Shown: piece by piece, positions 1 through 64,000 of the stretch | Layout: each line of letters opens with the position of its first letter | Numbering within the stretch: the stretch's first letter is position 1 | Origin: an uncultured Cohaesibacter sp. | GTDB lineage: Bacteria; Pseudomonadota; Alphaproteobacteria; Rhizobiales; Cohaesibacteraceae | NCBI RefSeq assembly: GCF_963664735.1 | Contig: NZ_OY761553.1 | Location: forward strand, 3,345,001-3,409,000 | Direction of reading: 5' to 3' | Length of the DNA: 64,000 bases | The notes under the pieces: model-generated | What the model was told of the DNA's origin: nothing | Databases searched by the model: none | Seen by the model: the letters and a program-made list of their open reading frames with translations, nothing else | Program-made: the position numbers and the translations under genes

Positions 1-647
1 AACCATGTCCTACATGTGGCGGTATGGGCAAGGTACGGGCGACGCAGGGCTTCTTCACTGTTGAGCGCACTTGCCCGACCTGTCACGGTCGCGGCGAAAT
101 CATCGATGATCCATGTGATGCTTGCGGTGGCGTAGGGCGGACGACAGAAAACCGTACCCTCTCGGTCAACATTCCGGCAGGTATCGAAGATGGCACACGC
201 ATTCGGCTCTCCGGAGAAGGGGAAGCAGGCATCAGAGGCGGGCCATCGGGTGATTTGTACATCTTCCTGACGCAGAAGCCCCATGATCTGTTTCAGCGTG
301 ATGGTGCAGATATTTTCTGTCGCGTTCCGATTTCGATCACCACTGCTATTCTGGGTGGACAATTCGAAGTTCCCACTGTGGATGGCGGCAAGACGCGTGT
401 CAGAGTGCCTGAAGGAACCCAGAGCGGCAAGCAATTTCGCCTAAGAGGCAAAGGCATGCCGGTTATGCGTAGCCAGCAATATGGTGATATGTATATTCAG
501 GTGGAAGTGGAAACACCACGCAAGTTGACCAAGCGCCAAAGAGAGTTGATTCAGGAGTTTGATTCACTGACCAGTGATGATAATCATCCAGATAGCACCG
601 GCTTCTTCGCGAAAGTAAAAGATTTTTTCGAACGAATTAGCGAGTAG
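1..647 (+). CDS. dnaJ: Chaperone DnaJ, C-terminal part (5' end outside window)
   Basis: This is the Hsp40 co-chaperone of DnaK in the cytoplasm. The reading frame is open from base 3, so the gene enters from the left and its J domain is not visible. The first residues seen are a zinc-finger repeat (CPTCGGMG), followed by two more CxxCxGxG repeats (CPTCHGRG and CDACGGVG). These are the last three of the four cysteine repeats of type I DnaJ. The two substrate-binding beta domains follow, and the protein ends about 50 residues after the conserved GDMY motif. A strong terminator lies directly downstream. The apparent ATG at 24 is internal and not a start. Confidence 0.97.
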
Positions 648-672
648 CGCCAAGACAATCTTCTATTTGATG

Positions 673-707
673 AAAAAAGGAGACATCAGCCGATTGTCTC
701 CTTTTTT
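673..707 (+). terminator. Rho-independent terminator after dnaJ
   Basis: A perfect 13-bp inverted repeat (673-685 with 695-707) has a 9-base loop and ends in six T. It begins 26 bases after the dnaJ stop codon. The A-run on the left makes it able to act on both strands. Confidence 0.92.
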
Positions 708-913
708 GTGCCGTCAGAGTCGATAATTCTTGCGGCTTAAATTATCAAAAAGCTTCGATCCATACCATTTGGGCCTTTTCTCTGACACAAATTCACCTTA
801 CATGCATAAGACATGATTTGGTCAATTCCGATGGCTTTTGAATTTGTCGGACAGACCGCCAATCCCTTTGCCAAACTCAATTGCAATCGGATTGAAGTAT
901 TCTCGGGGATCCC

Positions 914-1516
914 ATGCTCAAGCACTTGCGAAATCATCCTTTAAAAGTTCAGCTCCCCGACGAGATTCGGTTTTTAAGGCAATGGTTTGATAATCCAAAA
1001 AAGATAGGTGCCGTTGCACCATCAAGCCCGGCTTTGGCACGAAAAATGGCTTCCTATATTCCCGTGGATGAGTCAGGTCTGGTGTTGGAACTGGGGCCGG
1101 GAACCGGTGTTGTTACCAATGCTATTCTGAACCGTGGCATCGATCCAGCGCGCGTTTTGGCCGTTGAATATTCAAGTGACTTTGTCAGCATCCTGAATGA
1201 TCGTTTTTCAGGCGTGACCGTCGTGCAAGGTGATGCTTATGATTTTGAATCCATTCGCCAAAACCACATTCAGGCTCCTCTTTCGGCGGTCATATCCAGC
1301 CTGCCACTATTCACGAGCCCCAAAAAAATACGCAAGCGGCTCATTTCAATGTGTCTTGATGCCTTGACACCCGGCTCGCCTTTTATCCAGTTTTCCTATG
1401 CTCTGGTCCCTCCGGTTTCGGAAAAAGAAGGCAACTTCACAATCGAGACAAGCCATTGGATATTGGGGAATTTACCGCCCGCACGGGTCTGGATCTATCG
1501 CCGCCCTATCAATTGA
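914..1516 (+). CDS. pmtA: Phospholipid N-methyltransferase (PmtA family)
   Basis: This is a 200-residue SAM-dependent methyltransferase. The glycine-rich SAM motif LELGPGTG is at about residues 58-65. The N-terminal stretch with FLRQWFDNPKKIGAVAPSS and the later VISSLPLFTSP segment fit the rhizobial PmtA type, which methylates phosphatidylethanolamine to phosphatidylcholine at the cytoplasmic membrane. Its place just after dnaJ is the usual one in Hyphomicrobiales and supports the assignment. The related rRNA adenine dimethylase family shares the fold but usually has a different catalytic loop and length. The start at 914 has no strong Shine-Dalgarno sequence; a slightly different start cannot be excluded. 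Confidence 0.85.
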   Translation: MLKHLRNHPLKVQLPDEIRFLRQWFDNPKKIGAVAPSSPALARKMASYIPVDESGLVLELGPGTGVVTNAILNRGIDPARVLAVEYSSDFVSILNDRFSGVTVVQGDAYDFESIRQNHIQAPLSAVISSLPLFTSPKKIRKRLISMCLDALTPGSPFIQFSYALVPPVSEKEGNFTIETSHWILGNLPPARVWIYRRPIN

Positions 1517-1628
1517 CAGGCGCGTTGTTCGCGTTTTTCACCCATCCGAACTGTTTATCAATCATTGAGCACTATCGTTTGCCCTAGCCAAGCCCTTGTC
1601 GCGGTTTGAGCCCTCTGGAGGAATGATA

Positions 1629-2213
1629 ATGCAGCAAATTCGTCTTCTCTGTCTTGCCGGTTCCACTCGCTCGGGCAGCTTTAATCAACTGCTTGCTGGC
1701 GCCATGGCCAAAGAACTGAGCCTCTTGGAAATGGACGTGACCTTCTTGTCCTTGCAGGACTATCCGTTGCCTCTTTTCAACGCAGATGACGAAGCAGGAA
1801 GCGGCTTGCCTGAAAATGCTGTCAAACTGGCCAAAATGCTGGCCTCCCATGATGCTGTCTTCATCGCAAGCCCGGAATATAACGGTTCCCTAACGCCGCT
1901 GCTGAAAAACACTCTGGACTGGATTTCTCGCGTACCAAAAACTGGTCGGTCACCCTTCACCGATCCTGTTTATGCCATTGGTTCGGCATCCCCCGGCAAA
2001 TTTGGCGGCATGCGGTCCCTTGCTCATCTCAGGGACATTCTGTCCGCTCTGGGCGCACTGGTTATTCCCGAGCAGCTTAGCATCAGCATGGCTCATCAGG
2101 CATTTGATGAAAAAGGCAATCTCTCCAATGACAGGGATTCGATGTTCCTTGGTCTATGCGCGAAAAGCCTCGTCCATATAGGGCAGCGCAAAAAGCCGCT
2201 TGATTGGAACTAG
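1629..2213 (+). CDS. NADPH-dependent FMN reductase family protein
   Basis: This 194-residue flavodoxin-like protein starts with a beta strand and the phosphate-binding loop AGSTRSGSFN. The central SPEYNGSLTPLLKNTLDWIS motif is typical of the NAD(P)H:FMN/quinone reductase family (ArsH/ChrR/YieF type). It probably reduces flavin or quinone in the cytoplasm, but the substrate cannot be read from the sequence. Start choice: the frame extends upstream, but a CTGGAGG Shine-Dalgarno sequence at 1615-1621 lies 7 bases before the ATG at 1629, while the ATG at 1623 is too close to it. The gene stands alone between pmtA and pyrF, in the same direction. Confidence 0.85.
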   Translation: MQQIRLLCLAGSTRSGSFNQLLAGAMAKELSLLEMDVTFLSLQDYPLPLFNADDEAGSGLPENAVKLAKMLASHDAVFIASPEYNGSLTPLLKNTLDWISRVPKTGRSPFTDPVYAIGSASPGKFGGMRSLAHLRDILSALGALVIPEQLSISMAHQAFDEKGNLSNDRDSMFLGLCAKSLVHIGQRKKPLDWN

Positions 2214-2303
2214 GCAAGAAGTTTCCTTTCCAATCTGGACCCCTTTACGCGGAAGTGATATGGCTCTGACCGATTTGTCCCACCGGAACAGGAGCCGTCG
2301 TCA

Positions 2304-3014
2304 ATGTCACTTACCCCTCGTGATCGTCTGATCGTGCCACTTGATGTGCCAAGCGTTGAAGAAGCCAAAGAAATCATCACAGATCTTGGCGAGAGTGTTT
2401 CATTCTACAAAATTGGCTATCAGCTTGGATATGCAGGTGGATTTGATCTGACCCGCGCTCTGATAAGCGAAGGCAAAGACGTCTTCATGGACCTGAAGCT
2501 TCTGGATATCGACAATACGATCGAAAAAGGGGTCGTCTCCATTTCCACCCTCGGGGCCAAATTTCTGACCATTCATGCCTATCCAAAGGCAATGAGAGCG
2601 GCCGTTGCAGGCAGAGGCAAAACATCGCTGCAGCTTCTGGGTGTTACTGTGCTCACTTCCATGGATGACGCAGATCTCAACGAAGCCGGATATCGCTTTT
2701 CCGCCACCGAACTGGTTGCAAAACGCGCCGCAGACGCGCGCGCCGCAGGAATGGACGGAATCGTCTGTTCGGCGCAAGAAGCCTCAGCCATGCGCTCGAT
2801 TGTTGGACCTGATATCGCCATCGTCACACCAGGCATTCGCCCAGCCGGTGCCGATGTTGGTGATCAGAAACGCGTCATGACGCCTAAAAAGGCCATTTTG
2901 GAAGGCGCAGACTACCTGGTGGTAGGCCGTCCTATTCTGGCGGCGGATAACCGCAGAAAGATGGCTGACAGCATCATAGACGATATCAGTGCTGCTCTGT
3001 CAGAGAAGAGCTAG
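2304..3014 (+). CDS. pyrF: Orotidine 5'-phosphate decarboxylase
   Basis: This enzyme converts OMP to UMP in the last step of de novo pyrimidine synthesis. The 236-residue protein is of normal length. It shows the N-terminal RLIVPLDVPS strand, the active-site block FMDLKLLDIDNT with the Asp-Lys-Asp array, the TIHAYPKAM loop, and the C-terminal phosphate-binding VTPGIRP and LVVGRPI motifs. Together these identify it clearly. It is a single gene with 90 bases to the previous stop codon. The next gene is convergent. Confidence 0.97.
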   Translation: MSLTPRDRLIVPLDVPSVEEAKEIITDLGESVSFYKIGYQLGYAGGFDLTRALISEGKDVFMDLKLLDIDNTIEKGVVSISTLGAKFLTIHAYPKAMRAAVAGRGKTSLQLLGVTVLTSMDDADLNEAGYRFSATELVAKRAADARAAGMDGIVCSAQEASAMRSIVGPDIAIVTPGIRPAGADVGDQKRVMTPKKAILEGADYLVVGRPILAADNRRKMADSIIDDISAALSEKS

Positions 3015-3109
3015 GTTCGCGATCAGGCTCCTGACCGCCACGCAGACGTGACCGTATGGGTATTGATCAGGAGCTTATCGTCAATAACTCCATTATTTTC
3101 AGCAGCCCG

Positions 3110-3757
3110 CTATCGGGCCATGACCATGGCAGGCTGAAGAACCGGCGCCTCGAATTCCCCAAATCGCCAAGCTTTTCGATCTGATCTCATTTTCTTCAAG
3201 AGCTGAATTTGGGAGATCATCAAGCTGATGACCATCAACAAGAGCCCCGGTGCGATCAGAGAATATAGATACTTCTTGGGAATGATATTAAGGAATGCCT
3301 TGCCGGATCGATTGGGACTGACATGGGCTAAAACCGTGCGCCCGACTGAATAGGCCGCAATTTCCTTTTTCACCTTGCCCGGCGATTTGAAGCGCATTTT
3401 TGACAAAGACAATTGATTGCCGGTTATCACAAGGCCATTTTCAATATAGCTATATTCGATGTTGGCCGTGAATACGGGAACACCATCCTTGTATGGTATT
3501 CTGACAACGTCTGCCCGCGTGATGGTCACTTCACGTTGCTCCCAGCCTTTTACGTCTCTGGCGGTAAAATAATGCGCAACGCCAACAAGGAAGAGCAGAA
3601 AACCCGCAACAATCAATATGAATTTTGCAACATCAATTGCTGTAATTTGCCGAAATCGAGAATGTTTCGGAGCTATGATCCACGCAGATCTGGCTTGCGG
3701 AGGCTCGCAATTGACGCCTCTAACCCCTGAATAGTGATATGCGGATTGATAACGCAT
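3110..3757 (-). CDS. Membrane protein with two transmembrane segments, DUF3592-like
   Basis: The protein of about 215 residues has one hydrophobic segment near residues 50-75 (FILIVAGFLLFLVGVAHYF) and a second near the C terminus (LYSLIAPGLLLMVISLMIS). Between them is a beta-rich extracytoplasmic part with YSYIENG and the VGRTVLAHVSPNRSGKAFL strand. This layout is that of the DUF3592 family, whose function is unknown. Start choice: the frame is open to 3856, but the first 33 codons are very AT-rich and look non-coding. The ATG at 3757 gives a basic N terminus followed by the first membrane span. The gene converges on pyrF. Confidence 0.62.
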   Translation of the reverse strand: MRYQSAYHYSGVRGVNCEPPQARSAWIIAPKHSRFRQITAIDVAKFILIVAGFLLFLVGVAHYFTARDVKGWEQREVTITRADVVRIPYKDGVPVFTANIEYSYIENGLVITGNQLSLSKMRFKSPGKVKKEIAAYSVGRTVLAHVSPNRSGKAFLNIIPKKYLYSLIAPGLLLMVISLMISQIQLLKKMRSDRKAWRFGEFEAPVLQPAMVMAR

Positions 3758-4401
3758 GACATTAAACCTGGTTGTTAAGAATTCAAGAATCGAAGCAATT
3801 ATTAATTTTTTATTAAAATATATATAACACAAGAATACATCAAAAGGCGATTCCACTTTTGGAGTCTTTATAGAATTTATATTTCACCCTTTTCAAAAAA
3901 TTCTTATTTTTCTAATAGAACCTATAGGAATTATATTCCAACCGAGTCTAAATGGCATGTTTGTTACTTTTTTCCTTATACCGATGAGTCATGGTAATTT
4001 CATAGTCCATTAGGATGAAACCTAAACACGTAATTTTGAAATGCATAGCCTCATGATTTCTAAAGGCGAGAGTCTAGTGGATCCAGCGATCAAAATTAAA
4101 AATGTAATTAATGATATTATTTCGGGTTTAAAACGGGAAGGCCGAACTTTACTTGTCTTTTTAAAGCTTTTGTTTTGCAAAAAGCCCAGATTGGCTACCT
4201 GCATTTCAGCAGTTTTTTGCCTCGATTTTCCAGTTATACCCCACAGACGCATGAAGTAAGTAGGCGGATTGGGACAAATTTGATGATTATGGGACATTCT
4301 CACTCTGCAAATACTCGTATTGGACTTGCACTAAGGTCATATACCGCATAGAAGAAAGCCTGACTATTCACCCTTCTCGAAACATACGGTGGAACTGCGT
4401 T
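3758..4401. other. AT-rich intergenic region without a supported gene
   Basis: This stretch between the divergent DUF3592-like gene and dapB is markedly richer in A and T than its surroundings, especially 3780-3960. It holds only short open frames (for example 4041-4259 on the plus strand) that have no recognisable domain and no ribosome binding site. It presumably contains the promoters of both flanking genes; no specific operator or RNA structure could be made out. Confidence 0.5.
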
Positions 4402-5214
4402 ATGACCGATATACGGCTTGTTGTGGTAGGTGCTCAGGGACGCATGGGACGCGCTCTCATCAAAGCGATTACCGAGCAGCAGGGTGTATGTGTGGCCGGT
4501 GCGATAGAACGGGTCGGATCTGAGTGCATCGGTTTGGATGCCGGCACTTTAGCGGGTGTACAGTCTCTTGACGTGCCTGTCAGCTGCGATCTGGATGCAG
4601 CCCTTGAGTCTGCAGATGGCGTTATCGACTTCACCACTCCTCAGGCCAGTCTTTCATTTGCGCGGATCACCGCTGCAAAAAACAAGCTGCATATCGTAGG
4701 AACCACCGGTTTTACTCAGGAAGAGGAAGCCGAGCTCAAGACCATTGCTGAGAGCGGCGCTACGATGGTTCGATCCGGCAATATGAGCCTGGGGGTCAAT
4801 CTTCTTTCAAAGCTGATCGAACAGGCCACCAAGGCGCTTGACGCAGACTTTGATATAGAAATCCTTGAAATGCATCACAAGCATAAAGTGGACGCCCCTT
4901 CGGGCACGGCCCTGTTGCTTGGTGAAGCTGCTGCGCAGGGGCGCGGCATTGATTTGCACACCAATGCCGTCATGTCTCGGGAAGGCATGACCGGTGCCCG
5001 GGAACGGGGAAGCATCGGATTTGCCACATTGCGTGGAGGGTCGGTTGTTGGTGAGCATAGTGTGATTCTGGCAGGGGAAGGCGAGCGCATTGAGCTCACG
5101 CATAAGGCCCAGGATCGCTCCATTTTTGCCCGTGGTGCCGTCAAGGCTGCATTGTGGGCAAAAGACAAACCCGTTGGCTATTACTCCATGATGGATGTTC
5201 TGGGACTGAATTGA
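4402..5214 (+). CDS. dapB: 4-hydroxy-tetrahydrodipicolinate reductase
   Basis: This NAD(P)H-dependent enzyme of the diaminopimelate/lysine pathway reduces the DapA product to tetrahydrodipicolinate. The 270-residue protein has the N-terminal dinucleotide fold with [11 protein letters not shown], the GTTGFT motif, and the catalytic block [21 protein letters not shown]. All are diagnostic of DapB. The C-terminal part returns to the nucleotide-binding fold. gpmA follows after 163 bases in the same direction, and the two could be cotranscribed. Confidence 0.97.
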
Positions 5215-5377
5215 ACAGGCACGCCACATGGCGAAGTTTTGAACCGCAAAGAGGGCAATTCTGGCGCAACAAAAGCGCGAGAAATGTTGTAACCGATTTA
5301 ACAAGGCGCTTTTCTGGCCGCTCTGCGGATTACGCTTTCAGAAGAGTGCTTCAATTTGCAGTTAAGGAGTGGATCCG

Positions 5378-5995
5378 ATGGAACGGACACTAGTGCTGGC
5401 ACGTCATGGCCAGAGCGATTGGAATCTGAAAAACCTTTTCACCGGCTGGAAAGACCCTGGTCTTACCGAACAGGGCACGGCTGAAGCCATTGCTGCTGGC
5501 AAGAAGCTCAACGATATGGGCATGAAATTCGACGTTGCCTTTACCTCTGATCTGCAGCGCGCCCAGAAAACCTGCCAGCACATCCTCGATGGCGTTGGTC
5601 AGTCCGACCTGACCACCTACCGCGATCTCGCTCTGAACGAACGTGATTATGGCGATCTGTCAGGCCTTAACAAAGACGACGCTCGCAAGAAATGGGGCGA
5701 CGAGCAGGTTCACATCTGGCGCCGTTCTTACGACGTTCCTCCTCCGGGTGGTGAAAGCCTGAAAGATACCGCTGCACGCACCCTGCCTTACTTCATCACC
5801 GACATTCTGCCACAGGTTATGGCTGGCAAGTCTGTTCTTTGTGCAGCACACGGTAACTCCCTGCGCTCCATCGTGATGGTTCTGGACCGTCTGACCAAGG
5901 AAGAAATCCTTGAAGTCAATCTGGGCACCGGTGTTCCGATCGTTTACAAATTCAACGCTGACACCACTATCGCTTCCAAGGAAATCCTTGGCTAA
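5378..5995 (+). CDS. gpmA: 2,3-bisphosphoglycerate-dependent phosphoglycerate mutase
   Basis: This glycolytic mutase interconverts 3- and 2-phosphoglycerate through a phosphohistidine. The 205-residue protein begins with [12 protein letters not shown], which carries the catalytic histidine. It has the [14 protein letters not shown] block and the second active-site histidine in [12 protein letters not shown]. It lacks the long insert of the 250-residue enterobacterial form, as is usual in alphaproteobacteria. Start choice: the frame is open from a GTG at 5369, but an AAGGAG sequence at 5364-5369 is 8 bases before the ATG at 5378. The terminator at 6035-6061 follows; that terminator is duplicated at the far end of the next module. 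Confidence 0.96.
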
Positions 5996-6024
5996 TTGGT
6001 GCAATGTTGCAGCTGTTTTTCAGC

Positions 6025-6054
6025 AGAATTTTCGAAAGGGTGGCTTCGGTCACC
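6025..6054 (+). repeat. Direct repeat, left copy (30 bp, overlaps gpmA terminator)
   Basis: These 30 bases recur without any mismatch at 7870-7899, 1845 bases to the right. The repeat covers AGAATTTTCG and almost the whole stem-loop of the gpmA terminator. The bases on either side of the two copies differ. A perfect repeat of this length around an AT-rich two-gene block is the footprint expected of an insertion or of site-specific integration into the terminator. Confidence 0.9.
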
Positions 6055-6061
6055 CTTTTTT
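6035..6061 (+). terminator. gpmA Rho-independent terminator with UUCG tetraloop
   Basis: The stem AAAGGGTGGC pairs with GTCACCCTTT (one G-T wobble) around a TTCG loop, and a run of six T follows. It lies 40 bases after the gpmA stop codon and is the natural terminator of that gene. Confidence 0.92.
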
Positions 6062-6128
6062 ATGGCGTGCATTTTCTAATTAAGTATACTATTTCGATAT
6101 ATTTAACGTTGATATCGAGTACATCGTC

Positions 6129-7673
6129 ATGCCTGCTCTCAAAAGCGAACCGAAGTTATCTAAATTTAGTCAATCTGATAAATCAGTTTCAAACGGCCCC
6201 TGTGCCGTGGCAAGGCCAACATCAGAGCTTGTAATTGGTATGGTTGGGGCTGTCGGAGCTGGGGTTACAAAAACGGCAAATGAATTAAAAGGAAAACTTG
6301 AAACAGATTACGATTATCACGTCGAAATAATTAGAGTAAGCGACATAATTTCATCAATGAAGACTTTAGATTCTACTTTAGATAGTACATCCAGAATAAC
6401 TCAACTTCAAAAACTCGGAACTGAATTACGCAATGATTTTGGTGAAGATATTTTAATTTCAAAAGCAATTGAGAAAATTGCAATCTCAAGAGATGTTAAT
6501 AAAGGGTATGATCATTCCAAGACCGTTCCTCAAGCAATAAATAGAAGAATTGCAACCATAATTGATTCTATTAAGCACCCAGAAGAAAGCAAAAAGCTTT
6601 CTGATGTCTATGGAGACGTTTACTGGCAATTTACTGTTTTTGCTCCCGAGACGGTAAGAGAAAACAGGCTTAGAAACATAGGTGTAGATAAAGGAAAACT
6701 GCACGGAATATTCACAACAGATACTAATGATAAAGACAATCACGGTCAAAAAGTAAGTGATACAGCATTATTATCAAATTTTTTTGTTAGAAATGATGGG
6801 CAGAATACCCACCGTTTAGAAAGTGTTTTGGACAGGTTTCTTGAAATTCTCTTTAATGTTTCCACTCATACTCCAACCCAGCAAGAAACAGGAATGCTCA
6901 CAGCAGTAACTGCGGCCAGCAAATCTGCTTGCCTATCGCGACAAGTTGGCGCTGCTCTATATTCAAATAAAAATGAGCTATTGAGCACTGGTTGTAATGA
7001 TGCTCCGCGTTACGGTGGGGGTTTGTATAAAACAGAAGATAATGATTGTGATCACAGATGTTATAAATGGCAATCGCAAGAATGCCATAATGATAGACAT
7101 AAAAAGGAACTATACTCTCAAATTTTTGAAAAAATTAACACTTTTGAGAATAAGCTTGATCAAGAAAAAATTACTTCAGCGCTGAAGAAAACTCCGATTA
7201 AAGGTCTCATTGAGTACAGTCGTGCTGTGCATGCTGAAATGGAAGCAATTCTCTCTGTTGCTAGAACAGGTAAATTGGGAATAGTCGGTGGTAGTTTATA
7301 TTCGACAACCTACCCCTGTCATAATTGTGCGAGACATATTGTTGCTAGTGGCATAGAGAACGTTTATTACATTGAGCCATATGCAAAAAGCTTGGCAATC
7401 GATTTGCATAGTGATGCGATTTCAGTATCTGAAAATGACACAGGCAAGGTTGCATTTCTTCAATATGAAGGAGTCGGACCGCGCAGTATGTTAAAATTGT
7501 TCGGGCATGGATTAAAACGTAAAGATGAAGGAAAAGCTATTCAAAGTCAGAAAAAAACTGCTAATCCAGTCTTTGCCCCTTCAATTGACGGATTCACAAC
7601 GCACGAAATTCGGGTTATAAAGCAGCTAAAAGATTTAAATCTCCCTTCAGAAGAAAGCGCCGCCAATGTCTGA
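6129..7673 (+). CDS. AvcD-type anti-phage deoxycytidine-nucleotide deaminase
   Basis: The 514-residue protein joins an N-terminal nucleotide-kinase-like domain (about residues 33-240) to a C-terminal zinc deaminase domain (about 250-460). The deaminase signatures are complete: HAE with H368 and E370, and PCHNC with C397 and C400. A second cysteine/histidine cluster (C307, H309, C311, C319, H320, H324) may bind structural zinc. This domain order is that of AvcD and related phage-defence dCTP/dCMP deaminases, which deplete deoxycytidine nucleotides during infection. The P-loop is altered: G40-A-V-G-A-G45 is followed by V46, with lysine only at 48. The gene is far more AT-rich than its neighbours, uses codons such as AAA, ATT and TTA heavily, and is bracketed by the 30-bp repeat, so recent transfer is likely. 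The start at 6129 has only a weak ribosome binding site. Confidence 0.88.
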   Translation: MPALKSEPKLSKFSQSDKSVSNGPCAVARPTSELVIGMVGAVGAGVTKTANELKGKLETDYDYHVEIIRVSDIISSMKTLDSTLDSTSRITQLQKLGTELRNDFGEDILISKAIEKIAISRDVNKGYDHSKTVPQAINRRIATIIDSIKHPEESKKLSDVYGDVYWQFTVFAPETVRENRLRNIGVDKGKLHGIFTTDTNDKDNHGQKVSDTALLSNFFVRNDGQNTHRLESVLDRFLEILFNVSTHTPTQQETGMLTAVTAASKSACLSRQVGAALYSNKNELLSTGCNDAPRYGGGLYKTEDNDCDHRCYKWQSQECHNDRHKKELYSQIFEKINTFENKLDQEKITSALKKTPIKGLIEYSRAVHAEMEAILSVARTGKLGIVGGSLYSTTYPCHNCARHIVASGIENVYYIEPYAKSLAIDLHSDAISVSENDTGKVAFLQYEGVGPRSMLKLFGHGLKRKDEGKAIQSQKKTANPVFAPSIDGFTTHEIRVIKQLKDLNLPSEESAANV

Positions 7674-7857
7674 ATTCAACCGAAATCAGAAATCTTTCTT
7701 TTTTGTATTTGATAGCTCAAATCAGAGAGAACCAAATCCTGGCAAACAGGTTGACCAAACTATGCCAGGCTATCTCTCAACGGAAAGAATTTCTCATGAG
7801 GCGTCAGAAGAGGCCAAGCAGAGATTACTGTCTCGTCTAGAGAAATTTGGCTGTTAG
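7666..7857 (+). CDS. Small protein overlapping the AvcD-type deaminase gene, unknown function
   Basis: This 63-codon frame starts 8 bases before the end of the deaminase gene, a spacing typical of translational coupling, and ends 22 bases before the distal terminator. The product begins with a polar stretch, has a short hydrophobic patch (FFFVF) at residues 11-15, and ends with an amphipathic helix-like segment (EASEEAKQRLLSRLEKFGC). I recognise no family. It shares the AT-rich composition and lies inside the repeat-bounded module, so it travelled with the deaminase. A role as partner, inhibitor or regulator is only an inference from position. It could also be a chance frame. Confidence 0.5.
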   Translation: MSEFNRNQKSFFFVFDSSNQREPNPGKQVDQTMPGYLSTERISHEASEEAKQRLLSRLEKFGC

Positions 7858-7869
7858 AGAAATTGTATA

Positions 7870-7899
7870 AGAATTTTCGAAAGGGTGGCTTCGGTCACC
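7870..7899 (+). repeat. Direct repeat, right copy (30 bp)
   Basis: This copy is identical over 30 bases to 6025-6054 and closes the accessory module on its right side, between the small gene and the convergent Ada-like gene. Confidence 0.9.
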
Positions 7900-7906
7900 T
7901 TTTTTT
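7880..7906 (+). terminator. Second copy of the UUCG terminator, closing the module
   Basis: This is the same stem-loop as at 6035, with seven T after it. One C of the right arm is missing here, so one base pair of the stem becomes a G-T wobble. It would end transcription of the deaminase operon and may also stop readthrough towards the convergent gene. Confidence 0.88.
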
Positions 7907-7919
7907 GTGCCAAGCTAGT

Positions 7920-8891
7920 CTAGCTGTTTATCTTGATCAGGCCATCTTCTGAGGCGGTTTGCGCGCTATGGCCCTGTTCCCAGCCAAGAATGGCGCGTTT
8001 GCGTGTCAGGCCCCAGTGATAGCCGCAGATCGAACCTCCCTTACCCAGCACGCGATGGCAGGGGACCACAAAGGAAATCGGATTTTTCCCGACCGCAGTT
8101 CCTACGGCCCGTGATGCTTTGGGCTTGCCCATATGCTGGGCGATGGCCGAGTAGGTCGTCATGGAGCCGATAGGAATCCTCAGCAGCGTTTCCCAGACAC
8201 GAACTTCGAAGTCGGTTCCAATGAGCGTAATCCGCAAGGGCTGATCTTGCTGCCAAGCTTCAGGATTGAATATCTTTAAGGCAAAAGGCCGGGTCGCTTC
8301 GCCATTTTGTTGATAGGAAGCATTCGGCCACCGGCGGCACATATCGTCAAACGCGGCCTGTTCTTCGCCTTCATCAGCAAAGGCAAGGCCGGCCAGCCCA
8401 TGGTCAGTGATCATGATCAACGCCTTGCCGAATGGGCTGGGATGAAATCCATATTGAATGGTAAGTCCGGCACCCTTGGCTTTATATGCACCGGGAGTAA
8501 TTGCCTCATGGGTGACAAAGAGGTCATGCAGACGGGACGAGCCTGACAAGCCCACTTCAAATGCGGTTTCCATTACGGAAGCGGATTGATCCAATATTTT
8601 CTTGGCATTATCCAATGTTACAGCCTGAACAAACCCTTTTGGTGACAACCCGCCTGTCCATCTCGTGAACAATCGCTGCAAATGATGCGGAGACAATTCC
8701 ATATGATCGGAAAGACGCTCAAGACTTGGCTGTTCACGCCAGTGATCTGTCAAATATTCGATAGAACGCCGAATGGTGTCATAATCTCGCAAGGCTTCTT
8801 GCCTGTCTTCTGGGCTCATTTGCACATCCGTCAAAACGGGGCAATCACCATCCAGTGTCAGGCTTGTAAGGGGCGTTTGTTTCTGCGTCAT
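7920..8891 (-). CDS. Methylated-DNA-protein cysteine methyltransferase fused to AraC-type DNA-binding domain (Ada-like)
   Basis: The 323-residue protein has an AraC-type helix-turn-helix region at about residues 35-135 and an O6-alkylguanine-DNA alkyltransferase domain at about 145-310. The active-site motif is VPCHRVLG with C278 as the methyl acceptor. It should remove methyl or ethyl groups from O6-guanine and probably also regulates transcription. It lacks the N-terminal zinc/phosphotriester domain of E. coli Ada, which is the classic activation switch, so any regulation must work differently. It converges on the deaminase module and is divergent from nth, another DNA repair gene. Confidence 0.9.
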   Translation of the reverse strand: MTQKQTPLTSLTLDGDCPVLTDVQMSPEDRQEALRDYDTIRRSIEYLTDHWREQPSLERLSDHMELSPHHLQRLFTRWTGGLSPKGFVQAVTLDNAKKILDQSASVMETAFEVGLSGSSRLHDLFVTHEAITPGAYKAKGAGLTIQYGFHPSPFGKALIMITDHGLAGLAFADEGEEQAAFDDMCRRWPNASYQQNGEATRPFALKIFNPEAWQQDQPLRITLIGTDFEVRVWETLLRIPIGSMTTYSAIAQHMGKPKASRAVGTAVGKNPISFVVPCHRVLGKGGSICGYHWGLTRKRAILGWEQGHSAQTASEDGLIKINS

Positions 8892-9061
8892 GGTGTCATC
8901 CCGTTCTTTGCTGTCTGATGATGCTAATCGTTTCTCGAACTTTCAACCACCCGAAACTTGCTTTCACTTTGATCTTGTCTCAAAGCGTGAAGACTCTCAT
9001 AAAGGCAAGGACCAATATCGGGCACAGACCAGACCTTTCGACTGAACCAAAGGGGATCACC

Positions 9062-9874
9062 GTGAGCGAGAATGAAGCCGCCGCTTCCAAAAGCAATCCC
9101 AAAACCTCCAAAAAGGTTTTGACCAAGAGCAAGAAGCCAACGCGTCGCAAATGGAGCAAGATGCCCAAAGAGGATATTGAAGAGCTATTTGCGCGCTTTT
9201 CCCGCCAGCGGCCAAACCCGCGCGGTGAGCTGGACTACACAAGCGCCTATACGCTTCTTGTTGCTGTGGTTCTGTCTGCTCAGGCCACCGATGTCAGCGT
9301 CAACAGGGCTACAGGGCCGCTTTTTGCCATTGCTGACACACCAGAGAAAATGGTGAAGCTTGGACAAGAGGCCGTTGAAGGCTACATCAAGACCATTGGG
9401 CTTTATCGCAACAAGGCCAAGAATGTCATTCTCCTTAGCCAGAAGCTTATCGATGAGTTCGGCGGTGAGGTGCCTGCTGATCGGGACGCTTTGGTCAGTT
9501 TGCCCGGTGTGGGGCGCAAAACAGCAAATGTCGTGCTCAATATCTTTTTTGGCCAACCAACCATCGCTGTTGACACGCACATCTTCCGCCTTGCCAATCG
9601 GTTGGAGCTGGCACCGGGCAAGACCGTCGATGAAGTTGAAATGGCGCTGGAACATGTCATTCCCGAGCCCTATGTGCGCCATTCCCATCATTGGCTTATT
9701 CTGCATGGGCGCTACATATGCAAGGCCCGTAAACCCGATTGTCAGAAATGTATCGTAGCCGATCTATGCCGCTACAAGGAAAAGACCTATTCTGTCCCGG
9801 CTCCAATCGTGGAGCTTGATCCTTACGAGAACAAACAGAGCAACCCCGATAGCACGGGTGAATTCAAGGACTAG
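9062..9874 (+). CDS. nth: Endonuclease III (DNA glycosylase/AP lyase)
   Basis: This base-excision repair enzyme removes oxidised pyrimidines and cuts at the abasic site. It shows LLVAVVLSAQATDVSVN, the helix-hairpin-helix LPGVGRKTANVVL with the catalytic lysine, the aspartate in VDTHIFRLANRL, and the C-terminal iron-sulphur cluster spacing C-x6-C-x2-C-x5-C. The basic N-terminal tail (KSNPKTSKKV...) is longer than in E. coli. Start choice: the open frame begins at 8918, but the GTG at 9062 lies 6 bases after AAAGGGG and gives 270 residues. The extra 48 codons upstream do not look like the family. Confidence 0.95.
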   Translation: MSENEAAASKSNPKTSKKVLTKSKKPTRRKWSKMPKEDIEELFARFSRQRPNPRGELDYTSAYTLLVAVVLSAQATDVSVNRATGPLFAIADTPEKMVKLGQEAVEGYIKTIGLYRNKAKNVILLSQKLIDEFGGEVPADRDALVSLPGVGRKTANVVLNIFFGQPTIAVDTHIFRLANRLELAPGKTVDEVEMALEHVIPEPYVRHSHHWLILHGRYICKARKPDCQKCIVADLCRYKEKTYSVPAPIVELDPYENKQSNPDSTGEFKD

Positions 9875-9970
9875 GCTTTCTTCTGCTTAATCAAGCTGAC
9901 TAAAAGGGTTTGGTTTTTTGAAATGGCACCGAATACATAACAGCTTTCCTTAGGAAGTCTCGATAATTCG

Positions 9971-10007
9971 TTGACAAGTCAATGAATAAATATTATTGAC
10001 TTGTCAA
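9971..10007. promoter_or_regulatory. Two MarR-type operators in a perfect inverted repeat
   Basis: TTGACAAGTCAAT (9971-9983) and its exact reverse complement (9995-10007) are separated by 11 bases. Each arm is itself nearly palindromic, of the form TTGAC-NN-GTCAA, so this is a pair of operators 25 bases apart. It starts 54 bases before the marR start codon and overlaps a likely -35 sequence (TTGACA), which fits autorepression. Confidence 0.8.
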
Positions 10008-10024
10008 CAATTTGAAGGTTTTTC

Positions 10025-10468
10025 ATGAGCGCTACAAACGATTTTGAACGCACCTCGCCCATTCGCAAGATTTCGATTCTGCATCGCCTTAATCTAAATT
10101 TTCTTGCCGCTCCGTTGCAAAAACTGGGTCTGGCGCGAGGAAGCTTGCCATTTTTGATGGAAGTTCTAAGCAGAGAGCAGGTCATTCAAGAAGAAATTAC
10201 GCAATCCCTATCCATTGATCGCGCAGCAACAGCCCGTGCAATGCAGATCATGGAAAAGGATGGCTTCATTTTTCGCGAAGATGATCCCAAAGACAAACGC
10301 TGCAAACGTATTCATCCGACGAAAAAAAGCGCAGAGATTCAGTCAGAAATTCTCACGATATTGCAGCAGCAAATAGATATTCTCTTTGACGGCTTCAGCG
10401 AAGAAGAAAAGACACTTTTCCTAAACCAGCTCGATCGGATGATCGAGAATATACGAAGTAAAAAGTAA
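10025..10468 (+). CDS. MarR-family transcriptional regulator
   Basis: The 147-residue protein has the MarR winged-helix layout: an N-terminal dimerisation helix, the helix-turn-helix in EEITQSLSIDRAATARAMQIMEKDGFI, and the basic wing with DPKDKRCKRIHPT. The C-terminal helix FSEEEKTLFLNQLDRMIENI completes the dimer. It probably represses its own operon through the double operator just upstream. The next gene, a membrane protein, starts 10 bases after the stop codon and is very likely in the same operon. The ligand is unknown. Confidence 0.9.
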   Translation: MSATNDFERTSPIRKISILHRLNLNFLAAPLQKLGLARGSLPFLMEVLSREQVIQEEITQSLSIDRAATARAMQIMEKDGFIFREDDPKDKRCKRIHPTKKSAEIQSEILTILQQQIDILFDGFSEEEKTLFLNQLDRMIENIRSKK

Positions 10469-10478
10469 AAGAATTCAG

Positions 10479-11132
10479 ATGCTTAAAAAGATCAACTTTC
10501 GGAACATACCACTGTTTGTGGTAGGCCTGTTCATGATGGCCACAGGCGTTTCCCTATCTGTTAAAGCAGATCTGGGCGTCTCGCCAATTTCCTGTATCCC
10601 ATATGTTTATAGCCAATATTTCCCACTGAGCCTTGGTCAATTGACCATCGCGATGAATTGCATTTTCCTCTTGATGCAGATTCTGATTTTGCGTCGGAAA
10701 TTCCCGCCCATTCAGCTCATACAGGTTCTGGCGGTTGGCGTTTTAGGCTATTTCATCGATTTTTCACTCTATCTGTTGCAGGATTTAAATCCCACCAGCT
10801 ACCCCGCCCAGATCGCCTGTCTTCTTGCAAGCTGTCTGATTATGTCCTTTGGCATTTATCTGGTGGTCACCATGCGCGTGACCTACATTCCGGGGGACGG
10901 GCTGGTTCTGGCTATCACCAACACTTTTACGAACAATTTTGGCAAAACCAAAATCGGCTTTGACAGCACGATGGTCCTGATCGGGCTATCAAGCTCGTTG
11001 CTGCTGGTCCATAAACTGATTGGCATTCGTGAAGGCACGATCATTGCTGCCCTTTTGGTAGGTTATTTCGTACAGCTCTACTCAAAACTTGCCGAGGGTG
11101 CTTTGAAACGCATAAGGGTCAACACCCGGTAA
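10479..11132 (+). CDS. YczE/YitT-type integral membrane protein
   Basis: The 217-residue protein has about five or six transmembrane segments and the N-terminal motif GVSLSVKADLGVSPISCIPYV seen in the YczE/YyaS/YitT group, whose biochemical role is not known. The second conserved region is around YIPGDGLVLAITNTF. It is cotranscribed with the MarR regulator, so its expression is probably induced by a small molecule; a transport role is possible but is inference. Confidence 0.82.
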   Translation: MLKKINFRNIPLFVVGLFMMATGVSLSVKADLGVSPISCIPYVYSQYFPLSLGQLTIAMNCIFLLMQILILRRKFPPIQLIQVLAVGVLGYFIDFSLYLLQDLNPTSYPAQIACLLASCLIMSFGIYLVVTMRVTYIPGDGLVLAITNTFTNNFGKTKIGFDSTMVLIGLSSSLLLVHKLIGIREGTIIAALLVGYFVQLYSKLAEGALKRIRVNTR

Positions 11133-11138
11133 CAATCA

Positions 11139-11831
11139 TCAGGCACCGTTCATCCTTGAGGGAATAGACCCTGTTACACGCTTGTGAACATGAACCATGA
11201 AGGCCGTAGCAAACAAGGGCGTCAGAAGGTTCAAAAACGGAATAGCAACGAATAGAGAGATCAACAGGCCCGATAAAAAGATTTTGGCACCATGGCGGGA
11301 CCGAAGCTCTTTGACTTCCTGTCTTGACCTGAAGCGCAAAGCCGACTGTTCAAAATATTCCCTGCCGAGCAAATATCCGTTCGCTACGAAGAATAATGGA
11401 ACACCGAGCCCCAGAAACGGGATCAGGATCAGAACAATCAGGTTGACGCCGATGACAACGCCCAGGAAGCGGATCGTCTGAACAATCGCTTCCATCATGG
11501 GCAAATCGCGCCCGGTTCCATCCTGAGGATAATAAGTGGTCTCTACGATGGAACTCACTTCATCAAGATAGAGACCAGCCACAACGGCAGAAACCGGTAC
11601 AATCAAAAAGCCAAGCCCGAAAAACAATCCCAATCCGGCCAAGATGCTTGCAGCTGTTTCCGCCCAGCCGGGCAGAAACGATTCCATGCTCAGCAGATAT
11701 TCCAAGCCAGCCTGCATTCCTATACCCACCAGCAACAACAGCAGCAGAGTAACACCCAGCATTCTCCAGAGAACGGAACGGAAGGGTTTTGAAAACAGCT
11801 GATTGAGCGCCAAAATGGCTGGAGACAACAT
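11139..11831 (-). CDS. EI24/CysZ-like membrane protein
   Basis: The 230-residue protein has four or more hydrophobic segments and the motifs of the EI24/CysZ family: a long hydrophobic N-terminal part, then GVPLFFVANGYLLGREYFEQSALRF. In other bacteria CysZ moves sulphate, but the alphaproteobacterial members are not well characterised, so the substrate is left open. Start choice: the ATG at 11831 begins MLSPAILALNQLF, which fits the family better than the frame start at 11888. The gene ends 6 bases from the convergent YczE gene. Confidence 0.75.
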   Translation of the reverse strand: MLSPAILALNQLFSKPFRSVLWRMLGVTLLLLLLVGIGMQAGLEYLLSMESFLPGWAETAASILAGLGLFFGLGFLIVPVSAVVAGLYLDEVSSIVETTYYPQDGTGRDLPMMEAIVQTIRFLGVVIGVNLIVLILIPFLGLGVPLFFVANGYLLGREYFEQSALRFRSRQEVKELRSRHGAKIFLSGLLISLFVAIPFLNLLTPLFATAFMVHVHKRVTGSIPSRMNGA

Positions 11832-12041
11832 GACAGGCTTCTCTTTGAAAAGGGTTTGTTTGCATTCACGCTTCACATAGGCGGGCATAAGCGCTTGTGC
11901 AAGGGCAATTCATAAGAATAGACGGTTGCCTTGCCTTGTTGTCTTCCTATACTGCATCCGACTTTGATCGCTAAAATACGCCATTTTTCACCATTCAAAT
12001 ATGCTTTGTCTCAGGTGAGAGACGATTGGCGGGAGAAAAAC

Positions 12042-13040
12042 ATGACTGCACCACGTTTTGATGTTCTTGGCATTGGCAATGCAATCGTTGATGTGCTTGC
12101 CAAAGTTGAAGATGATTTTCTGGCTTCTGAAAAGTTGCATAAGGGTTCCATGAACCTCATCGACACCGAACGCGCCGAGTATCTTTACGCAAAAATGGGT
12201 GCTGGTATTGAATCCTCTGGTGGCAGCGCCGGTAATACCATTTTCGGTTTCACAAGCCTTGGCGGCAAGGCAGCCTATTTTGGCAAGGTCGCGAACGATC
12301 AGCTTGGTGAAATCTTTGCCCATGACATGCAGTCACTGGGTGCCCATTTCGAGACCAAGCCCCTTGTTGGCGGATCCCCAACGGCCCGATGCATGGTACT
12401 TATTTCGCCGGACGGGGAGCGTACCATGAATACCTATCTTGGCGCCTGCAGCGAGTTGACCGAGCAGGACATTGACGAAAAGGTGGTAACCGATTCCGGC
12501 ATCCTCTACATGGAGGGCTATTTGTGGGATAAGGAAAACGCCAAGAACGCTTTCAGAAAAGCCGCCAAGATTGCCCATGGGGCAGGGCGCAAAGTATCCA
12601 TTACACTGTCAGACAGTTTCTGCGTTGACCGGTTCAGAAATGAGTTTCTCGAACTGATCCAGTCTGGTCAGGTTGACATCGTCTTTGCCAATGAGTCCGA
12701 AGCCAAAGCGCTTTATCAGACATCAGACAGAGCCACGGCGCTGAATGCCTTGCGTCAGGACACCAGCTTGTCTGCCGTCACGCTGGGTGGTGAAGGATCT
12801 GTCGCTATCTCCGGCAATCAAACCCATCATGTGCCAGCTTGTCCTATTCGTGAGTTGGTGGATACCACTGGTGCCGGTGATCTTTATGCAGCAGGCTTCC
12901 TTTATGGCCTGTCACAGGATATGGGCCTTGATAAATGTGCCATGCTCGGGAATTTCTGCGCCTCGGAAGTTATCCAACATGTCGGACCACGCCCTGAGCA
13001 TGATCTCAAACAAGCCGCCGGACAGGCGCAATTGCTTTAA
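12042..13040 (+). CDS. Adenosine kinase (PfkB family)
   Basis: This sugar-kinase-fold enzyme of 332 residues probably phosphorylates adenosine to AMP in purine salvage. It has the N-terminal VLGIGNAIVDVLAKV strand, the glycine pair in SSGGSAGNTIFG, and the PfkB signature DTTGAGDLYAAGFLYG with the catalytic aspartate. Members next to coaA and the his genes in Hyphomicrobiales are annotated as adenosine kinase. Start choice: GGGAGA at 12031-12036 lies 5 bases before the ATG at 12042; the frame upstream is not conserved in character. Confidence 0.88.
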   Translation: MTAPRFDVLGIGNAIVDVLAKVEDDFLASEKLHKGSMNLIDTERAEYLYAKMGAGIESSGGSAGNTIFGFTSLGGKAAYFGKVANDQLGEIFAHDMQSLGAHFETKPLVGGSPTARCMVLISPDGERTMNTYLGACSELTEQDIDEKVVTDSGILYMEGYLWDKENAKNAFRKAAKIAHGAGRKVSITLSDSFCVDRFRNEFLELIQSGQVDIVFANESEAKALYQTSDRATALNALRQDTSLSAVTLGGEGSVAISGNQTHHVPACPIRELVDTTGAGDLYAAGFLYGLSQDMGLDKCAMLGNFCASEVIQHVGPRPEHDLKQAAGQAQLL

Positions 13041-13085
13041 ATGCGTCCGCTGCCCCCTTAGGGCAGTTCAAAACTGGCCAAACAA

Positions 13086-13111
13086 AAAGGCGGCTTTCTC
13101 GGGCCGCCTTT
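13086..13111. terminator. Terminator between adenosine kinase and coaA
   Basis: A 9-bp perfect stem (AAAGGCGGC at 13086-13094 with 13103-13111) has T-rich flanks on both strands. It lies between two convergent genes and can serve both. Confidence 0.85.
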
Positions 13112-13134
13112 AATTTTGCTTCTGATCCAATTTT

Positions 13135-14088
13135 TTAAAGCTTGCGCAACATGACCGTTGTGATCGCGTGGCCATCTTCCTTGCGCAAGACCAAGTCCGC
13201 GCGCGGCCTAGTGGGAAAAATATTCTCTCGCAAGTTTACCAGGTTGATGGAGCGCCAAAGATCATTGGCAATCTTGAAAGCTTCCTTTTCATCGATCTGG
13301 GAATAGCGATGGAAATAGGATCCGGGATCGCGGAATGCCGTTTCCCGCAAGCGCATGAAGCGATCCAGATACCACTGATGCAACATGTCTTCATCGGCAT
13401 CGATATAAACCGAGAAATCAAAGAAATCCGAGACGAACGGAATATCCTTGGCATCGGTGGGCAAAATGCTGGTTTGCAACACATTGAGGCCTTCAATGAT
13501 CAGGATATCCGGTTGATCGACAATCTGTTTTTCGGTCGACATGACATCATAATAGAAGTGTGAATAGACCGGAGCATAAACATTGCGCTTTCCGGCCTTG
13601 ATGTCCGTCAGAAACTGAATCAATGCCGTACGGTCGTAGCTCTCGGGGAACCCCTTGCGGCGCATAAGCCCTTCCGCTTCCAGCACGGCATTTGGCAGCA
13701 GGAAGCCGTCCGTGGTTACCAGATCCACTTTCGGGCTGGCAGGCCAGCGGCTTAGCAGGGTCTGCAACAAGCGTGCGGTGGTTGACTTGCCAACCGATAC
13801 CGAGCCGGCAATACCGATAATAAAGGGGGTTTTGGGTTCGTTTGTGCCGAGAAAATGCTGCGTCGCATTATTCAGGCCCTTGGCAAACTCGACATAATAG
13901 CTGAGCAGTCTGGAAAGAGGCAGGTAGATTTCCTCAACCTCTTTAAGCGAAATAGGATCGTTCAGACTTTTGATTTTTTCAAGATCAGACCGCGTCAGGG
14001 TCAATGGAGTATCCGCGCGCAAGGTTGCCCATTCGTCGCTGGAAAACACCCGATAAGGGGAGAGTTGCCGGTTTACGGTTTGCTTCAT
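13135..14088 (-). CDS. coaA: Type I pantothenate kinase
   Basis: This enzyme catalyses the first, rate-limiting step of coenzyme A synthesis, ATP-dependent phosphorylation of pantothenate. The P-loop [17 protein letters not shown] and the following [13 protein letters not shown] and FPESYDR motifs are diagnostic for the CoaA type. The 317-residue length is normal. Start choice: the frame extends to 14202, but the ATG at 14088 ([15 protein letters not shown]) matches the family start. It follows the his genes in the same direction, with coaE, the last CoA-pathway enzyme, 12 kb away. Confidence 0.95.
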
Positions 14089-14315
14089 TGTAAATCCCTG
14101 GAGCTTTTTTGATCGACTACCGGTCGACTTCCCGTTGTTCGCTCCTGTCGCCTGCTGGAGGTGAAATTTTCTGATGCTGGCTTCATTATCAAAAAATTGC
14201 ACGAAACAGGCGCGCGCACCCTAACGAGAGAAGGTTATCAGTGGCTTGATCAAGCTCAATGTCTACAAGCTTTTTTGCACCTGCGAACCCGAAAAATAGC
14301 GCATTCCAGTAGACT

Positions 14316-14639
14316 TTAGTCCGCAGGACGCAATGCTTTCTCTTCAAGACCGGTCTGTCCGGTTCGGCTTGCCAGTTCGGCCATGACGTCAGAAAGGGGC
14401 ACATCGGAGATTTTGAGCACGACCAGCAGATGGTAAAGAAGGTCTGCGGTCTCTGCTATAAGCTCTTCCCTGTCGCCTTTCACTGCTGCGATCACGGCTT
14501 CAACGGCTTCCTCACCCACTTTTTGCGAGCATTTTCCAACGCCCTTGCCTATCAGTTTGCGCGTGTAGGATTTTGGATCATCAGAATCTGCGCGTTTGGC
14601 AATGATAGCCTCAAGATCATTCAGCGAGAATTGTGTCAC
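14316..14639 (-). CDS. hisE: Phosphoribosyl-ATP pyrophosphatase
   Basis: This enzyme catalyses the second step of histidine synthesis, hydrolysing PR-ATP to PR-AMP. The 107-residue MazG-like all-alpha protein has [29 protein letters not shown], with the acidic metal-binding residues, and [13 protein letters not shown]. It is a separate gene, not fused to hisI, as in most alphaproteobacteria. It is the last his gene of the minus-strand cluster, 82 bases after hisF. Confidence 0.95.
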
Positions 14640-14650
14640 GGGGATCTTCC

Positions 14651-14692
14651 CTTCCTTGCAAGGAAGGCCTGCTTTTGAGAAGCAAGCCTTTT
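14651..14692. repeat. Two adjacent hairpins between hisF and hisE
   Basis: A 16-bp perfect palindrome (14651-14666) is followed directly by an inverted repeat with one mismatch (about 14664-14690). In the his mRNA these would form alternative stem-loops between two cistrons, possibly an attenuating or processing site; no long U-run marks a full terminator. Confidence 0.45.
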
Positions 14693-14721
14693 CAAATATC
14701 GTCCAGTTTGCTTGGGCAAGC

Positions 14722-15497
<776 letters not shown>

Positions 15498-15504
<7 letters not shown>

Positions 15505-16250
15505 TCTTTCTCTCCCGCAGCTTTATGAGCGGCAATCAGGCCGAGCGCTTCGTCTGGATCAAGACGACCATCATAAAGGGCGCGTCCGGTAATAGCCCCC
15601 TCCAGAATGGCGCAATCCGGTTCCAGCAAGCGTTTGACATCGTCAATGGACGCCAATCCGCCTGAAGCAATCACGGGAATCGACGTCGCATTGCCCAGCT
15701 CCAGCGTGGACGGAATATTGAGGCCCTTCAAAATGCCATCCCGATCGATATCGGTATAAATAATGGCAGCGACACCGGCATCCTCGAACTGTTTGGCAAG
15801 ATCAACCGCCGTCAGCTCAGAGGTTTCGGCCCAGCCTTCCACGGCAACCTTGCCGCCCTTGGCGTCAATGCCCACCGCGACGCGGCCGGGAAACAGCTTG
15901 CAGGCTTCTTTGACCAGAGCCGGATCGCGCACGGCAACTGTGCCGAGAATAACGCGGGTAATGCCTTTTTCGAGCCAATGTTCAATGCCTGCCAGATCAC
16001 GAATACCACCACCCAACTGCACCGGATTGGTGGTATTTTTCAAAATGCTATCAACGGCTGCCGTATTTTCGGATTTGCCGGCAAAGGCACCGTTAAGATC
16101 AACTACATGGAGCCATTCAAAGCCCTGATCCTGAAAACGGCGCGCCTGATCGCCGGGATCATTGTTGAAAACAGTTGCCTGATCCATATCGCCCAACTTG
16201 AGGCGAACACACTGGCCGTCCTTCAGATCGATTGCTGGAAAGATGATCAT
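15498..16250 (-). CDS. hisA: ProFAR isomerase
   Basis: This Amadori isomerase of histidine synthesis is homologous to HisF, with the two half-barrel phosphate loops VQLGGGIRD and VIASGGLAS. It starts [17 protein letters not shown] and has [12 protein letters not shown] with the second catalytic aspartate. It is 250 residues long. It follows hisH without a gap and overlaps hisF by 7 bases, as part of the hisH-A-F core. Confidence 0.98.
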
Positions 16251-16901
16251 TTACGGCCTCCATTTGAGGAAATTGGAAATAAGGGCAAGACCCAGTTTCT
16301 GGCTTTTTTCCGGGTGAAACTGGGTTCCGATAATATTGTCGCGCCCTACGCATGCAGTGACCGTTTCTGCATAGTCTGCAGTTGCCAAAACATGCTCCGG
16401 ATTTTTGGCTTTCAAATGATAGGAGTGAACGAAATAGGCATGCAATCCGTCCGGACCGGTTGGAATACCCGCCCAGACCGGATGATCCCTGATCAGTTCA
16501 ACCGTATTCCAGCCCATATGGGGAATTTTAAGGCCTGGATCGGATGGCTCGAGAGAAACAACGTCGCCCGGAATCCAGCCAAGGCCTTCAGTAATCTTAT
16601 ATTCAAGGCCCCGGCTTGCCAGCAATTGCAGACCAACACAAATGCCAATGAACGGTTTGCCGTCTGCAATAACCGCTTCATTGAGCGCATCAACCATGCC
16701 GTCGACAGCATCAAGCCCAGCCCGACAATCCGCATAGGCACCCACACCGGGCAGCACGATATGATCTGCCGCACGCACATCCTCTGGCTGGGAGGTTACC
16801 GACACTTCGGCCTGAAGCCCGCTTTCTCTGGCGGCTCGCTCGAATGCCTTGGCGGCAGAGCAAAGATTGCCAGAGCCATAATCAATGATTGCAATATGCA
16901 T
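16251..16901 (-). CDS. hisH: Imidazole glycerol phosphate synthase, glutaminase subunit
   Basis: This class I glutamine amidotransferase feeds ammonia to HisF. The 216-residue protein has the oxyanion region [11 protein letters not shown], the nucleophile motif GICVGLQLL with its cysteine, and the C-terminal histidine/glutamate of the triad in [12 protein letters not shown]. Its ATG shares one base with the stop codon of the upstream DUF2628 gene. Confidence 0.98.
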
Positions 16902-17449
16902 TACTTAGTCTCCTGAGGGGAATTCGGCGTCGGAAACAAACCTATTACCGGACCGTTCACGCTTCTCTCGCTCGGCTTGGAAGGAGCGAAAAATCGTGAC
17001 TTGCCCTTACGGTCAAACAGTCGGTCAGAGGGTTCTTTATGCGATGAAACTGAAGGACTTTCTCCGTCCGCATCGGCTCGAGCGAGCTTGGCTTCAATAT
17101 ATCGATATTCGCAATGATTTTTGTCTTCTGCAAAGAGGGTCACGGCTTCCTCGTAGCCCTTCCTTTCCAGATGCCAACCAATAAGGTTGGGCGCTTCAAC
17201 GCTAATCCAGACACTGATCAAGAGGCTTATGAGCATCTCGGACCAGAGCGGCAGAATCCCATAAAGCGACCAGAGCGGAATCATAAATAGAATATAGCCA
17301 AGCAGTACCCACCAAAGCCGCTTGAACACCATCCATAGAGCTGGCAGGAAAAAGGCCAATACCGAATATTGGTTTTTCACAATCACCGCACTTTCAGTCG
17401 CTTGATTGAGCGAAAGCCCGGGTTTTTCATAGATCGTATAGGACGCCAT
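16901..17449 (-). CDS. DUF2628 membrane protein inside the his operon
   Basis: The 182-residue protein starts [10 protein letters not shown] and has two or three hydrophobic segments (about residues 30-50 and 60-85) of the DUF2628 type, including the [14 protein letters not shown] motif. The C-terminal 70 residues are polar and low in complexity. It sits between hisB and hisH and its stop codon overlaps the hisH start, so it is cotranscribed with histidine genes although no role in that pathway is known. Confidence 0.8.
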
Positions 17450-17512
17450 GTCATTGCCTCTGTATCAGGGCATATCTTCACTGAACGGTTTTGGCAAACC
17501 GATCCTGAAAGA

Positions 17513-18106
17513 TCATCCGTTCAATGTTCCCTTGGTCGATGGAACGCGATCTGCCTGACGCGGATCCACTTCCACTGCCATACGGAGCGCACGCGCAACC
17601 GCCTTAAAGCATGTCTCTGCAATGTGATGGTTGTTGGTACCATAGAGCGTGGCAATGTGAAGCGTGATTCCGGCATTCTGGGCAAATGCTCGGAAAAATT
17701 CTTCAAAAAGCTCGGTGTCGAAATCACCAACCTTATCCCGGCTGAAGGTCACATCCCACACCAGAAACGGCCGACCTGACACATCCACCGCAGCGCGGGT
17801 CATTACTTCGTCCATTGGCAGATGCACGTCGGCATAGCGCGTGATACCCTTTTTGTCGCCCAAGGCCTTTTTGAAGGCCTGACCAAGCGCGATACCGATG
17901 TCTTCAGTCGTATGGTGCGCATCAATGTGCAAATCACCTTTGGCCTTGATTGTCATGTCAATCAGAGAATGACGCGATAGTTGATCGATCATATGATCCA
18001 GAAAGCCAACGCCGGTATCGATGGAATAGGTTCCCGTTCCGTCCAGATTGATGGAAAGAGAAATGTCGGTTTCATTGGTTTTACGAGTGATCGATGCTGT
18101 TCGCAT
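17513..18106 (-). CDS. hisB: Imidazoleglycerol-phosphate dehydratase
   Basis: This manganese-dependent dehydratase of histidine synthesis is a single-domain form of 197 residues without the phosphatase domain of the enterobacterial fusion. The metal-binding motifs [18 protein letters not shown]-like (here [13 protein letters not shown]) and [17 protein letters not shown] are present, as is [15 protein letters not shown]. It is the first gene of the minus-strand his cluster and is divergent from hslV. Confidence 0.98.
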
Positions 18107-18442
18107 GAAGGCATTCCTTCGCTAAGTTCATTGCACCTTTATAAATTAGGCCATCGTTATGTATCAGGGCGCCGTTTACAAATCCATAGCGAGTATCGTC
18201 CAAAATGCAATTGAGAAGAGCCTATCTTTCAGGTTTTAGTCTCATTGTTGACGGAATACCAATGAAAGCTGGCCTTAATGGCTCAAATTGATCAAAAGCC
18301 TTGCATTCGTCTTTCAATCGAAGCCAGATTGAAAATCGTTCAGTGATGCTTACATCTGATTAAACCAATGCGGATTATAAAGCTTGATCTGCTGACCCAC
18401 ACGGCTCGTGCAGAGCGAGCAAGATGATGGAAAATTTTATTC
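18107..18442. other. Divergent intergenic region hisB-hslV
   Basis: This 336-base region must hold the promoters of the his operon and of hslVU. A heat-shock (RpoH) promoter would be expected for hslV; CTTG-type -35 candidates occur near 18300 and 18383, but neither has a -10 of the right sequence and spacing, so none is called. Confidence 0.4.
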
Positions 18443-19015
18443 ATGACAGAACAGTCTTCTAACAATTCGGCTTTTCCCGGCTGGCGCGGAACCACCATTC
18501 TGACCGTTCGCAAGGGCGGCAAGGTTGTTGTCGCAGGCGACGGACAGGTTAGCCTTGGACAGACAGTTATCAAAGGCAATGCCCGCAAGGTGCGCCCTTT
18601 GGGCAAGGGCAATGTGATATCCGGTTTTGCTGGTGCAACAGCTGATGCCTTCACGCTGTTTGAACGCCTTGAAGCAAAGCTTGAGCAATATCCCGACCAG
18701 TTGACCCGGGCCTGCGTGGATATGGCCAAGGATTGGCGTACAGACCGCTATTTGCGCCGTCTGGAGGCCATGATGATTGTTGCCGACAAGGATGTATCCC
18801 TCGTCTTGACGGGCACCGGTGATGTGCTGGAACCGGAAAACGGGGTAACCGCCATTGGCTCAGGTGGCAACTATGCGCTTGCTGCAGCGCGTGCCCTGAT
18901 GGACACGGACATGGACGCCGAGGCTATTGCCCGCAAGGCCATGGCTATCGCCGCAGAGATTTGCATTTACACCAATGACAACCTCACAATCGAAATACTC
19001 GATGCCAGCAAGTAG
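18443..19015 (+). CDS. hslV: ATP-dependent protease subunit HslV
   Basis: This is the proteasome-like peptidase that forms a double hexamer and degrades proteins unfolded by HslU. The catalytic N-terminal threonine is T17 in [24 protein letters not shown], so a 16-residue propeptide must be removed. The 190-residue protein is of normal length. It is followed 122 bases later by hslU. Confidence 0.98.
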
Positions 19016-19137
19016 GCATCTTTCTTGACCAAAGGCTGCTTTGAGCAGAGCTTTTCCAATATGCTCAAAATGAGGTAACCGGTGGTGCAAGAAAATTCAG
19101 GTCTGACGACAGTCAGCACCTCCCAGGAGATACAAGT

Positions 19138-20445
19138 ATGACCGATTTTTCCCCTCGCGAAATTGTTTCCGAGCTGGATCGCTTTATCGTAGGCCAGAAG
19201 GACGCTAAACGAGCAGTAGCGATTGCTCTTCGAAACCGTTGGCGTCGGCAACAATTGGATGATGACCTCAGAGAAGAGGTATTGCCCAAGAATATCCTTA
19301 TGATCGGACCAACAGGCGTGGGCAAAACCGAGATTTCCCGTCGCTTGGCCAAACTGGCCAATGCACCTTTCATAAAGATTGAAGCAACCAAATTTACTGA
19401 AGTCGGTTACGTCGGCCGCGACGTCGATCAGATCGTGCGTGATCTCATAGAAAGCGGTATTTCGCTTACGCGGGAAAAGAGACGCAAGGACGTGCAAGCC
19501 AAGGCGCATAGCGCCGCTGAGGAGCGCGTTTTGGATGCTCTGGTGGGGCCGGGGGCCGGTCCCTCGACGCGGGACAGTTTCCGCAAGAAACTGCGCGATG
19601 GTTTGCTCGACGAGAAAGAAATCGATATCGAAGTCAAGGACAACAGCTCTCCAATGTCCTCCTTTGAGATCCCCGGCATGCCCGGTGGTTCCATGGGAGT
19701 GATGAATCTTTCCGATATGTTCGGCAAAGCATTCGGTGGTCGCACCAAGCAACGCAAGATCAACGTCAAGGATTCCTACGAGTTGCTGATCACTGAAGAG
19801 TCCGACAAGCTTCTGGACGAAGATAAAATAATTTCGGAAGCGATATCATTGGTGGAAAATAGCGGTATCGTCTTCCTTGATGAAATAGACAAGATCTGCG
19901 CGCGCGAGGGCAGGGGCGGTGCTGATGTCTCCCGCGAAGGTGTTCAGCGCGACCTGCTACCTCTCATTGAAGGCACCACGGTTACCACCAAATATGGACC
20001 GGTAAAGACGGATCATATCCTGTTTATCGCGTCTGGCGCCTTTCATGTGTCAAAGCCTTCGGACCTGCTGCCGGAGCTTCAGGGCCGTTTGCCGATCCGT
20101 GTTGAACTAAGAGCCCTCACAAGGGAAGATTTCGAGGCAATCCTTACCGATACGGAAGCCAATTTGCCGAAACAGTATTCTGCCTTGTTGGCCACGGAAG
20201 ATGTTACGCTCTCCTTTACCGAAGACGCGATTGAATCAATCGCCGATATTGCAGTTGAGCTGAACAGCACGGTCGAGAATATCGGGGCGCGGCGTCTGCA
20301 AACCGTGATGGAGAAAATCCTGGAAGATATTTCTTTCGAAGCCCCTGATCGAGGCGGCGACTCCATCGAAATAACCGGTGCCTTCGTGCGTGAGCATGTT
20401 GGTGAGTTGGCAAAGAATACCGATCTCAGCCGTTATATCCTGTAA
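19138..20445 (+). CDS. hslU: ATP-dependent protease ATPase subunit HslU
   Basis: This AAA+ unfoldase caps HslV. The Walker A motif GPTGVGKTE is at residues 57-65 and the Walker B motif is [10 protein letters not shown]. The intermediate I domain lies between. The C terminus ends in LSRYIL, the tail that inserts into HslV. The 435-residue length is usual. AGGAG lies about 11 bases upstream of the ATG. Confidence 0.98.
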
Positions 20446-20477
20446 CGGCATCGAAAAGGTAAAAGCCAGATAGAACA

Positions 20478-20512
20478 AAAGGGCGCTCCATCGATTGGAG
20501 TGCCCTTTTTTA
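20478..20512 (+). terminator. Terminator after hslU
   Basis: A 14-bp stem with one G-T wobble (AAAAGGGCGCTCCA with TGGAGTGCCCTTTT) is followed by T. It separates hslU from the convergent XRE-family gene. Confidence 0.92.
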
Positions 20513-20540
20513 GAAATATAGCCGTAAGAAAAACTTATGC

Positions 20541-20942
20541 TCAGGTCTGATCCCTGAAATCCGGCGTTCCCATGCCTCGACCCCGAGAAGAAGCCGATCG
20601 TACCTGAAGGATCAAGGCTTCCAGACTTTCCTTTGAAATCTGATCGATCCGCTCGGCTAACAAATTGGCCAATTCCGTCGCACGAGGATCAAGACCGGCT
20701 GTCCGTATGGTTGGATTCGGATCCGAAATTTCAGCCAATCTTTGCAGTTCTTCTGCTTCATCCCAGATCACATTGAAATAGGCTATAATGCGCTGTATCA
20801 GAAACCAGGTCGGTTTGCCTCTTTTGCCATGCTCAAGTGCTGATAAATATGCGCTGGATACATCCAAACGATCCGCCATTTCCTTGAGCGTTATTTTTCG
20901 CTCCTTGCGCATACGCCGCAATTTTGCACCGAATGGTGTCAT
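20541..20942 (-). CDS. XRE-family helix-turn-helix regulator
   Basis: The 133-residue protein has an N-terminal Cro/CI-type helix-turn-helix (GAKLRRMRKERKITLKEMADRLDVSSAYLSALEHGKRG, residues 4-41). A helical C-terminal region probably serves in dimerisation. Homologues lie next to the Smr gene in many Hyphomicrobiales. The target genes are unknown. It is the last of a minus-strand series Tim44-like, mltA, smr, xre. Confidence 0.88.
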   Translation of the reverse strand: MTPFGAKLRRMRKERKITLKEMADRLDVSSAYLSALEHGKRGKPTWFLIQRIIAYFNVIWDEAEELQRLAEISDPNPTIRTAGLDPRATELANLLAERIDQISKESLEALILQVRSASSRGRGMGTPDFRDQT

Positions 20943-20992
20943 GGCTCAGATCCTTGTTGTTTTCAGATAAATGAGAAACTTGATGCCATCGC

Positions 20993-21619
20993 CTAACGGA
21001 TTTTGTTACGCCGTCTCAAGCGAATATGCAAGGCACCAGACCCTCCCAGTGTGGGGTGTGCTTCTTCAAATCCGACAATGATGCTGCGGATATCTGGCTC
21101 AGACAACCATTTGGGAACAACTCGTCGCAGCACACCTTTTTCCTTGCCGATGGAATAGGTCTCTCGCTCGCCACGGCTACCCTTGCCTGTAATGACGAGG
21201 ACATGCTTATGGTTCTGTTGATGGCAGCTTTTGAGGAATCCGAAAAGAGCCGAGTGTGCTTCTCTCTGGGTCATGCCATGCAGATCGAGCCTTGCATCAA
21301 TAGCCAAAACCCCGCGCACAATACGCTTCTTTTCTTTCCTATCTATGCCGGTCAATGGCAGCAGGCTATTTGAGGTAGGAATAGCATTATTTCCGCGAAT
21401 ACCCGCTTCCTTGAGCGCGTTCAATTCGGCTGCGCTGGCGCGGCGCTGTACCGGATGTTTCGCATCCGGTTGATTATCGAGATTAAGCTGCTTCTTGGTA
21501 TCAAGCGCCTCGATCAGAGCTTTTAGCTCGGCGGAACGGCCCTCAAGTGGCTCAACCGTAGCGGCCACTTTCTGCCAAAGCCTGATATCCTTGCGACTGA
21601 GGGAAGGTTTACGCGCCAT
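20993..21619 (-). CDS. Smr-domain protein
   Basis: The 208-residue protein has a polar N-terminal half and a C-terminal Smr domain with the LDLHGMTQREAHSALFGFL motif and VLVITGKGSRG. Smr domains bind or nick nucleic acids; in some bacteria such nucleases act on mRNA at stalled ribosomes, but the exact role here is not shown. It starts 16 bases after the mltA stop codon and is probably in its operon. Confidence 0.9.
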   Translation of the reverse strand: MARKPSLSRKDIRLWQKVAATVEPLEGRSAELKALIEALDTKKQLNLDNQPDAKHPVQRRASAAELNALKEAGIRGNNAIPTSNSLLPLTGIDRKEKKRIVRGVLAIDARLDLHGMTQREAHSALFGFLKSCHQQNHKHVLVITGKGSRGERETYSIGKEKGVLRRVVPKWLSEPDIRSIIVGFEEAHPTLGGSGALHIRLRRRNKIR

Positions 21620-21635
21620 TCTTTCCTCCTCTCAC

Positions 21636-22772
21636 TCATTCATCATGGTTGGGCTGCTCTGGCCAGTTTGGCATAAGGCAAATAAAAGTTGTCTCTTGCT
21701 GAAGCTTTCCTGCGATAAGGCCAGCTTCTTTTCCGGTTCCTACAAACAGGTCGCCGCGGGCAGCTCCCTTGATCGCTGATCCCGTATCATGGGCAAAGAC
21801 CATTTGCCTGAAGGGTTTATCCTCTCCGCTCTCATCAGGCAAGGTGGTTTCCAGCCAAAAAGGCAAACCAAATGTGTGCAAATGCCGGTCAACCGCAATG
21901 CTGCGCATTGGCATCAAAGGAATTTTAGCCGCTGCGGAAGGACCAAAATTCCAATCCTGCGCACCCTCGACTGCCTTGAAATAGATGTAAGATGGATTTT
22001 CGCCAAGCAATTGATAGCCATCAGGACCAAGGTGCCTGATATAGTCAATCAGGCCATCCATCGTAATGGTTTCGGCGGTAAAGACCTGACTTTGGATGAG
22101 CAATTTGCCCAAGGAGCGATAGGGATGGCCAGACTTGCCATCAAAGGCAATGCGCAAGCGCCGCCCTTGTCCCAGATCTATGGTCGCCGATCCCTGAATA
22201 TGAATGATAAACGCTTCAAGCGGGTCCCTGAGCCAGACAAGCTCCAGCTCCTTGCCATCAAGAGCCCCGGTCATCACTTCTGCGCGGCTGAAGTGATAGG
22301 TGTAGCCCTCATCCGTTTTCCGCGCAAAACTCGTCTCTGAAGTAAAGCCGGCCTCGTGGGCTTGTTCGGCGCTCAGGGGAACCAAATCATCTGGTCTTTT
22401 GTGAATGGGAAAGCGAAATTCTTCATCCCGCGCCAGCCTCCCCTGGAATTCTGGCTCATAATAACCGGTTAGCAATCCTCGGCCGGAAAGGGGACGGGGA
22501 ATAAAATGGGCTTCAAAGAAAAGACGGGCGCTTTCCTGATCGATAGCATCTTCAAGAAAGAGGGCCTTTTTACCCAGAGCAACAAGAGCCTCGGCCTTGG
22601 CGCTGCCAAATCTAGACGTTGGCAGGTTTTTGAGCAAATGGCGTGCCTGATTACAAAAGGCGGCAAAAGCCGCCTTGTGATCGTGCTCATACCATCCGGC
22701 AAGGTCTGAAAAAGACTGTTTTTCTCGCCCTGCCATCAATGCCAAGCTCCTTGGAATTATGCACCGTCTCAA
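21636..22772 (-). CDS. mltA: Membrane-bound lytic murein transglycosylase A
   Basis: This cell-wall hydrolase cleaves the glycan strand of peptidoglycan with formation of 1,6-anhydro-muramic acid. The 378-residue protein has GLLTGYYEPEFQG and the C-terminal 3D domain with HDTGSAIKGAARGDLFVGTG, which carries the catalytic aspartates. A clear lipobox signal peptide is not visible at the annotated start, so export may depend on a different start or a weak signal. It follows the Tim44-like gene by 14 bases. Confidence 0.92.
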   Translation of the reverse strand: MRRCIIPRSLALMAGREKQSFSDLAGWYEHDHKAAFAAFCNQARHLLKNLPTSRFGSAKAEALVALGKKALFLEDAIDQESARLFFEAHFIPRPLSGRGLLTGYYEPEFQGRLARDEEFRFPIHKRPDDLVPLSAEQAHEAGFTSETSFARKTDEGYTYHFSRAEVMTGALDGKELELVWLRDPLEAFIIHIQGSATIDLGQGRRLRIAFDGKSGHPYRSLGKLLIQSQVFTAETITMDGLIDYIRHLGPDGYQLLGENPSYIYFKAVEGAQDWNFGPSAAAKIPLMPMRSIAVDRHLHTFGLPFWLETTLPDESGEDKPFRQMVFAHDTGSAIKGAARGDLFVGTGKEAGLIAGKLQQETTFICLMPNWPEQPNHDE

Positions 22773-22786
22773 TCGGTCCGTTTTGT

Positions 22787-23518
22787 TTATTGGGCCGATT
22801 CGGTGCCAACAAGTTTCCAGTTCGGATTGCGGCTGGTTACATCGCGACTGAAGGTCCAGATATCGGTTACCTCTTCTACGGCATTCGGATCCCCTTCGAT
22901 CACATGACCGACATCATCCTTGGTGCAGGAAGTGATGGAAGAAACGAACCGCACCGTAATTTGTGCTTCATTGCCAGCAATCTCGGCTTCAACAATAGAG
23001 CATTTGTTGATACCGATGAAGGTGAAATCAACCCGCAGCTTATTGGCTTCTCGTTGATCCAGCGCTGAGGTAAAGCCAGCAAACACGTCGGCTGCAAGCA
23101 GCTTTTTGAGTGTTTTTCGATCTCCCTCGGCATAAGCAGTCACGATCATCTCATAAGCGATCTTGGCACCGGAGACAAAGCTGTCAGGGTCAAAGCTCCT
23201 GTCCATGACCATAAGCTGAGAAAGCGCAGCATTCAGAGACGATCCCTCAGGGGCAATCTTTTCGATGCGCCTGGTCTTTTCTTCAGCTGCTTCTTTTTCA
23301 TTTTCCACCCGCTCAGGCAGGGCAATGACATTGTCCCCAACGTCATCAGCAGGTGGAGCCGTTTTCTCACCCGTATTTTCATGATCCGAAAACGGATCAA
23401 AAGGATCTGCTTCGTTGCCTGTTCTCGTGCCTAAAACATCTTTCAATCGCCAAAACAAGACGACAGCGATGATAAGAAAAACGACTGATGTTAAATCGAA
23501 TCCGAGGAATTGGGACAT
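22787..23518 (-). CDS. Tim44-like domain membrane protein
   Basis: The 243-residue protein starts with a short N-terminal segment and one transmembrane helix (TSVVFLIIAVVLFWRLKDVLG). A low-complexity acidic linker and a C-terminal Tim44-like domain (about residues 100-240) follow. The domain resembles the mitochondrial import motor anchor; bacterial members are membrane proteins of poorly known role. It is the first gene of the operon with mltA and smr, divergent from fxsA, and this neighbourhood is conserved in alphaproteobacteria. Confidence 0.85.
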   Translation of the reverse strand: MSQFLGFDLTSVVFLIIAVVLFWRLKDVLGTRTGNEADPFDPFSDHENTGEKTAPPADDVGDNVIALPERVENEKEAAEEKTRRIEKIAPEGSSLNAALSQLMVMDRSFDPDSFVSGAKIAYEMIVTAYAEGDRKTLKKLLAADVFAGFTSALDQREANKLRVDFTFIGINKCSIVEAEIAGNEAQITVRFVSSITSCTKDDVGHVIEGDPNAVEEVTDIWTFSRDVTSRNPNWKLVGTESAQ

Positions 23519-23664
23519 TTAGCTCGCCTTGACCAAGTTGATTTTTACAAAAAAGCACTGAAACTTTCACTTTTCTTTCTATATTTAGGGGAGGGCTCCT
23601 TGCAAATCCATAATGGATAACGAAAGGAGCATAAAAAACACAGACTTTTGAGGAGAACGCTTAA

Positions 23665-24240
23665 TTGACGCACAAATCTCTCTTTCCATTCATTCCTTTT
23701 CTGCTGCTGGCAGTGCCGATTTTGGAAATTGGTGTGTTCATCATCGTCGGTGGACAAATTGGCGTTCTCAACACCCTGCTTGGTATTCTTTTGACGGCAG
23801 TCATCGGCACCATTCTTTTGCGGCACCAAGGCTTTGCTCTTGTCGGGCAAGCACAGCAGCAAATGAACCAGGGGAAAATTCCCGGTAAGGAACTGGCCCA
23901 TGGGGTCATGTTGCTGGCTGCGGGGCTGTTGTTATTGACGCCCGGATTCGTCACCGACACTTTCGGATTTCTGCTTCTTGTACCCGCAATCAGAGACGGC
24001 ATTTTCCATTTTTTCAAAAGCCGCATCACGATGACCGGGATGGGAGGGCAATCCTTCGGATCCGGCTCGACCTATTATCAGAGCTATAACTATCAGAATT
24101 ATGAATCATCAAACGGCTCAAATACATCTCGCCCGACCAACGATGATATCATTGATCTGGATGATGACGAGTTTAGCGAAGTAAAGGAACGAGGCTCTAT
24201 TGAAAATCAGCAATCGCCACACTCTCCCTGGAATAAATAA
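23665..24240 (+). CDS. fxsA: FxsA-family membrane protein
   Basis: The 191-residue protein has three or four hydrophobic helices in the first 110 residues (FIPFLLLAVPILEIGVFIIVGG, then LGILLTAVIGTILLRHQG and LLLLTPGFVTDTFGFLLLVP), the FxsA pattern. A polar, asparagine- and serine-rich tail follows. FxsA was named for relief of phage T7 exclusion by F plasmids; its normal role is unclear. Start choice: the codon is TTG at 23665, with AGGAG 9 bases upstream and no better ATG nearby. Confidence 0.9.
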   Translation: MTHKSLFPFIPFLLLAVPILEIGVFIIVGGQIGVLNTLLGILLTAVIGTILLRHQGFALVGQAQQQMNQGKIPGKELAHGVMLLAAGLLLLTPGFVTDTFGFLLLVPAIRDGIFHFFKSRITMTGMGGQSFGSGSTYYQSYNYQNYESSNGSNTSRPTNDDIIDLDDDEFSEVKERGSIENQQSPHSPWNK

Positions 24241-24533
24241 GCATGGCTTTGTGGCTGCATACATGACGGTATCATGAAATTGCTTCATAATTTCTGGGCA
24301 AAGCCTGCAAATACGATGAGAGGTCCGGGGTTCGCCTTGTTTCAGACGACCCATCATGCTACAGCGGTTCTCAGACATAAGGATTACCAAACAGGACCCT
24401 GCTGAAGCGCCTAAGTTAGCTTAGGGAGGTGATCGGGTAGCACAAACCTGATCTCGAAAATTTTCAGGCTGCAAGGTGAAGAGGTCCAATTGCAATCCGG
24501 ATTTGTTCAACCGAAATAACAGGAAACAGTTTT

Positions 24534-25031
24534 ATGAGCGACGCACAAGAAAATGGCGCAGCTGAAGGCGGTGAACTCAAACTGCCAGGCCTTAGAATTC
24601 TAGCCCAATATATCAAGGATCTTTCTTTCGAAAATCCAAATGCTCCAGATTCTCTGCGTCCTCGCGAGAAAGCTCCGGAGATCAACGTTCAGATCAACGT
24701 CAACGCTACGCCTCTTTCTGAAACCGAATTCGAAGCAGAGCTGACTTTAAACGCAAGCGCTACCAGCGACGACACAACAATGTTCAATGTCGAGCTTCTT
24801 TATGCCGGCATTTTCTCCATTTCAAATGTGGCGCAGGAACAGCTGCATCCGTTTGTCATGATCGAATGCCCACGCATGCTCTTCCCGTTTGCTCGTCAGA
24901 TTATCTCTGATGCCACAGCTCGCGGCGGTTTCCCTCCGCTGAATGTAGATCCAATCGATTTCGCTCAGCTTTATCGCCAGCGCATGATGGAACTGGCAGC
25001 ACAGCAGCAGAAAGACCAGCCTACCCAATAA
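24534..25031 (+). CDS. secB: Protein-export chaperone SecB
   Basis: This tetrameric cytoplasmic chaperone keeps preproteins unfolded and hands them to SecA. The 165-residue protein has the SecB core: [31 protein letters not shown], and the [34 protein letters not shown] block. The C-terminal tail is glutamine-rich. It is a single gene between fxsA and the convergent dnaQ, in the order common to Hyphomicrobiales. Confidence 0.98.
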
Positions 25032-25051
25032 GGCGGTTTTTCCTATCAAAC

Positions 25052-25085
25052 AAAAAGCCGATCGGATCATCCGGTCGGCTTTTTT
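25052..25085. terminator. Terminator between secB and dnaQ
   Basis: The stem AAAAAGCCGATCGG pairs with CCGGTCGGCTTTTT around a short ATCAT loop, with A- and T-runs on both sides. It can end transcription of both convergent genes. Confidence 0.93.
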
Positions 25086-25113
25086 ATTGTCGATTTTTAT
25101 AAAAGGCTAATTT

Positions 25114-25129
25114 CGTTTCACGTGAATCC
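25114..25129 (+). promoter_or_regulatory. parS-like site 1
   Basis: The core GTTTCACGTGAATC matches the parS consensus TGTTTCACGTGAAACA at all but three positions. It lies between secB and dnaQ, about 3 kb on the left side of the probable origin, and is the only such site on that side within the window. Confidence 0.8.
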
Positions 25130-25145
25130 AAAAGGGTTCGGCACA

Positions 25146-25886
25146 CTATGCCTCTGTAGTCTCCGGATCGGTTGCCTGAGGCATATATTTAGCCCAGATG
25201 GCATCTCCCTTTATATCGCCAAGAAAAGCACTGTGCGCTTCGATTTCTGCCTCACTGAGCCGTGACGGAAGAGGGCAGGGCCGCTGTTTGGCAGGCTTTC
25301 GCTCTCTTGGCGCGCCATCAGCATAGCTTCCTTCTTCCTGCTGTTCGCTGGAAAGCATGAAGCTGGTCTGGCGTCCGCCAATCAGCTCCAGATATACATC
25401 TGCAAGAATTTCACTATCGAGCAAGGCTCCATGCAAAGTACGCTTGGAGTTGTCTATGCCAAATCGACTGCAGAGCACATCAAGGTTATTGGGACCGGCT
25501 GGGAATTTTTGGCGTGCCATCGCCAGAGTGTCGATCACAAGGCTATTATCGATTTTCGGGAATCCGGCTTTATCCAGCTCCCAATTGAGAAATTTCACGT
25601 CAAAACTCGCATTATGAGCGATCAAGACCGTGTCTCTGATGAAATCGTGAAAATCCTTGGCGATTTCTGCAAATTTCGGTTTATCAGACAAGAATTCTTC
25701 AGAAAGCCCATGCACGCGAAAAGCCTCTTCAGGCATATCACGTTCAGGGTTGATATAGACGTGAAATGTATTTTCCGTCGGCAAATGGTTGATCAGCTCA
25801 ACGCAGCCAATTTCCACGATCCTGTCGCCTGTCATCACATCCAGACCGGTCGTTTCGGTATCGAATACTATTTCCCTAAGCGCCAT
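25146..25886 (-). CDS. dnaQ: DNA polymerase III epsilon subunit (3'-5' exonuclease)
   Basis: This is the proofreading subunit of the replicative polymerase. The three exonuclease motifs of the DEDDh type are clear: FDTETTGLD, HNASFDVKFLNWEL and HGALLDSEILADVYLEL. The C-terminal tail (about residues 180-246) would contact the alpha subunit. The 246-residue length is normal. It lies downstream of coaE in the minus-strand run maf-aroE-coaE-dnaQ. Confidence 0.97.
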   Translation of the reverse strand: MALREIVFDTETTGLDVMTGDRIVEIGCVELINHLPTENTFHVYINPERDMPEEAFRVHGLSEEFLSDKPKFAEIAKDFHDFIRDTVLIAHNASFDVKFLNWELDKAGFPKIDNSLVIDTLAMARQKFPAGPNNLDVLCSRFGIDNSKRTLHGALLDSEILADVYLELIGGRQTSFMLSSEQQEEGSYADGAPRERKPAKQRPCPLPSRLSEAEIEAHSAFLGDIKGDAIWAKYMPQATDPETTEA

Positions 25887-25928
25887 TTCCAGCTCTCTTT
25901 CAAATCAAATCAGTCCGCCGACTATGAT

Positions 25929-26531
25929 CTATTCTGGCGATTGAGAAAAGCGGCTTTTGACATCTTTTAAAACCACATCTACCTGTTGCTCAGCAGCTTC
26001 CAACCCTTTGCCCGTGTCTATGACATAATCGGCCCGCCGACGTTTTTCTTCATCGGGCATCTGTTTGGCCTTGATGGCTTCAAACTTTTCTTCCGTCATT
26101 CCGGCTCGTTCCAGAACTCTTGTGCGCTGAATATCCTCATCGGCAGAGACGACGACAATCACATCAACGCGATTCTCGGCGTTGGTCTCGAACAGGAGCG
26201 GAATATCGAGAATGACAATATCTGCACCCTCAGCCTGAGCCTTTTCAAAAAACTGCTTTTCTCTCTTGCGAACCAGCGGATGAATGATCGATTCCAGACG
26301 TCGCATTGCTTCTGGTTTGCCAATCACATGTTTGGATAGTTCTTTGCGATCAACCCCTGAAGCATTCGTCGTGCCGGGAAATTCGGCTTCGATCAATGGT
26401 ACGGCCTCACCGCGATAAAGCTCATGCACTGTGGCATCGGCATCATGAAGGGGGCAACCACGCTCGACAAACATCTGGCCTGTTGTTGATTTGCCCATGC
26501 CAATAGAACCGGTGAGGCCGATCGTGATCAT
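25929..26531 (-). CDS. coaE: Dephospho-CoA kinase
   Basis: This enzyme catalyses the last step of coenzyme A synthesis. The P-loop GLTGSIGMGKSTTGQMF is at residues 5-21; DADATVHELYRG and VVLDIPLLFE-like (here VILDIPLLFETNAE) are the CoaE motifs. It is 200 residues long. The aroE stop codon is 10 bases upstream, so the genes are cotranscribed. Confidence 0.97.
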   Translation of the reverse strand: MITIGLTGSIGMGKSTTGQMFVERGCPLHDADATVHELYRGEAVPLIEAEFPGTTNASGVDRKELSKHVIGKPEAMRRLESIIHPLVRKREKQFFEKAQAEGADIVILDIPLLFETNAENRVDVIVVVSADEDIQRTRVLERAGMTEEKFEAIKAKQMPDEEKRRRADYVIDTGKGLEAAEQQVDVVLKDVKSRFSQSPE

Positions 26532-26540
26532 GATCCGCTC

Positions 26541-27401
26541 CTAGAGTTGCTTCAAAACGTCATTGCGCAGTGCGTCAGTGACAACAGGTCTTGTGCCAAA
26601 CCAATGTTCAAAGCCCGGGACCGCCTGATGCAACAGCATGCCCAACCCGTCTACCACCGGATTGCCTCTCAACCTTGCCGCTCTCAAAATGTCAGTTTCG
26701 AGCGGATTATAGACAATGTCTGTGACCAACGCCGTTTTTGGTAATGGATCAAGGGAGATATCGAGCGCTGGCTGGCCAATCATACCCAAGCTTGAGGTAT
26801 TCACGAGCAAATCCACTTCGGCCAATTGTTCAGATCGTTGATCCCAGCTGGTTACGGTCACCCGATCTCCAAAACCCAAATCAGAAAACAATCGAATGAG
26901 GGTTTCTGCCTTTTCTATTGTTCGATTCGCTATCGTAACGGTGTTAAAGCCTCGTTCGAGCAATCCGTTTATTACAGGTCTTGCGGCCCCACCCGCACCA
27001 AGCACCAACGCGTTGCCGCCTTTTTTGGCATCCCAGCCCGCCTGCAGCTGATCCAGATTGGCAAGAAAGCCATAACCATCGGTGTTTTCCGCGTGCAATG
27101 CTCCACCCTCAAACCACAAGGTGTTCGCTGCCTGAAGTCTTTTAGCACCCGGATGGATGACATCGACAAATTCCAGAACCGCCTGTTTGTGGGGTATGGT
27201 GACATTACCACCAACAAAGCCCTTGTCTTGCATCTCCTTGATAAAGCGACCCAGATCTTCAGGTGCAACAGCAATCTTTTCGTAAGAGCCATTGAGATCG
27301 TAATGTCTCAGCCAATGGCCATGAATGACCGGTGATTTGGATTGTTCAATAGGCCAGCCAATTACAAAGGCCTTGGGCAATTTCGTGGATATTTCTTGCA
27401 T
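26541..27401 (-). CDS. aroE: Shikimate dehydrogenase
   Basis: This NADPH-dependent enzyme of the aromatic amino acid pathway reduces 3-dehydroshikimate. The 286-residue protein shows the shikimate-binding KSPVIHGHWLRHY, the NVTIPHKQAV motif with the catalytic lysine, and the nucleotide-binding VLGAGGAARPVINGL. It is separated from maf by one base and from coaE by 9, as part of a tight operon. Confidence 0.97.
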   Translation of the reverse strand: MQEISTKLPKAFVIGWPIEQSKSPVIHGHWLRHYDLNGSYEKIAVAPEDLGRFIKEMQDKGFVGGNVTIPHKQAVLEFVDVIHPGAKRLQAANTLWFEGGALHAENTDGYGFLANLDQLQAGWDAKKGGNALVLGAGGAARPVINGLLERGFNTVTIANRTIEKAETLIRLFSDLGFGDRVTVTSWDQRSEQLAEVDLLVNTSSLGMIGQPALDISLDPLPKTALVTDIVYNPLETDILRAARLRGNPVVDGLGMLLHQAVPGFEHWFGTRPVVTDALRNDVLKQL

Positions 27402-27402
27402 T

Positions 27403-28008
27403 CTATAATTCCAAACCCTGTGATTGGCGCAAATAACTCAACAGTGGCAGCAATGGCAGCCCGAGGATGGTGAAATAGTCTCCATCGATTTTTTCAAACA
27501 ATTGCACACCCAGACCTTCCAACTGGTAGCAGCCAACGCTGGATCTGACTTGTTCGCCAACGCGCGCCATATAATGACCGACTTCTTCCGGGCTTAAGGG
27601 CCTCATGGTGAGGGTCGCTGTAGAGACGTGGCTCCATAGGATTTCCCCATCCTTTGCACAGGCGACAGCTGAATGGAGTTGATGGCTTTGTCCCGCAAGA
27701 TCCATTAGTTGGCGCCGCGCAGCGGCTTCGTCTTCAGGTTTGTTGAACCGTTTATCCCCAAAGCCCAAAGTCTGGTCGGCACCAATAACCAGTGCACCGG
27801 GATTGCGACTGGAAACATCTGTTGCTTTAACCTGAGCGAGCAGGCTTGCGATATCGGCTGGCGGTGCGCCTGCCTCCACCAAAGGCTGTTCTGCGGCGCG
27901 TTCGTCGACATCGGCTGCGAAGGTTTCAAACGTTAGGCCAGCGTTGGACAAAAGCAAGGCTCTTGCCTGACTTTTGGAAGCAAGAATCAATGGGGTCATT
28001 AAATTCAT
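27403..28008 (-). CDS. maf: Maf-family nucleotide pyrophosphatase
   Basis: Maf proteins hydrolyse non-canonical or methylated nucleoside triphosphates. The 201-residue protein starts with the signature LILASKSQARALLL and has VIGADQTLGF and the SVGCYQLEG region. It is the first gene of the leftward operon maf-aroE-coaE-dnaQ and reads away from the probable origin. The start could also be the ATG at 27999, which gives MTPLILASKS; neither has a clear Shine-Dalgarno sequence. Many relatives have a ppsR (DUF299) gene between this gene and the origin; it is missing here. Confidence 0.93.
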   Translation of the reverse strand: MNLMTPLILASKSQARALLLSNAGLTFETFAADVDERAAEQPLVEAGAPPADIASLLAQVKATDVSSRNPGALVIGADQTLGFGDKRFNKPEDEAAARRQLMDLAGQSHQLHSAVACAKDGEILWSHVSTATLTMRPLSPEEVGHYMARVGEQVRSSVGCYQLEGLGVQLFEKIDGDYFTILGLPLLPLLSYLRQSQGLEL

Positions 28009-28144
28009 CCATACAGTGAAAAGCTGCCTCGTTGTTTAGAACAATGGCACAGGGAACAAAACGGGTCTTGTTGCGTTTTTCCATATCCTTGTGTTTGCAC
28101 GCCTAAAAATAACAGAAATCCGCCAATTTCGTCATCTTATTGTC

Positions 28145-28159
28145 TTAATAAAACATTAA
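28145..28159. promoter_or_regulatory. CtrA-type site 1 in the origin region
   Basis: TTAA-N7-TTAA occurs here exactly, with spacer TAAAACA. It is the site nearest maf. Confidence 0.65.
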
Positions 28160-28249
28160 TGAAGGCGCGCGCGGGTGATTCTTCCCCAGGGGCTGTGCGT
28201 AAAAGGGGATAATCAAGCCAGTTTCTCAACACTGGCATTTTCATGCCCG

Positions 28250-28264
28250 TTAACCATTTATTAA
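28250..28264. promoter_or_regulatory. CtrA-type site 2 in the origin region
   Basis: TTAA-N7-TTAA occurs here exactly, with spacer CCATTTA, in the middle of the gene-free region. Confidence 0.68.
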
Positions 28265-28317
28265 TCCCCAAGCTGATTTGCGCAAGGTTCGATTTGTTAA
28301 CACTCTGTTTACTTAGG

Positions 28318-28332
28318 TTAACAAACAGTTAA
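28318..28332. promoter_or_regulatory. CtrA-type site 3, next to a DnaA box
   Basis: TTAA-N7-TTAA occurs here with spacer CAAACAG. A partial site (TTAA-N7-TTTA) starts 21 bases to the left at 28297, and the last three bases are shared with the DnaA box at 28330-28338. Confidence 0.68.
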
Positions 28333-28338
28333 TACACA
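28330..28338 (+). promoter_or_regulatory. DnaA box candidate
   Basis: TAATACACA matches TTATNCACA at all but the second position. It overlaps the third CtrA-type site by three bases, an arrangement that would let CtrA compete with DnaA. Confidence 0.5.
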
Positions 28339-28635
28339 ATTTGTTAAAAATTGGTCACTCATTATCTCCAGATAATACCCAAAATTGCTCACAGCATTCT
28401 CGGCAGATTTTAGCCGTAGATGAGAGTTGTCCCCGATAATCTGAAAATAGCCTATGCAAATAGACTCTGTTGAAACGCAGTTATTCAGGAGTCATTGTGG
28501 GGAAGTTGTGCGCGAAAAATAACTCCCACAATCCACGGTCTAAAAGAAGAAACAGAATCTAAATATTTAATATTTTATTAGGAAGTTTGTTGGGAATCGT
28601 GCTCAATTCAATTCACAAACGGGGAGATAAAATTC

Positions 28636-29664
28636 GTGATCAATCGACGCTTGATGAATGTGCTTAATGGCCAAACCGAGAAGGTACCTCCGATCTGGCT
28701 CATGAGGCAGGCGGGAAGATATCTTCCTGAATATCGTGCCACCAGAGCTGAAGCAGGAAGCTTTCTCTCGCTTTGCTACAATCCTGATTTGGCTACCGAA
28801 GTCACATTACAGCCCATCCGTCGATTTGGTTTTGATGCAGCTATTCTGTTTTCCGATATCCTTGTTATCCCTGATGCACTTGGGCGTTCAGTAAGGTTTG
28901 TGCAAGGGGAAGGTCCTCAACTGGATCCCATCACTCCTGACGAAATCAAGGATCTTGATGCTTCTATCGTTTTGGAAAAGCTTTCTCCGGTTTTCCAGGC
29001 TGTCGAGAAGATCAGGGATGGGCTACCGGAAGAGACCTCTTTTCTGGGCTTCTGCGGTGCTCCATGGACTGTTGCCACTTATATGATTGCCGGTCACGGC
29101 ACTCCGGATCAGGCTCCTGCCCGTTTGTTTGCACGTACGCATCCAGAAGCTTTTCATGCGTTGATTGATGTTCTGGTCAAAGCGTCCATTCGCTATCTGG
29201 TCAAGCAATTGCAATCGGGGGCTGATGCAGTTCAGATATTTGATAGTTGGGCAGGTGTTCTGGACGATGCGCTCTATCTTTCTGCTTCTCGTGATCCGAT
29301 TGCCAAAATTGTGGCCGGCGTGAGAGCTCAAGTTCCGGACGCCAAGATTATCGGTTTTCCAAAAGGGGCTGGCGTACGGCTCATCGATTTTGTCGAGGCA
29401 ACCGGTGTGAATGCGATCGGGCTGGATTGGACCATTCCGCTTGATTGGGCGCGTGATAATTTGCAGGCAAAGGTCGCACTTCAGGGTAATCTTGATCCTA
29501 CATTGCTTATGGCTGACGAGCGTCATCTGGATGAAGCTATTGATCGGATCATGGCTTCCTGGAGCAATGGGCCTTTCATCTTCAATCTTGGTCACGGTAT
29601 TTCCCCACAGGGAGATATCGATTTGGTGCATCGTTTGATTAAACGTGTTCGTTCATATGCCTAG
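28636..29664 (+). CDS. hemE: Uroporphyrinogen decarboxylase
   Basis: This haem-pathway enzyme converts uroporphyrinogen III to coproporphyrinogen III. The 342-residue protein has the signature PPIWLMRQAGRYLPEYR near residue 20, FSDILVIPDALG with the catalytic aspartate, and GFCGAPWTVATYM. Start choice: the codon is GTG at 28636, with GGGGAG 9 bases upstream. It borders the probable origin, the classical position in Caulobacter, and its promoter must lie inside the origin region. hemJ, another haem gene, follows. Confidence 0.97.
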   Translation: MINRRLMNVLNGQTEKVPPIWLMRQAGRYLPEYRATRAEAGSFLSLCYNPDLATEVTLQPIRRFGFDAAILFSDILVIPDALGRSVRFVQGEGPQLDPITPDEIKDLDASIVLEKLSPVFQAVEKIRDGLPEETSFLGFCGAPWTVATYMIAGHGTPDQAPARLFARTHPEAFHALIDVLVKASIRYLVKQLQSGADAVQIFDSWAGVLDDALYLSASRDPIAKIVAGVRAQVPDAKIIGFPKGAGVRLIDFVEATGVNAIGLDWTIPLDWARDNLQAKVALQGNLDPTLLMADERHLDEAIDRIMASWSNGPFIFNLGHGISPQGDIDLVHRLIKRVRSYA

Positions 29665-29723
29665 TAGGGGCCTTTTTGCCAAACTGGCTAATTCGCTCGT
29701 GACGAAGACAATTGAGGACTGAT

Positions 29724-30173
29724 ATGGAATTTCTGGAATTTCTGCCCTACGAATGGACCAAGGCACTACACATCATTTCCGTTATCACATGGATGGCCGG
29801 TATTTTCTATCTGCCGCGCTTGTTCGTTTATCATGCAATGGCTGAGGTTGGGACTGATAAATCTGAAACATTCAAGATCATGGAACGCAAGCTTCTGAAG
29901 GGCATCATGAATCCTTCTCTCATTGCTTCCTGGATATTCGGGTTGTGGCTCGCCTTTGGTCATGGCATCTGGGCAGCTGACGCAATTTGGCTGCATATCA
30001 AGTTTCTTCTTGTATTCCTGATGACCGGATACCATATGGTCTGTGCAAGATATGTGCGGATTTTTGCTGCCGATGCGAATCAGAAATCCCACGTCTTTTA
30101 TCGCTATTTCAACGAAATTCCGACAGTTCTTATGTTGGCTATCGTGATACTTGCTGTCGTTAAGCCTTTTTAA
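29724..30173 (+). CDS. hemJ: Protoporphyrinogen oxidase HemJ
   Basis: This four-helix membrane protein oxidises protoporphyrinogen IX in most alphaproteobacteria. The 149-residue sequence has the conserved histidine in KALHIISVITWMAGIFYLPRLFVYH, LHIKFLLVFLMTGYH with further conserved residues, and FNEIPTVLMLAIVILAVVKPF at the end. Start choice: the ATG at 29724 follows GAGG by 6 bases; the frame upstream to 29712 begins with TTG. It lies 59 bases after hemE, probably in the same operon. Confidence 0.93.
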   Translation: MEFLEFLPYEWTKALHIISVITWMAGIFYLPRLFVYHAMAEVGTDKSETFKIMERKLLKGIMNPSLIASWIFGLWLAFGHGIWAADAIWLHIKFLLVFLMTGYHMVCARYVRIFAADANQKSHVFYRYFNEIPTVLMLAIVILAVVKPF

Positions 30174-30187
30174 TGATAGCTGATTCA

Positions 30188-30218
30188 GAAATTCAGACTA
30201 GTAATTGGTCTGAATTTC
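30188..30218. repeat. Inverted repeat between hemJ and rho
   Basis: A perfect 11-bp stem (GAAATTCAGAC at 30188-30198 with 30208-30218) has a 9-base loop, 14 bases after the hemJ stop codon. It lacks a T-run, so it may stabilise the 3' end of the hemEJ mRNA rather than terminate it. Confidence 0.55.
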
Positions 30219-30440
30219 AGCCTTTCTGACGGTGAAGCCCTATAATTTTGTATAATAGGGCTTGTCCAGCCTATACGAAGCAGCTATGTTCCGCGAAATC
30301 GTTCTGAACGATTGATTTCTTGAAGGCGTTTTTCTTACCTTTGCTTTCAAGGACAAACAAAGCGCAATAACAGAACACAGCACTTTGTATCTTCCTACCT
30401 TATTCCCTTGGTTGCTTATCCCTTACATGAGAGTTTCGCT

Positions 30441-31706
30441 ATGCGCGAAATGAAACTAAAAGAACTTAAACAAAAATCTCCAACAGAGCTTCTGAATTTT
30501 GCTGAAGAGCTCGAGGTCGAAAATGCCAGTACGCTGCGAAAGCAGGAGCTGCTTTTTGCGATCCTCAAACAGCTTGCAGATCAAGAAATCGATATTATCG
30601 GCGAAGGTGTCGTCGAGGTACTTCAAGATGGTTTCGGTTTTCTGCGTTCTCCAGATGCAAACTATTTGCCTGGTCCTGACGATATCTATATTTCACCTTC
30701 TCAGATCCGGCGCTTCTCTTTGCGCACGGGTGATACGGTGGAAGGACATATTCGTAGTCCAAAGGAAGGCGAACGCTATTTTGCCCTTCTTAAAGTGAAC
30801 AGCGTCAATTTCGAAGATCCGGAAAAGACACGTCATAAAGTTCATTTTGATAACCTTACGCCGTTGCATCCGGACGAAAGATTTCAGCTGGAATCCACTG
30901 ATCCTACTGGCAAAGACATGTCCAGTCGTGTAATTGATCTGGTGGCTCCGCTCGGTAAAGGCCAGCGTGCCTTGATCGTTGCTCCGCCGCGTACTGGTAA
31001 AACCGTTCTTTTGCAGAATATCGCAAAATCGATCACGGCCAATCATCCTGATAGCTGTCTAATTGTCTTGCTTATCGACGAGCGCCCTGAAGAGGTGACC
31101 GATATGAAGCGGACGGTAAATGGCGAAGTTGTCTCCTCCACCTTTGATGAACCGGCGTCTCGCCATGTTCAGGTTGCCGAGATGGTTATCGAAAAAGCCA
31201 AGCGTCTGGTCGAACATGGTCGTGACGTGGTTATTCTGCTCGATTCCATCACGCGTCTTGGTCGCGCTTACAACACGGTTATTCCTTCCTCTGGTAAGGT
31301 TCTGACCGGTGGTGTGGATGCCAATGCGTTGCAGCGTCCAAAACGTTTCTTCGGTGCTGCTCGTAACATCGAGGAAGGTGGATCCCTGACGATTATTGCG
31401 ACCGCTCTGATCGATACGGGTAGCCGCATGGATGAGGTCATCTTCGAAGAATTCAAGGGCACGGGTAACGCCGAAATTGTTCTTGATCGCAAGGTTTCTG
31501 ACAAACGTATCTTCCCTGCTATGGATATCCTCAAATCGGGTACTCGTAAGGAAGAGCTTATGGTCGACAAGAAAGAGCTGCAGAAGGTCTTCGTTTTGCG
31601 TCGTATTCTTGGTGCCATGAGCAATGTTGATGCCATTGAATTCCTGCTCGACAAGTTGCGTGCAACAAAGAGCAATGCTGAATTCTTTGACAATATGAAT
31701 ACCTGA
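30441..31706 (+). CDS. rho: Transcription termination factor Rho
   Basis: This hexameric RNA helicase ends transcription at Rho-dependent sites. The 421-residue protein has the N-terminal RNA-binding OB fold (about residues 48-120, [22 protein letters not shown]), the Walker A motif [12 protein letters not shown] and Walker [17 protein letters not shown]. Start choice: the frame opens at 30408, but the family begins [18 protein letters not shown], which is the ATG at 30441. A 267-base leader separates it from hemJ; Rho genes often autoregulate through such a leader. Confidence 0.97.
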
Positions 31707-31759
31707 TCGGTTGCATTGCCTTGCAGATTGGGCTTGCCCAATAGCGAACAAAAGAATAG

Positions 31760-31794
31760 AAAGCCGTCTGACAGTTGTCGGGCGGCTTTTGTTT
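31760..31794 (+). terminator. Terminator after rho
   Basis: The stem AAAGCCGTCTGAC pairs with GTCGGGCGGCTTT (two wobbles) around GTT-type loop bases and is followed by T-rich sequence. It starts 54 bases after the rho stop codon. The remaining bases to mnmE (about 31800-32017) show no gene. Confidence 0.85.
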
Positions 31795-32017
31795 TTCACG
31801 ATCTTCCAAGTAGATTGCTGTAAATCTGTTCGACTGAATTGCTGCTTGCTTTAGTCACTCGGGGCGAGCCGGATTTATCCGGAAAATTGGATTTTTCATA
31901 GCCATATCAATGTCACCAAGCGTTGGTTTCGCGGCTATGGATTCGGTTCAGAAACAATCAATACCGAAATTTTTCTAGTTTGCAGCTCTAACCGAAGAGC
32001 TCACAGAGATTGGACTC

Positions 32018-33361
32018 ATGACGCGAGATACCATATTTGCCCTTTCCAGCGGCGCTGTTCCTGCTGGTGTTGCTGTGATTCGTTTGTCGGGTCCGAAGGC
32101 GCGTAGCGTCATGAACAGGTTGATTGATAACGAGCCAAAACCTCGTTTTGCGGCTTTGCGCGATTTGAAAGATCCTGAGAGTGGAGATGTCATCGATCAG
32201 GCGCTGGTCATCTATTTTCCCGACACAAGCTCCTTCACGGGAGAGGAGTCTGTGGAATTTCATCTTCATGGCGGCCGGGCAGTGGTCAAGGCCATGCTGA
32301 AGTTGTTGGGTGGGATAGATGGGTGCAGGCCTGCCGAGGCAGGAGAATTTACGCGCCGGGCTTTTGAAAATGGCAAATATGATTTAACTGCGGTTGAAGG
32401 GCTGGCTGATCTTATTCACGCTGAAACCGAGAATCAGCGCAAGCAAGCAATCAGACAAGCGAGCGGAGCGCACAAGAGTGTCATTGATGCTTGGCGCCAG
32501 ACACTGTTGCAGGCGCGTAGCATGATTGAGGCTGAGCTGGATTTCTCAGATGAGGAAGACATTCCAGGGGCGATCTCAGATGTGATCTGGCCCAGTCTTG
32601 TTGAGCTGAAGGCAGATATAGAGAAACATCTGTCAAAAGCAGATCACGGTGAGCGCTTGAGAAATGGTTTGACGGTTGTTTTGGCAGGACATCCCAACGC
32701 GGGTAAATCTTCCTTGTTGAACTGGTTTGCCAAAAGAGATGTGGCGATCGTGACTGAGGAAGCGGGAACAACGAGAGATCTTCTCGAGCTTCATCTCGAT
32801 ATTGAAGGCTACCCGGTGACCATGATCGATACGGCCGGTTTGAGAGAGTCTGACAATATTGTGGAGCGGGAAGGGATTCGTCGCGCTTTGGAAAAAAGTG
32901 ACAATGCTGATCTGTTGATCGAGGTTGTGGATGGTACTCATCCTGAAGAGCGTGTTCACCTTTGCAGTCAGTCCCGGCGTTTGGTGCTGTTCAATAAGCA
33001 GGATCAAATCGAATCGGTTCCGTTTTATACGGATAATGACGAATCGTTAAAGGAAATGGTCTTTTCTGCGTCTGTTAAGACCGGAAAAGGGATGGATTCC
33101 TTTTATGATTCGTTTGTGAAACAAATAGAATTGTTGTTTGAAGGGGCTGAAGACGCGCTTGTCACACGTGAGCGACATAGAAATTATCTTACTGCTTGTG
33201 TGGATAGCGTTAATAAATCCCTTACATATACAGAATTACCGATAGAAATTCGTTCCGAATTCCTGCGTCAGGCTGGGGATGAATTGGGGAAAATAACTGG
33301 AAGAATCGATGTAGAAGAAATGCTCGGCGTCATTTTTTCACAGTTCTGTGTGGGTAAATAG
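32018..33361 (+). CDS. mnmE: tRNA modification GTPase MnmE
   Basis: With MnmG this protein builds the 5-carboxymethylaminomethyl group on wobble uridine of certain tRNAs. The 447-residue protein has the N-terminal tetrahydrofolate-binding domain (DTIFALSSGAVPAGVAVIRLSG), the GTPase domain with G1 GHPNAGKSSLLNW and G3 DTAGLRES, and the C-terminal FCVGK motif with the essential cysteine. It forms a functional pair with mnmG, which follows after 313 bases filled with parS-like sites. Confidence 0.98.
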   Translation: MTRDTIFALSSGAVPAGVAVIRLSGPKARSVMNRLIDNEPKPRFAALRDLKDPESGDVIDQALVIYFPDTSSFTGEESVEFHLHGGRAVVKAMLKLLGGIDGCRPAEAGEFTRRAFENGKYDLTAVEGLADLIHAETENQRKQAIRQASGAHKSVIDAWRQTLLQARSMIEAELDFSDEEDIPGAISDVIWPSLVELKADIEKHLSKADHGERLRNGLTVVLAGHPNAGKSSLLNWFAKRDVAIVTEEAGTTRDLLELHLDIEGYPVTMIDTAGLRESDNIVEREGIRRALEKSDNADLLIEVVDGTHPEERVHLCSQSRRLVLFNKQDQIESVPFYTDNDESLKEMVFSASVKTGKGMDSFYDSFVKQIELLFEGAEDALVTRERHRNYLTACVDSVNKSLTYTELPIEIRSEFLRQAGDELGKITGRIDVEEMLGVIFSQFCVGK

Positions 33362-33366
33362 TGGAT

Positions 33367-33382
33367 CGTTTCACGTGAAACA
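33367..33382 (+). promoter_or_regulatory. parS site 2 (symmetric form)
   Basis: CGTTTCACGTGAAACA differs from the parS consensus only at the first base and is the only fully symmetric core (GTTTCACGTGAAAC) in the window. Confidence 0.93.
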
Positions 33383-33408
33383 TAGTTTTTAATTTTCAGG
33401 ATTGACTC

Positions 33409-33424
33409 TGTTTCACGTGAATCA
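33409..33424 (+). promoter_or_regulatory. parS site 3
   Basis: TGTTTCACGTGAATCA matches the consensus at 15 of 16 positions. Confidence 0.93.
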
Positions 33425-33447
33425 TCAAGTGAAAGAAATTGTGGAAT

Positions 33448-33463
33448 TGTTTCACGTGAATCT
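33448..33463 (+). promoter_or_regulatory. parS site 4
   Basis: TGTTTCACGTGAATCT matches the consensus at 14 of 16 positions. Confidence 0.92.
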
Positions 33464-33494
33464 GTTGAATAAGGCGGAAATCTGCGGTTAAGAC

Positions 33495-33510
33495 TGTTTC
33501 ACGTGAATCC
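33495..33510 (+). promoter_or_regulatory. parS site 5
   Basis: TGTTTCACGTGAATCC matches the consensus at 14 of 16 positions and is the last of the cluster before mnmG. Confidence 0.92.
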
Positions 33511-33674
33511 TGAATTTTTATTTGATTCAGGCTATCATGTGAGATGTAAACAAGTTCTGAATGTTTTACGTCAGTCAATCGATTTGGAATGAGCAGTTTG
33601 AGATTGCTGCCAAACGATAGATCTTGAATTTGACGGCTCGGCTATTTGTGGTCGATGGCGTGAGAGGGAAGTGG

Positions 33675-35519
33675 ATGAACCAAGTTGATGTAGTGGTTGT
33701 TGGTGGTGGTCACGCCGGTGCTGAAGCAGCTGCGGCTGCCGCGCGCGTCGGAGCCAAGGTGGCTTTGGTGACACATAGCCGGCACACTATAGGCGTGATG
33801 TCTTGCAATCCGGCAATTGGCGGATTGGGAAAAGGACATCTCGTTCGAGAAATTGATGCCTTGGGTGGCGTCATGGGACTTGCTGCTGATAGGGGCGGCA
33901 TTCAGTTTCGTCTTCTTAATCGCCGTAAAGGACCAGCTGTGCAGGGCCCTCGAGCACAAGAAGATCGAAAGCTATATCGGGAAGCAGTTCAGTCTTTGCT
34001 ATCTGAAATTTCCAATCTGCAAATCGTTGATGGCGAAGTCGCTGATATGACCATCGTTGACGGGCAGGTGACAGGGGTTACCTTGACAGATGGAAAAGAA
34101 ATTGCCTGCGGTGCTGTTGTTTTGACAACAGGCACTTTCCTGCGTGGTCTCATTCATATCGGACAAAAGAGCTTTCCGGCAGGGCGCATGGGTGATCCTG
34201 CAGCCAATGAATTGTCTAAGCGGTTGATGGCTGAAAATTTACGTTTGGGGCGCTTGAAGACCGGAACCCCGGCACGGCTTAACGGGAACACAATTGACTA
34301 TTCTTCTCTTGGAACTCAGCCTGGTGATGATGAGCCGGTTGCCTTTTCCTATCTGACAAAGCAGATTTCGACACCTCAGATTGATTGTCATGTCACGCGT
34401 ACGGTAGCAAAGACGCATCAGATCATTCGAGAGAATATCCATAAGTCAGCAATGTATTCGGGCAGGATCGAAGGGGTTGGTCCACGATATTGTCCGTCTA
34501 TTGAGGATAAGATCAATCGTTTCGGCGACCGCGATGGTCATCAGGTATTTCTGGAACCTGAGGGTCTTGATGTGGATACTGTTTATCCAAACGGTATTTC
34601 AACCTCGTTGCCCGAGGATGTTCAGGATGCTTATATCCGCTCTATTCCGGGGCTGGAGAATGTCGAGATCAAGCAATATGGTTATGCGATTGAATATGAT
34701 TATATTGATCCGACAGAGCTGAAAGCGACACTTGAAACAAAAAAGGTTTCCGGACTTTATCTGGCAGGTCAAATTAACGGGACGACCGGTTATGAAGAAG
34801 CCGGGGCACAGGGGTTGATTGCGGGCTTGAATGCCGCACGTCAATGCGGCGATCAGGAGGGCGTGGTTCTCGGTCGTTCTGATGCCTATATTGGTGTAAT
34901 GATCGACGACTTAGTCACGCGTGGTGTGATGGAACCTTATCGCATGTTTACCTCGCGGGCAGAGTATAGGCTTTCTTTGCGCGCAGATAATGCAGACCAG
35001 CGGTTAACAGAACGGGCTGATGGTTGGGGCTTGATCAATGAAGAACGTCGCTATTCCTTTGGTTTGAAAAAGGAAGAACTGCAAGCGATCACTGCCTTGG
35101 CACAGGAAAAGAGTCTTACGCCTAACGAAGCTGAGCGCTATGGGCTCAAAATCAACAAGGATGGCCAGCGCCGTACGGTCTATGAGCTTCTGGCTTATCC
35201 GGAATTGGATCTGGATCGGTTGACGGAGGTTTGGTCCGAGTTTGGTAATTTTTCTCCAGTTGTGCGAAAACAGTTGGAAATTGAAGCTCTTTATCAAGTG
35301 TATATGCAGAAGCAGACTGCTGATATCGAGACCTTCAGAAAAGATGAAGCACTGGCCATTCCGTCCAATCTCGCTTTTGAAGACATCGCAGGGCTTTCCA
35401 ATGAGCTTAAGCAAAAGCTGAATCATGTCCGCCCTCAGACTCTGGGTCAGGCTTCCCGTATTGATGGAATGACACCAGCGGCGCTGACACTTGTCTTGGC
35501 GCACAGTAAGCGAATGTAG
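33675..35519 (+). CDS. mnmG: tRNA uridine-5-carboxymethylaminomethyl modification enzyme MnmG (GidA)
   Basis: This FAD-dependent partner of MnmE has 614 residues. The N-terminal dinucleotide-binding motif [19 protein letters not shown], the [24 protein letters not shown] block and the [21 protein letters not shown] motif are characteristic. Start choice: the frame opens at 33624, but the ATG at 33675 ([15 protein letters not shown]) follows a GAGAGGGAAG sequence and matches the family. rsmG follows after 72 bases. Confidence 0.98.
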
Positions 35520-35591
35520 GAATACTAACTTTCGATCGTAGGGCAGGGCGATGATGTTACTTGCCCGGTTTGTGATGAATGGAATTTTGAT

Positions 35592-36239
35592 ATGAATTCA
35601 AAGGAACGCGGCATCAAACTGATCAACGAGATGCTTCCGGTTTCACGTGAATCACTGGAAAAGCTGGAGCATTATGCGGCTTTGGTGCGGAAGTGGCAAC
35701 CCGCGCAAAACCTCGTTGCGCCAAAAACTCTCGATGAAATCTGGGTTCGTCACATCGCCGATAGTGTTCAAATTCATGCGGCTTACCCTGCTGCACGCCA
35801 TTGGGTGGATCTAGGGTCTGGTGCCGGTTTTCCTGGGCTCGTTACGGCCATTCTGCTTGATGATATAGGGGAAGACTATTCCGTCAACATGATCGAGAGT
35901 AATGGGCGAAAAGATGCCTTTTTAAAAACGGTTGCTCGTGAATTGGGGCTGAAAGTTACGGTTCATGGTGATAGAATCGAATCGATATTAAAAAACTGGA
36001 CTGGTCCTGTTGATGCGTTTAGCGCTCGAGCGCTTGCCTCTCTGGATAAACTTTGTTCATTTATTCATCCCCATATTTCTGATTCTTGTGTGGGTGTTTT
36101 CCACAAAGGTCGGGACTTTGACCGAGAATTGAGCGAGGCTAGTGTTAGCTGGAATATAGATCTGGTACAACAAGTGAGCAGGACTGATCCCGATGCCCGG
36201 ATTGTTATTCTGCGCCGCTTATCACCCAAAAACGCATAG
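35592..36239 (+). CDS. rsmG: 16S rRNA (guanine527-N7)-methyltransferase RsmG (GidB)
   Basis: This SAM-dependent enzyme methylates 16S rRNA. The 215-residue protein has LVAPKTLDEIWVRHIADSVQ, the SAM motif VDLGSGAGFPGLV, and MIESNGRKDAFLK. It is 28 bases upstream of parA, the standard gidB-parA linkage. Codons 17-22 (VSRES region) contain a parS-like site on the DNA level, so the coding sequence serves two functions there. Confidence 0.97.
   Translation: MNSKERGIKLINEMLPVSRESLEKLEHYAALVRKWQPAQNLVAPKTLDEIWVRHIADSVQIHAAYPAARHWVDLGSGAGFPGLVTAILLDDIGEDYSVNMIESNGRKDAFLKTVARELGLKVTVHGDRIESILKNWTGPVDAFSARALASLDKLCSFIHPHISDSCVGVFHKGRDFDRELSEASVSWNIDLVQQVSRTDPDARIVILRRLSPKNA
35639..35654 (+). promoter_or_regulatory. 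parS site 6, inside rsmG
   Basis: GGTTTCACGTGAATCA has the same asymmetric core as the cluster in the mnmE-mnmG gap. It is within the coding region of rsmG, near its 5' end. Confidence 0.88.
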
Positions 36240-36267
36240 TGAAACAAATGCGAAGTGAGGCCACTTT

Positions 36268-37098
36268 ATGAGTTCACTGCCTGAATCTCCCCGCGTTCTG
36301 ACCCTGGCTAATCAGAAGGGCGGCGTCGGGAAAACAACCACTGCAATCAACTTGGGTACCGCATTGGCGGCGATTGGAGAAACCGTCCTCATTGTGGATG
36401 TTGATCCTCAGGGTAACGCCAGTACCGGCTTGGGAATTGACCGCAAGGCGCGTCAGATCTCGACTGCGGAACTGCTTTTGAATGAAGCAACATTGATGGA
36501 AGCTGCGATACCGACCGCTGTTCCTCGCCTCTCTGTTGCCGCTTCTACAATGGATCTTCTGGGCCTTGAACAGGAGATTTCCGGTGATAAGGATCGTGCC
36601 TTTCGTTTGCGTCGTGCCATTGAAAGACACGGCAAAATGGGCGACGAGATTCCTGAAGATAAGCGCTTTACTTATGTTTTGATTGATTGCCCCCCTTCAC
36701 TGAACTTGCTGACCATAAATGCGATGGCGGCTGCCCACTCTATTCTTGTTCCTTTGCAATGCGAATTCTTTGCTCTTGAAGGTTTGACGCAGCTCATTCA
36801 AACTGTGAATCAGGTTAAAGGTGCGTTGAATCCGGAACTTTCGATTCATGGTATCGTGATGACCATGTATGACAGCCGCAACAATCTGTCCAATCAGGTG
36901 GTTGAAGATGTGCGTGAGCATATGGGTGACAAGGTCTATGAGACGATCATTCCGCGAAATGTTCGCGTATCAGAAGCCCCATCTTATGGCAAACCAGCGC
37001 TTCTTTATGATTTGAAGTGCTCCGGTAGTCAGGCTTATTTGAAGCTCGCATCTGAAATTATTCAGCGCGAGAAAAAACTGCGTAACAAGGCCGCCTGA
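36268..37098 (+). CDS. parA: Chromosome partitioning ATPase ParA
   Basis: This Walker-type ATPase moves the ParB-bound origin region to the cell pole. The 276-residue protein has the deviant Walker A motif KGGVGKTT at residues 17-24, VDVDPQGNASTGLG, and the DCPPSLNLLTINAM block. It lacks an N-terminal helix-turn-helix, so it is the chromosomal (Soj-like) type rather than the plasmid P1 type. It sits between rsmG and parB, 8 kb from the probable origin. Confidence 0.97.
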   Translation: MSSLPESPRVLTLANQKGGVGKTTTAINLGTALAAIGETVLIVDVDPQGNASTGLGIDRKARQISTAELLLNEATLMEAAIPTAVPRLSVAASTMDLLGLEQEISGDKDRAFRLRRAIERHGKMGDEIPEDKRFTYVLIDCPPSLNLLTINAMAAAHSILVPLQCEFFALEGLTQLIQTVNQVKGALNPELSIHGIVMTMYDSRNNLSNQVVEDVREHMGDKVYETIIPRNVRVSEAPSYGKPALLYDLKCSGSQAYLKLASEIIQREKKLRNKAA

Positions 37099-37180
37099 TT
37101 TTCAGGTTGGTGTAACTTAAAAAGGGAAGTCCGGCTCGCTGGGTGAGGTTCTGTAGCGGGTTTGATGGGAATGCGGAAAA

Positions 37181-38050
37181 ATGGTGAAAAAACCAGCTGA
37201 AGGCAAACGCTTGGGGCGCGGACTGGCTGCCCTGATTGGTGATATGGATAACGAGGCACAAGCGATTGAACGAGCGCGGTCTCAGCGACGTATCCCTATC
37301 GAGTTTTTAAGGCCAAACCCGCGTAACCCGCGTCGGGATTTTATTGAAAAAGATCTCGATGACCTTACCCGATCTGTAAAAGAAAAGGGTATTATGCAGC
37401 CTATTCTTTGCCGTCCGGTGGATGGAGCCGATAATTCCTTTGAAATTATCGCTGGCGAACGCCGTTGGCGTGCTGCACAGGCTGCTGGTCTTCATGAAGT
37501 GCCGGTTCTTATTCACGAGGTGAACGACAAGGAAGCGCTTGAACTCGCCATTATCGAAAACGTTCAACGCGCTGACCTGAATGCATTGGAAGAAGCGCTC
37601 GGTTACGATCAGCTGATTGCCGAGTTTGATTACACTCAGGCTGAATTGGCTGACGTGATTGGCAAGAGCCGTTCCCATGTCGCCAATACTTTGCGCTTGC
37701 TGAAACTGCCGGAGAGCATCAAGGACTATCTTAAAAAGGGCGAGCTGACTGCAGGGCATGCGCGTGCATTGATCACGGCTGAAAATCCTGAAGAACTGGC
37801 ACGTCGTATTGTTGAAGACGGGATGACAGTTCGTGATGCAGAGAAAGCCGGGCAGGAAAAGGACAAGGTCAAGGAACCAAAACCGAAAAAAGAAAAAGAC
37901 GCTGACACTGTCGCTCTTGAAAAACGGTTGACCGATCGTCTTGGCTGGAATGTCTTTATCGCTCCGAAGAAAAAGGGCGGCGAGGTCAAGATTCAGTATA
38001 AATCTCTTGAACAGCTGGATGCGATTATTGCTATTCTGGAAAAGCAGTAG
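37181..38050 (+). CDS. parB: Chromosome partitioning protein ParB
   Basis: This CTP-dependent clamp protein binds parS sites and spreads over the origin region. The 289-residue protein has IPIEFLRPNPRNPRRDF, the GERRWRAAQ motif of the nucleotide-binding domain, and the helix-turn-helix ELADVIGKSRSHVANTLRLLKLP. A lysine-rich linker precedes the C-terminal dimerisation domain. It starts 83 bases after parA. Eight parS-like sites in this window are its expected targets. Confidence 0.97.
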   Translation: MVKKPAEGKRLGRGLAALIGDMDNEAQAIERARSQRRIPIEFLRPNPRNPRRDFIEKDLDDLTRSVKEKGIMQPILCRPVDGADNSFEIIAGERRWRAAQAAGLHEVPVLIHEVNDKEALELAIIENVQRADLNALEEALGYDQLIAEFDYTQAELADVIGKSRSHVANTLRLLKLPESIKDYLKKGELTAGHARALITAENPEELARRIVEDGMTVRDAEKAGQEKDKVKEPKPKKEKDADTVALEKRLTDRLGWNVFIAPKKKGGEVKIQYKSLEQLDAIIAILEKQ

Positions 38051-38080
38051 AAGCTTTTAGGAATAGAATTGTGTTATCAG

Positions 38081-38103
38081 GGGAGCCAATTGGCTCCCTT
38101 TTT
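38081..38103. terminator. Terminator after parB
   Basis: The perfect palindrome GGGAGCCAATTGGCTCCC is followed by TTTTT. It lies between parB and the convergent transporter gene. Confidence 0.92.
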
Positions 38104-38119
38104 GTTTGTCGGCTGATCG

Positions 38120-39352
38120 TTATTTTGCTTTGTTTTGCTTCGAAAACCGTAAGATAGGAAGCATTGCCAGCAGACAAATAAGTGCCGAAAGGCCAAATAC
38201 GCCAGCAGGGTGATAATATGCAGTGTGATCTTGCGTGAAAAAATGAAAAGTCTGGGTCATTATGAGCGGGCTCAGAATTGTTGTCAGGCTGCTGATACTG
38301 CTAATTCCACCTTGTAATTGACCTTGATTGCGCTCAGAAACTTTTTGTGTCATGAGCGTTTGTAGCCCCGGCATGGTCAAACCACCCAAGGCGGTGAAGG
38401 GCAAGAAGACGTAAATGACCCAGCCTTCAGAGATGAATAGTAAAAAGGCCATTGTTGCTGCGTTGCTGATGATGCCAACCAAAGCAATAGTTATTTCATT
38501 GTATTTTCTCAAAATGAGCTCAACCAGAAAAGCCTGTGTAAGAGCGTGAAAAAAGCCATAGATAGCTAAGGTTATGCCTACTTCGCGGCTGCTCCATTCA
38601 AAAGCTTCCCGAGTGTAGTAGGGCCAGACTGACACATAGACGTGGTCAGCTATTAGAAAAAGAAACAGTGCCAATAGAAGTGATTTTATGTTTGCGAAGC
38701 GAGTGCATTCCGCAAGTCCTTTGAATGGATCGATTCCCTTATAGGAGAATTTCCTCCTTTTTTCTTCTGGCAGGCTCTCCGGGAAGATAAAAAGTCCATA
38801 TAAAAAATTGAGAAAAATCAGCAAAAACGCCGCGAAAAAGGGAACGCGAATGCCATATGTTGTAAGCCAGCCACCTATGAGGGGACCGGCAACAAATCCT
38901 ACGCCAAAACTTGCTCCTAACAGTCCAAAATTGCGTGTTCGTTGTTTGCCAGATGATATATCCGAAATGAATGCTGATGCCGTTGCGTGCGTTGCGCCAA
39001 AAATACCAGCGATAAGACGGCCCAGAAATAACATCCAGAGGGAATTGGCAAAACCCATTACGAGATAGTCTATGGCCAGGGCAGCCAATGAAACAACAAG
39101 AATTGGTCGGCGGCCGAAGCTGTCGGAAAGGTTTCCTAAAATCGGTGAAACGATGAATTGCATGAAAGCATAAATAAAGGTGAGGTAACCGCCATAGATG
39201 GCTGCATTACCAAGGTCTGAACCGGTGATTTCTTCCAAAAGATCAGGCAAAACCGGAGAAATGAATGCGATTCCAAATGCATCCAGAAATACCGTAATCA
39301 TTGCAAAATAGGCTGCGTGGGGTCCGCTTCTCTGGATATGTTGGATTGTCAT
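38120..39352 (-). CDS. MFS transporter, Tet/TCR exporter family
   Basis: The protein of 410 residues has twelve predicted transmembrane segments and the motifs of the drug-proton antiporter type TetA group: GNLSDSFGRRPIL after helix 2 (motif A), RLIAGIFGATHATASAFISD, and GLLGASFGVGFVAGPLIGGWL (motif C). It probably exports a small hydrophobic compound; a drug cannot be named from the sequence. It interrupts the parB-to-holA stretch. Two parS-like sites lie upstream of it. The start may be 39352 (MTIQHI) or 39364. Confidence 0.88.
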   Translation of the reverse strand: MTIQHIQRSGPHAAYFAMITVFLDAFGIAFISPVLPDLLEEITGSDLGNAAIYGGYLTFIYAFMQFIVSPILGNLSDSFGRRPILVVSLAALAIDYLVMGFANSLWMLFLGRLIAGIFGATHATASAFISDISSGKQRTRNFGLLGASFGVGFVAGPLIGGWLTTYGIRVPFFAAFLLIFLNFLYGLFIFPESLPEEKRRKFSYKGIDPFKGLAECTRFANIKSLLLALFLFLIADHVYVSVWPYYTREAFEWSSREVGITLAIYGFFHALTQAFLVELILRKYNEITIALVGIISNAATMAFLLFISEGWVIYVFLPFTALGGLTMPGLQTLMTQKVSERNQGQLQGGISSISSLTTILSPLIMTQTFHFFTQDHTAYYHPAGVFGLSALICLLAMLPILRFSKQNKAK

Positions 39353-39513
39353 TGAATATACCAAAAAATTTGTGGCTTCATTTCTGCTGTTGAAATCAAT
39401 GGATACGGGCTTTCGTAGCAGACTTGAATGATTATCTCACAAGGTGAATTACTGCAACTTGGCAAAGATGCTGGACAGTCGTTGGCGAAGATAAGAGGGA
39501 TTGTTTTTGGTGT

Positions 39514-39529
39514 TGATTCACGTGAAACG
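39514..39529 (-). promoter_or_regulatory. parS site 7
   Basis: TGATTCACGTGAAACG is the reverse complement form of the asymmetric GTTTCACGTGAATC core. Confidence 0.9.
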
Positions 39530-39669
39530 ATTCTGTCCAAAATGATTGATGATTCAAAGATCTTGCGTCAATTTTAGATCAATTGTTTTACCGGCATGAC
39601 AGCTTCAGATGAGATATCATTTCACAGAATTAATTTGTCAAAAATCAAATAATTATCTGAATCTAATTT

Positions 39670-39685
39670 CGATTCACGTGAAACA
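39670..39685 (-). promoter_or_regulatory. parS site 8
   Basis: CGATTCACGTGAAACA is again the reversed asymmetric core, 156 bases to the right of site 7. Confidence 0.9.
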
Positions 39686-39707
39686 ATTTGAAAAGGCGAA
39701 TTTTAGT

Positions 39708-40742
39708 CTAGCGGCTGCTGCGTTGTGCTGTAGCGGATATCATCAGCAAAGTGTCTGAAATAACTGTTGCAGACAGATTATAATGCTTGCGGCTATTGGC
39801 CAGACTTTCAGAAAGCAGTTCGCAAGCGCGGGAGGCCTTGTTGCTGGTCCAAATGCGTAATTGGCTTTGAATCAATGGTTTACGCTTGAAATGGAGCATG
39901 GGGGCAGCTTTGTCCAGCGCCGTTTGTGGCGGAGTACCCTTGTCCATCAAGCGTAGGCACCGCTCCAGCATTTGAAAATGTCGCAAAGCGGCGGAACCAA
40001 TTACAGAGGGATTGTTTCCCGAGCCCAGTATCTGCTCCAGACGTCTATCCAGATCGCCCGTTCTTCCAAGGGCGGCCGCATCGATGATCATATCAATCTG
40101 CTGATTGGACGCGTCACCAACAATGTCTTCGATATGTTGTTCGGTGATTTCTCCATCATCCATGGCATAGAGGCACAGCTTCTGAACTTCGCGTCGGGAG
40201 GCCATTCTGTCCGCCCCCAGATTGTCCAGGAGCATTGTTCTGGCTTCTTTGGTGATAGAGAGGCTTGAGAGGGCCAATTCTTCGTCTATGATGCCGTTCA
40301 GCGCCTCTCGGGCGTCCATATAACAGGGCAGGGCAACTGCACTGTGAGCGCTCTCTATGGCTTTGCGCAAGGGCGCCGATTTCTTGAGGTCCGCGGCCTT
40401 GATGATGATGAAAGCATCTTGCGGCGGTGTTGACAGGACAGGTTCCAAAGCCGGGTTGATCGATTTGTTGCCGCTCATCTGAATAGTAATAACGCGATTG
40501 CCACCAAACATGGAAATTGTGTTGGCTTCGTCAGCCAAACGCAATGGATCGGAGGCAATATCAGTCGAATCCAGTCGGATGACGGCAAAAGGATCGGAAT
40601 TGTCCTTGAGATAGGTTTTTGCAAGGCGCTCGGCGCGTTCGGCCACAAGGCCAGTGTCCTGACCATAAATCAGGATAACCTTGTGAGAATAGTTAGGCTT
40701 GATCAAATAGCTATCGACCATATTGGCCTTGATTTGCGCCAT
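39708..40742 (-). CDS. holA: DNA polymerase III delta subunit
   Basis: This clamp-loader subunit opens the beta sliding clamp. The protein of about 344 residues has VILIYGQDTGLVAERAERL at the N terminus, the FGGNRVITIQMSG and FIIIKAADLKKSAPLRKAIE strands, and a helical C-terminal collar domain. Start choice: the ATG at 40742 (MAQIKANMVDSYL) is taken; the ATG at 40721 is also possible. It is the third gene of the leuS-lptE-holA order common in Proteobacteria. Confidence 0.93.
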   Translation of the reverse strand: MAQIKANMVDSYLIKPNYSHKVILIYGQDTGLVAERAERLAKTYLKDNSDPFAVIRLDSTDIASDPLRLADEANTISMFGGNRVITIQMSGNKSINPALEPVLSTPPQDAFIIIKAADLKKSAPLRKAIESAHSAVALPCYMDAREALNGIIDEELALSSLSITKEARTMLLDNLGADRMASRREVQKLCLYAMDDGEITEQHIEDIVGDASNQQIDMIIDAAALGRTGDLDRRLEQILGSGNNPSVIGSAALRHFQMLERCLRLMDKGTPPQTALDKAAPMLHFKRKPLIQSQLRIWTSNKASRACELLSESLANSRKHYNLSATVISDTLLMISATAQRSSR

Positions 40743-40822
40743 ATCCTGCCTTTGCAAACAAAACTTGATGGTAGAATTATACGAGAGGCCGTCGACCGGG
40801 AAGCCGACGGCGGCCTCTTTTA

Positions 40823-41359
40823 TCAGGTGCCGGCTGCAAAGAAAGCAGACAAGCGTAGCTGAATGTCATTGGCGACTTGTTCGGCGGCGCGATTTTCCGC
40901 ATCCAGTTTGGCACGGTCATTCGCAAAACGCTGAGTGCTTCTTGCAAATTCAGTTGTGATGAAGCTGGAGCCCTTGGTGAGAACCGACTTGTCAGCCAAT
41001 CTGATCAGCTGATAGGTGACCGTGAGGCTAATCCGCGTTGTCTTGGCAAGGCCCGTGCCGCTTTCGATGGTTAGGTCGTCGCTGCTCTTTTTTGTATCCA
41101 GAACAAGACTATAGACTGAATCCGCAGGATATCCACCACCTGTGAAGGCGAAGATAAGATTGTTACGGATTTCCTGTTGCAGGCGGTTTTTCGCTGGCGC
41201 AATTTCAACCGAAGAAAGCTCGGTGGCCAGTGTTTGACCAGAAGATGTTGTCGATGAATAAAGCGGACGAACCTGACAGGCAGAAAGCCCAAGACCAAGG
41301 CCCATCAAGAGGGCCAAGGTCATAATTTTCGTCTTGCTATGTTTGTCAGATAACAACAT
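40823..41359 (-). CDS. lptE: LPS assembly lipoprotein LptE
   Basis: LptE plugs the LptD barrel that inserts lipopolysaccharide into the outer membrane. The 178-residue protein has a lipoprotein signal peptide ending LGLGLSAC, with the lipidated cysteine at residue 28, then the RPLYSS motif usual for alphaproteobacterial LptE. Start choice: the frame opens further upstream inside leuS, but the ATG at 41359 follows AAGG and gives a proper signal peptide. It overlaps the 3' end of leuS by 14 bases, so translation is coupled. Confidence 0.92.
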
Positions 41360-43964
41360 TGACGATCCTTTTAGGCACAACGATGACTTTGCGAGGAGCT
41401 TTGCCATCGAGTGCTTTGAGTACGGGTTCAGAAGCGAGTACAGCCTTTTCGATTGTATCTTTATCTGCGTCCGCAGCAACGGTTATTTCGCCACGTTTTT
41501 TGCCGTTAATCTGAATTGGAAGCGTAATTTCATCTTCCGTCAGCATCGCTTTTTCTGCTTGTGGCCAAGGTTGTTTTGAAACCAGGCCTTCTTTGCCGAG
41601 CTGTGACCAGCATTCTTCGGCAAGGTGAGGCATCATTGGCGAACACATCAGCAAGAGAAGCTGCATGGACTCATCAAGAACCCAGCAAAGAGATGCATCT
41701 TTGTCGAGCTTTTCTTTCTTGGCAGCCGATGCGATTGCATTGACGAGCTGATAGATTTGAGCGACGGCGCGGTTGAAACCGAGTTGCTCAATGTTGCTTT
41801 CAACGTTGGCCAATGTCTTGTGTGTCAGCTTCCGCAAGGAAAGAGCCTCATCAGATAAGCTATCGGGTTTGGCCGGTGTGCTTGCAGCAAGAAATTCGGA
41901 GGCGTCCACAGCAAGCCGCCAAATGCGCTGAATGAAACGGTGAGCGCCTTCAGCGCCAGCTTCTGTCCAGATAACGTCACGTTCCGGGGGGCTATCAGAA
42001 AGCATGAACCAACGGGCCGTGTCAGCGCCATATGTCTCAATGATGTCGGTTGGATCCACGGTATTTTTCTTGGATTTCGACATCTTCTCGATGGAGCCGA
42101 TGGTGATGGTTTCACCGGTCTCCTTATGGACGGCTGTGCGTTTGCCATCTTTTTCGGAAACGGTGATTTCAGCAGGAGATACCCAGCGGCCGTCTTCGCC
42201 CTTGTAGGTTTCGTGTACGACCATGCCTTGGGTGAAGAGGCCCTTGAATGGCTCTTTCACGCTCATATGGCCGGTTTCGCACATGGCACGAGCAAAGAAG
42301 CGGGAATAGAGCAGATGCAGGATCGCATGCTCGATGCCGCCGATATACTGATCGACCGGCAACCACTCGTCGACAGCTTTCTTGTCGGTCGGGCTGGTTT
42401 CCCAAGGAGCGGTGAAACGAGCGAAATACCACGAGCTATCCACGAAGGTATCCATGGTGTCGGTTTCGCGTTTGGCTGGCTTGCCGCATTTCGGGCAAGT
42501 GCAGTTACGCCAGGTTGGGTGACGGTCAAGCGGGTTGCCCGGTTTGTCGAAGGTGATGTCTTCGGGCAGCTTAATCGGCAGATTTTCCTTTTTCTCCGGA
42601 ACCACGCCGCAGTCCGGACAATGAACCATCGGGATCGGGCAGCCCCAATAACGCTGACGGGAAATACCCCAGTCACGCAGACGATACTGGGTTTTGCGCA
42701 ATGCCTGTGGTTTGTCGCCGATTGTGATGGCTTCCAGTTTGGAGGCAACAGCGTCTTTGGCATCGGCAATGGTCATGCCATCAAGAAATTCGGAATTAAA
42801 GATCGTGCCTTCGCCTGTATAGGCTTCATCAGCGACTTCAAAACTTGCAGGATCAGCATCTTTTGGCAGCACGACAGGAGTGACTGTCAGGCCGTATTTG
42901 CGGGCGAAGTCAAGGTCGCGCTGGTCATGAGCAGGGCAGCCGAAGATGGCGCCGGTGCCGTAATCCATCAAGATGAAGTTGGCAACATAAATCGGTAATT
43001 CTATTGAAGAATCAAGAGGATGTATAACTTTCAGTCCTGTGTCGAAACCAAATTTCTCAGCGGTTTCGAGCTCGGCGGCAGAGGTGCCCATCTTATGGCA
43101 TTCTTCAACAAAGGCCTGAAACTCCGGATTGTCCTTGGCCAGTTCCTTGGTCAATGGATGATCCGCTGACAGACCCATGAAGGATGCACCGAACAGCGTG
43201 TCAGGGCGGGTGGTGAAGATTTCCACTTCGTTATGGCCATGAATTGGCTCCTTCAGCTCAAAGCGAACCTGAAGGCCTTCGGATTTGCCGATCCAGTTAC
43301 GCTGCATGAGGCGAACCTTATCCGGCCAGCGGGTGAGGTTGTCGATCTCGGAGAGCAAATCATCTGCGAAATCAGTGATTTTGAAGAACCACTGGGTTAG
43401 TTCGCGCTGTTCTACTTCCGCGCCAGAGCGCCAGCCCTTGCCGTCGATTACCTGTTCGTTGGCAAGAACGGTCTGGTCTACAGGATCCCAGTTGACCTTG
43501 GCATTCTTGCGATAGGCAAGACCTTTTTCCACAAAGTCAAGGAAGAGCATCTGCTGACGATGATAATAATCCACGTCGCAAGTGGCAAATTCACGTTCCC
43601 AATCCAGCGACAAGCCCATCAGCTTGAGCTGAGCGCGCATGGTGGCGATATTCTCGTATGTCCAGTCCTTGGGGTGGATCTTGTTCTGCATAGCGGCGTT
43701 TTCTGCCGGCATGCCGAAGGCGTCCCATCCCATTGGGTGCAGCACATTAAAGCCTTTGGCGCGTTTGTAGCGCGCTACAACGTCACCCATGGTGTAGTTG
43801 CGAACATGGCCAATATGAATGCGACCGGACGGATAGGGGAACATCTCCAAAACATAGTATTTGGGTCGCGGGTCTTCATTTTCGGTTCGGAAGATTTTCT
43901 GGGTATCCCAGGTCTTTTGCCAGCGAATTTCCGCTTCGCGTGCGTTGTAGCGTTCATTAGCCAT
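41346..43964 (-). CDS. leuS: Leucyl-tRNA synthetase
   Basis: This class I synthetase charges tRNA-Leu. The 872-residue protein has the HIGH motif ([15 protein letters not shown]), the KMSKS motif ([10 protein letters not shown]), an editing domain between them, and a CPDCG/CPKCG zinc-type insertion around residues 450-495. The length is normal. It is the first gene of the leuS-lptE-holA run. Confidence 0.98.
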
Positions 43965-44379
43965 GGATCGTCGCCAATGCCTCGTCTCTGGAGCGTTTTC
44001 CGTGATTCAGAAATCAGCAAAAATGCTCCATTCTTTTGTATTTACGCGAATCCCGGTGTAAAAAGTCGAGCGACTTTCCGGGAATACGCTCCAAGTCACT
44101 TTCAGAGCCGACCATCACCAGAATTCATACCTTCCGTCAAGCCCTTAAAGGCCAGATATGGCTTTGTGGTGGTTCAATCTTGCGATGAGAGCGCGTTGGA
44201 GCTAATTTATCGTGCATAATGCAGGGTCAGTTGCATATAAAATGTCTGGACCAGTGAACAACTCGTCCATATGATATGGTCGCCGATCATATCACATCCA
44301 GACATCAGTTAGGCGCGTTTTCAGCCCCATATTCAGAGTAATTCGCTGAAAATGCTTTCGAGAGGTAAAAAAAAGTAAG
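43965..44379. other. leuS-yggS intergenic region
   Basis: This 415-base divergent region contains the palindromic repeat at 43989-44093 and presumably two promoters. No gene is supported in the remainder. Confidence 0.5.
43989..44093. repeat. Palindromic intergenic repeat of rhizobial type
   Basis: The 105-base unit begins TGGAGCGT and ends with its exact reverse complement ACGCTCCA. Inside, a first hairpin is formed by TGGAGCGTTTT and AAAATGCTCCA (43989-44030), and a second by CGAATCCCGG and CCGGGAATACG (about 44047-44088). The sequence pattern (GGAGCGTTTTCCG, AAAATGCTCCA, TTTACGC, CCGG-AAT) is the one I know from short mosaic repeats spread between genes in Rhizobium and relatives. Only one copy is present here. 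Confidence 0.7.
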
Positions 44380-45054
44380 ATGAGTATATCGTCCCATTTG
44401 GCAGAGGTTCAACAGGCCATAGCGGATTGCGAAAAGGAAGCCGGACGGGAGGATGGGAGCGTAACACTCATCGCTGTTTCAAAAACCTTCGATGCTGAGA
44501 CAATCGATAAGGCCTTGGTTGCTGGCCAAAGGATTTTCGGTGAAAATAAGGTGCAAGAGGCCAAATCCAAGTGGCCACAACTGCGTGAAAAATTCGAGGA
44601 TGTCGAATTGCACCTCATCGGGCCACTTCAATCCAACAAGGCCAAGGATGCGGTTGCTTTGTTTGATGTGATCCATACCATCGACCGCAAAAAGATTGCC
44701 CGCGCAATCCGCGTCGAAATGGAAAAGCAAAGCAAGAAGCTTGATCTTTTCATTCAGATCAATACCGGAGCCGAGCCGCAGAAGGCCGGTATTCTTCCTG
44801 ATGAAGCTGATGATTTTATTGGTTTTTGTCAGGTGGAACTTGGTCTGAACATTCGCGGGTTGATGTGCATCCCTCCTTTTGATGAAGACCCCAAGCCTCA
44901 CTTCAAAATGCTGCGCAAGATTGCCAAACGCAATGATATCAGAGAGCTGTCCATGGGCATGAGCTCCGATTATAGGGAAGCCATCAAACAGGGCGCGACC
45001 TATGTGCGCGTTGGCAGCGCCATTTTTGGAACGCGTAAGAAGAAAAGCGACTAG
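44380..45054 (+). CDS. YggS-family PLP homeostasis protein
   Basis: This PLP-binding TIM-barrel protein has no known catalytic activity and is linked to vitamin B6 and amino acid balance. The 224-residue protein has the PLP lysine in LIAVSKTFDAETI, the FGENKVQEAKSKW motif, LHLIGPLQSNKAKDAV, and the SMGMSSDYREAIKQGATYVRVGSAIFG C-terminal phosphate-binding block. Confidence 0.97.
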   Translation: MSISSHLAEVQQAIADCEKEAGREDGSVTLIAVSKTFDAETIDKALVAGQRIFGENKVQEAKSKWPQLREKFEDVELHLIGPLQSNKAKDAVALFDVIHTIDRKKIARAIRVEMEKQSKKLDLFIQINTGAEPQKAGILPDEADDFIGFCQVELGLNIRGLMCIPPFDEDPKPHFKMLRKIAKRNDIRELSMGMSSDYREAIKQGATYVRVGSAIFGTRKKKSD

Positions 45055-45097
45055 AAGGTGGCTTTGGATAGCCTGTTTTGAATATGCTATTTGTCGG

Positions 45098-45628
45098 CTA
45101 ACAGGTTATTTTTATTTCGGTTTGAGGGCTGACTCTTTTAAGCAAATGCCGCAGATGCCTTTTTTCCAGGCCAATACAGCCCTCAGTTTGCAAAAGGCCT
45201 TCTCTTGCTACATGCATGAATAGGGCACTTCCGCGGTTTTTGGCGCGGGGGGCGATGTTGATGTCGAGAACGATGACCAGATCATAGAGCGCATCGTTCC
45301 GCCACATCCCTTCATGTGACGCTTCAAAAGGCAATCGAACCAGACGATTGTAGTTTCTGTGTTCAGCATCGTCACACCAGCCCATATTCCTGTCCATGGG
45401 ATAGAAGGGAATGTCAGAGAGCGGGCGTTTTTCTCTGTCAGGACGATAAAAGCCATAGAGCATGTGGGTTGTCATGATGGGCGTGACGCCATTTCCTTCC
45501 AGCTTGGTTGGTCCAAGACCGCTGCGCCCCAATGCGCAAGGGAAAAGCTGATTGTCGAATGTCAGCAGCCCCTTGCTTTTGCATCCCGGTTTTTTGCGAA
45601 TGGTGATTGTCTTTGTGAATTGAGACAT
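45098..45628 (-). CDS. L,D-transpeptidase catalytic domain protein (YkuD superfamily)
   Basis: The 176-residue protein has the catalytic pattern H139...G150-C151-I-G-L, in SALFMHVAREGLLQTEGCIGL, of the L,D-transpeptidase/YkuD fold, which makes 3-3 cross-links in peptidoglycan or anchors proteins to it. The arginine of the usual CR pair is glycine here. There is no obvious signal peptide at the annotated start, although substrates are periplasmic; a Tat- or Sec-independent route, or a cytoplasmic role, remains open. It is convergent with yggS. Confidence 0.8.
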   Translation of the reverse strand: MSQFTKTITIRKKPGCKSKGLLTFDNQLFPCALGRSGLGPTKLEGNGVTPIMTTHMLYGFYRPDREKRPLSDIPFYPMDRNMGWCDDAEHRNYNRLVRLPFEASHEGMWRNDALYDLVIVLDINIAPRAKNRGSALFMHVAREGLLQTEGCIGLEKRHLRHLLKRVSPQTEIKITC

Positions 45629-45808
45629 TTCTTATCCTTGTGCCGCATAAAGGAGCATGATGATTGTCAGAAAAAGGACGATGGGTCGGATTTGTCTGCT
45701 CAATCAGAAGATATGCAACAATGAGCATATTTCGATATTTTGTCATTGCAATCGCGCTCAAGCTGAATATACCAAAAAATCTCATGTTTTCATCGATTTA
45801 TTTGATTT

Positions 45809-45832
45809 GCACGGGCCCTGGCACGGGCCCTG
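45809..45832 (+). repeat. Tandem 12-bp duplication upstream of cowN
   Basis: GCACGGGCCCTG occurs twice without a gap. Each unit contains the palindrome GGGCCC. It is GC-rich in an AT-rich setting and ends 19 bases before the -24 element. Confidence 0.85.
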
Positions 45833-45849
45833 GTTTGAGTATTTCAAGG

Positions 45850-45865
45850 CGGCACTTTTCTTGCA
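45850..45865 (+). promoter_or_regulatory. Sigma-54 (-24/-12) promoter for cowN
   Basis: CGGCAC-TTTTC-TTGCA fits the RpoN consensus (T/C)GGCAC-N5-TTGC(A/T). The invariant GG (45851-45852) and GC (45863-45864) are exactly ten bases apart. The expected start of transcription is near 45876, about 100 bases before the cowN start codon. Confidence 0.78.
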
Positions 45866-45978
45866 TCCATACTGGAATGTAACGAGGCCTATTTTCGCTT
45901 TTTGAAAATCGGGCCGGGACATTTGAGTGAAAAAGCAAGCCGAACGATGCTCTTGCGTCGTTTTGGTAAGGGTGACAA

Positions 45979-46278
45979 ATGACACAAAAAGAAAATGCGA
46001 CCGATCGATATGTTAGTTTTGTTGGTATCGAATGTGACAGAAATGCCGAGAAAATAATTGGCTTCATTGAGCGGCTGGCCAAAGGGGCTGCTCGGGAAAA
46101 TGCCTACTGGCAGCATTTTCTAACCAAAATCGAGAAAAGTCGTGCTGGCGATACGGCTACAGGGGACGCTCTCTTTCTGGTCCATTCCCATATCAACCTG
46201 ATCCGTGATCTGTTTGAAGAATATGACGATGCGGAGGCTATGGCGCTTTTGGAAAAGGTGGAAATCGAGTGTTGTTGA
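45979..46278 (+). CDS. cowN: CowN, nitrogenase protection from carbon monoxide
   Basis: CowN sustains nitrogen fixation in the presence of CO. The 99-residue protein has the family pattern throughout: DRYVSFVGIECDRNAEKI near the N terminus, NAYWQHFLTKIEK in the middle, and ALFLVHSHINLIRDLFEEYDDAEAMALLEKVEIECC at the end, with the terminal double cysteine. The sigma-54 promoter 115 bases upstream is what a nif-associated gene would use. No other nif gene is in the window. Its presence implies that the organism carries nitrogenase elsewhere. Confidence 0.9.
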   Translation: MTQKENATDRYVSFVGIECDRNAEKIIGFIERLAKGAARENAYWQHFLTKIEKSRAGDTATGDALFLVHSHINLIRDLFEEYDDAEAMALLEKVEIECC

Positions 46279-46463
46279 GCATGAATCCGAGATCAACAGA
46301 GTGATGACGCCGACGTGATTGGCTGTGATTTGAAAATCCTTTAGGCTGTTCTTAAGTGGAGCTTGGTCTTGTCTGGCCGGTGAGTGTTTCTATCTATAGA
46401 ATATTCAGCGAACTTGGAAATAGGCCATTGGCATTCTGACTGTGACAACGCCGGGAGCACGAG

Positions 46464-47147
46464 ATGACAGCAAGAAAGATTTTGTTGATTGATGACGACA
46501 CCGAGCTGCGTGAAGCATTGATCGAACAGTTGTCTCTCTATGAGGAATTTGACATCACTCAGGCCGAAAGTGCAGCTGCAGCCGTCAAGGCCGCCAGAAC
46601 TGATCATTTCGACTTGTTGATCATGGATGTCGGTCTGCCCGACATGGATGGTCGGGAAGCGGTGAAATTGTTGCGCAAGGGTGATTTCAGGGCACCAATC
46701 ATCATGCTCACCGGGCATGACACTGATTCAGATACGATTCTCGGGCTGGAAGCGGGGGCAAATGATTATGTTACCAAACCGTTCCGCTTTGCGGTGCTTC
46801 TGGCGCGCATAAGAGCGCAGCTGCGCCAGCACGAGAATAGCGAAGACGCCACATTTGCCGTGGGGCGATTTACGTTCAAACCAGCTGCCAAGATTTTGGC
46901 CGATGAAGCCGGTGGCAAGGTGAGGCTTACCGAAAAAGAAACGTCCATTTTGAAATATCTTTATCGGTCAGGGGACAAGCCGGTTAGCCGGGATGTGTTG
47001 TTGCATGAAGTGTGGGGCTATAACTCCGGTGTCACGACACACACTCTTGAAACCCACATCTATCGATTACGGCAGAAAATCGAGCGGAATCCTTCCAACG
47101 CTGAGCTGCTTATTACCGAAGGCGGCGGCTACAAGCTGGTTCCTTAG
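46464..47147 (+). CDS. OmpR-family response regulator, CenR-like
   Basis: The 227-residue protein has a receiver domain (residues 4-118) with acidic pocket DDD at 10-12, phospho-acceptor D55 in IMDVGLPDMDG, T83-type threonine in MLTGHD and the lysine in TKPF. A winged-helix OmpR/PhoB domain (about 130-225) ends EGGGYKLVP. The sequence resembles CenR, an envelope-linked regulator of alphaproteobacteria, but no partner kinase gene is nearby, so the identity is tentative. The next gene encodes a cyclic-nucleotide-binding protein. Confidence 0.85.
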   Translation: MTARKILLIDDDTELREALIEQLSLYEEFDITQAESAAAAVKAARTDHFDLLIMDVGLPDMDGREAVKLLRKGDFRAPIIMLTGHDTDSDTILGLEAGANDYVTKPFRFAVLLARIRAQLRQHENSEDATFAVGRFTFKPAAKILADEAGGKVRLTEKETSILKYLYRSGDKPVSRDVLLHEVWGYNSGVTTHTLETHIYRLRQKIERNPSNAELLITEGGGYKLVP

Positions 47148-47260
47148 TCGGTCTATCAGTTTGTTATGCCTCAGATTTGCCGATGCTGCTTGACAGAGCG
47201 GGTCGAGACTCGCCTATAGTGGGCGTGTCTTTCAGATTTGTATCGGGTTGAAATGAGTCA

Positions 47261-47770
47261 ATGAGCCTGACCAGTGATATTGTCCTGCTTAAGCAGGTGT
47301 CCTTCTTTCGAGATTTTGATGATGATCAGCTGAGGCTGCTGGCATTTGGTGCGGAAATGCGCGCCTACAGGGCAAAGCAGGTGATTTTCCGCCAAGGCGA
47401 TTTGGCCGATTCCGGATTTGTCATCACGGAAGGCCAAGTTCGCATGACAATCTCTCAAAATGGATTTGACCAGCAAAGTCAAATACTTGGTCCTGGCAGT
47501 CTGATCGGTGAAATGGCCTTGATGGCCGAAACGCGCCGATCTGCTATGGCAACCGCGATTGAGAATGTCAAAGTCATACAGATTCGGCGTGTGACGTTTC
47601 GGCGCGTCATGGATGAATATCCGGACTTGGCTGCTACCATTCATGATCGTATTGCCGGGCGATTGGCGGGGCTTGTTGATGATCTGGAGAGAGTGCGCTC
47701 GAAATTGGGCCACGATGATGGTGAGGCCATGTCGCTTGATGAGGTGGAGGCCTTCGTTAAGCGGCAGTAG
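47261..47770 (+). CDS. Cyclic nucleotide-binding domain protein without DNA-binding domain
   Basis: The 169-residue protein has a CRP/FNR-type beta-roll (residues 12-120: FFRDFDDDQLRLLAFGAE, IFRQGDLADSGFVITEG, GPGSLIGEMALMAETRRSAMATA) followed by a single long helix region. The phosphate-binding cassette GEMAL-x6-RRSA is intact, so a cyclic nucleotide may bind. It has no C-terminal helix-turn-helix, so it is not a classical transcription factor; a signalling partner role is inference. Confidence 0.85.
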   Translation: MSLTSDIVLLKQVSFFRDFDDDQLRLLAFGAEMRAYRAKQVIFRQGDLADSGFVITEGQVRMTISQNGFDQQSQILGPGSLIGEMALMAETRRSAMATAIENVKVIQIRRVTFRRVMDEYPDLAATIHDRIAGRLAGLVDDLERVRSKLGHDDGEAMSLDEVEAFVKRQ

Positions 47771-47794
47771 GCATTTGATGAAGTAATTGATTTC

Positions 47795-48304
47795 ATGTCT
47801 TATTCTATTCGCGTAGCAATGCCTTCCGAGTTGGCTGAACTCGGTTTACTCAGCAAGCTTTCATTTTCTGCCGGGCTTGTTGGTGCTTATTCGTCAGCGG
47901 TTATTGAAGGTGCATTGCCCTTCATCAGTCATGTGTCTGAGCCGCTGGTTCGATCCGGTCAGCTCTATGTGGCTGAAGGTAAGGATGGGGCACTGGTTGG
48001 TGCTGGTGGTTGGAGCTGTGACTATCACGGGATTGCTGAAGTGGCTGGCGTTGCTCACATTCGGCAATTTGTGGTGCATCCTGATTATATGAAGCAGGGC
48101 GTTGGTCGGGCCTTGTTTGCGCGCTGTCTGGAGGAGGCCCATGATATCGGTCAATTCGACTGCCAAGCCTCACTTTCCGCCATTTCCTTCTATCGATCCT
48201 TGGGGTTTGAAGAGATTTCAGACGATATGGTCACGCTTCCCAATGGTGTTGAATTTCCCACACGTTTGATGCGCTATCGGCGTACTAGTCCTGTAGCGAA
48301 ATGA
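47795..48304 (+). CDS. GNAT-family N-acetyltransferase
   Basis: The 169-residue protein has the acetyl-CoA-binding core: IRQFVVHPDYMKQGVGRALFARCLEEAH, with the Q/R-x-x-G-x-G/A motif, and the C-terminal FYRSLGFEEI strand. The substrate is unknown. It starts 24 bases after the cyclic-nucleotide-binding gene and could be cotranscribed with it. Confidence 0.9.
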   Translation: MSYSIRVAMPSELAELGLLSKLSFSAGLVGAYSSAVIEGALPFISHVSEPLVRSGQLYVAEGKDGALVGAGGWSCDYHGIAEVAGVAHIRQFVVHPDYMKQGVGRALFARCLEEAHDIGQFDCQASLSAISFYRSLGFEEISDDMVTLPNGVEFPTRLMRYRRTSPVAK

Positions 48305-48305
48305 A

Positions 48306-48334
48306 AAACCCCGCCAGAGTGACTGACGGGGTTT
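48306..48334. terminator. Terminator between GNAT gene and acs
   Basis: AAACCCCG (48306-48313) pairs perfectly with CGGGGTTT (48327-48334). It starts directly at the acetyltransferase stop codon and serves two convergent genes. Confidence 0.82.
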
Positions 48335-48358
48335 GTACCATGGCTTATTGAGCAGATT

Positions 48359-50299
48359 TTACCGGTTCTGGCGGTTGTCGATCAGATCTTCAACGACGGT
48401 TGGATCTGCGAGGGTCGAGGTGTCGCCCAGTGAGCCAAAATCATCTTCAGCGATCTTGCGCAAGATACGGCGCATGATCTTGCCTGAACGGGTCTTGGGC
48501 AGTCCTGGTGCGAACTGGATGAGGTCTGGCGACGCAATCGGGCCGATTTCGTGGCGCACCCAGTTGCGCAGCTCCTTGCGCAGCTCTTCGCTTTCCTCTT
48601 CGCCTTCCATCAGGGTGACATAGACATAAATGCCCTGACCCTTGATGTCGTGCGGATAACCGACCACGGCGGCTTCTGAGACCTTTTCGTGAGCCACAAG
48701 CGCGCTTTCCACTTCTGCGGTGCCCATGCGATGGCCGGATACGTTGATCACGTCATCAACGCGGCCGGTGATCCAGTAATAGCCGTCGGCATCGCGGCGT
48801 GCACCGTCTCCAGTGAAGTAGTAGCCCTTGAAGGTTTCGAAGTAGGTCGAAACAAAGCGGTCATGATCACCATAGACCGTGCGCATCTGGCCAGGCCAGC
48901 TGTCGGCAATGCAAAGCACGCCTTCGCAGGCGGTCTCACCTATCTCATTGCCCATATTGTCGAGCATCACGGGCTGAACGCCGAAGAAGGGCCGGGTGGC
49001 CGATCCGGGCTTGAGGTCGGTGGCGCCGGGTAATGGCGTGATCAGAATACCGCCGGTTTCTGTCTGCCACCAGGTATCAACGATCGGGCATTTCTTCTTG
49101 CCGACCACTTCATAATACCATTTCCAGGCTTCAGGGTTGATGGGTTCACCCACAGAGCCGAGAATACGAAGCGAGGAAAGATCAGCTTTTTCAACATGTT
49201 CCGCACCTGCGCCCATGAGTGAGCGAATGGCCGTTGGCGCGGTGTAGAAGATGTTGACCTTGTGCTTTTCGCACACATCCCAGAAGCGGGAAGGTGACGG
49301 ATAGGTCGGAACGCCTTCAAACATCAATGTTGTGGCACCGTTGGCCAGTGGTCCGTAAACGATGTAGGAATGGCCGGTAACCCAACCCACGTCGGCGGTA
49401 CACCAGTAGATATCGCCATCATGATAATCAAAGACATATTGATGGGTCATGGAGGCATAAACCAGATAGCCGCCTGTGGTGTGCACGACGCCTTTTGGTT
49501 TGCCGGTAGAACCGGATGTGTAGAGAATGAACAGCGGATCTTCTGCATTCATCGGTTCAGGCGGGCAATCAGCCGAGACCTTTGCCATCATATAGTCATA
49601 CCAGAAATCACGCCCTTCGCTCATGGGCACGTCACCGCCGGTGCGTTTGACGACCAGGGTCTTGATATCGTGGCTTACTTTTTCAAGAGCCGTATCCACG
49701 TTGGTTTTAAGTGGTACTTTTCTGCCACCGCGCAGACCCTGATCGGCGGTTACAACCAGTTTTGCTTCGCAGCCGTTGATGCGATCGGCCAGAGCGTCCG
49801 GAGAGAATCCTCCAAAGACGATGGAATGAATGGCGCCGATGCGCGCAGAAGCCAGCATGGCATAAGCCGATTCGGGGATCATCGGCAAATAGAGAATGAT
49901 GCGATCTCCCTTGCCGACGCCCATTTCCTTATAGGCATTGGCAAGCTTGCTAACCCGTTCATGCAACTGATTGAAGGTGATATGCTCGTCATCAGCAGGA
50001 TCATCGCCTTCCCAGATAATCGCAGTTTGATCACCACGCTTTTCCAAATGACGATCAATGCAGTTGGCTGACACATTGAGCTGGCCATCTTCAAACCACT
50101 TGATGGAAACATTGTGATAGTCAAAGCTCGTGTCTTTTACGATGGTGAAGGGCTTGATCCAATCGACCCGTTTGCCATGTTCTCCCCAGAAGGCTTCCGG
50201 ATCTTCCACGGACTGTTTGTACATGGACAAATAGGCATCGTTGTCGATCAGGGCATGTGATGCCACATCCGTCGGTACAGGATAGACGTTCTCCGACAT
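48359..50299 (-). CDS. acs: Acetyl-CoA synthetase
   Basis: This enzyme activates acetate to acetyl-CoA through acetyl-AMP. The 646-residue protein has the AMP-binding motif [20 protein letters not shown], the WWQTETGG motif, and the C-terminal [14 protein letters not shown] with the lysine that is the target of regulatory acetylation. Start choice: the frame runs to 50560, but GGGAGGA 5 bases before the ATG at 50299 and the family's length fix the start there. Confidence 0.97.
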
Positions 50300-50746
50300 G
50301 CGTTCCTCCCAGAACTCGTCTATGAAAATGAGCACCACACCCTCAAGAGCATATCTGGTGCGGTGATGCTTGGTTTGAGTCAAACTATTATGCTTAGGCG
50401 ATAGCAGAGCGTCTACGTAAGCGATATTGCTCTTTGGTAGGTAATATGGAGGTATAATGGTATGATTTCTCTGGATTCTACAGACTTTATTCCACCAATT
50501 GCCTAGAGAAGCATCTGGGCCAAAGGACTCTCTAAAATTCCCTTTCGTAAATTTATGCATTTAATCTTGAGTATTCTAAATAGCTATGACCAGTTGCGAG
50601 ATAAAAACTTGAAAAATACAAGAGAATGGTTCTTTCATTCTTTTGTATAAGTGTTTTTCCTAATAATTGAAATGGTGCAAAATAAAAGGCCGCCGAGCAT
50701 AACTCAACGGCCTCTTGAATGAATTTTGATTTGCAAATTAAAGTTG
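50300..50746. other. acs upstream region
   Basis: This AT-rich stretch contains the acs promoter region and, at its right end, the terminator of the ornithine cyclodeaminase gene. No gene is supported; the open frame running into acs from 50560 has no family character. Confidence 0.5.
50687..50714 (-). terminator. Terminator after ornithine cyclodeaminase gene
   Basis: Read on the minus strand, GGCCGTTGAG pairs with CTCGGCGGCC (two wobbles) around a five-base loop, followed by a T-rich tail (TTTTATTTT). It starts about 30 bases after the stop codon of the gene at 50747. Confidence 0.85.
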
Positions 50747-51814
50747 CTATTCAGCCGCGATGGATTTTTCTGCGCGGCGGACCATTCCATACAGATCGCG
50801 TGGTTCGTCCGGATCGGCCAGCATGTCCAGATTGTCATAAAATGGCGTGCCCTTGATGACATCATAGATGTAACGAAGGGCCGAGAAATCTTCGATTGCG
50901 AAGCCGACCGAGTCAAACAGGGTAATCTGACTTTCTGACGTGCGGCCTGCTTCCTGTCCGGTCATGACTTTCCAGAGTTCTTTGACCGGATGATCCGCCT
51001 CAAGCTGCTGGATTTCGCCTTCTATGCGGGTTTGCGGCGGATATTCAACGAAAATGTCAGAGCGGCGCAGGATGTCTGCATGCAGCTCCGTTTTGCCCGG
51101 GCAATCGCCGCCAATGGCGTTTATGTGCTGGCCCGAACCAATCATGTTATCGGTCAAAATGGTAGCACACTGTTTGTCAGCGGTGCAGGTGGTGATGATA
51201 TCGGCGCCCGTAACACATTCCTGATGGCTGGAGGTGCGGATAACCTTGAGGCCTGAATCTCTGAGGTTGAATTCTGCCTTGTCGGTGGCAATAGGGTCGA
51301 TATCGAAGAGCCGGACTGTGTCGATACCGCAAATGCGCTTGAAGCCCAAAGCCTGAAACTCACATTGCGCGCCGTTACCGATCAAGGCCATGACCTTGGC
51401 GTTTTTCGGTGCCAGATATTTGGCAGCAACTGCCGAGGTGGCTGCGGTTCTCAGCGCCGTGAGAATGGTCATTTCGGTGAGGAGTACCGGGTAACCGGTG
51501 TAAACATCTGCCAGAAGTCCAAAAGCGGTGACGGTTTGCAAGCCTTCCTTGGTGTTCTTCGGGTGTCCGTTGACATATTTGAAGCCATAGACCTCGCCAT
51601 CGCTGGTTGGCATCAACTCAATAACGCCTTCTTTGGAATGAGACGCAATACGCGGTGTCTTGTCAAAGCTTTCCCATCTTTTGAAATCGCTTTCGATCTG
51701 GGTGGCGATGCCCTCGATGGCTTCTTCCACACCGATGGAGAGGATAAGCTTCATCATGTTGTCGACGCTGACGAACGGAACGAGATTGAGGGTGTCTTTT
51801 TGCGGTGCTGTCAT
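50747..51814 (-). CDS. Ornithine cyclodeaminase family protein
   Basis: The 355-residue protein belongs to the ornithine cyclodeaminase/mu-crystallin family. The Rossmann part has VMALIGNGAQCEFQALGF and RLFDIDP, and the catalytic aspartate lies in INAIGGDCPGKTEL. It would convert ornithine to proline and ammonia. Closely related enzymes act on other amino acids, but the long form with GHPKNT and the GGDCPGKTEL motif supports true OCD. Start choice: AGGAAG 8 bases before the ATG at 51814. It is divergent from an Lrp-type regulator, which probably controls it. Confidence 0.88.
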   Translation of the reverse strand: MTAPQKDTLNLVPFVSVDNMMKLILSIGVEEAIEGIATQIESDFKRWESFDKTPRIASHSKEGVIELMPTSDGEVYGFKYVNGHPKNTKEGLQTVTAFGLLADVYTGYPVLLTEMTILTALRTAATSAVAAKYLAPKNAKVMALIGNGAQCEFQALGFKRICGIDTVRLFDIDPIATDKAEFNLRDSGLKVIRTSSHQECVTGADIITTCTADKQCATILTDNMIGSGQHINAIGGDCPGKTELHADILRRSDIFVEYPPQTRIEGEIQQLEADHPVKELWKVMTGQEAGRTSESQITLFDSVGFAIEDFSALRYIYDVIKGTPFYDNLDMLADPDEPRDLYGMVRRAEKSIAAE

Positions 51815-52056
51815 GGCGTGGCTTCCTGAAATCTGCAAGATGGTGGCTCTGATGGCCAGTGAATCCATCCCGCGGAAACTGGCAGGAATAGGCCAGCGCA
51901 GGTGATGGATCTTGTTTGTTTAGTTAGAATAGCGTGGCAAATTTTCAGAAAAAATGGCAAAACTCTCCAAAATTGGCTAAGTGATTAGCAAATTTCAAAG
52001 TGAAAATTATGCAATTTGACATTTATGGTTCTAGGTGAGGAAGAGACGCAAAAATC

Positions 52057-52500
52057 ATGAGTACACAACAGGCCAAACATATTTTTGATCAGCTGGATCG
52101 GGATCTCATTTCTCTCTTGCGTCACGATGGCAGAGCGCCTTTGTCCAAGCTGGCCGATATACTGCATGTCTCGCGCGGTACGATACAGAACCGGCTGGAC
52201 CGGCTCATGGAATCGGGTGCTATTCTTGGCTATACCGTGCGGGTTCGCGAAGATTATGAATTGGATGGCATACGCGCGATCATGCTGATCGAGGTTGTCG
52301 GGAAGTCGACATCCCAAGTTATCAGGAAATTGAGGGGAATGCCCGAGCTTCACACTTTGCATACGACCAATGGTGCCTGGGATCTGGTGGCGGAAATCCA
52401 GACCGTGTCACTCTCGGACTTTGATCGGGTTTTGCGTGAAGTACGTCTTATTGAAGGGGTGCTGAACAGTGAAACGAGCATTCTGCTCAGCACTATTTGA
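52057..52500 (+). CDS. Lrp/AsnC-family transcriptional regulator
   Basis: The 147-residue protein has an N-terminal helix-turn-helix (LDRDLISLLRHDGRAPLSKLADILHVSRGTIQNRLDRLMESGAI) and a C-terminal RAM ligand-binding domain. Lrp-type proteins next to a divergent amino acid catabolic gene normally activate it in response to the amino acid; here ornithine or arginine is the likely effector. The 242-base gap shared with the cyclodeaminase gene would hold the operators. Confidence 0.92.
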   Translation: MSTQQAKHIFDQLDRDLISLLRHDGRAPLSKLADILHVSRGTIQNRLDRLMESGAILGYTVRVREDYELDGIRAIMLIEVVGKSTSQVIRKLRGMPELHTLHTTNGAWDLVAEIQTVSLSDFDRVLREVRLIEGVLNSETSILLSTI

Positions 52501-52513
52501 TTTCGACCAAACG

Positions 52514-53122
52514 TCAGTCGTTTTCGGCTTTTTTGACCCACTTCCAGCCGGTCAGCATGGGTTTTATGAGGTCTTCGCGTTTCCAGAGCTTGTAGAAGGC
52601 GATGGCTGCAATATGCAGAAGAACAAGCAAAAGCAGTAGTGGTGCAATGGTTTCATGAATTTTGATAGCCAGAGTTGCAGTGTCATAGCCGACGTAACTT
52701 GCCAGAGGGCCCACGTTGATAAAATCATCCGGATCACCCATGAGGCCGGTTGCCACCTGAGCAATCAATATGCCGAGGAGGGCGAAGGCTGCAAGCGCAC
52801 CAACAGGATTGTGTCCGCGCCAGTAGCTCGGTTTGCGCTCGAACATCTTTGCGGCATAGATCATCGTGGTTTTGGGGCCGTAGAAGAAATGACTGAAACG
52901 GATAACTTTTGGGCCGATGAACCCCCAGACGAGGCGGAAGGCCAGCAAGGCGGCGACTGCATAGCCAAAATAGAAATGCAGGGTCATGATATCAGGGCCA
53001 AATTCACCCAAGCCCCAAGCGGCGATCACGCAAATAACCAAAGCCCAATGAAAAAGCCTGATGGCTGGATCCCAAAGGCGAATGCGTTCTATGGACTTAT
53101 CATTCTCTGGCTGGTCAATCAT
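52514..53122 (-). CDS. Cytochrome b561 family protein
   Basis: The membrane protein of about 202 residues has four transmembrane helices of the bacterial cytochrome b561 type. Haem-ligand histidines are likely in LFHWALVICVIAAW, TLHFYFGYAVAALLAFRLVWG, GHNPVGALAAFALL and LLLLLVLLHIAAIAFY. It lies 80 bases downstream of a cytochrome c' gene and would transfer electrons between quinol and that periplasmic cytochrome. Start choice: the ATG at 53122; the frame above begins with a TTG at 53158. Confidence 0.92.
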   Translation of the reverse strand: MIDQPENDKSIERIRLWDPAIRLFHWALVICVIAAWGLGEFGPDIMTLHFYFGYAVAALLAFRLVWGFIGPKVIRFSHFFYGPKTTMIYAAKMFERKPSYWRGHNPVGALAAFALLGILIAQVATGLMGDPDDFINVGPLASYVGYDTATLAIKIHETIAPLLLLLVLLHIAAIAFYKLWKREDLIKPMLTGWKWVKKAEND

Positions 53123-53202
53123 CTTGTGAACCCGATAGTTGGTGCTGAAATTATCCAAATAGTGGAGCCGGGATGTGTGTCCTATCCCGGCTCTGAGACT
53201 TG

Positions 53203-53646
53203 TTAGTCGCGGAAGCTGTCGTGGCAGCTTTTGCAGGAACCGCCAACAGGGCCGAAGGCTGCGGCCAGTTCAGCTTTTCCTTTGCCGGCTTCTGCTTTCA
53301 GATTGGCAGCAGCCTTTGCAAAAGCCTGATATTTGGCGGCAAATCCGTCCATATCTTCCCAGATAGCAGGACGCGCTTTTGTTGTGTCTGCCATGTCAGC
53401 TGAAGATGTGCCTTCGACAAAGAGGCCGCTGATGTCCTGGGTTGAAAGCTCAGCCAGAGCGTCGGCATGCTGCTGGGCAGCTGCGGCGTCATAATCACCT
53501 TTGAGCATTTGAGCCAATGGCTTCATTTGCCCGCCAAGCTTTTTGAAATATGCCTGACGTTCTGCAACAGCGTCTTCTTTTGGGCCTGCAAGGGCTGGAG
53601 CTGCAATCAATGATAAGGCGATGGTAGCAAGTGCGAGTTTATGCAT
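53203..53646 (-). CDS. Cytochrome c' (class II c-type cytochrome)
   Basis: The 147-residue protein has a cleavable signal peptide (LALATIALSLIAAPALAG) and a C-terminal haem site CKSCH (C138, C141, H142), which is the class II arrangement. Four-helix-bundle cytochromes c' bind NO and CO and may protect against nitrosative stress. It is the upstream partner of the cytochrome b561 gene. Confidence 0.93.
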   Translation of the reverse strand: MHKLALATIALSLIAAPALAGPKEDAVAERQAYFKKLGGQMKPLAQMLKGDYDAAAAQQHADALAELSTQDISGLFVEGTSSADMADTTKARPAIWEDMDGFAAKYQAFAKAAANLKAEAGKGKAELAAAFGPVGGSCKSCHDSFRD

Positions 53647-53956
53647 GGTTGGTCCCCATTATTGCATTAAGTAATCCGGTCAGATTGCTAAACTTGTGAC
53701 CATTCAACTATATAATCAGGATTTCTACTGATAAAACGTCTTAATTCCATTCGATTGATGAACTTTCCGTGAGCACAGTTGTGTCATCGGTATCAGTAGA
53801 AGGGTCCATAGTTTCAGTTTTGTGAAAATTCACCAAATTGCGATTGGAAATTAGTTGGGCTTGGCGGAGTTCCTAAGGAAAAAGGGTGCGATAATTGCTC
53901 GCACCCTTGTTTCAATTCGATAATCTTTTTGCAGAACGGCAGTTTATGCCACGAAG
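53647..53956. other. Intergenic region before cytochrome c' gene
   Basis: This 310-base region contains the terminator at 53877-53908 for the gene on its right and the promoter of the cytochrome pair. No other feature is visible. Confidence 0.5.
53877..53908 (-). terminator. Terminator after saccharopine dehydrogenase gene
   Basis: AAGGGTGCGA (53882-53891) pairs perfectly with TCGCACCCTT (53899-53908). Read on the minus strand it is followed by TTTTTCC, so it ends the gene at 53957-55051. Confidence 0.92.
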
Positions 53957-55051
53957 CTACAGGCCTGCCTTTTTGCGGATGGCTTCGAACTTGGCTTTGC
54001 CGTTCTTCCATTCAATGCCTTCGTCGAAACGCAACAGCGAGGTGATGAATTGATCGGAGAACTCTTCAGCCGCTTGTGCAGGGAGCAAGGATGGCAGGTT
54101 GTCAATTGATGTCACTTCGACAGCATCACCCGAGCCATTCTTTGCGACTTCCACGACCGGCTCATTCCAGCTGGTTGGTGCGTCGTAAATTGGCAGGGGG
54201 TTGAAATCGGAGAATGGATCACATGAGACGTCCGAGATGACTTTCATGTTGACCCCGGCAGACGCCAGATGGGTCTTGTTGGCCAGAAGAAGACCGGGGC
54301 CGAACATCAAAACGCAATTGACCATCAAATCGTGCGCAAGAAGAGCCTGACGGTCCAGAATGCGAGTTTCTTCGATATCCCACTTTGTAACCTTGATGCC
54401 GATGGCTTCGAGGCATTCGCTGGCGCCGGTGCCGGACCGGCCTTTTGCACCAATGACAATTGCGGTTGGCAATTCGCCTTCGACTTCGGCCGCCAATGCT
54501 TTTAGCTGTTCAATGATAACGGCCTGACTTTCAAACGGAGAGACGCCTTTTGTGATCTCATTGCGGCCAGCGCGGCGTTCGAGCAGACGAAATGCGCCAA
54601 GTGCAGCGCCCATCCATCCTGCCCAATAGCCAAAGGCAGCAACGCGGCGACCATTTTCGTTGGTCAGAAATTCGATGTCATAGAGCAGTCCGTCGCCATT
54701 GACGAAACGGGCCAGTTCTTTTTCCCAGCCGGTCTGATCCTTATAGATATGGGCAAAATGGATCATGCGGTGAGGTAGTTTGTCCGGCGTTTCTGCCAGT
54801 TCTTTAAGGCCAAGAATGACGGTTTCCTTGGGAGCGTCGACCCATGAACGCGGCTCAGCAAGTGCACAGCCGACTTCTTCATATTCGTCGTTCTTGCAGA
54901 CGCGCTTGTCGCTCTTTTCTACCGTAACGGTGAAACCGGCTTCAATCAGCTTCTTTGCGTTTTTGGGAGTGAGGGCGGTGCGTCTCTCGGTGCTGCGATC
55001 TTCATCGCGTAGCCAGATATGTGTTTTTTGTTCGGAAGGAGTAGGTGACAT
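53957..55051 (-). CDS. Saccharopine dehydrogenase (NAD+, L-lysine-forming type)
   Basis: The protein of about 364 residues resembles the fungal Lys1-type dehydrogenase: an alanine-dehydrogenase-like N-terminal domain (LRDEDRSTERRTALTPKNAKKLIEAGF), IHFAHIYKDQTGW, the GYWAGWMGAALGAF motif, and the C-terminal DISCDPFSDFNPLPIY-like block (here SDVSCDPFSDFNPLPIYD). It interconverts saccharopine and lysine plus 2-oxoglutarate. The window has dapB, so lysine is made by the diaminopimelate route and this enzyme is more likely catabolic or osmotic in use. Start choice: the ATG at 55051, not the AT-rich frame above it. Confidence 0.9.
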   Translation of the reverse strand: MSPTPSEQKTHIWLRDEDRSTERRTALTPKNAKKLIEAGFTVTVEKSDKRVCKNDEYEEVGCALAEPRSWVDAPKETVILGLKELAETPDKLPHRMIHFAHIYKDQTGWEKELARFVNGDGLLYDIEFLTNENGRRVAAFGYWAGWMGAALGAFRLLERRAGRNEITKGVSPFESQAVIIEQLKALAAEVEGELPTAIVIGAKGRSGTGASECLEAIGIKVTKWDIEETRILDRQALLAHDLMVNCVLMFGPGLLLANKTHLASAGVNMKVISDVSCDPFSDFNPLPIYDAPTSWNEPVVEVAKNGSGDAVEVTSIDNLPSLLPAQAAEEFSDQFITSLLRFDEGIEWKNGKAKFEAIRKKAGL

Positions 55052-55362
55052 CCGAGGTCTCCATAGGCTTATCGTGTTCGTGAGCTTCTTCAGGGGCTTT
55101 GTGAACAGCGTTTTGTTGTTGGCCCAATTTAGCGGATTTGGAGAAAAATGATAGAGGATGAGCTGTGCGGAAATGTCATTTATCAATGTCCGGCTCTCAT
55201 TGGCTTCTTTTGTCGCAGTGCATGTTTGCGAGTCGGGTCGTCACTGTGAAAATTGCCTAAGGAATTGGGATTCTTGCGATAAACCTCTGATTGAGACTCC
55301 AAAATTATGAATCTATTTAAAGTTTTGGATTAATTTGACTTCAATTGGGGGACATTTTGTCT

Positions 55363-56598
55363 ATGTTGAATTCGCTTGATATTGCGACGATCTATGTATG
55401 CATGTTTTTGTCACTGCTTGTGGCGGCATCCACGATGGCGGTGGTGTGGTATAGCCATTTTCAAGACAAAGCAGCAGGATATTGGACTCTATCCTACATT
55501 CTCGGCATTACAGCTTCGATATTGCTAGCGCTGCAAGAGCAATTGGGGCCTTTTGCTCCGGCTCTTTGTACCGCCCTGGTGATTGGTGCAAATATTGCGA
55601 TATTTTCCGGTTTCAGAGCCTTTAATGGTTACGCCACATTTAAACTGCCATTTTTCGTGGCCCCGGCGGTCTATCTTCTGTTTGCGGCTTTGGAGCCGAG
55701 GCTTTACAACAATCCAAACATGAATGTTCTGGTGCAATCGATTATGGTGACCGGGATTTCCTCGGCGAATGCGTATCTGCTTTTAACCGGTGCGGGCAAT
55801 CGAGAGCTGCCCATGACGCTGCCCGCCTCGATTATTCTGATGGTTCATGCAACGGCGAGGGTCTGCATCGTCTTTCTGGTGCTGTTTGATCCAGCTCCCG
55901 TGATCAATACCCGGATGGAATCCACTTGGTGGAAGTTGTTTCTGCTAGAAATTTTCTTCAATACGACAATGATGGCAATTTCCACGATAATTCTGATCAA
56001 GGACCGATCCGAGCAGCATCATCGTATTGCGTCCGAGACAGATGATCTGACCGGCATTGAAAATCGCAGGGCATTTGTGAAGAAAATCAATAATGCTTTG
56101 CTGGAAGACAAACCAGATGCGGTGCTGGCTATTCTTGATGTCGACCATTTCAAGCAGATTAATGATACCTATGGTCATGATGCCGGAGACAAGGCGCTCA
56201 TTGATTTGGTGAAAACCGTAAAGCGTGCTCTTCCGACATTTGCCATGCTCGGGCGTATGGGGGGCGAAGAATTTGCCATCTTTATGTCTGGCCGGGGGCT
56301 CAAGCATCAGGCGATTTTTGAACGCGTGCGAGCGCAAATAGCGCAAACCACGTTTGAATATGAAGGTCTGGCGATCAAATTGACATCAAGCATAGGTTAT
56401 GCCTCTGTGGAGTCCGTTGGTTGCAGCTTTGACAATCTGTTTACCGCAGCTGATTGCGCGATGTATCGGGCAAAGAAAGAGGGGCGCAATCGCGTTCTTG
56501 CCTACAAACCGTCCATGCGTATCAGAGAATTGTTGGACGAAGAGCCGGATTGTTATACTGACTTTTCACAGGTGCCGCTTTCCCTCAAAGTGGGATGA
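55363..56598 (+). CDS. Membrane-bound diguanylate cyclase (GGDEF domain)
   Basis: The 411-residue protein has six or seven transmembrane helices in the first 210 residues, then a GGDEF domain (about 240-395) with DDLTGIENRRAF, LDVDHFKQINDTYGHDAGDKAL and the active-site motif GGEEF. It should make cyclic di-GMP. There is no EAL domain and no typical RxxD inhibitory site was noticed. Start choice: the ATG at 55363; the frame opens with a TTG at 55345 near the GGGGGA sequence. It is monocistronic, before the phosphatase gene. Confidence 0.9.
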   Translation: MLNSLDIATIYVCMFLSLLVAASTMAVVWYSHFQDKAAGYWTLSYILGITASILLALQEQLGPFAPALCTALVIGANIAIFSGFRAFNGYATFKLPFFVAPAVYLLFAALEPRLYNNPNMNVLVQSIMVTGISSANAYLLLTGAGNRELPMTLPASIILMVHATARVCIVFLVLFDPAPVINTRMESTWWKLFLLEIFFNTTMMAISTIILIKDRSEQHHRIASETDDLTGIENRRAFVKKINNALLEDKPDAVLAILDVDHFKQINDTYGHDAGDKALIDLVKTVKRALPTFAMLGRMGGEEFAIFMSGRGLKHQAIFERVRAQIAQTTFEYEGLAIKLTSSIGYASVESVGCSFDNLFTAADCAMYRAKKEGRNRVLAYKPSMRIRELLDEEPDCYTDFSQVPLSLKVG

Positions 56599-56642
56599 CG
56601 GGCCTGTCCTTTTAAAAGTGTCGGATTCTCAAGGCGCATTAT

Positions 56643-57272
56643 ATGACCTCTCTATTCTTTGATCTCGATGGAACATTGACAGATCCCAAGGAGGGAATTG
56701 TCAATTCGGTGAAATATGCACTCAACAAGCTGGGCATCACTGATATTCCCGCTGATTTGGATTGGGTGATCGGCCCCCCTTTGCAGGAAAGCTTTGCAGT
56801 GCTTGCAGGGACAGACCGTGCCGAGGAAGGTGTTCTGGCTTATCGAGAACGCTATTCGGATATCGGTCTGTTCGAAAATGAAGTGTATGACGGGATTCCT
56901 CTGTTGCTTGAAGATCTTAAGGCGGCAGGTCAGTCGCTTTATGTTGCCACTTCAAAGCCCCATGTCTTTGCCAGGCCTATTCTGGAGCGTTTCGGTCTCG
57001 CTTCCTATTTTGCGGATGTTTTTGGTGCAGAGCTTGACGGCACACGCAGTAATAAGGCCGATTTGTTGGCCTATGCGCTTGAAATGACGGGAGCAGATCC
57101 GAAAACTTCCATCATGCTCGGTGATCGCAAGCATGATGTCATGGGCGCCAAGGCAAATGGTATGAAAGTGCTATCCTTGCTCTGGGGGTATGGATCAATA
57201 GAAGAATTTGAAGCCGCCGGGACAGACAAGATTCTTGCCTCTATTGACGAATTGCGGGCTGAACTCCTGTAA
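56643..57272 (+). CDS. HAD-family phosphatase, phosphoglycolate-phosphatase-like
   Basis: The 209-residue protein has the HAD motifs: FFDLDGTLTDPKEGI with the nucleophile aspartate, the VATSKPH motif II region, and MLGDRKHDVMGAK as motif IV. The small alpha cap lies between. This is the subgroup annotated as phosphoglycolate phosphatase or HAD hydrolase IA. The true substrate is not visible. It is 44 bases after the GGDEF gene. Confidence 0.9.
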   Translation: MTSLFFDLDGTLTDPKEGIVNSVKYALNKLGITDIPADLDWVIGPPLQESFAVLAGTDRAEEGVLAYRERYSDIGLFENEVYDGIPLLLEDLKAAGQSLYVATSKPHVFARPILERFGLASYFADVFGAELDGTRSNKADLLAYALEMTGADPKTSIMLGDRKHDVMGAKANGMKVLSLLWGYGSIEEFEAAGTDKILASIDELRAELL

Positions 57273-57557
57273 AAGGCCGGAAATCCTGCCTTTTCATGCT
57301 GTTTGACACTGAATCAGGTTGACGCAGGCGGCAATATTGCGTAGAACCCGCCCATTCTCATGATGCATTGGACATTTTGAGCCACTGACCCGGTCCCGCA
57401 AAGGTGTAAAGAGAACCGGGAAGTCCACATCCGACAGCGCGTTGCGCCCTCGGGTGCTTTTTTGCTATGCGGCTTTTGCGCAAAAGGCGTTGGCAATGAA
57501 GGCGGGAAGGCCCAAATAGGGGTTGGATGATGATGGGAAGAAACGAAGGAGCAATGG
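57273..57557. ncRNA. Possible structured leader upstream of ffh
   Basis: This 285-base gap contains a perfect 6-bp stem (CCCGGT at 57389-57394 with ACCGGG at 57415-57420), a small hairpin (GCGCC with GGTGC around 57443-57456), and a run of six T at 57457-57463. It may be a leader RNA ending in a conditional terminator before ffh, or a small independent RNA. The GGAAGCAGCC signature of SRP RNA is absent, so it is not the 4.5S RNA. Confidence 0.35.
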
Positions 57558-59114
57558 ATGTTTGAATCGCTATCAGATCGCCTCGGCGGCATTTTCGACA
57601 AGCTCTCCAAGCGTGGTGCGCTGAGTGAGTCTGATGTCAATGCTGCGCTACGTGAAGTTCGTCGCGCGCTGATCGAAGCGGACGTTGCTCTGGATGTTGT
57701 GCGCGCCTTTACCGAGCAGGTGAAGGAAAAGGCCGTTGGCGTAGAGGTCATCAAGTCGGTCAGTCCGGCACAGATGGTAATCAAGCTTGTTCATGACCAG
57801 TTGGTCGAGATGCTTGGTTCTGATGCCAAGGTGATTGATCTCAATGCGCCGTCGCCTGTTCCCATCATGATGGTTGGTCTTCAGGGCTCTGGTAAAACCA
57901 CTTCGACTGCCAAGATTGCTCTGCGCCTGCAAACAAGGGACCGCAAGAAGGTCTTGATGGCTTCCCTTGATACCCGTCGTCCTGCAGCTCAGGAACAGTT
58001 GCGGGTTCTTGGTGAACAGAATGACATCGCGACGCTGCCGATCGTGGCTGGTCAGACGCCAACCCAGATCGCAGAACGCGCCATCAATGCTGCCAAGCTC
58101 GGTGGCTATGATGTGGTCATGCTCGACACCGCTGGCCGTACCCACGTGGATGAACCTCTCATGGTTGAGATGGAAGAAATCCGCCGGGTTACCAACCCGC
58201 ATGAAATTTTGCTGGTTGCCGATAGCCTTACCGGTCAGGACGCGGTGAATGTTGCCAAGAGCTTTGACGAGCGTTGCGATGTAACCGGTATCGTGCTGAC
58301 CCGTGTTGACGGTGATGGCCGCGGTGGTGCGGCGCTGTCCATGCGCGCTGTTACCGGCAAGCCTATCAAGCTGATGGGTACGGGCGAAAAAGCCGATGCG
58401 CTGGAAGAATTCCATCCCGAACGTATCGCTGGCCGTATTCTGGGCATGGGCGATATTGTGTCGCTGGTCGAAAAAGCCGCAGAGACGATCGATGCCGAAA
58501 AGGCCGCGCTTGCTGCGGAAAAGCTACGCAAGGGCAAGTTCGATCTTGAAGATCTCAAGGATCAGTTGGGCCAGATGGCCAAGTTGGGTGGCATGAGCGG
58601 CATCATGGGGTTGATGCCGGGTATCGGCAAACTCAAAAAGCAGATGTCTGCTGCCAATCTTGATGATTCCGTTGTCAATCGTCAGGTCGCGATCATCAAT
58701 TCCATGACCCGGCAGGAGAGACGCAATCCCAAGCTTCTCAATGCCAGCCGCAAGAAGCGCGTTGCTGCCGGTGCCGGTGTTCAGGTTTCCGAGATTAACA
58801 AGCTGTTGAAGATGCATCGCCAGATGGCGGACATGATGAAGATGCTGGGTAAGAAGAAAGGCGGCCTTGGCGGCCTGTTCGGTGGCGGTATGCCTCAGGT
58901 TGATCCTGCCCAGCTCGCTGAAATGCAAAAATCCGGTCAGATGCCTGATATGGGTGATCTGGCCAAAGGAATGGGAGGCGGACTGCCTGGTGGCGGTCTT
59001 CCCGGAGGCCTTTCAGGCGGATTGCCGGGTGGTATGCCTGGTCTTCCTGGCTTGGGTGGCCCGAAATTTCCCGGTCTGGGCGGTATGTCCGGCAAGGGTA
59101 AAAAGAAACGCTGA
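57558..59114 (+). CDS. ffh: Signal recognition particle protein Ffh
   Basis: This GTPase binds signal peptides and SRP RNA and delivers nascent membrane proteins to FtsY. The 518-residue protein has the N domain, the G domain with GLQGSGKTTSTAKIAL and DTAGRTHVDEPL, and the methionine-rich M domain (about residues 300-430). After about residue 440 comes an unusual tail rich in Gly, Met, Pro and Leu with LPGG repeats up to the lysine-rich end. The gene leads the ffh-rpsP-rimM-trmD cluster. Confidence 0.98.
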   Translation: MFESLSDRLGGIFDKLSKRGALSESDVNAALREVRRALIEADVALDVVRAFTEQVKEKAVGVEVIKSVSPAQMVIKLVHDQLVEMLGSDAKVIDLNAPSPVPIMMVGLQGSGKTTSTAKIALRLQTRDRKKVLMASLDTRRPAAQEQLRVLGEQNDIATLPIVAGQTPTQIAERAINAAKLGGYDVVMLDTAGRTHVDEPLMVEMEEIRRVTNPHEILLVADSLTGQDAVNVAKSFDERCDVTGIVLTRVDGDGRGGAALSMRAVTGKPIKLMGTGEKADALEEFHPERIAGRILGMGDIVSLVEKAAETIDAEKAALAAEKLRKGKFDLEDLKDQLGQMAKLGGMSGIMGLMPGIGKLKKQMSAANLDDSVVNRQVAIINSMTRQERRNPKLLNASRKKRVAAGAGVQVSEINKLLKMHRQMADMMKMLGKKKGGLGGLFGGGMPQVDPAQLAEMQKSGQMPDMGDLAKGMGGGLPGGGLPGGLSGGLPGGMPGLPGLGGPKFPGLGGMSGKGKKKR

Positions 59115-59222
59115 TTTTGCTGCTGTTAGCAGATGAGGCACAGTAACAAGGCCAAGGGCTGGCGACAGCTAAAAGAAGTTGGTCGAAATAGAAAAATATG
59201 CCGAAATTGGAAAGGAAACTCC

Positions 59223-59630
59223 ATGGCTACTAGAATTCGTTTGGCCCGCGGCGGCTCCAAGAAACGTCCTCACTACTCCATCGTGATTGCTGACATCCGC
59301 TCTCCACGTGATGGCCGCTTCATCGAGAAAGTTGGCACTTATAACCCGCTGTTGCCAAAAGATTCTGCAGATCGCGTTATTCTGAAAGAAGACCGCATCA
59401 AGCATTGGCTGGAACAGGGCGCAAAACCAACCGACCGCGTTCTCCGTTTCCTGGATGCTGCTGGCATGGCTAGCCGTCCTGCACGCAACAACCCGAACAA
59501 AGCAAAGCCGGGTGCAAAAGCTCAGGAACGTCTTGAAGAACAGCGCATGAAAGAAGAAGAAGCTGCAGCTGCCGCCGCTGAGGCTGCTGCTGAAGCAGAA
59601 GCTCCTGCTGAAGAAGCAAGCGCTGAGTAA
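59223..59630 (+). CDS. rpsP: 30S ribosomal protein S16
   Basis: Ribosomal protein bS16 of 135 residues. The family start [21 protein letters not shown] is at the ATG at 59223; the frame upstream to 59133 is not part of it. The core ends near residue 80, and the remaining 50 residues are rich in Ala and Glu, a C-terminal extension common in alphaproteobacteria. It is followed by a terminator and then rimM. Confidence 0.98.
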
Positions 59631-59644
59631 TTTGCTCGATTTCA

Positions 59645-59677
59645 AGGGAGTGCGGTCGATGGCCGGACTCCCTTTTT
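59645..59677 (+). terminator. Terminator after rpsP
   Basis: AGGGAGT pairs with ACTCCCT, with an inner CGG/CCG pair, followed by TTTTT. It begins 15 bases after the rpsP stop codon, so rimM-trmD would need readthrough or an own promoter. Confidence 0.85.
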
Positions 59678-59775
59678 GATTCTGGCAATCTAATTCCGGT
59701 CTGTCTATCTGATTGACCCTCTGTTTCGGGCGCAGATAGTGTGCCATTTGTTCGCAAGCGTCAGGGAGTGATGTC

Positions 59776-60387
59776 ATGGCGAAAGAGCCTGCCGATCCTC
59801 AAGGTAAAGTCTGTATTGCCCAGTTCGGAGCCGCTCACGGGGTTCGTGGTGAGGTGCGGATCAAGCTATTTGCCGAAGATCCCGATGCTTTGTTTGATTA
59901 TGGACCGCTGGAAACTGCGGACGGTTCGCGCCAGTTTGAATTTCTTTCAGCCCGTGAATCCAAGACTGTTTTCGTTTGTCGTATCAAGGGCCTGAACAAT
60001 CGTAACGACGTAGAGGCGCTCACCGGCCAGCGGCTTTATGTGGATCGGGACAAGTTGCCCGAGCTTGAGGAGGAGGAATTTTATCATTCCGATCTCATCG
60101 GGCTCGATGTGCGTCTTGAAGATGGCACATCCATCGGTTCGATCGTGGCAATCCATGACTTTGGCTCCGGTGATATGCTCGATGTCATGCCAAAACGCGG
60201 TAAAGGTTATTATATTCCCTTCACGCGCGAGGTCGTGCCCGAATTGAAGATCTCTGAGGGCTTTGTTCTGGTCAATCCACCGGAAGGGTTGCTGGATGAG
60301 GCGGACGAAAGCGAACGCGCTCAGGAAGGTGAGGGCGTAGATTTTTCCAACTCACCTGAATTGTTGGACGGTCTCAACAAAGAATAG
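59776..60387 (+). CDS. rimM: Ribosome maturation factor RimM
   Basis: RimM assists maturation of the 30S head. The 203-residue protein has the N-terminal [21 protein letters not shown] motif, [29 protein letters not shown], and a C-terminal PRC barrel ([21 protein letters not shown], then [13 protein letters not shown]). It is 14 bases upstream of trmD, in the conserved rpsP-rimM-trmD-rplS order. Confidence 0.97.
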
Positions 60388-60401
60388 GAATCTATCAAAT
60401 C

Positions 60402-61148
60402 ATGTCGGATACCAGCCAAATTGATGAACAGGAGCCTGAAGGCTCTGATACGCCTTGGCATGCGAGTGTTCTGACATTGTATCCAGATATGTTTCCGGGA
60501 CCGTTGGGCACGTCTTTGGCTGGTCGGGCGCTTGAAAATGGCATTTGGTCGCTTGATGCGGTGCATATTCGCGACTTTGCCGAAGGCAAGCACCGCAATG
60601 TGGATGATACGCCCGCTGGCGGTGGTGCCGGCATGGTGCTCAGGCCTGATGTAGTTTCCCGCGCCATCGATCATGTAACCGGTGAGGGGGATATGCGCCC
60701 TCGTATATTGCTTTCTCCTCGTGGCAAGCCTCTGACGCAGGAAAAGGTGCATCAGCTGAAAGATGCTGGCGGCGTCATTCTGCTCTGTGGCCGGTTTGAA
60801 GGGGTTGACCAGCGGGTGATTGATGGACGTGATCTGGAAGAGATTTCCATCGGCGATTATATCCTCTCCGGTGGCGAGTTGGGGGCCATGGTTCTGATGG
60901 ATGCCGTTGTGCGCCTCCTGCCCGGTGTCATGGGCAAGATCGCTTCGGGGGAAGACGAGAGCTTTGAAAGCGGTTTGCTGGAATATCCGCACTATACCCG
61001 TCCGTCCGTTTGGGAAGGTCGGGAAATTCCGGAAATTCTAACCTCGGGGCACCACGGCAACATCGATAAATGGCGCCAGCAACAGGCGATTGAGTTGACG
61101 CGCGAGCGGCGACCTGATCTTTATGGCGAGTGGCTTAAAAGCAATTGA
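60402..61148 (+). CDS. trmD: tRNA (guanine37-N1)-methyltransferase TrmD
   Basis: This SPOUT-fold enzyme makes m1G37 in tRNA. The 248-residue protein has [17 protein letters not shown], the deep-knot SAM site [16 protein letters not shown], and [28 protein letters not shown] short acidic N-terminal extension precedes the usual [10 protein letters not shown] start. In most genomes rplS comes directly next; here a metallo-hydrolase gene is inserted between them. Confidence 0.97.
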
Positions 61149-61285
61149 ATCTGCGCGCTTTTTGCGCTTTCCTGTCGTTTCTTCCCTCCCTTGTGTTTCT
61201 TGCATTTTTCAAGTTCAGGCTTATCTGTCTTGATATGATCCTCAAATAGTTGCCTTACATAGTAAGGCAGGCGGACAGAATAGAT

Positions 61286-62257
61286 ATGGCAAATGAAACA
61301 GAAGCATCCCGCCGTCTGAACGGTCGCTTTCAAAATCCCGCGGGTAGTCCGAAGGGGGGAGCGACCTTTGGTGATTTTGCACACTTTCTCTTCCAGCAGA
61401 CTTTCAAGACAAAAGCCCCGGACATTCCTGATTGGCATGTGCTTCACCCGACAGAGCGGGACCGGCAATTGGCCGAGGCGAGCAATCCAAGTGTTACCTG
61501 GCTTGGGCATGCGTCTTTCATCATTCGAACAGGTAGCAAGATCATTCTCACCGATCCGTTTCTGGATATGCGGGCGGGCATGATGGGGCTGGGGCCCAAG
61601 CGATTTGTTCCTGCTGCTCTTGGCGTCGATCAGCTTCCCAAGGCAGATATTCTTCTGATGAGCCATAACCACTATGATCATCTGGATGCAAAGACCATTG
61701 ATGCCTATCCATACAAGGCTGAAACGCAAGTCATCGTGCCGCTTGGTTTGGGCTCCTTCTTCACACGCAGAGGCTATCAGAAGGTGGCAGAGCAGGACTG
61801 GTGGGATCAATGGATGATGCCGGGCCTTTCGATCAAAACACTGCCTGCTGTGCATTTCTCCGGGCGAGGGCTGTTTGATCGCAAGAAAACACTTTGGGCC
61901 AGCTTCGCGATTGAAACGTTTGATAGCAAGATATGGTTTTCGGGCGATACGGCTTGGGGCGAGGTGTTCCGCGAAGTGGGCAAGAAGGCTGGCCCGTTTG
62001 ATTATGCAATCGTTGGAATTGGCGCCTACGAACCTCCTGCCATCATGGTGGAAGTGCACGCAACGCCGGAGGAAGGCATCGCCATTTCAAAAGCGGTTGG
62101 TGCGAAAAAGGCTATCGGCATGCATTGGGGGACTATCATGCTTACGCCGGAAGATCCGTTCGAGGCACCAGAGCGTTTCCGACAGGCGGCGATTGATCAA
62201 GGGTTCGGAGAAGAAAATGCCGTGATTCTGAAAATCGGCGAAACCCGTTCTTTGTAG
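61286..62257 (+). CDS. MBL-fold metallo-hydrolase (NAPE-PLD/UlaG-like)
   Basis: The 323-residue protein has the metallo-beta-lactamase metal site SHNHYDHLD, VTWLGHASFIIRTG and LTDPFLD before it, WFSGDTAWGEVF with a further ligand, and GMHWGTIMLTPEDPFEAP at the end. This is the subgroup similar to phospholipase NAPE-PLD and UlaG; the substrate is unknown. It interrupts the usual trmD-rplS neighbourhood. Start choice: the ATG at 61286 rather than the TTG at 61250. Confidence 0.88.
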   Translation: MANETEASRRLNGRFQNPAGSPKGGATFGDFAHFLFQQTFKTKAPDIPDWHVLHPTERDRQLAEASNPSVTWLGHASFIIRTGSKIILTDPFLDMRAGMMGLGPKRFVPAALGVDQLPKADILLMSHNHYDHLDAKTIDAYPYKAETQVIVPLGLGSFFTRRGYQKVAEQDWWDQWMMPGLSIKTLPAVHFSGRGLFDRKKTLWASFAIETFDSKIWFSGDTAWGEVFREVGKKAGPFDYAIVGIGAYEPPAIMVEVHATPEEGIAISKAVGAKKAIGMHWGTIMLTPEDPFEAPERFRQAAIDQGFGEENAVILKIGETRSL

Positions 62258-62365
62258 GAGGTTTGCACGTAATTGCCCGACAATATGGCTCGACAGGAGT
62301 GAATCGACAAGTTGTAAGCTTGCCGCTCTGCATTTCGTGCTAAAAACCGCTGTTTTGAGTCACTT

Positions 62366-62407
62366 TTGGGGGTGACAAACGGTGTGGTATTGGGTATAGA
62401 CCCCCAA
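62366..62407 (+). promoter_or_regulatory. Inverted repeat in the rplS upstream region
   Basis: TTGGGGGT (62366-62373) pairs perfectly with ACCCCCAA (62400-62407) around 26 bases. It lies about 115 bases before rplS and could be part of the leader or the end of the previous transcript; no T-run follows. Confidence 0.4.
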
Positions 62408-62521
62408 TCTGATTTCCAACAAGTACGGCGAAACGGGCCTTTGTGGCAAGTCGGGCATCAATGAGCCCAACGGGACTGCTTAGGACGCTCTGGTCGTAGT
62501 GATACAACAAGAGTGAACATC

Positions 62522-62980
62522 ATGAATATCATTGAGCAGCTCGAACAAGAGCAAATGGCTGAAATCGCTGCAAAGCGTGAAATCCCTGAATTTTCTGTTG
62601 GTGATACCGTTCGTGTGAACGTACGCGTGACCGAAGGTACTCGTACTCGTGTACAGGCCTACGAAGGCGTATGCATTGCCCGCACCGGTGGCGGCCTGAA
62701 CGAAAGCTTCACTGTTCGCAAAATTTCTTATGGCGAAGGTGTTGAGCGTGTATTCCCAATCTATAGCCCGATGCTGGACAGCGTTGAAGTTGTTCGTCGT
62801 GGTAAAGTGCGTCGTGCTAAACTCTACTATCTGCGTGATCGTCGCGGTAAGTCTGCTCGTATCGTTGAAGCAACCAACGCTCGCGCTCGCAAGCTCAATG
62901 ATGTTGCCAAGGCAAAAGCTGCTGAAGAGCGCGCAGCCAAGAAGGCGAATGCTGCTGAAGCAAAGTCTGACGCTGAATAA
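62522..62980 (+). CDS. rplS: 50S ribosomal protein L19
   Basis: Ribosomal protein bL19 of 152 residues. It has [67 protein letters not shown]-type core sequence, in which GDTVRV, YEGV and FTVRKISYG are the family marks. The C-terminal 35 residues are an Ala/Lys/Glu-rich extension. Start choice: the ATG at 62522, with AAGAG 8 bases upstream, instead of the GTG at 62513. Confidence 0.97.
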
Positions 62981-63010
62981 GCGCGACTGCCCAGCACTAT
63001 CGTTATCAAG

Positions 63011-63042
63011 AGCCCGGTACCGGTTTGGTGTCGGGCTTTTTT
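63011..63042 (+). terminator. Terminator after rplS
   Basis: AGCCCG pairs with CGGGCT and an inner ACC with GGT (with wobble pairs between), followed by TTTTTT. It starts about 30 bases after the rplS stop codon. Confidence 0.88.
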
Positions 63043-63218
63043 GTATCTAAATTTCGTGAGATCGAAGAGATTCATTCGATTATTGCTTGACCTTGACCAC
63101 TGATCTATCGCAATACAATCACAATCCAAGTTTGGGCGTGTCAGGCACGACCGATCTGTCTTCTTGCTGAGAGGTCAGATAGCCCGCCCAATTTCACAAT
63201 CGTTTGTTAAGAGGACTG

Positions 63219-64000
63219 ATGACGAGCATGTCTGCACCTAAGACCCTTTATGACAAAATCTGGGATTCCCATGTGGCTGATCAACAGGAAGACGGCACAT
63301 GCCTTCTGTATATTGATCGCCATCTCGTTCATGAGGTCACCTCACCACAGGCTTTCGAAGGTTTGCGGATGGCTGGTCGCAAGGTTCGCGCACCTCAGCG
63401 CACGCTGGCCGTTGTTGATCATAACGTGCCGACGACAGACCGCTCCAAGGGCATCGACGATCCTCAGTCCAAGCTGCAGGTCGAAACCCTGGCTGCCAAT
63501 GCCGCCGAATTTGGCGTTGAATATTATGACGAGCTGGATAACCGTCAGGGTGTTGTTCACATCGTTGGTCCTGAACAGGGCTTTACCTTGCCGGGTATGA
63601 CCATCGTTTGCGGTGATTCTCACACCTCAACGCACGGTGCATTTGGCTCTTTGGCGCATGGTATCGGCACTTCCGAGGTTGAGCATGTGCTTGCGACCCA
63701 GACTCTGGTGCAGAAAAAAGCCAAGAATATGAAGGTTGAAGTCACCGGAAAGCTCGGTGAAGGCGTTACCGCGAAAGATATCGTTCTGGCCATTATCGGC
63801 AAGATTGGTACTGGTGGCGGTACCGGCCATGTTATTGAATTCTGTGGCGAAGCCATCCGTGATCTGTCCATGGAAGGTCGTATGACGATCTGCAATATGA
63901 CCATCGAAGGTGGCGCACGTGCAGGTTTGATCGCACCGGACGAAAAGACTTTCGAGTATATCAAGGGCCGTCCGAAAGCACCAAAAGGGGCTGATTGGGA
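63219..64000 (+). CDS. leuC: 3-isopropylmalate dehydratase large subunit, N-terminal part (3' end outside window)
   Basis: This aconitase-family enzyme of leucine synthesis isomerises 2- to 3-isopropylmalate. The visible 260 residues begin [20 protein letters not shown] and contain [42 protein letters not shown] with the first iron-sulphur cysteine, and [12 protein letters not shown]. The frame stays open to the window end. The start is the ATG at 63219 after GAGGA; the ATG at 63228 is also possible. Confidence 0.96.

Follow-up and report, generated by a model that had tools for sequence, protein, structure and literature searches.

Insertion together with a long duplication of the target was described in 2000 for the genes of restriction-modification systems (Nobusato et al. 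2000, Gene 259:99; cited in PMC1643837, PMC3874152, PMC4978471), and the passages that cite it in these three papers name no enzyme. As far as those passages describe them, the restriction-modification insertions resemble the locus studied here in that a small defence unit lacking its own transposase is present or absent between close relatives, and in that long direct target duplications of variable length flank it. The present cases differ in carrying a dCTP deaminase and its small partner as cargo, in coming mostly from Alphaproteobacteria and in having terminators among their targets, and the duplication here measures 37-40 nt, less than the 'order of 100 bp' given for restriction-modification genes (PMC3874152). 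The insertion between gpmA and ada is a variant of insertion with long target duplication, showing the empty site and the duplication but not the restriction-modification cargo. The AvcID system, as presented in PMC10511110, pairs a deaminase with an RNA antitoxin, AvcI; the deaminase family is shared, but at the present locus the deaminase has a leader of only 64 nt before it and is followed by a small protein gene. Integrative islands at the 3' ends of tRNAs and genes, as treated in Islander (PMC4383910), likewise have the target regenerated on one side and a displaced copy on the other, but the present unit has no tyrosine integrase, and a gene start and plain terminators are duplicated as well.

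The window, by which we mean the whole 64-kb stretch of DNA analysed, has the following features at the insertion.

5381 to 5995, + strand: gpmA (phosphoglycerate mutase), the upstream host gene, assigned from its neighbourhood and protein identity to congeners
6025 to 6064, + strand: left copy of the duplicated gpmA/ada terminator, a UUCG hairpin with T-run, assigned from the repeat, folding and the single copy in congeners where found
6065 to 6128, + strand: AT-rich 64-nt leader of the unit, from sequence
6129 to 7673, + strand: anti-phage dCTP deaminase by family, 514 aa (NF041025, PADLOC, PF00383)
7666 to 7857, + strand: small partner ORF, 63 aa, overlapping the end of the deaminase and recurring at deaminase loci
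7870 to 7909, + strand: right terminator copy, the end of the inserted unit, from the repeat and folding
7920 to 8891, - strand: ada-like methyltransferase gene, the convergent host neighbour, which adjoins gpmA in 16 congener loci

The inserted unit is 1845 bp long and consists of the deaminase, its small partner and one copy of the terminator. The two genes, which overlap by 8 nt, are the only convincing ones between the repeats; the start codon of the deaminase follows the left repeat after 64 nt and the stop of the small ORF precedes the right repeat by 12 nt. The insert has a GC content of 37.8 %, its flanks 53 % and 52 %, in agreement with the first-pass annotation, which had described a two-gene, AT-rich block within a perfect 30-bp terminator repeat. 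That annotation had also called the deaminase AvcD-type, which is right at the family level: the protein scores 452 bits against the NCBIfam family NF041025, 'anti-phage dCTP deaminase' (cut-off 400), and 515 bits (E 9e-155) against the PADLOC dCTPase. The zinc deaminase domain (PF00383) lies in its C-terminal half, and the motifs H-A-E and P-C-x-x-C are present (H368 A369 E370, P396 C397 C400), their residues being invariant across seven aligned sequences (A1), while the N-terminal half is P-loop-like by reading and has no Pfam match. By family it is an anti-phage dCTP deaminase, with a putative role in phage protection through dCTP/dCMP deamination. Among plasmid and phage collections no close copy was found, the 55 and 2 records matched at the protein level all being below 60 % identity; at the DNA level 38 plasmid records matched, none over 80 % of the query and those listed over 10 %.

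The small partner ORF has no match in Pfam, PADLOC or NCBIfam, and near its N-terminus it carries QKSFFF, a sliding-clamp-type motif (Q-motif). A small ORF of 45-100 aa occupies the equivalent place at 76 of 83 deaminase loci, a count made up of 79 of the loci L051-L130 (L113, which has no stop codon, being left out), the window, and L036, L037 and L038, without the more distant L045, L047 and L197. A small ORF without the Q-motif follows the deaminase in L045 and L047, and none follows it in L197, by reading. The leader at 6065-6128 contains, also by reading, the inverted repeat TCGATAT...ATATCGA, and its 64 nt give little room for an upstream RNA; over 5900-8000, Rfam gave two matches, both under the gathering score of their family, and none that reached it.

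Self-comparison of the sequence pairs 6025-6064 with 7870-7909 at 38 of 40 bases, the first 30 (6025-6054 and 7870-7899) being identical, and nowhere else in the 64-kb window was a repeat pair found (length 25-300 nt, 80 % identity or more, 32 bits or more, spacing 0.7-8 kb). The 21-mer core of the repeat occurs exactly only at these two copies in the 4.9-Mb genome, looser matching adding two more sites with 2 or 3 mismatches. Folded as RNA, the copies form UUCG hairpins of -16.5 and -13.8 kcal/mol, and the left copy has a DNA folding z-score of -4.6. Neither copy was listed by a generic terminator scan, probably since the T-run is consumed in A-T pairing within the stem. It might be asked whether these are two unrelated terminators, alike by chance or through convergent use of a common terminator type, since a similar UUCG-type terminator with 3 mismatches in 21 bases does exist at genome position 4832558; however, the copies remain identical for about 10 bases on the 5' side of the hairpin, in a stretch that is not conserved among congeners, and the congeners are without the insert, so that we give this reading a negligible probability.

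The gpmA-to-ada interval was compared in relatives, as the first-pass annotation had proposed. In 16 of 17 congeners gpmA adjoins the convergent ada-like gene with no insert (the seventeenth has no full-length gpmA match), the best gpmA protein match in these 16 being 84-99 % identical. A single terminator copy was found in 10 of the 16 loci, with up to 4 mismatches allowed, and in the 8 that could be anchored for measurement and alignment the interval from the gpmA stop to ada is 91-118 nt, against 131 nt in this genome once the 1845 are subtracted. The 3' flank of the right copy, TTTTTTTGTGCC, is like the native flank of several congeners, and a search of 19 other genomes of the family gave no deaminase at E 1e-20. 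Neither vertical inheritance of the unit with its two repeats nor a pair of unrelated terminators was seen in the relatives, and the proposal of integration at the terminator with one copy regenerated is supported. As gpmA and ada are convergent, the original terminator lay between both, and each neighbour now has its own copy.

Whole-locus self-comparison of other deaminase loci gave six further insertions bracketed by duplications, among 131 loci that include some duplicates:

G886, locus L197: terminator; 69-nt repeat, with the deaminase stop 7 nt from the repeat
G425, locus L045: gene 3' end; 103 nt; empty site in the congener G796
G361, locus L037: gene 3' end; 75 nt, 85 %
G139, locus L047: gene start; 42 nt, identical
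Nitrosospira, locus L060: gene end and terminator; 179 nt at 92 %, and a 66-nt piece of terminator at 80 %
Chenggangzhangella, locus L092: tRNA-Val 3' end; 26 nt, 24 of them identical

The duplications range from 26 to about 245 nt and no common sequence is seen in them. Counting the window there are seven distinct insertions. The earlier view of the terminator as a docking site holds only in part: three of the seven duplications include a terminator, but of the other four, two are of gene 3' ends, one of a gene 5' start and one of a tRNA 3' end. At the L197 site the congeners G911, G951 and G823 have one terminator copy each, the hydrolase-side copy of G886 equals that of G911 at 69 of 69 bases, and in L197 a deaminase has independently entered a second terminator. 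The insertion of L045 is also present in G798, where the second copy is internally deleted, so that spare copies can decay. For L037 the nearest relative, L175 (54 %), is without the deaminase, and a gluQRS-like gene follows at a distance of about 80 nt; the gene end has diverged too far there for the duplicated stretch to be delimited. The search for an empty site of L047 returned, besides itself, only matches 33-45 % identical. L060 is preceded by what reads as a phage capsid gene; this reading, like those of FabG-like, gluQRS-like and toxin-antitoxin-like genes, was made by eye.

The 131 loci consist of 15 (L036-L050), 80 (L051-L130, the best 80 of 396 confirmed deaminase matches), 19 (L131-L150 less the window's own L137) and 17 (L196-L212). 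L202 is apparently L092, near-duplicates are likely in L038/L130, L087/L088 and L090/L091, and contig ends truncate several loci. A flanking repeat is absent from most deaminase loci; in the phylum sample (22 nt, 78 %, 30 bits) none of 19 had one. Bracketing was found at 5 of 51 short-flank deaminase loci and 0 of 80 control loci (Fisher p = 0.008, indicative only, as the controls come from no more than five proteins and L092 is probably represented twice among the 51). Four of the 80 long loci were flagged against 1.16 expected by random placement, two of which, L073 and L115, are not counted as insertions; in the long loci taken alone an excess of bracketing is not clear. Both tests used 25 nt, 80 % and 36 bits, while the self-comparison was run at 25 nt or more, 80 % and 32 bits in the first round and at 22 nt, 75 %, 30 bits and word size 7 in the round that gave L197. 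An initial flank survey by local alignment (590 nt upstream against 1200 nt downstream, score at least 16.5) gave 3 of 81 loci, window included, against 10 of 254 shifted windows, with no enrichment; L060, with its left copy farther away, escaped it, and the whole-locus self-comparison replaced it.

Several candidate pairs were rejected. That of L073 (32 nt, 88 %) was dropped as palindromic and that of L115 in a locus full of repeats, and the weak enclosing pairs of L036, L198, L209 and L210 (25-37 nt, 75-88 %) were attributed to chance. A 101-nt duplicated gene end in L071 brackets 4.5 kb beside the deaminase, not around it. Many other repeat pairs in the self-comparison do not enclose the deaminase.

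Insertion into the region of an intrinsic terminator behind a core gene has a precedent in Tn7, whose attTn7 site lies in the glmS terminator. Tn7, however, makes a 5-bp duplication and has terminal repeats and tns genes, none of which is seen here. A DDE transposon or IS was rejected on like grounds, the two ends of the unit having no inverted repeat and the duplication of 37-40 nt not being short and fixed. Integron gene cassettes resemble the unit in having one or two genes and one hairpin site each, but the unit has no integrase and forms no array. The attC site of integrons has a GTTRRRY core; by reading there is none in 6025-6064 or 7870-7909. Hairpin recombination as at attC, which had been raised as a mechanism, is rejected as a common cause, given that four of the seven duplications (L037, L045, L047 and L092) fold no better than shuffles; for L060 the folding test took only 135 nt of the duplication.

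The same folding result counts against the action of a tyrosine recombinase in trans, in which case the terminator copies would be attL and attR and the cassette a non-autonomous integrative element. An element with an integrase of its own was rejected, there being only the two convincing genes and none of the genome's 15 PF00589 (tyrosine recombinase) matches falling in the 64-kb window, which, like the lack of terminal inverted repeats, agrees with the first-pass annotation. Those 15 matches, 12 of them above the cut-off, could nevertheless act in trans, and islands of this kind typically show repeats at tRNA ends and at the 3' ends of genes. L092 fits: besides the tRNA-Val repeat, one 20-nt motif recurs identically close to each inner end, and G1092, apparently the same genome, has no third site within 3 mismatches. 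In L037 the two versions of the gene 3' end differ, from the first TTG/CTG codon on, in six codons by reading, all synonymous, as would fit an att site from another host. Comparable inner repeats were not found in the window, though, where the last stop is so close to the right repeat, and the duplications differ in length and sequence from case to case; on balance, a recombinase in trans is possible but on the unlikely side.

The differing copies can also be read as products of homologous recombination alone, with a linear or circular donor that carried the cassette beside the same gene end and a one-ended or Campbell-like exchange leaving two versions of the target. Copies that are 85-95 % identical in several cases and the synonymous changes of L037 are consistent with this, as is G886, where the flank beside one copy resembles G951 and the other copy is identical to G911. 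Such exchange accounts for spread among relatives at one site but not for a first landing elsewhere; moreover, the first 30 bases of the window's copies are identical, including the 5' part absent from the aligned congeners, and none of the congeners searched has the deaminase. As a full explanation it is unlikely.

Loss of integrase and cargo from integrative elements is common, and the unit could be what is left of a larger one. The tRNA site of L092 and the capsid-like neighbour of L060 point in this direction, and the unit ends far from the last gene, after 106, 159 and 170 nt of other sequence, in L047, L060 and L092. In the four other independent cases (the window, L197, L045 and L037) the right boundary is only 6-45 nt from the last stop codon, which is tidy for separate deletions, and G796 and G911 present a plain empty state beside the filled one. 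We therefore consider a remnant very unlikely.

The variable length of the duplication, the absence of inverted ends and the absence of an enzyme favour capture of a copying or recombination type over a transposase. Our preferred explanation, which we hold to be probable, is that an acquired two-gene unit entered the gpmA/ada terminator by insertion with long target duplication, most likely through a copying event. The deaminase and its small partner would have been acquired horizontally and inserted into the terminator common to the convergent genes, and duplication of 37-40 bp of target would have let both neighbours and the new operon retain a terminator. In the joining step, as we infer it, DNA synthesis on the chromosome would switch to the incoming cassette DNA, copy the cassette and rejoin the chromosome tens to hundreds of bases upstream of the point of exit, so that the stretch between is duplicated. 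Later spread within the lineage could occur by homologous recombination of the flanks, and the spare copy might then decay. The occurrence of insertions at gene ends and terminators may reflect the neighbours left intact by a duplication there. The tRNA case of L092 speaks against copying for the whole set, as it suggests that an integrase acted in one member or more. It is a more speculative and doubtful idea that small defence units, restriction-modification and dCTP-deaminase alike, form a broad enzyme-less class of mobile units entering terminators and gene ends through one host copying-type process (replication template switching) that duplicates the target and keeps the neighbours working, the sliding-clamp-type motif of the deaminase partner linking the system to the replication fork.

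These results extend insertion with long target duplication to another defence family and to other hosts, with terminators as acceptable but not exclusive targets. Decay of the spare copy may explain why only about one deaminase locus in twenty bears the mark. The pairs of empty and filled sites come from three genera and make the mechanism testable at defined sites, and the finding as a whole bears on how single defence systems without a transposase or integrase move between genomes.

On sequence comparison, the 1845-bp dCTP deaminase unit between gpmA and the ada-like gene is an insertion, and it is organised in the window as follows.

Features of the gpmA-ada interval (window positions)
up to 5995, + strand: gpmA, the upstream host gene
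6025-6064: terminator block, left copy (40 nt)
6129-7673: dCTP deaminase gene, within the AT-rich unit
7666-7857: small ORF overlapping the deaminase gene
7870-7909: terminator block, second copy
7920-8891, - strand: ada-like gene, convergent with gpmA

The first-pass annotation had described an AT-rich two-gene block flanked by 30 identical bases over the gpmA terminator, and this description is confirmed: the first 30 bases of the two copies are without any mismatch (30/30), 38 of 40 bases are identical overall, and the unit has a GC content of 37.8 % against 52-53 % in its flanks. Both copies are predicted to fold into a UUCG hairpin followed by a T-run, and the last stop codon lies 12 nt from the unit end. 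The window's genome has a further terminator of the same type (locus L004, G000:C1:4832558-4832578), which differs at 3 of 21 bases.

All 61 genomes searched gave some kind of gpmA match, and 16 of the 17 congeners a full one, G016 having distant matches only. The interval in relatives, which the annotation had proposed to compare, holds no insert in these 16 congeners: the ada-like gene stands directly behind gpmA in every one, with a gap of at most about 315 nt by coordinates. Ten of the 16 loci yielded a single terminator copy (up to 4 mismatches to the 21-mer), and the other six yielded none within that threshold. The distance from the gpmA stop to the ada landmark is 91-118 nt in the eight congener loci that could be anchored and 131 nt in the window's genome once 1845 nt are subtracted. 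At E 1e-20 the deaminase was not found in 19 other genomes of the family. The right copy has a 3' flank (TTTTTTTGTGCC) like that native to several congeners, and the left copy has its 5' flank from the gpmA side, which places the insertion point inside the repeat. The stretch AGAATTTTC, 5' of the hairpin, is not common to the aligned congeners, so the second copy most likely came from the very same site, or a near identical one, rather than from a different terminator of this type.

The arrangement recurs. Among 131 other deaminase loci, self-comparison revealed repeats enclosing the deaminase in six further distinct insertions, seven with the window.

Other deaminase loci bracketed by duplications (length and identity of the copies; what is duplicated)
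L037 (genome G361): 75 nt, 85 %; 3' end of a long gene
L045 (genome G425): 103 nt, 95 %; gene 3' end
L047 (genome G139): 42 nt, 100 %; 5' start of a gene encoding 231 aa
L060 (Nitrosospira multiformis): 179 nt, 92 %; 3' end of a capsid-like gene (by reading), plus a 66-nt terminator piece, 80 %
L092 (Chenggangzhangella): 26 nt, 92 %; tRNA-Val 3' end
L197 (genome G886): 69 nt, 94 %; GC-rich terminator-like hairpin

The last stop lies 7 nt from the unit end in L197, 6 nt from it in G425 and about 31-45 nt from it in L037; the distances are longer in L047 (106 nt), L060 (159 nt) and L092 (170 nt). The copies in L037 differ in six codons, beginning with the first TTG/CTG codon and all synonymous (by reading), so both versions were coding at one time. 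In a Tepidamorphus MAG (L071) a duplicated gene 3' end of 101 nt (92 %; 971-1071 and 5527-5627) brackets a 4.5-kb segment beside the deaminase, possibly an insertion of other cargo with a long target duplication.

With 1.5-kb flanks, 5 of 51 deaminase loci were bracketed versus none of 80 loci surrounding five other proteins at the same thresholds; the Fisher p of 0.008 is indicative only, and one of the five (L202) apparently repeats L092. Among 80 long deaminase loci four were flagged versus 1.16 expected by random placement, two of which (L073 and L115) carry repeats of another kind and were rejected as insertions. The first survey gave no enrichment over shifted windows (3/81 versus 10/254), and none of 19 deaminase loci in a phylum sample was bracketed. 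About 5 % of deaminase loci carry the mark, a rate that would be consistent with decay of spare copies. G798 shows such decay: it has the same insertion as G425, and an internal deletion has shortened its spare copy.

At the G425 site the congener G796 has one copy and then directly the next gene; the two 103-nt copies of G425 match each other at 98 positions, and they match this empty-site copy at 97 and 96. In G795 the same gene end holds about 820 nt of other sequence that include a 54-nt tandem repeat (L189 3312-4132), and the stretch examined in G797, G800 and G348 contains no deaminase and lacks the right neighbour present in G425. At the G886 site the congeners G911, G951 and G823 have the 69-nt block once, with the same genes on either side; in G886 the copy next to the hydrolase gene equals that of G911 at 69/69 positions, the other copy at 65/69. 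In G856 a small toxin-antitoxin-like pair (by reading; L218 617-1400) lies between the terminator copy and the hydrolase gene, where G886 has the deaminase, so this interval receives different small modules; no second terminator copy was seen in G856.

Transposases would leave short fixed duplications and inverted ends, and att-type recombinases a more uniform core. Unlike either outcome, the duplications here vary in length between 26 and about 245 nt, with no common sequence visible by inspection among the seven, and for four of the seven no folding better than in shuffles was found. We therefore favour, tentatively and at somewhat less than even confidence, a copying-type capture as the joining step. 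DNA synthesis would switch template to the cassette and then return to the chromosome at a point upstream, and the cassette might then spread through homologous recombination. The main rival, for the window's unit too, is a recombinase acting in trans, for which the 15 matches to the tyrosine recombinase family (PF00589) in the window's genome offer candidates. It also draws on the tRNA-Val case, which differs from the others: the 2.3-kb element of Chenggangzhangella methanolivorans (L092 5597-7924), with deaminase and small ORF, lies between copies of the tRNA 3' end and has an identical 20-nt motif, TGACGGTATTTTTGACGGTA, near both inner ends, as we would expect of recombinase arm sites in a non-autonomous integrative element. 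No third such site within 3 mismatches was found in G1092, apparently the same genome, and from its sequence the element looks like an integrase-less mini-island.

Long target duplication is a pattern known for restriction-modification genes; a genome tool paper shows an example from H. pylori (PMC1643837), and another paper mentions a second (PMC4978471). No dCTP deaminase inserted this way appeared in titles or abstract starts of the open literature on restriction-modification long target duplication or on defence systems and terminators, nor, among the matches listed, in that on long target duplication with toxin-antitoxin or phage defence or on terminator integration sites.

The cargo belongs to the AvcD-type deaminases at family level, as had been proposed: the large protein scores above the cut-off of NCBIfam NF041025 (anti-phage dCTP deaminase) and also matches PADLOC dCTPase and PF00383. 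Its nearest relatives in the genome collection, about 60 % identical, are from Stappia, Tateyamaria, Tabrizicola, Roseovarius and Tepidamorphus. More distant relatives (36-39 % identity) occur on 5-kb records labelled bacteriophage (MT839973.1, MT838710.1) and on very small plasmids, about 4.6 kb in size, from Klebsiella and E. coli; such phage and plasmid DNA could serve as a vehicle for the cassette. Searches with NCBIfam, PADLOC and Pfam family profiles gave no match for the small ORF. An ORF of 45-100 aa starting -60 to +80 nt from the deaminase stop is nevertheless present in 76 of 83 loci, that of the window (7666-7857) among them, and 64 of the 76 have Q-x-x-h-x-h in their N-terminal 30 residues (mean 5.7, maximum 13 in 500 shuffles). 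The stricter Q[LMF]x[LMF]x[LF] occurs in 47 against a shuffle mean of 0.2; the window's ORF, with QKSFFF, has the looser form only, and the more distant deaminases of L045, L047 and L197 are without motif or without ORF (by reading). We take this candidate motif, by likeness of sequence, to resemble the hexapeptide by which bacterial proteins bind the sliding clamp, for example QLSLPL in Hda. The small ORF may be a candidate, so far undescribed partner of this defence family in this clade; judged by titles and abstract starts, no description was found in the open literature on clamp motifs in phage defence or, among the matches listed, on deaminases with a small ORF.

The suggestion that a terminator serves as docking site stands in part. 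The insertion lies inside the gpmA terminator and the duplication includes a terminator at three of the seven sites; the other sites are gene ends, a gene start and a tRNA end. A single terminator serves the convergent genes gpmA and ada, and its duplication leaves gpmA, the ada-like gene and the new operon each ending in a copy; in L045, L037, L060 and L047 the host gene likewise stays whole through its duplicated end or start. As neighbours are kept whole, the choice of site may reflect selection for harmless landings, for which recognition of a hairpin would not be needed.
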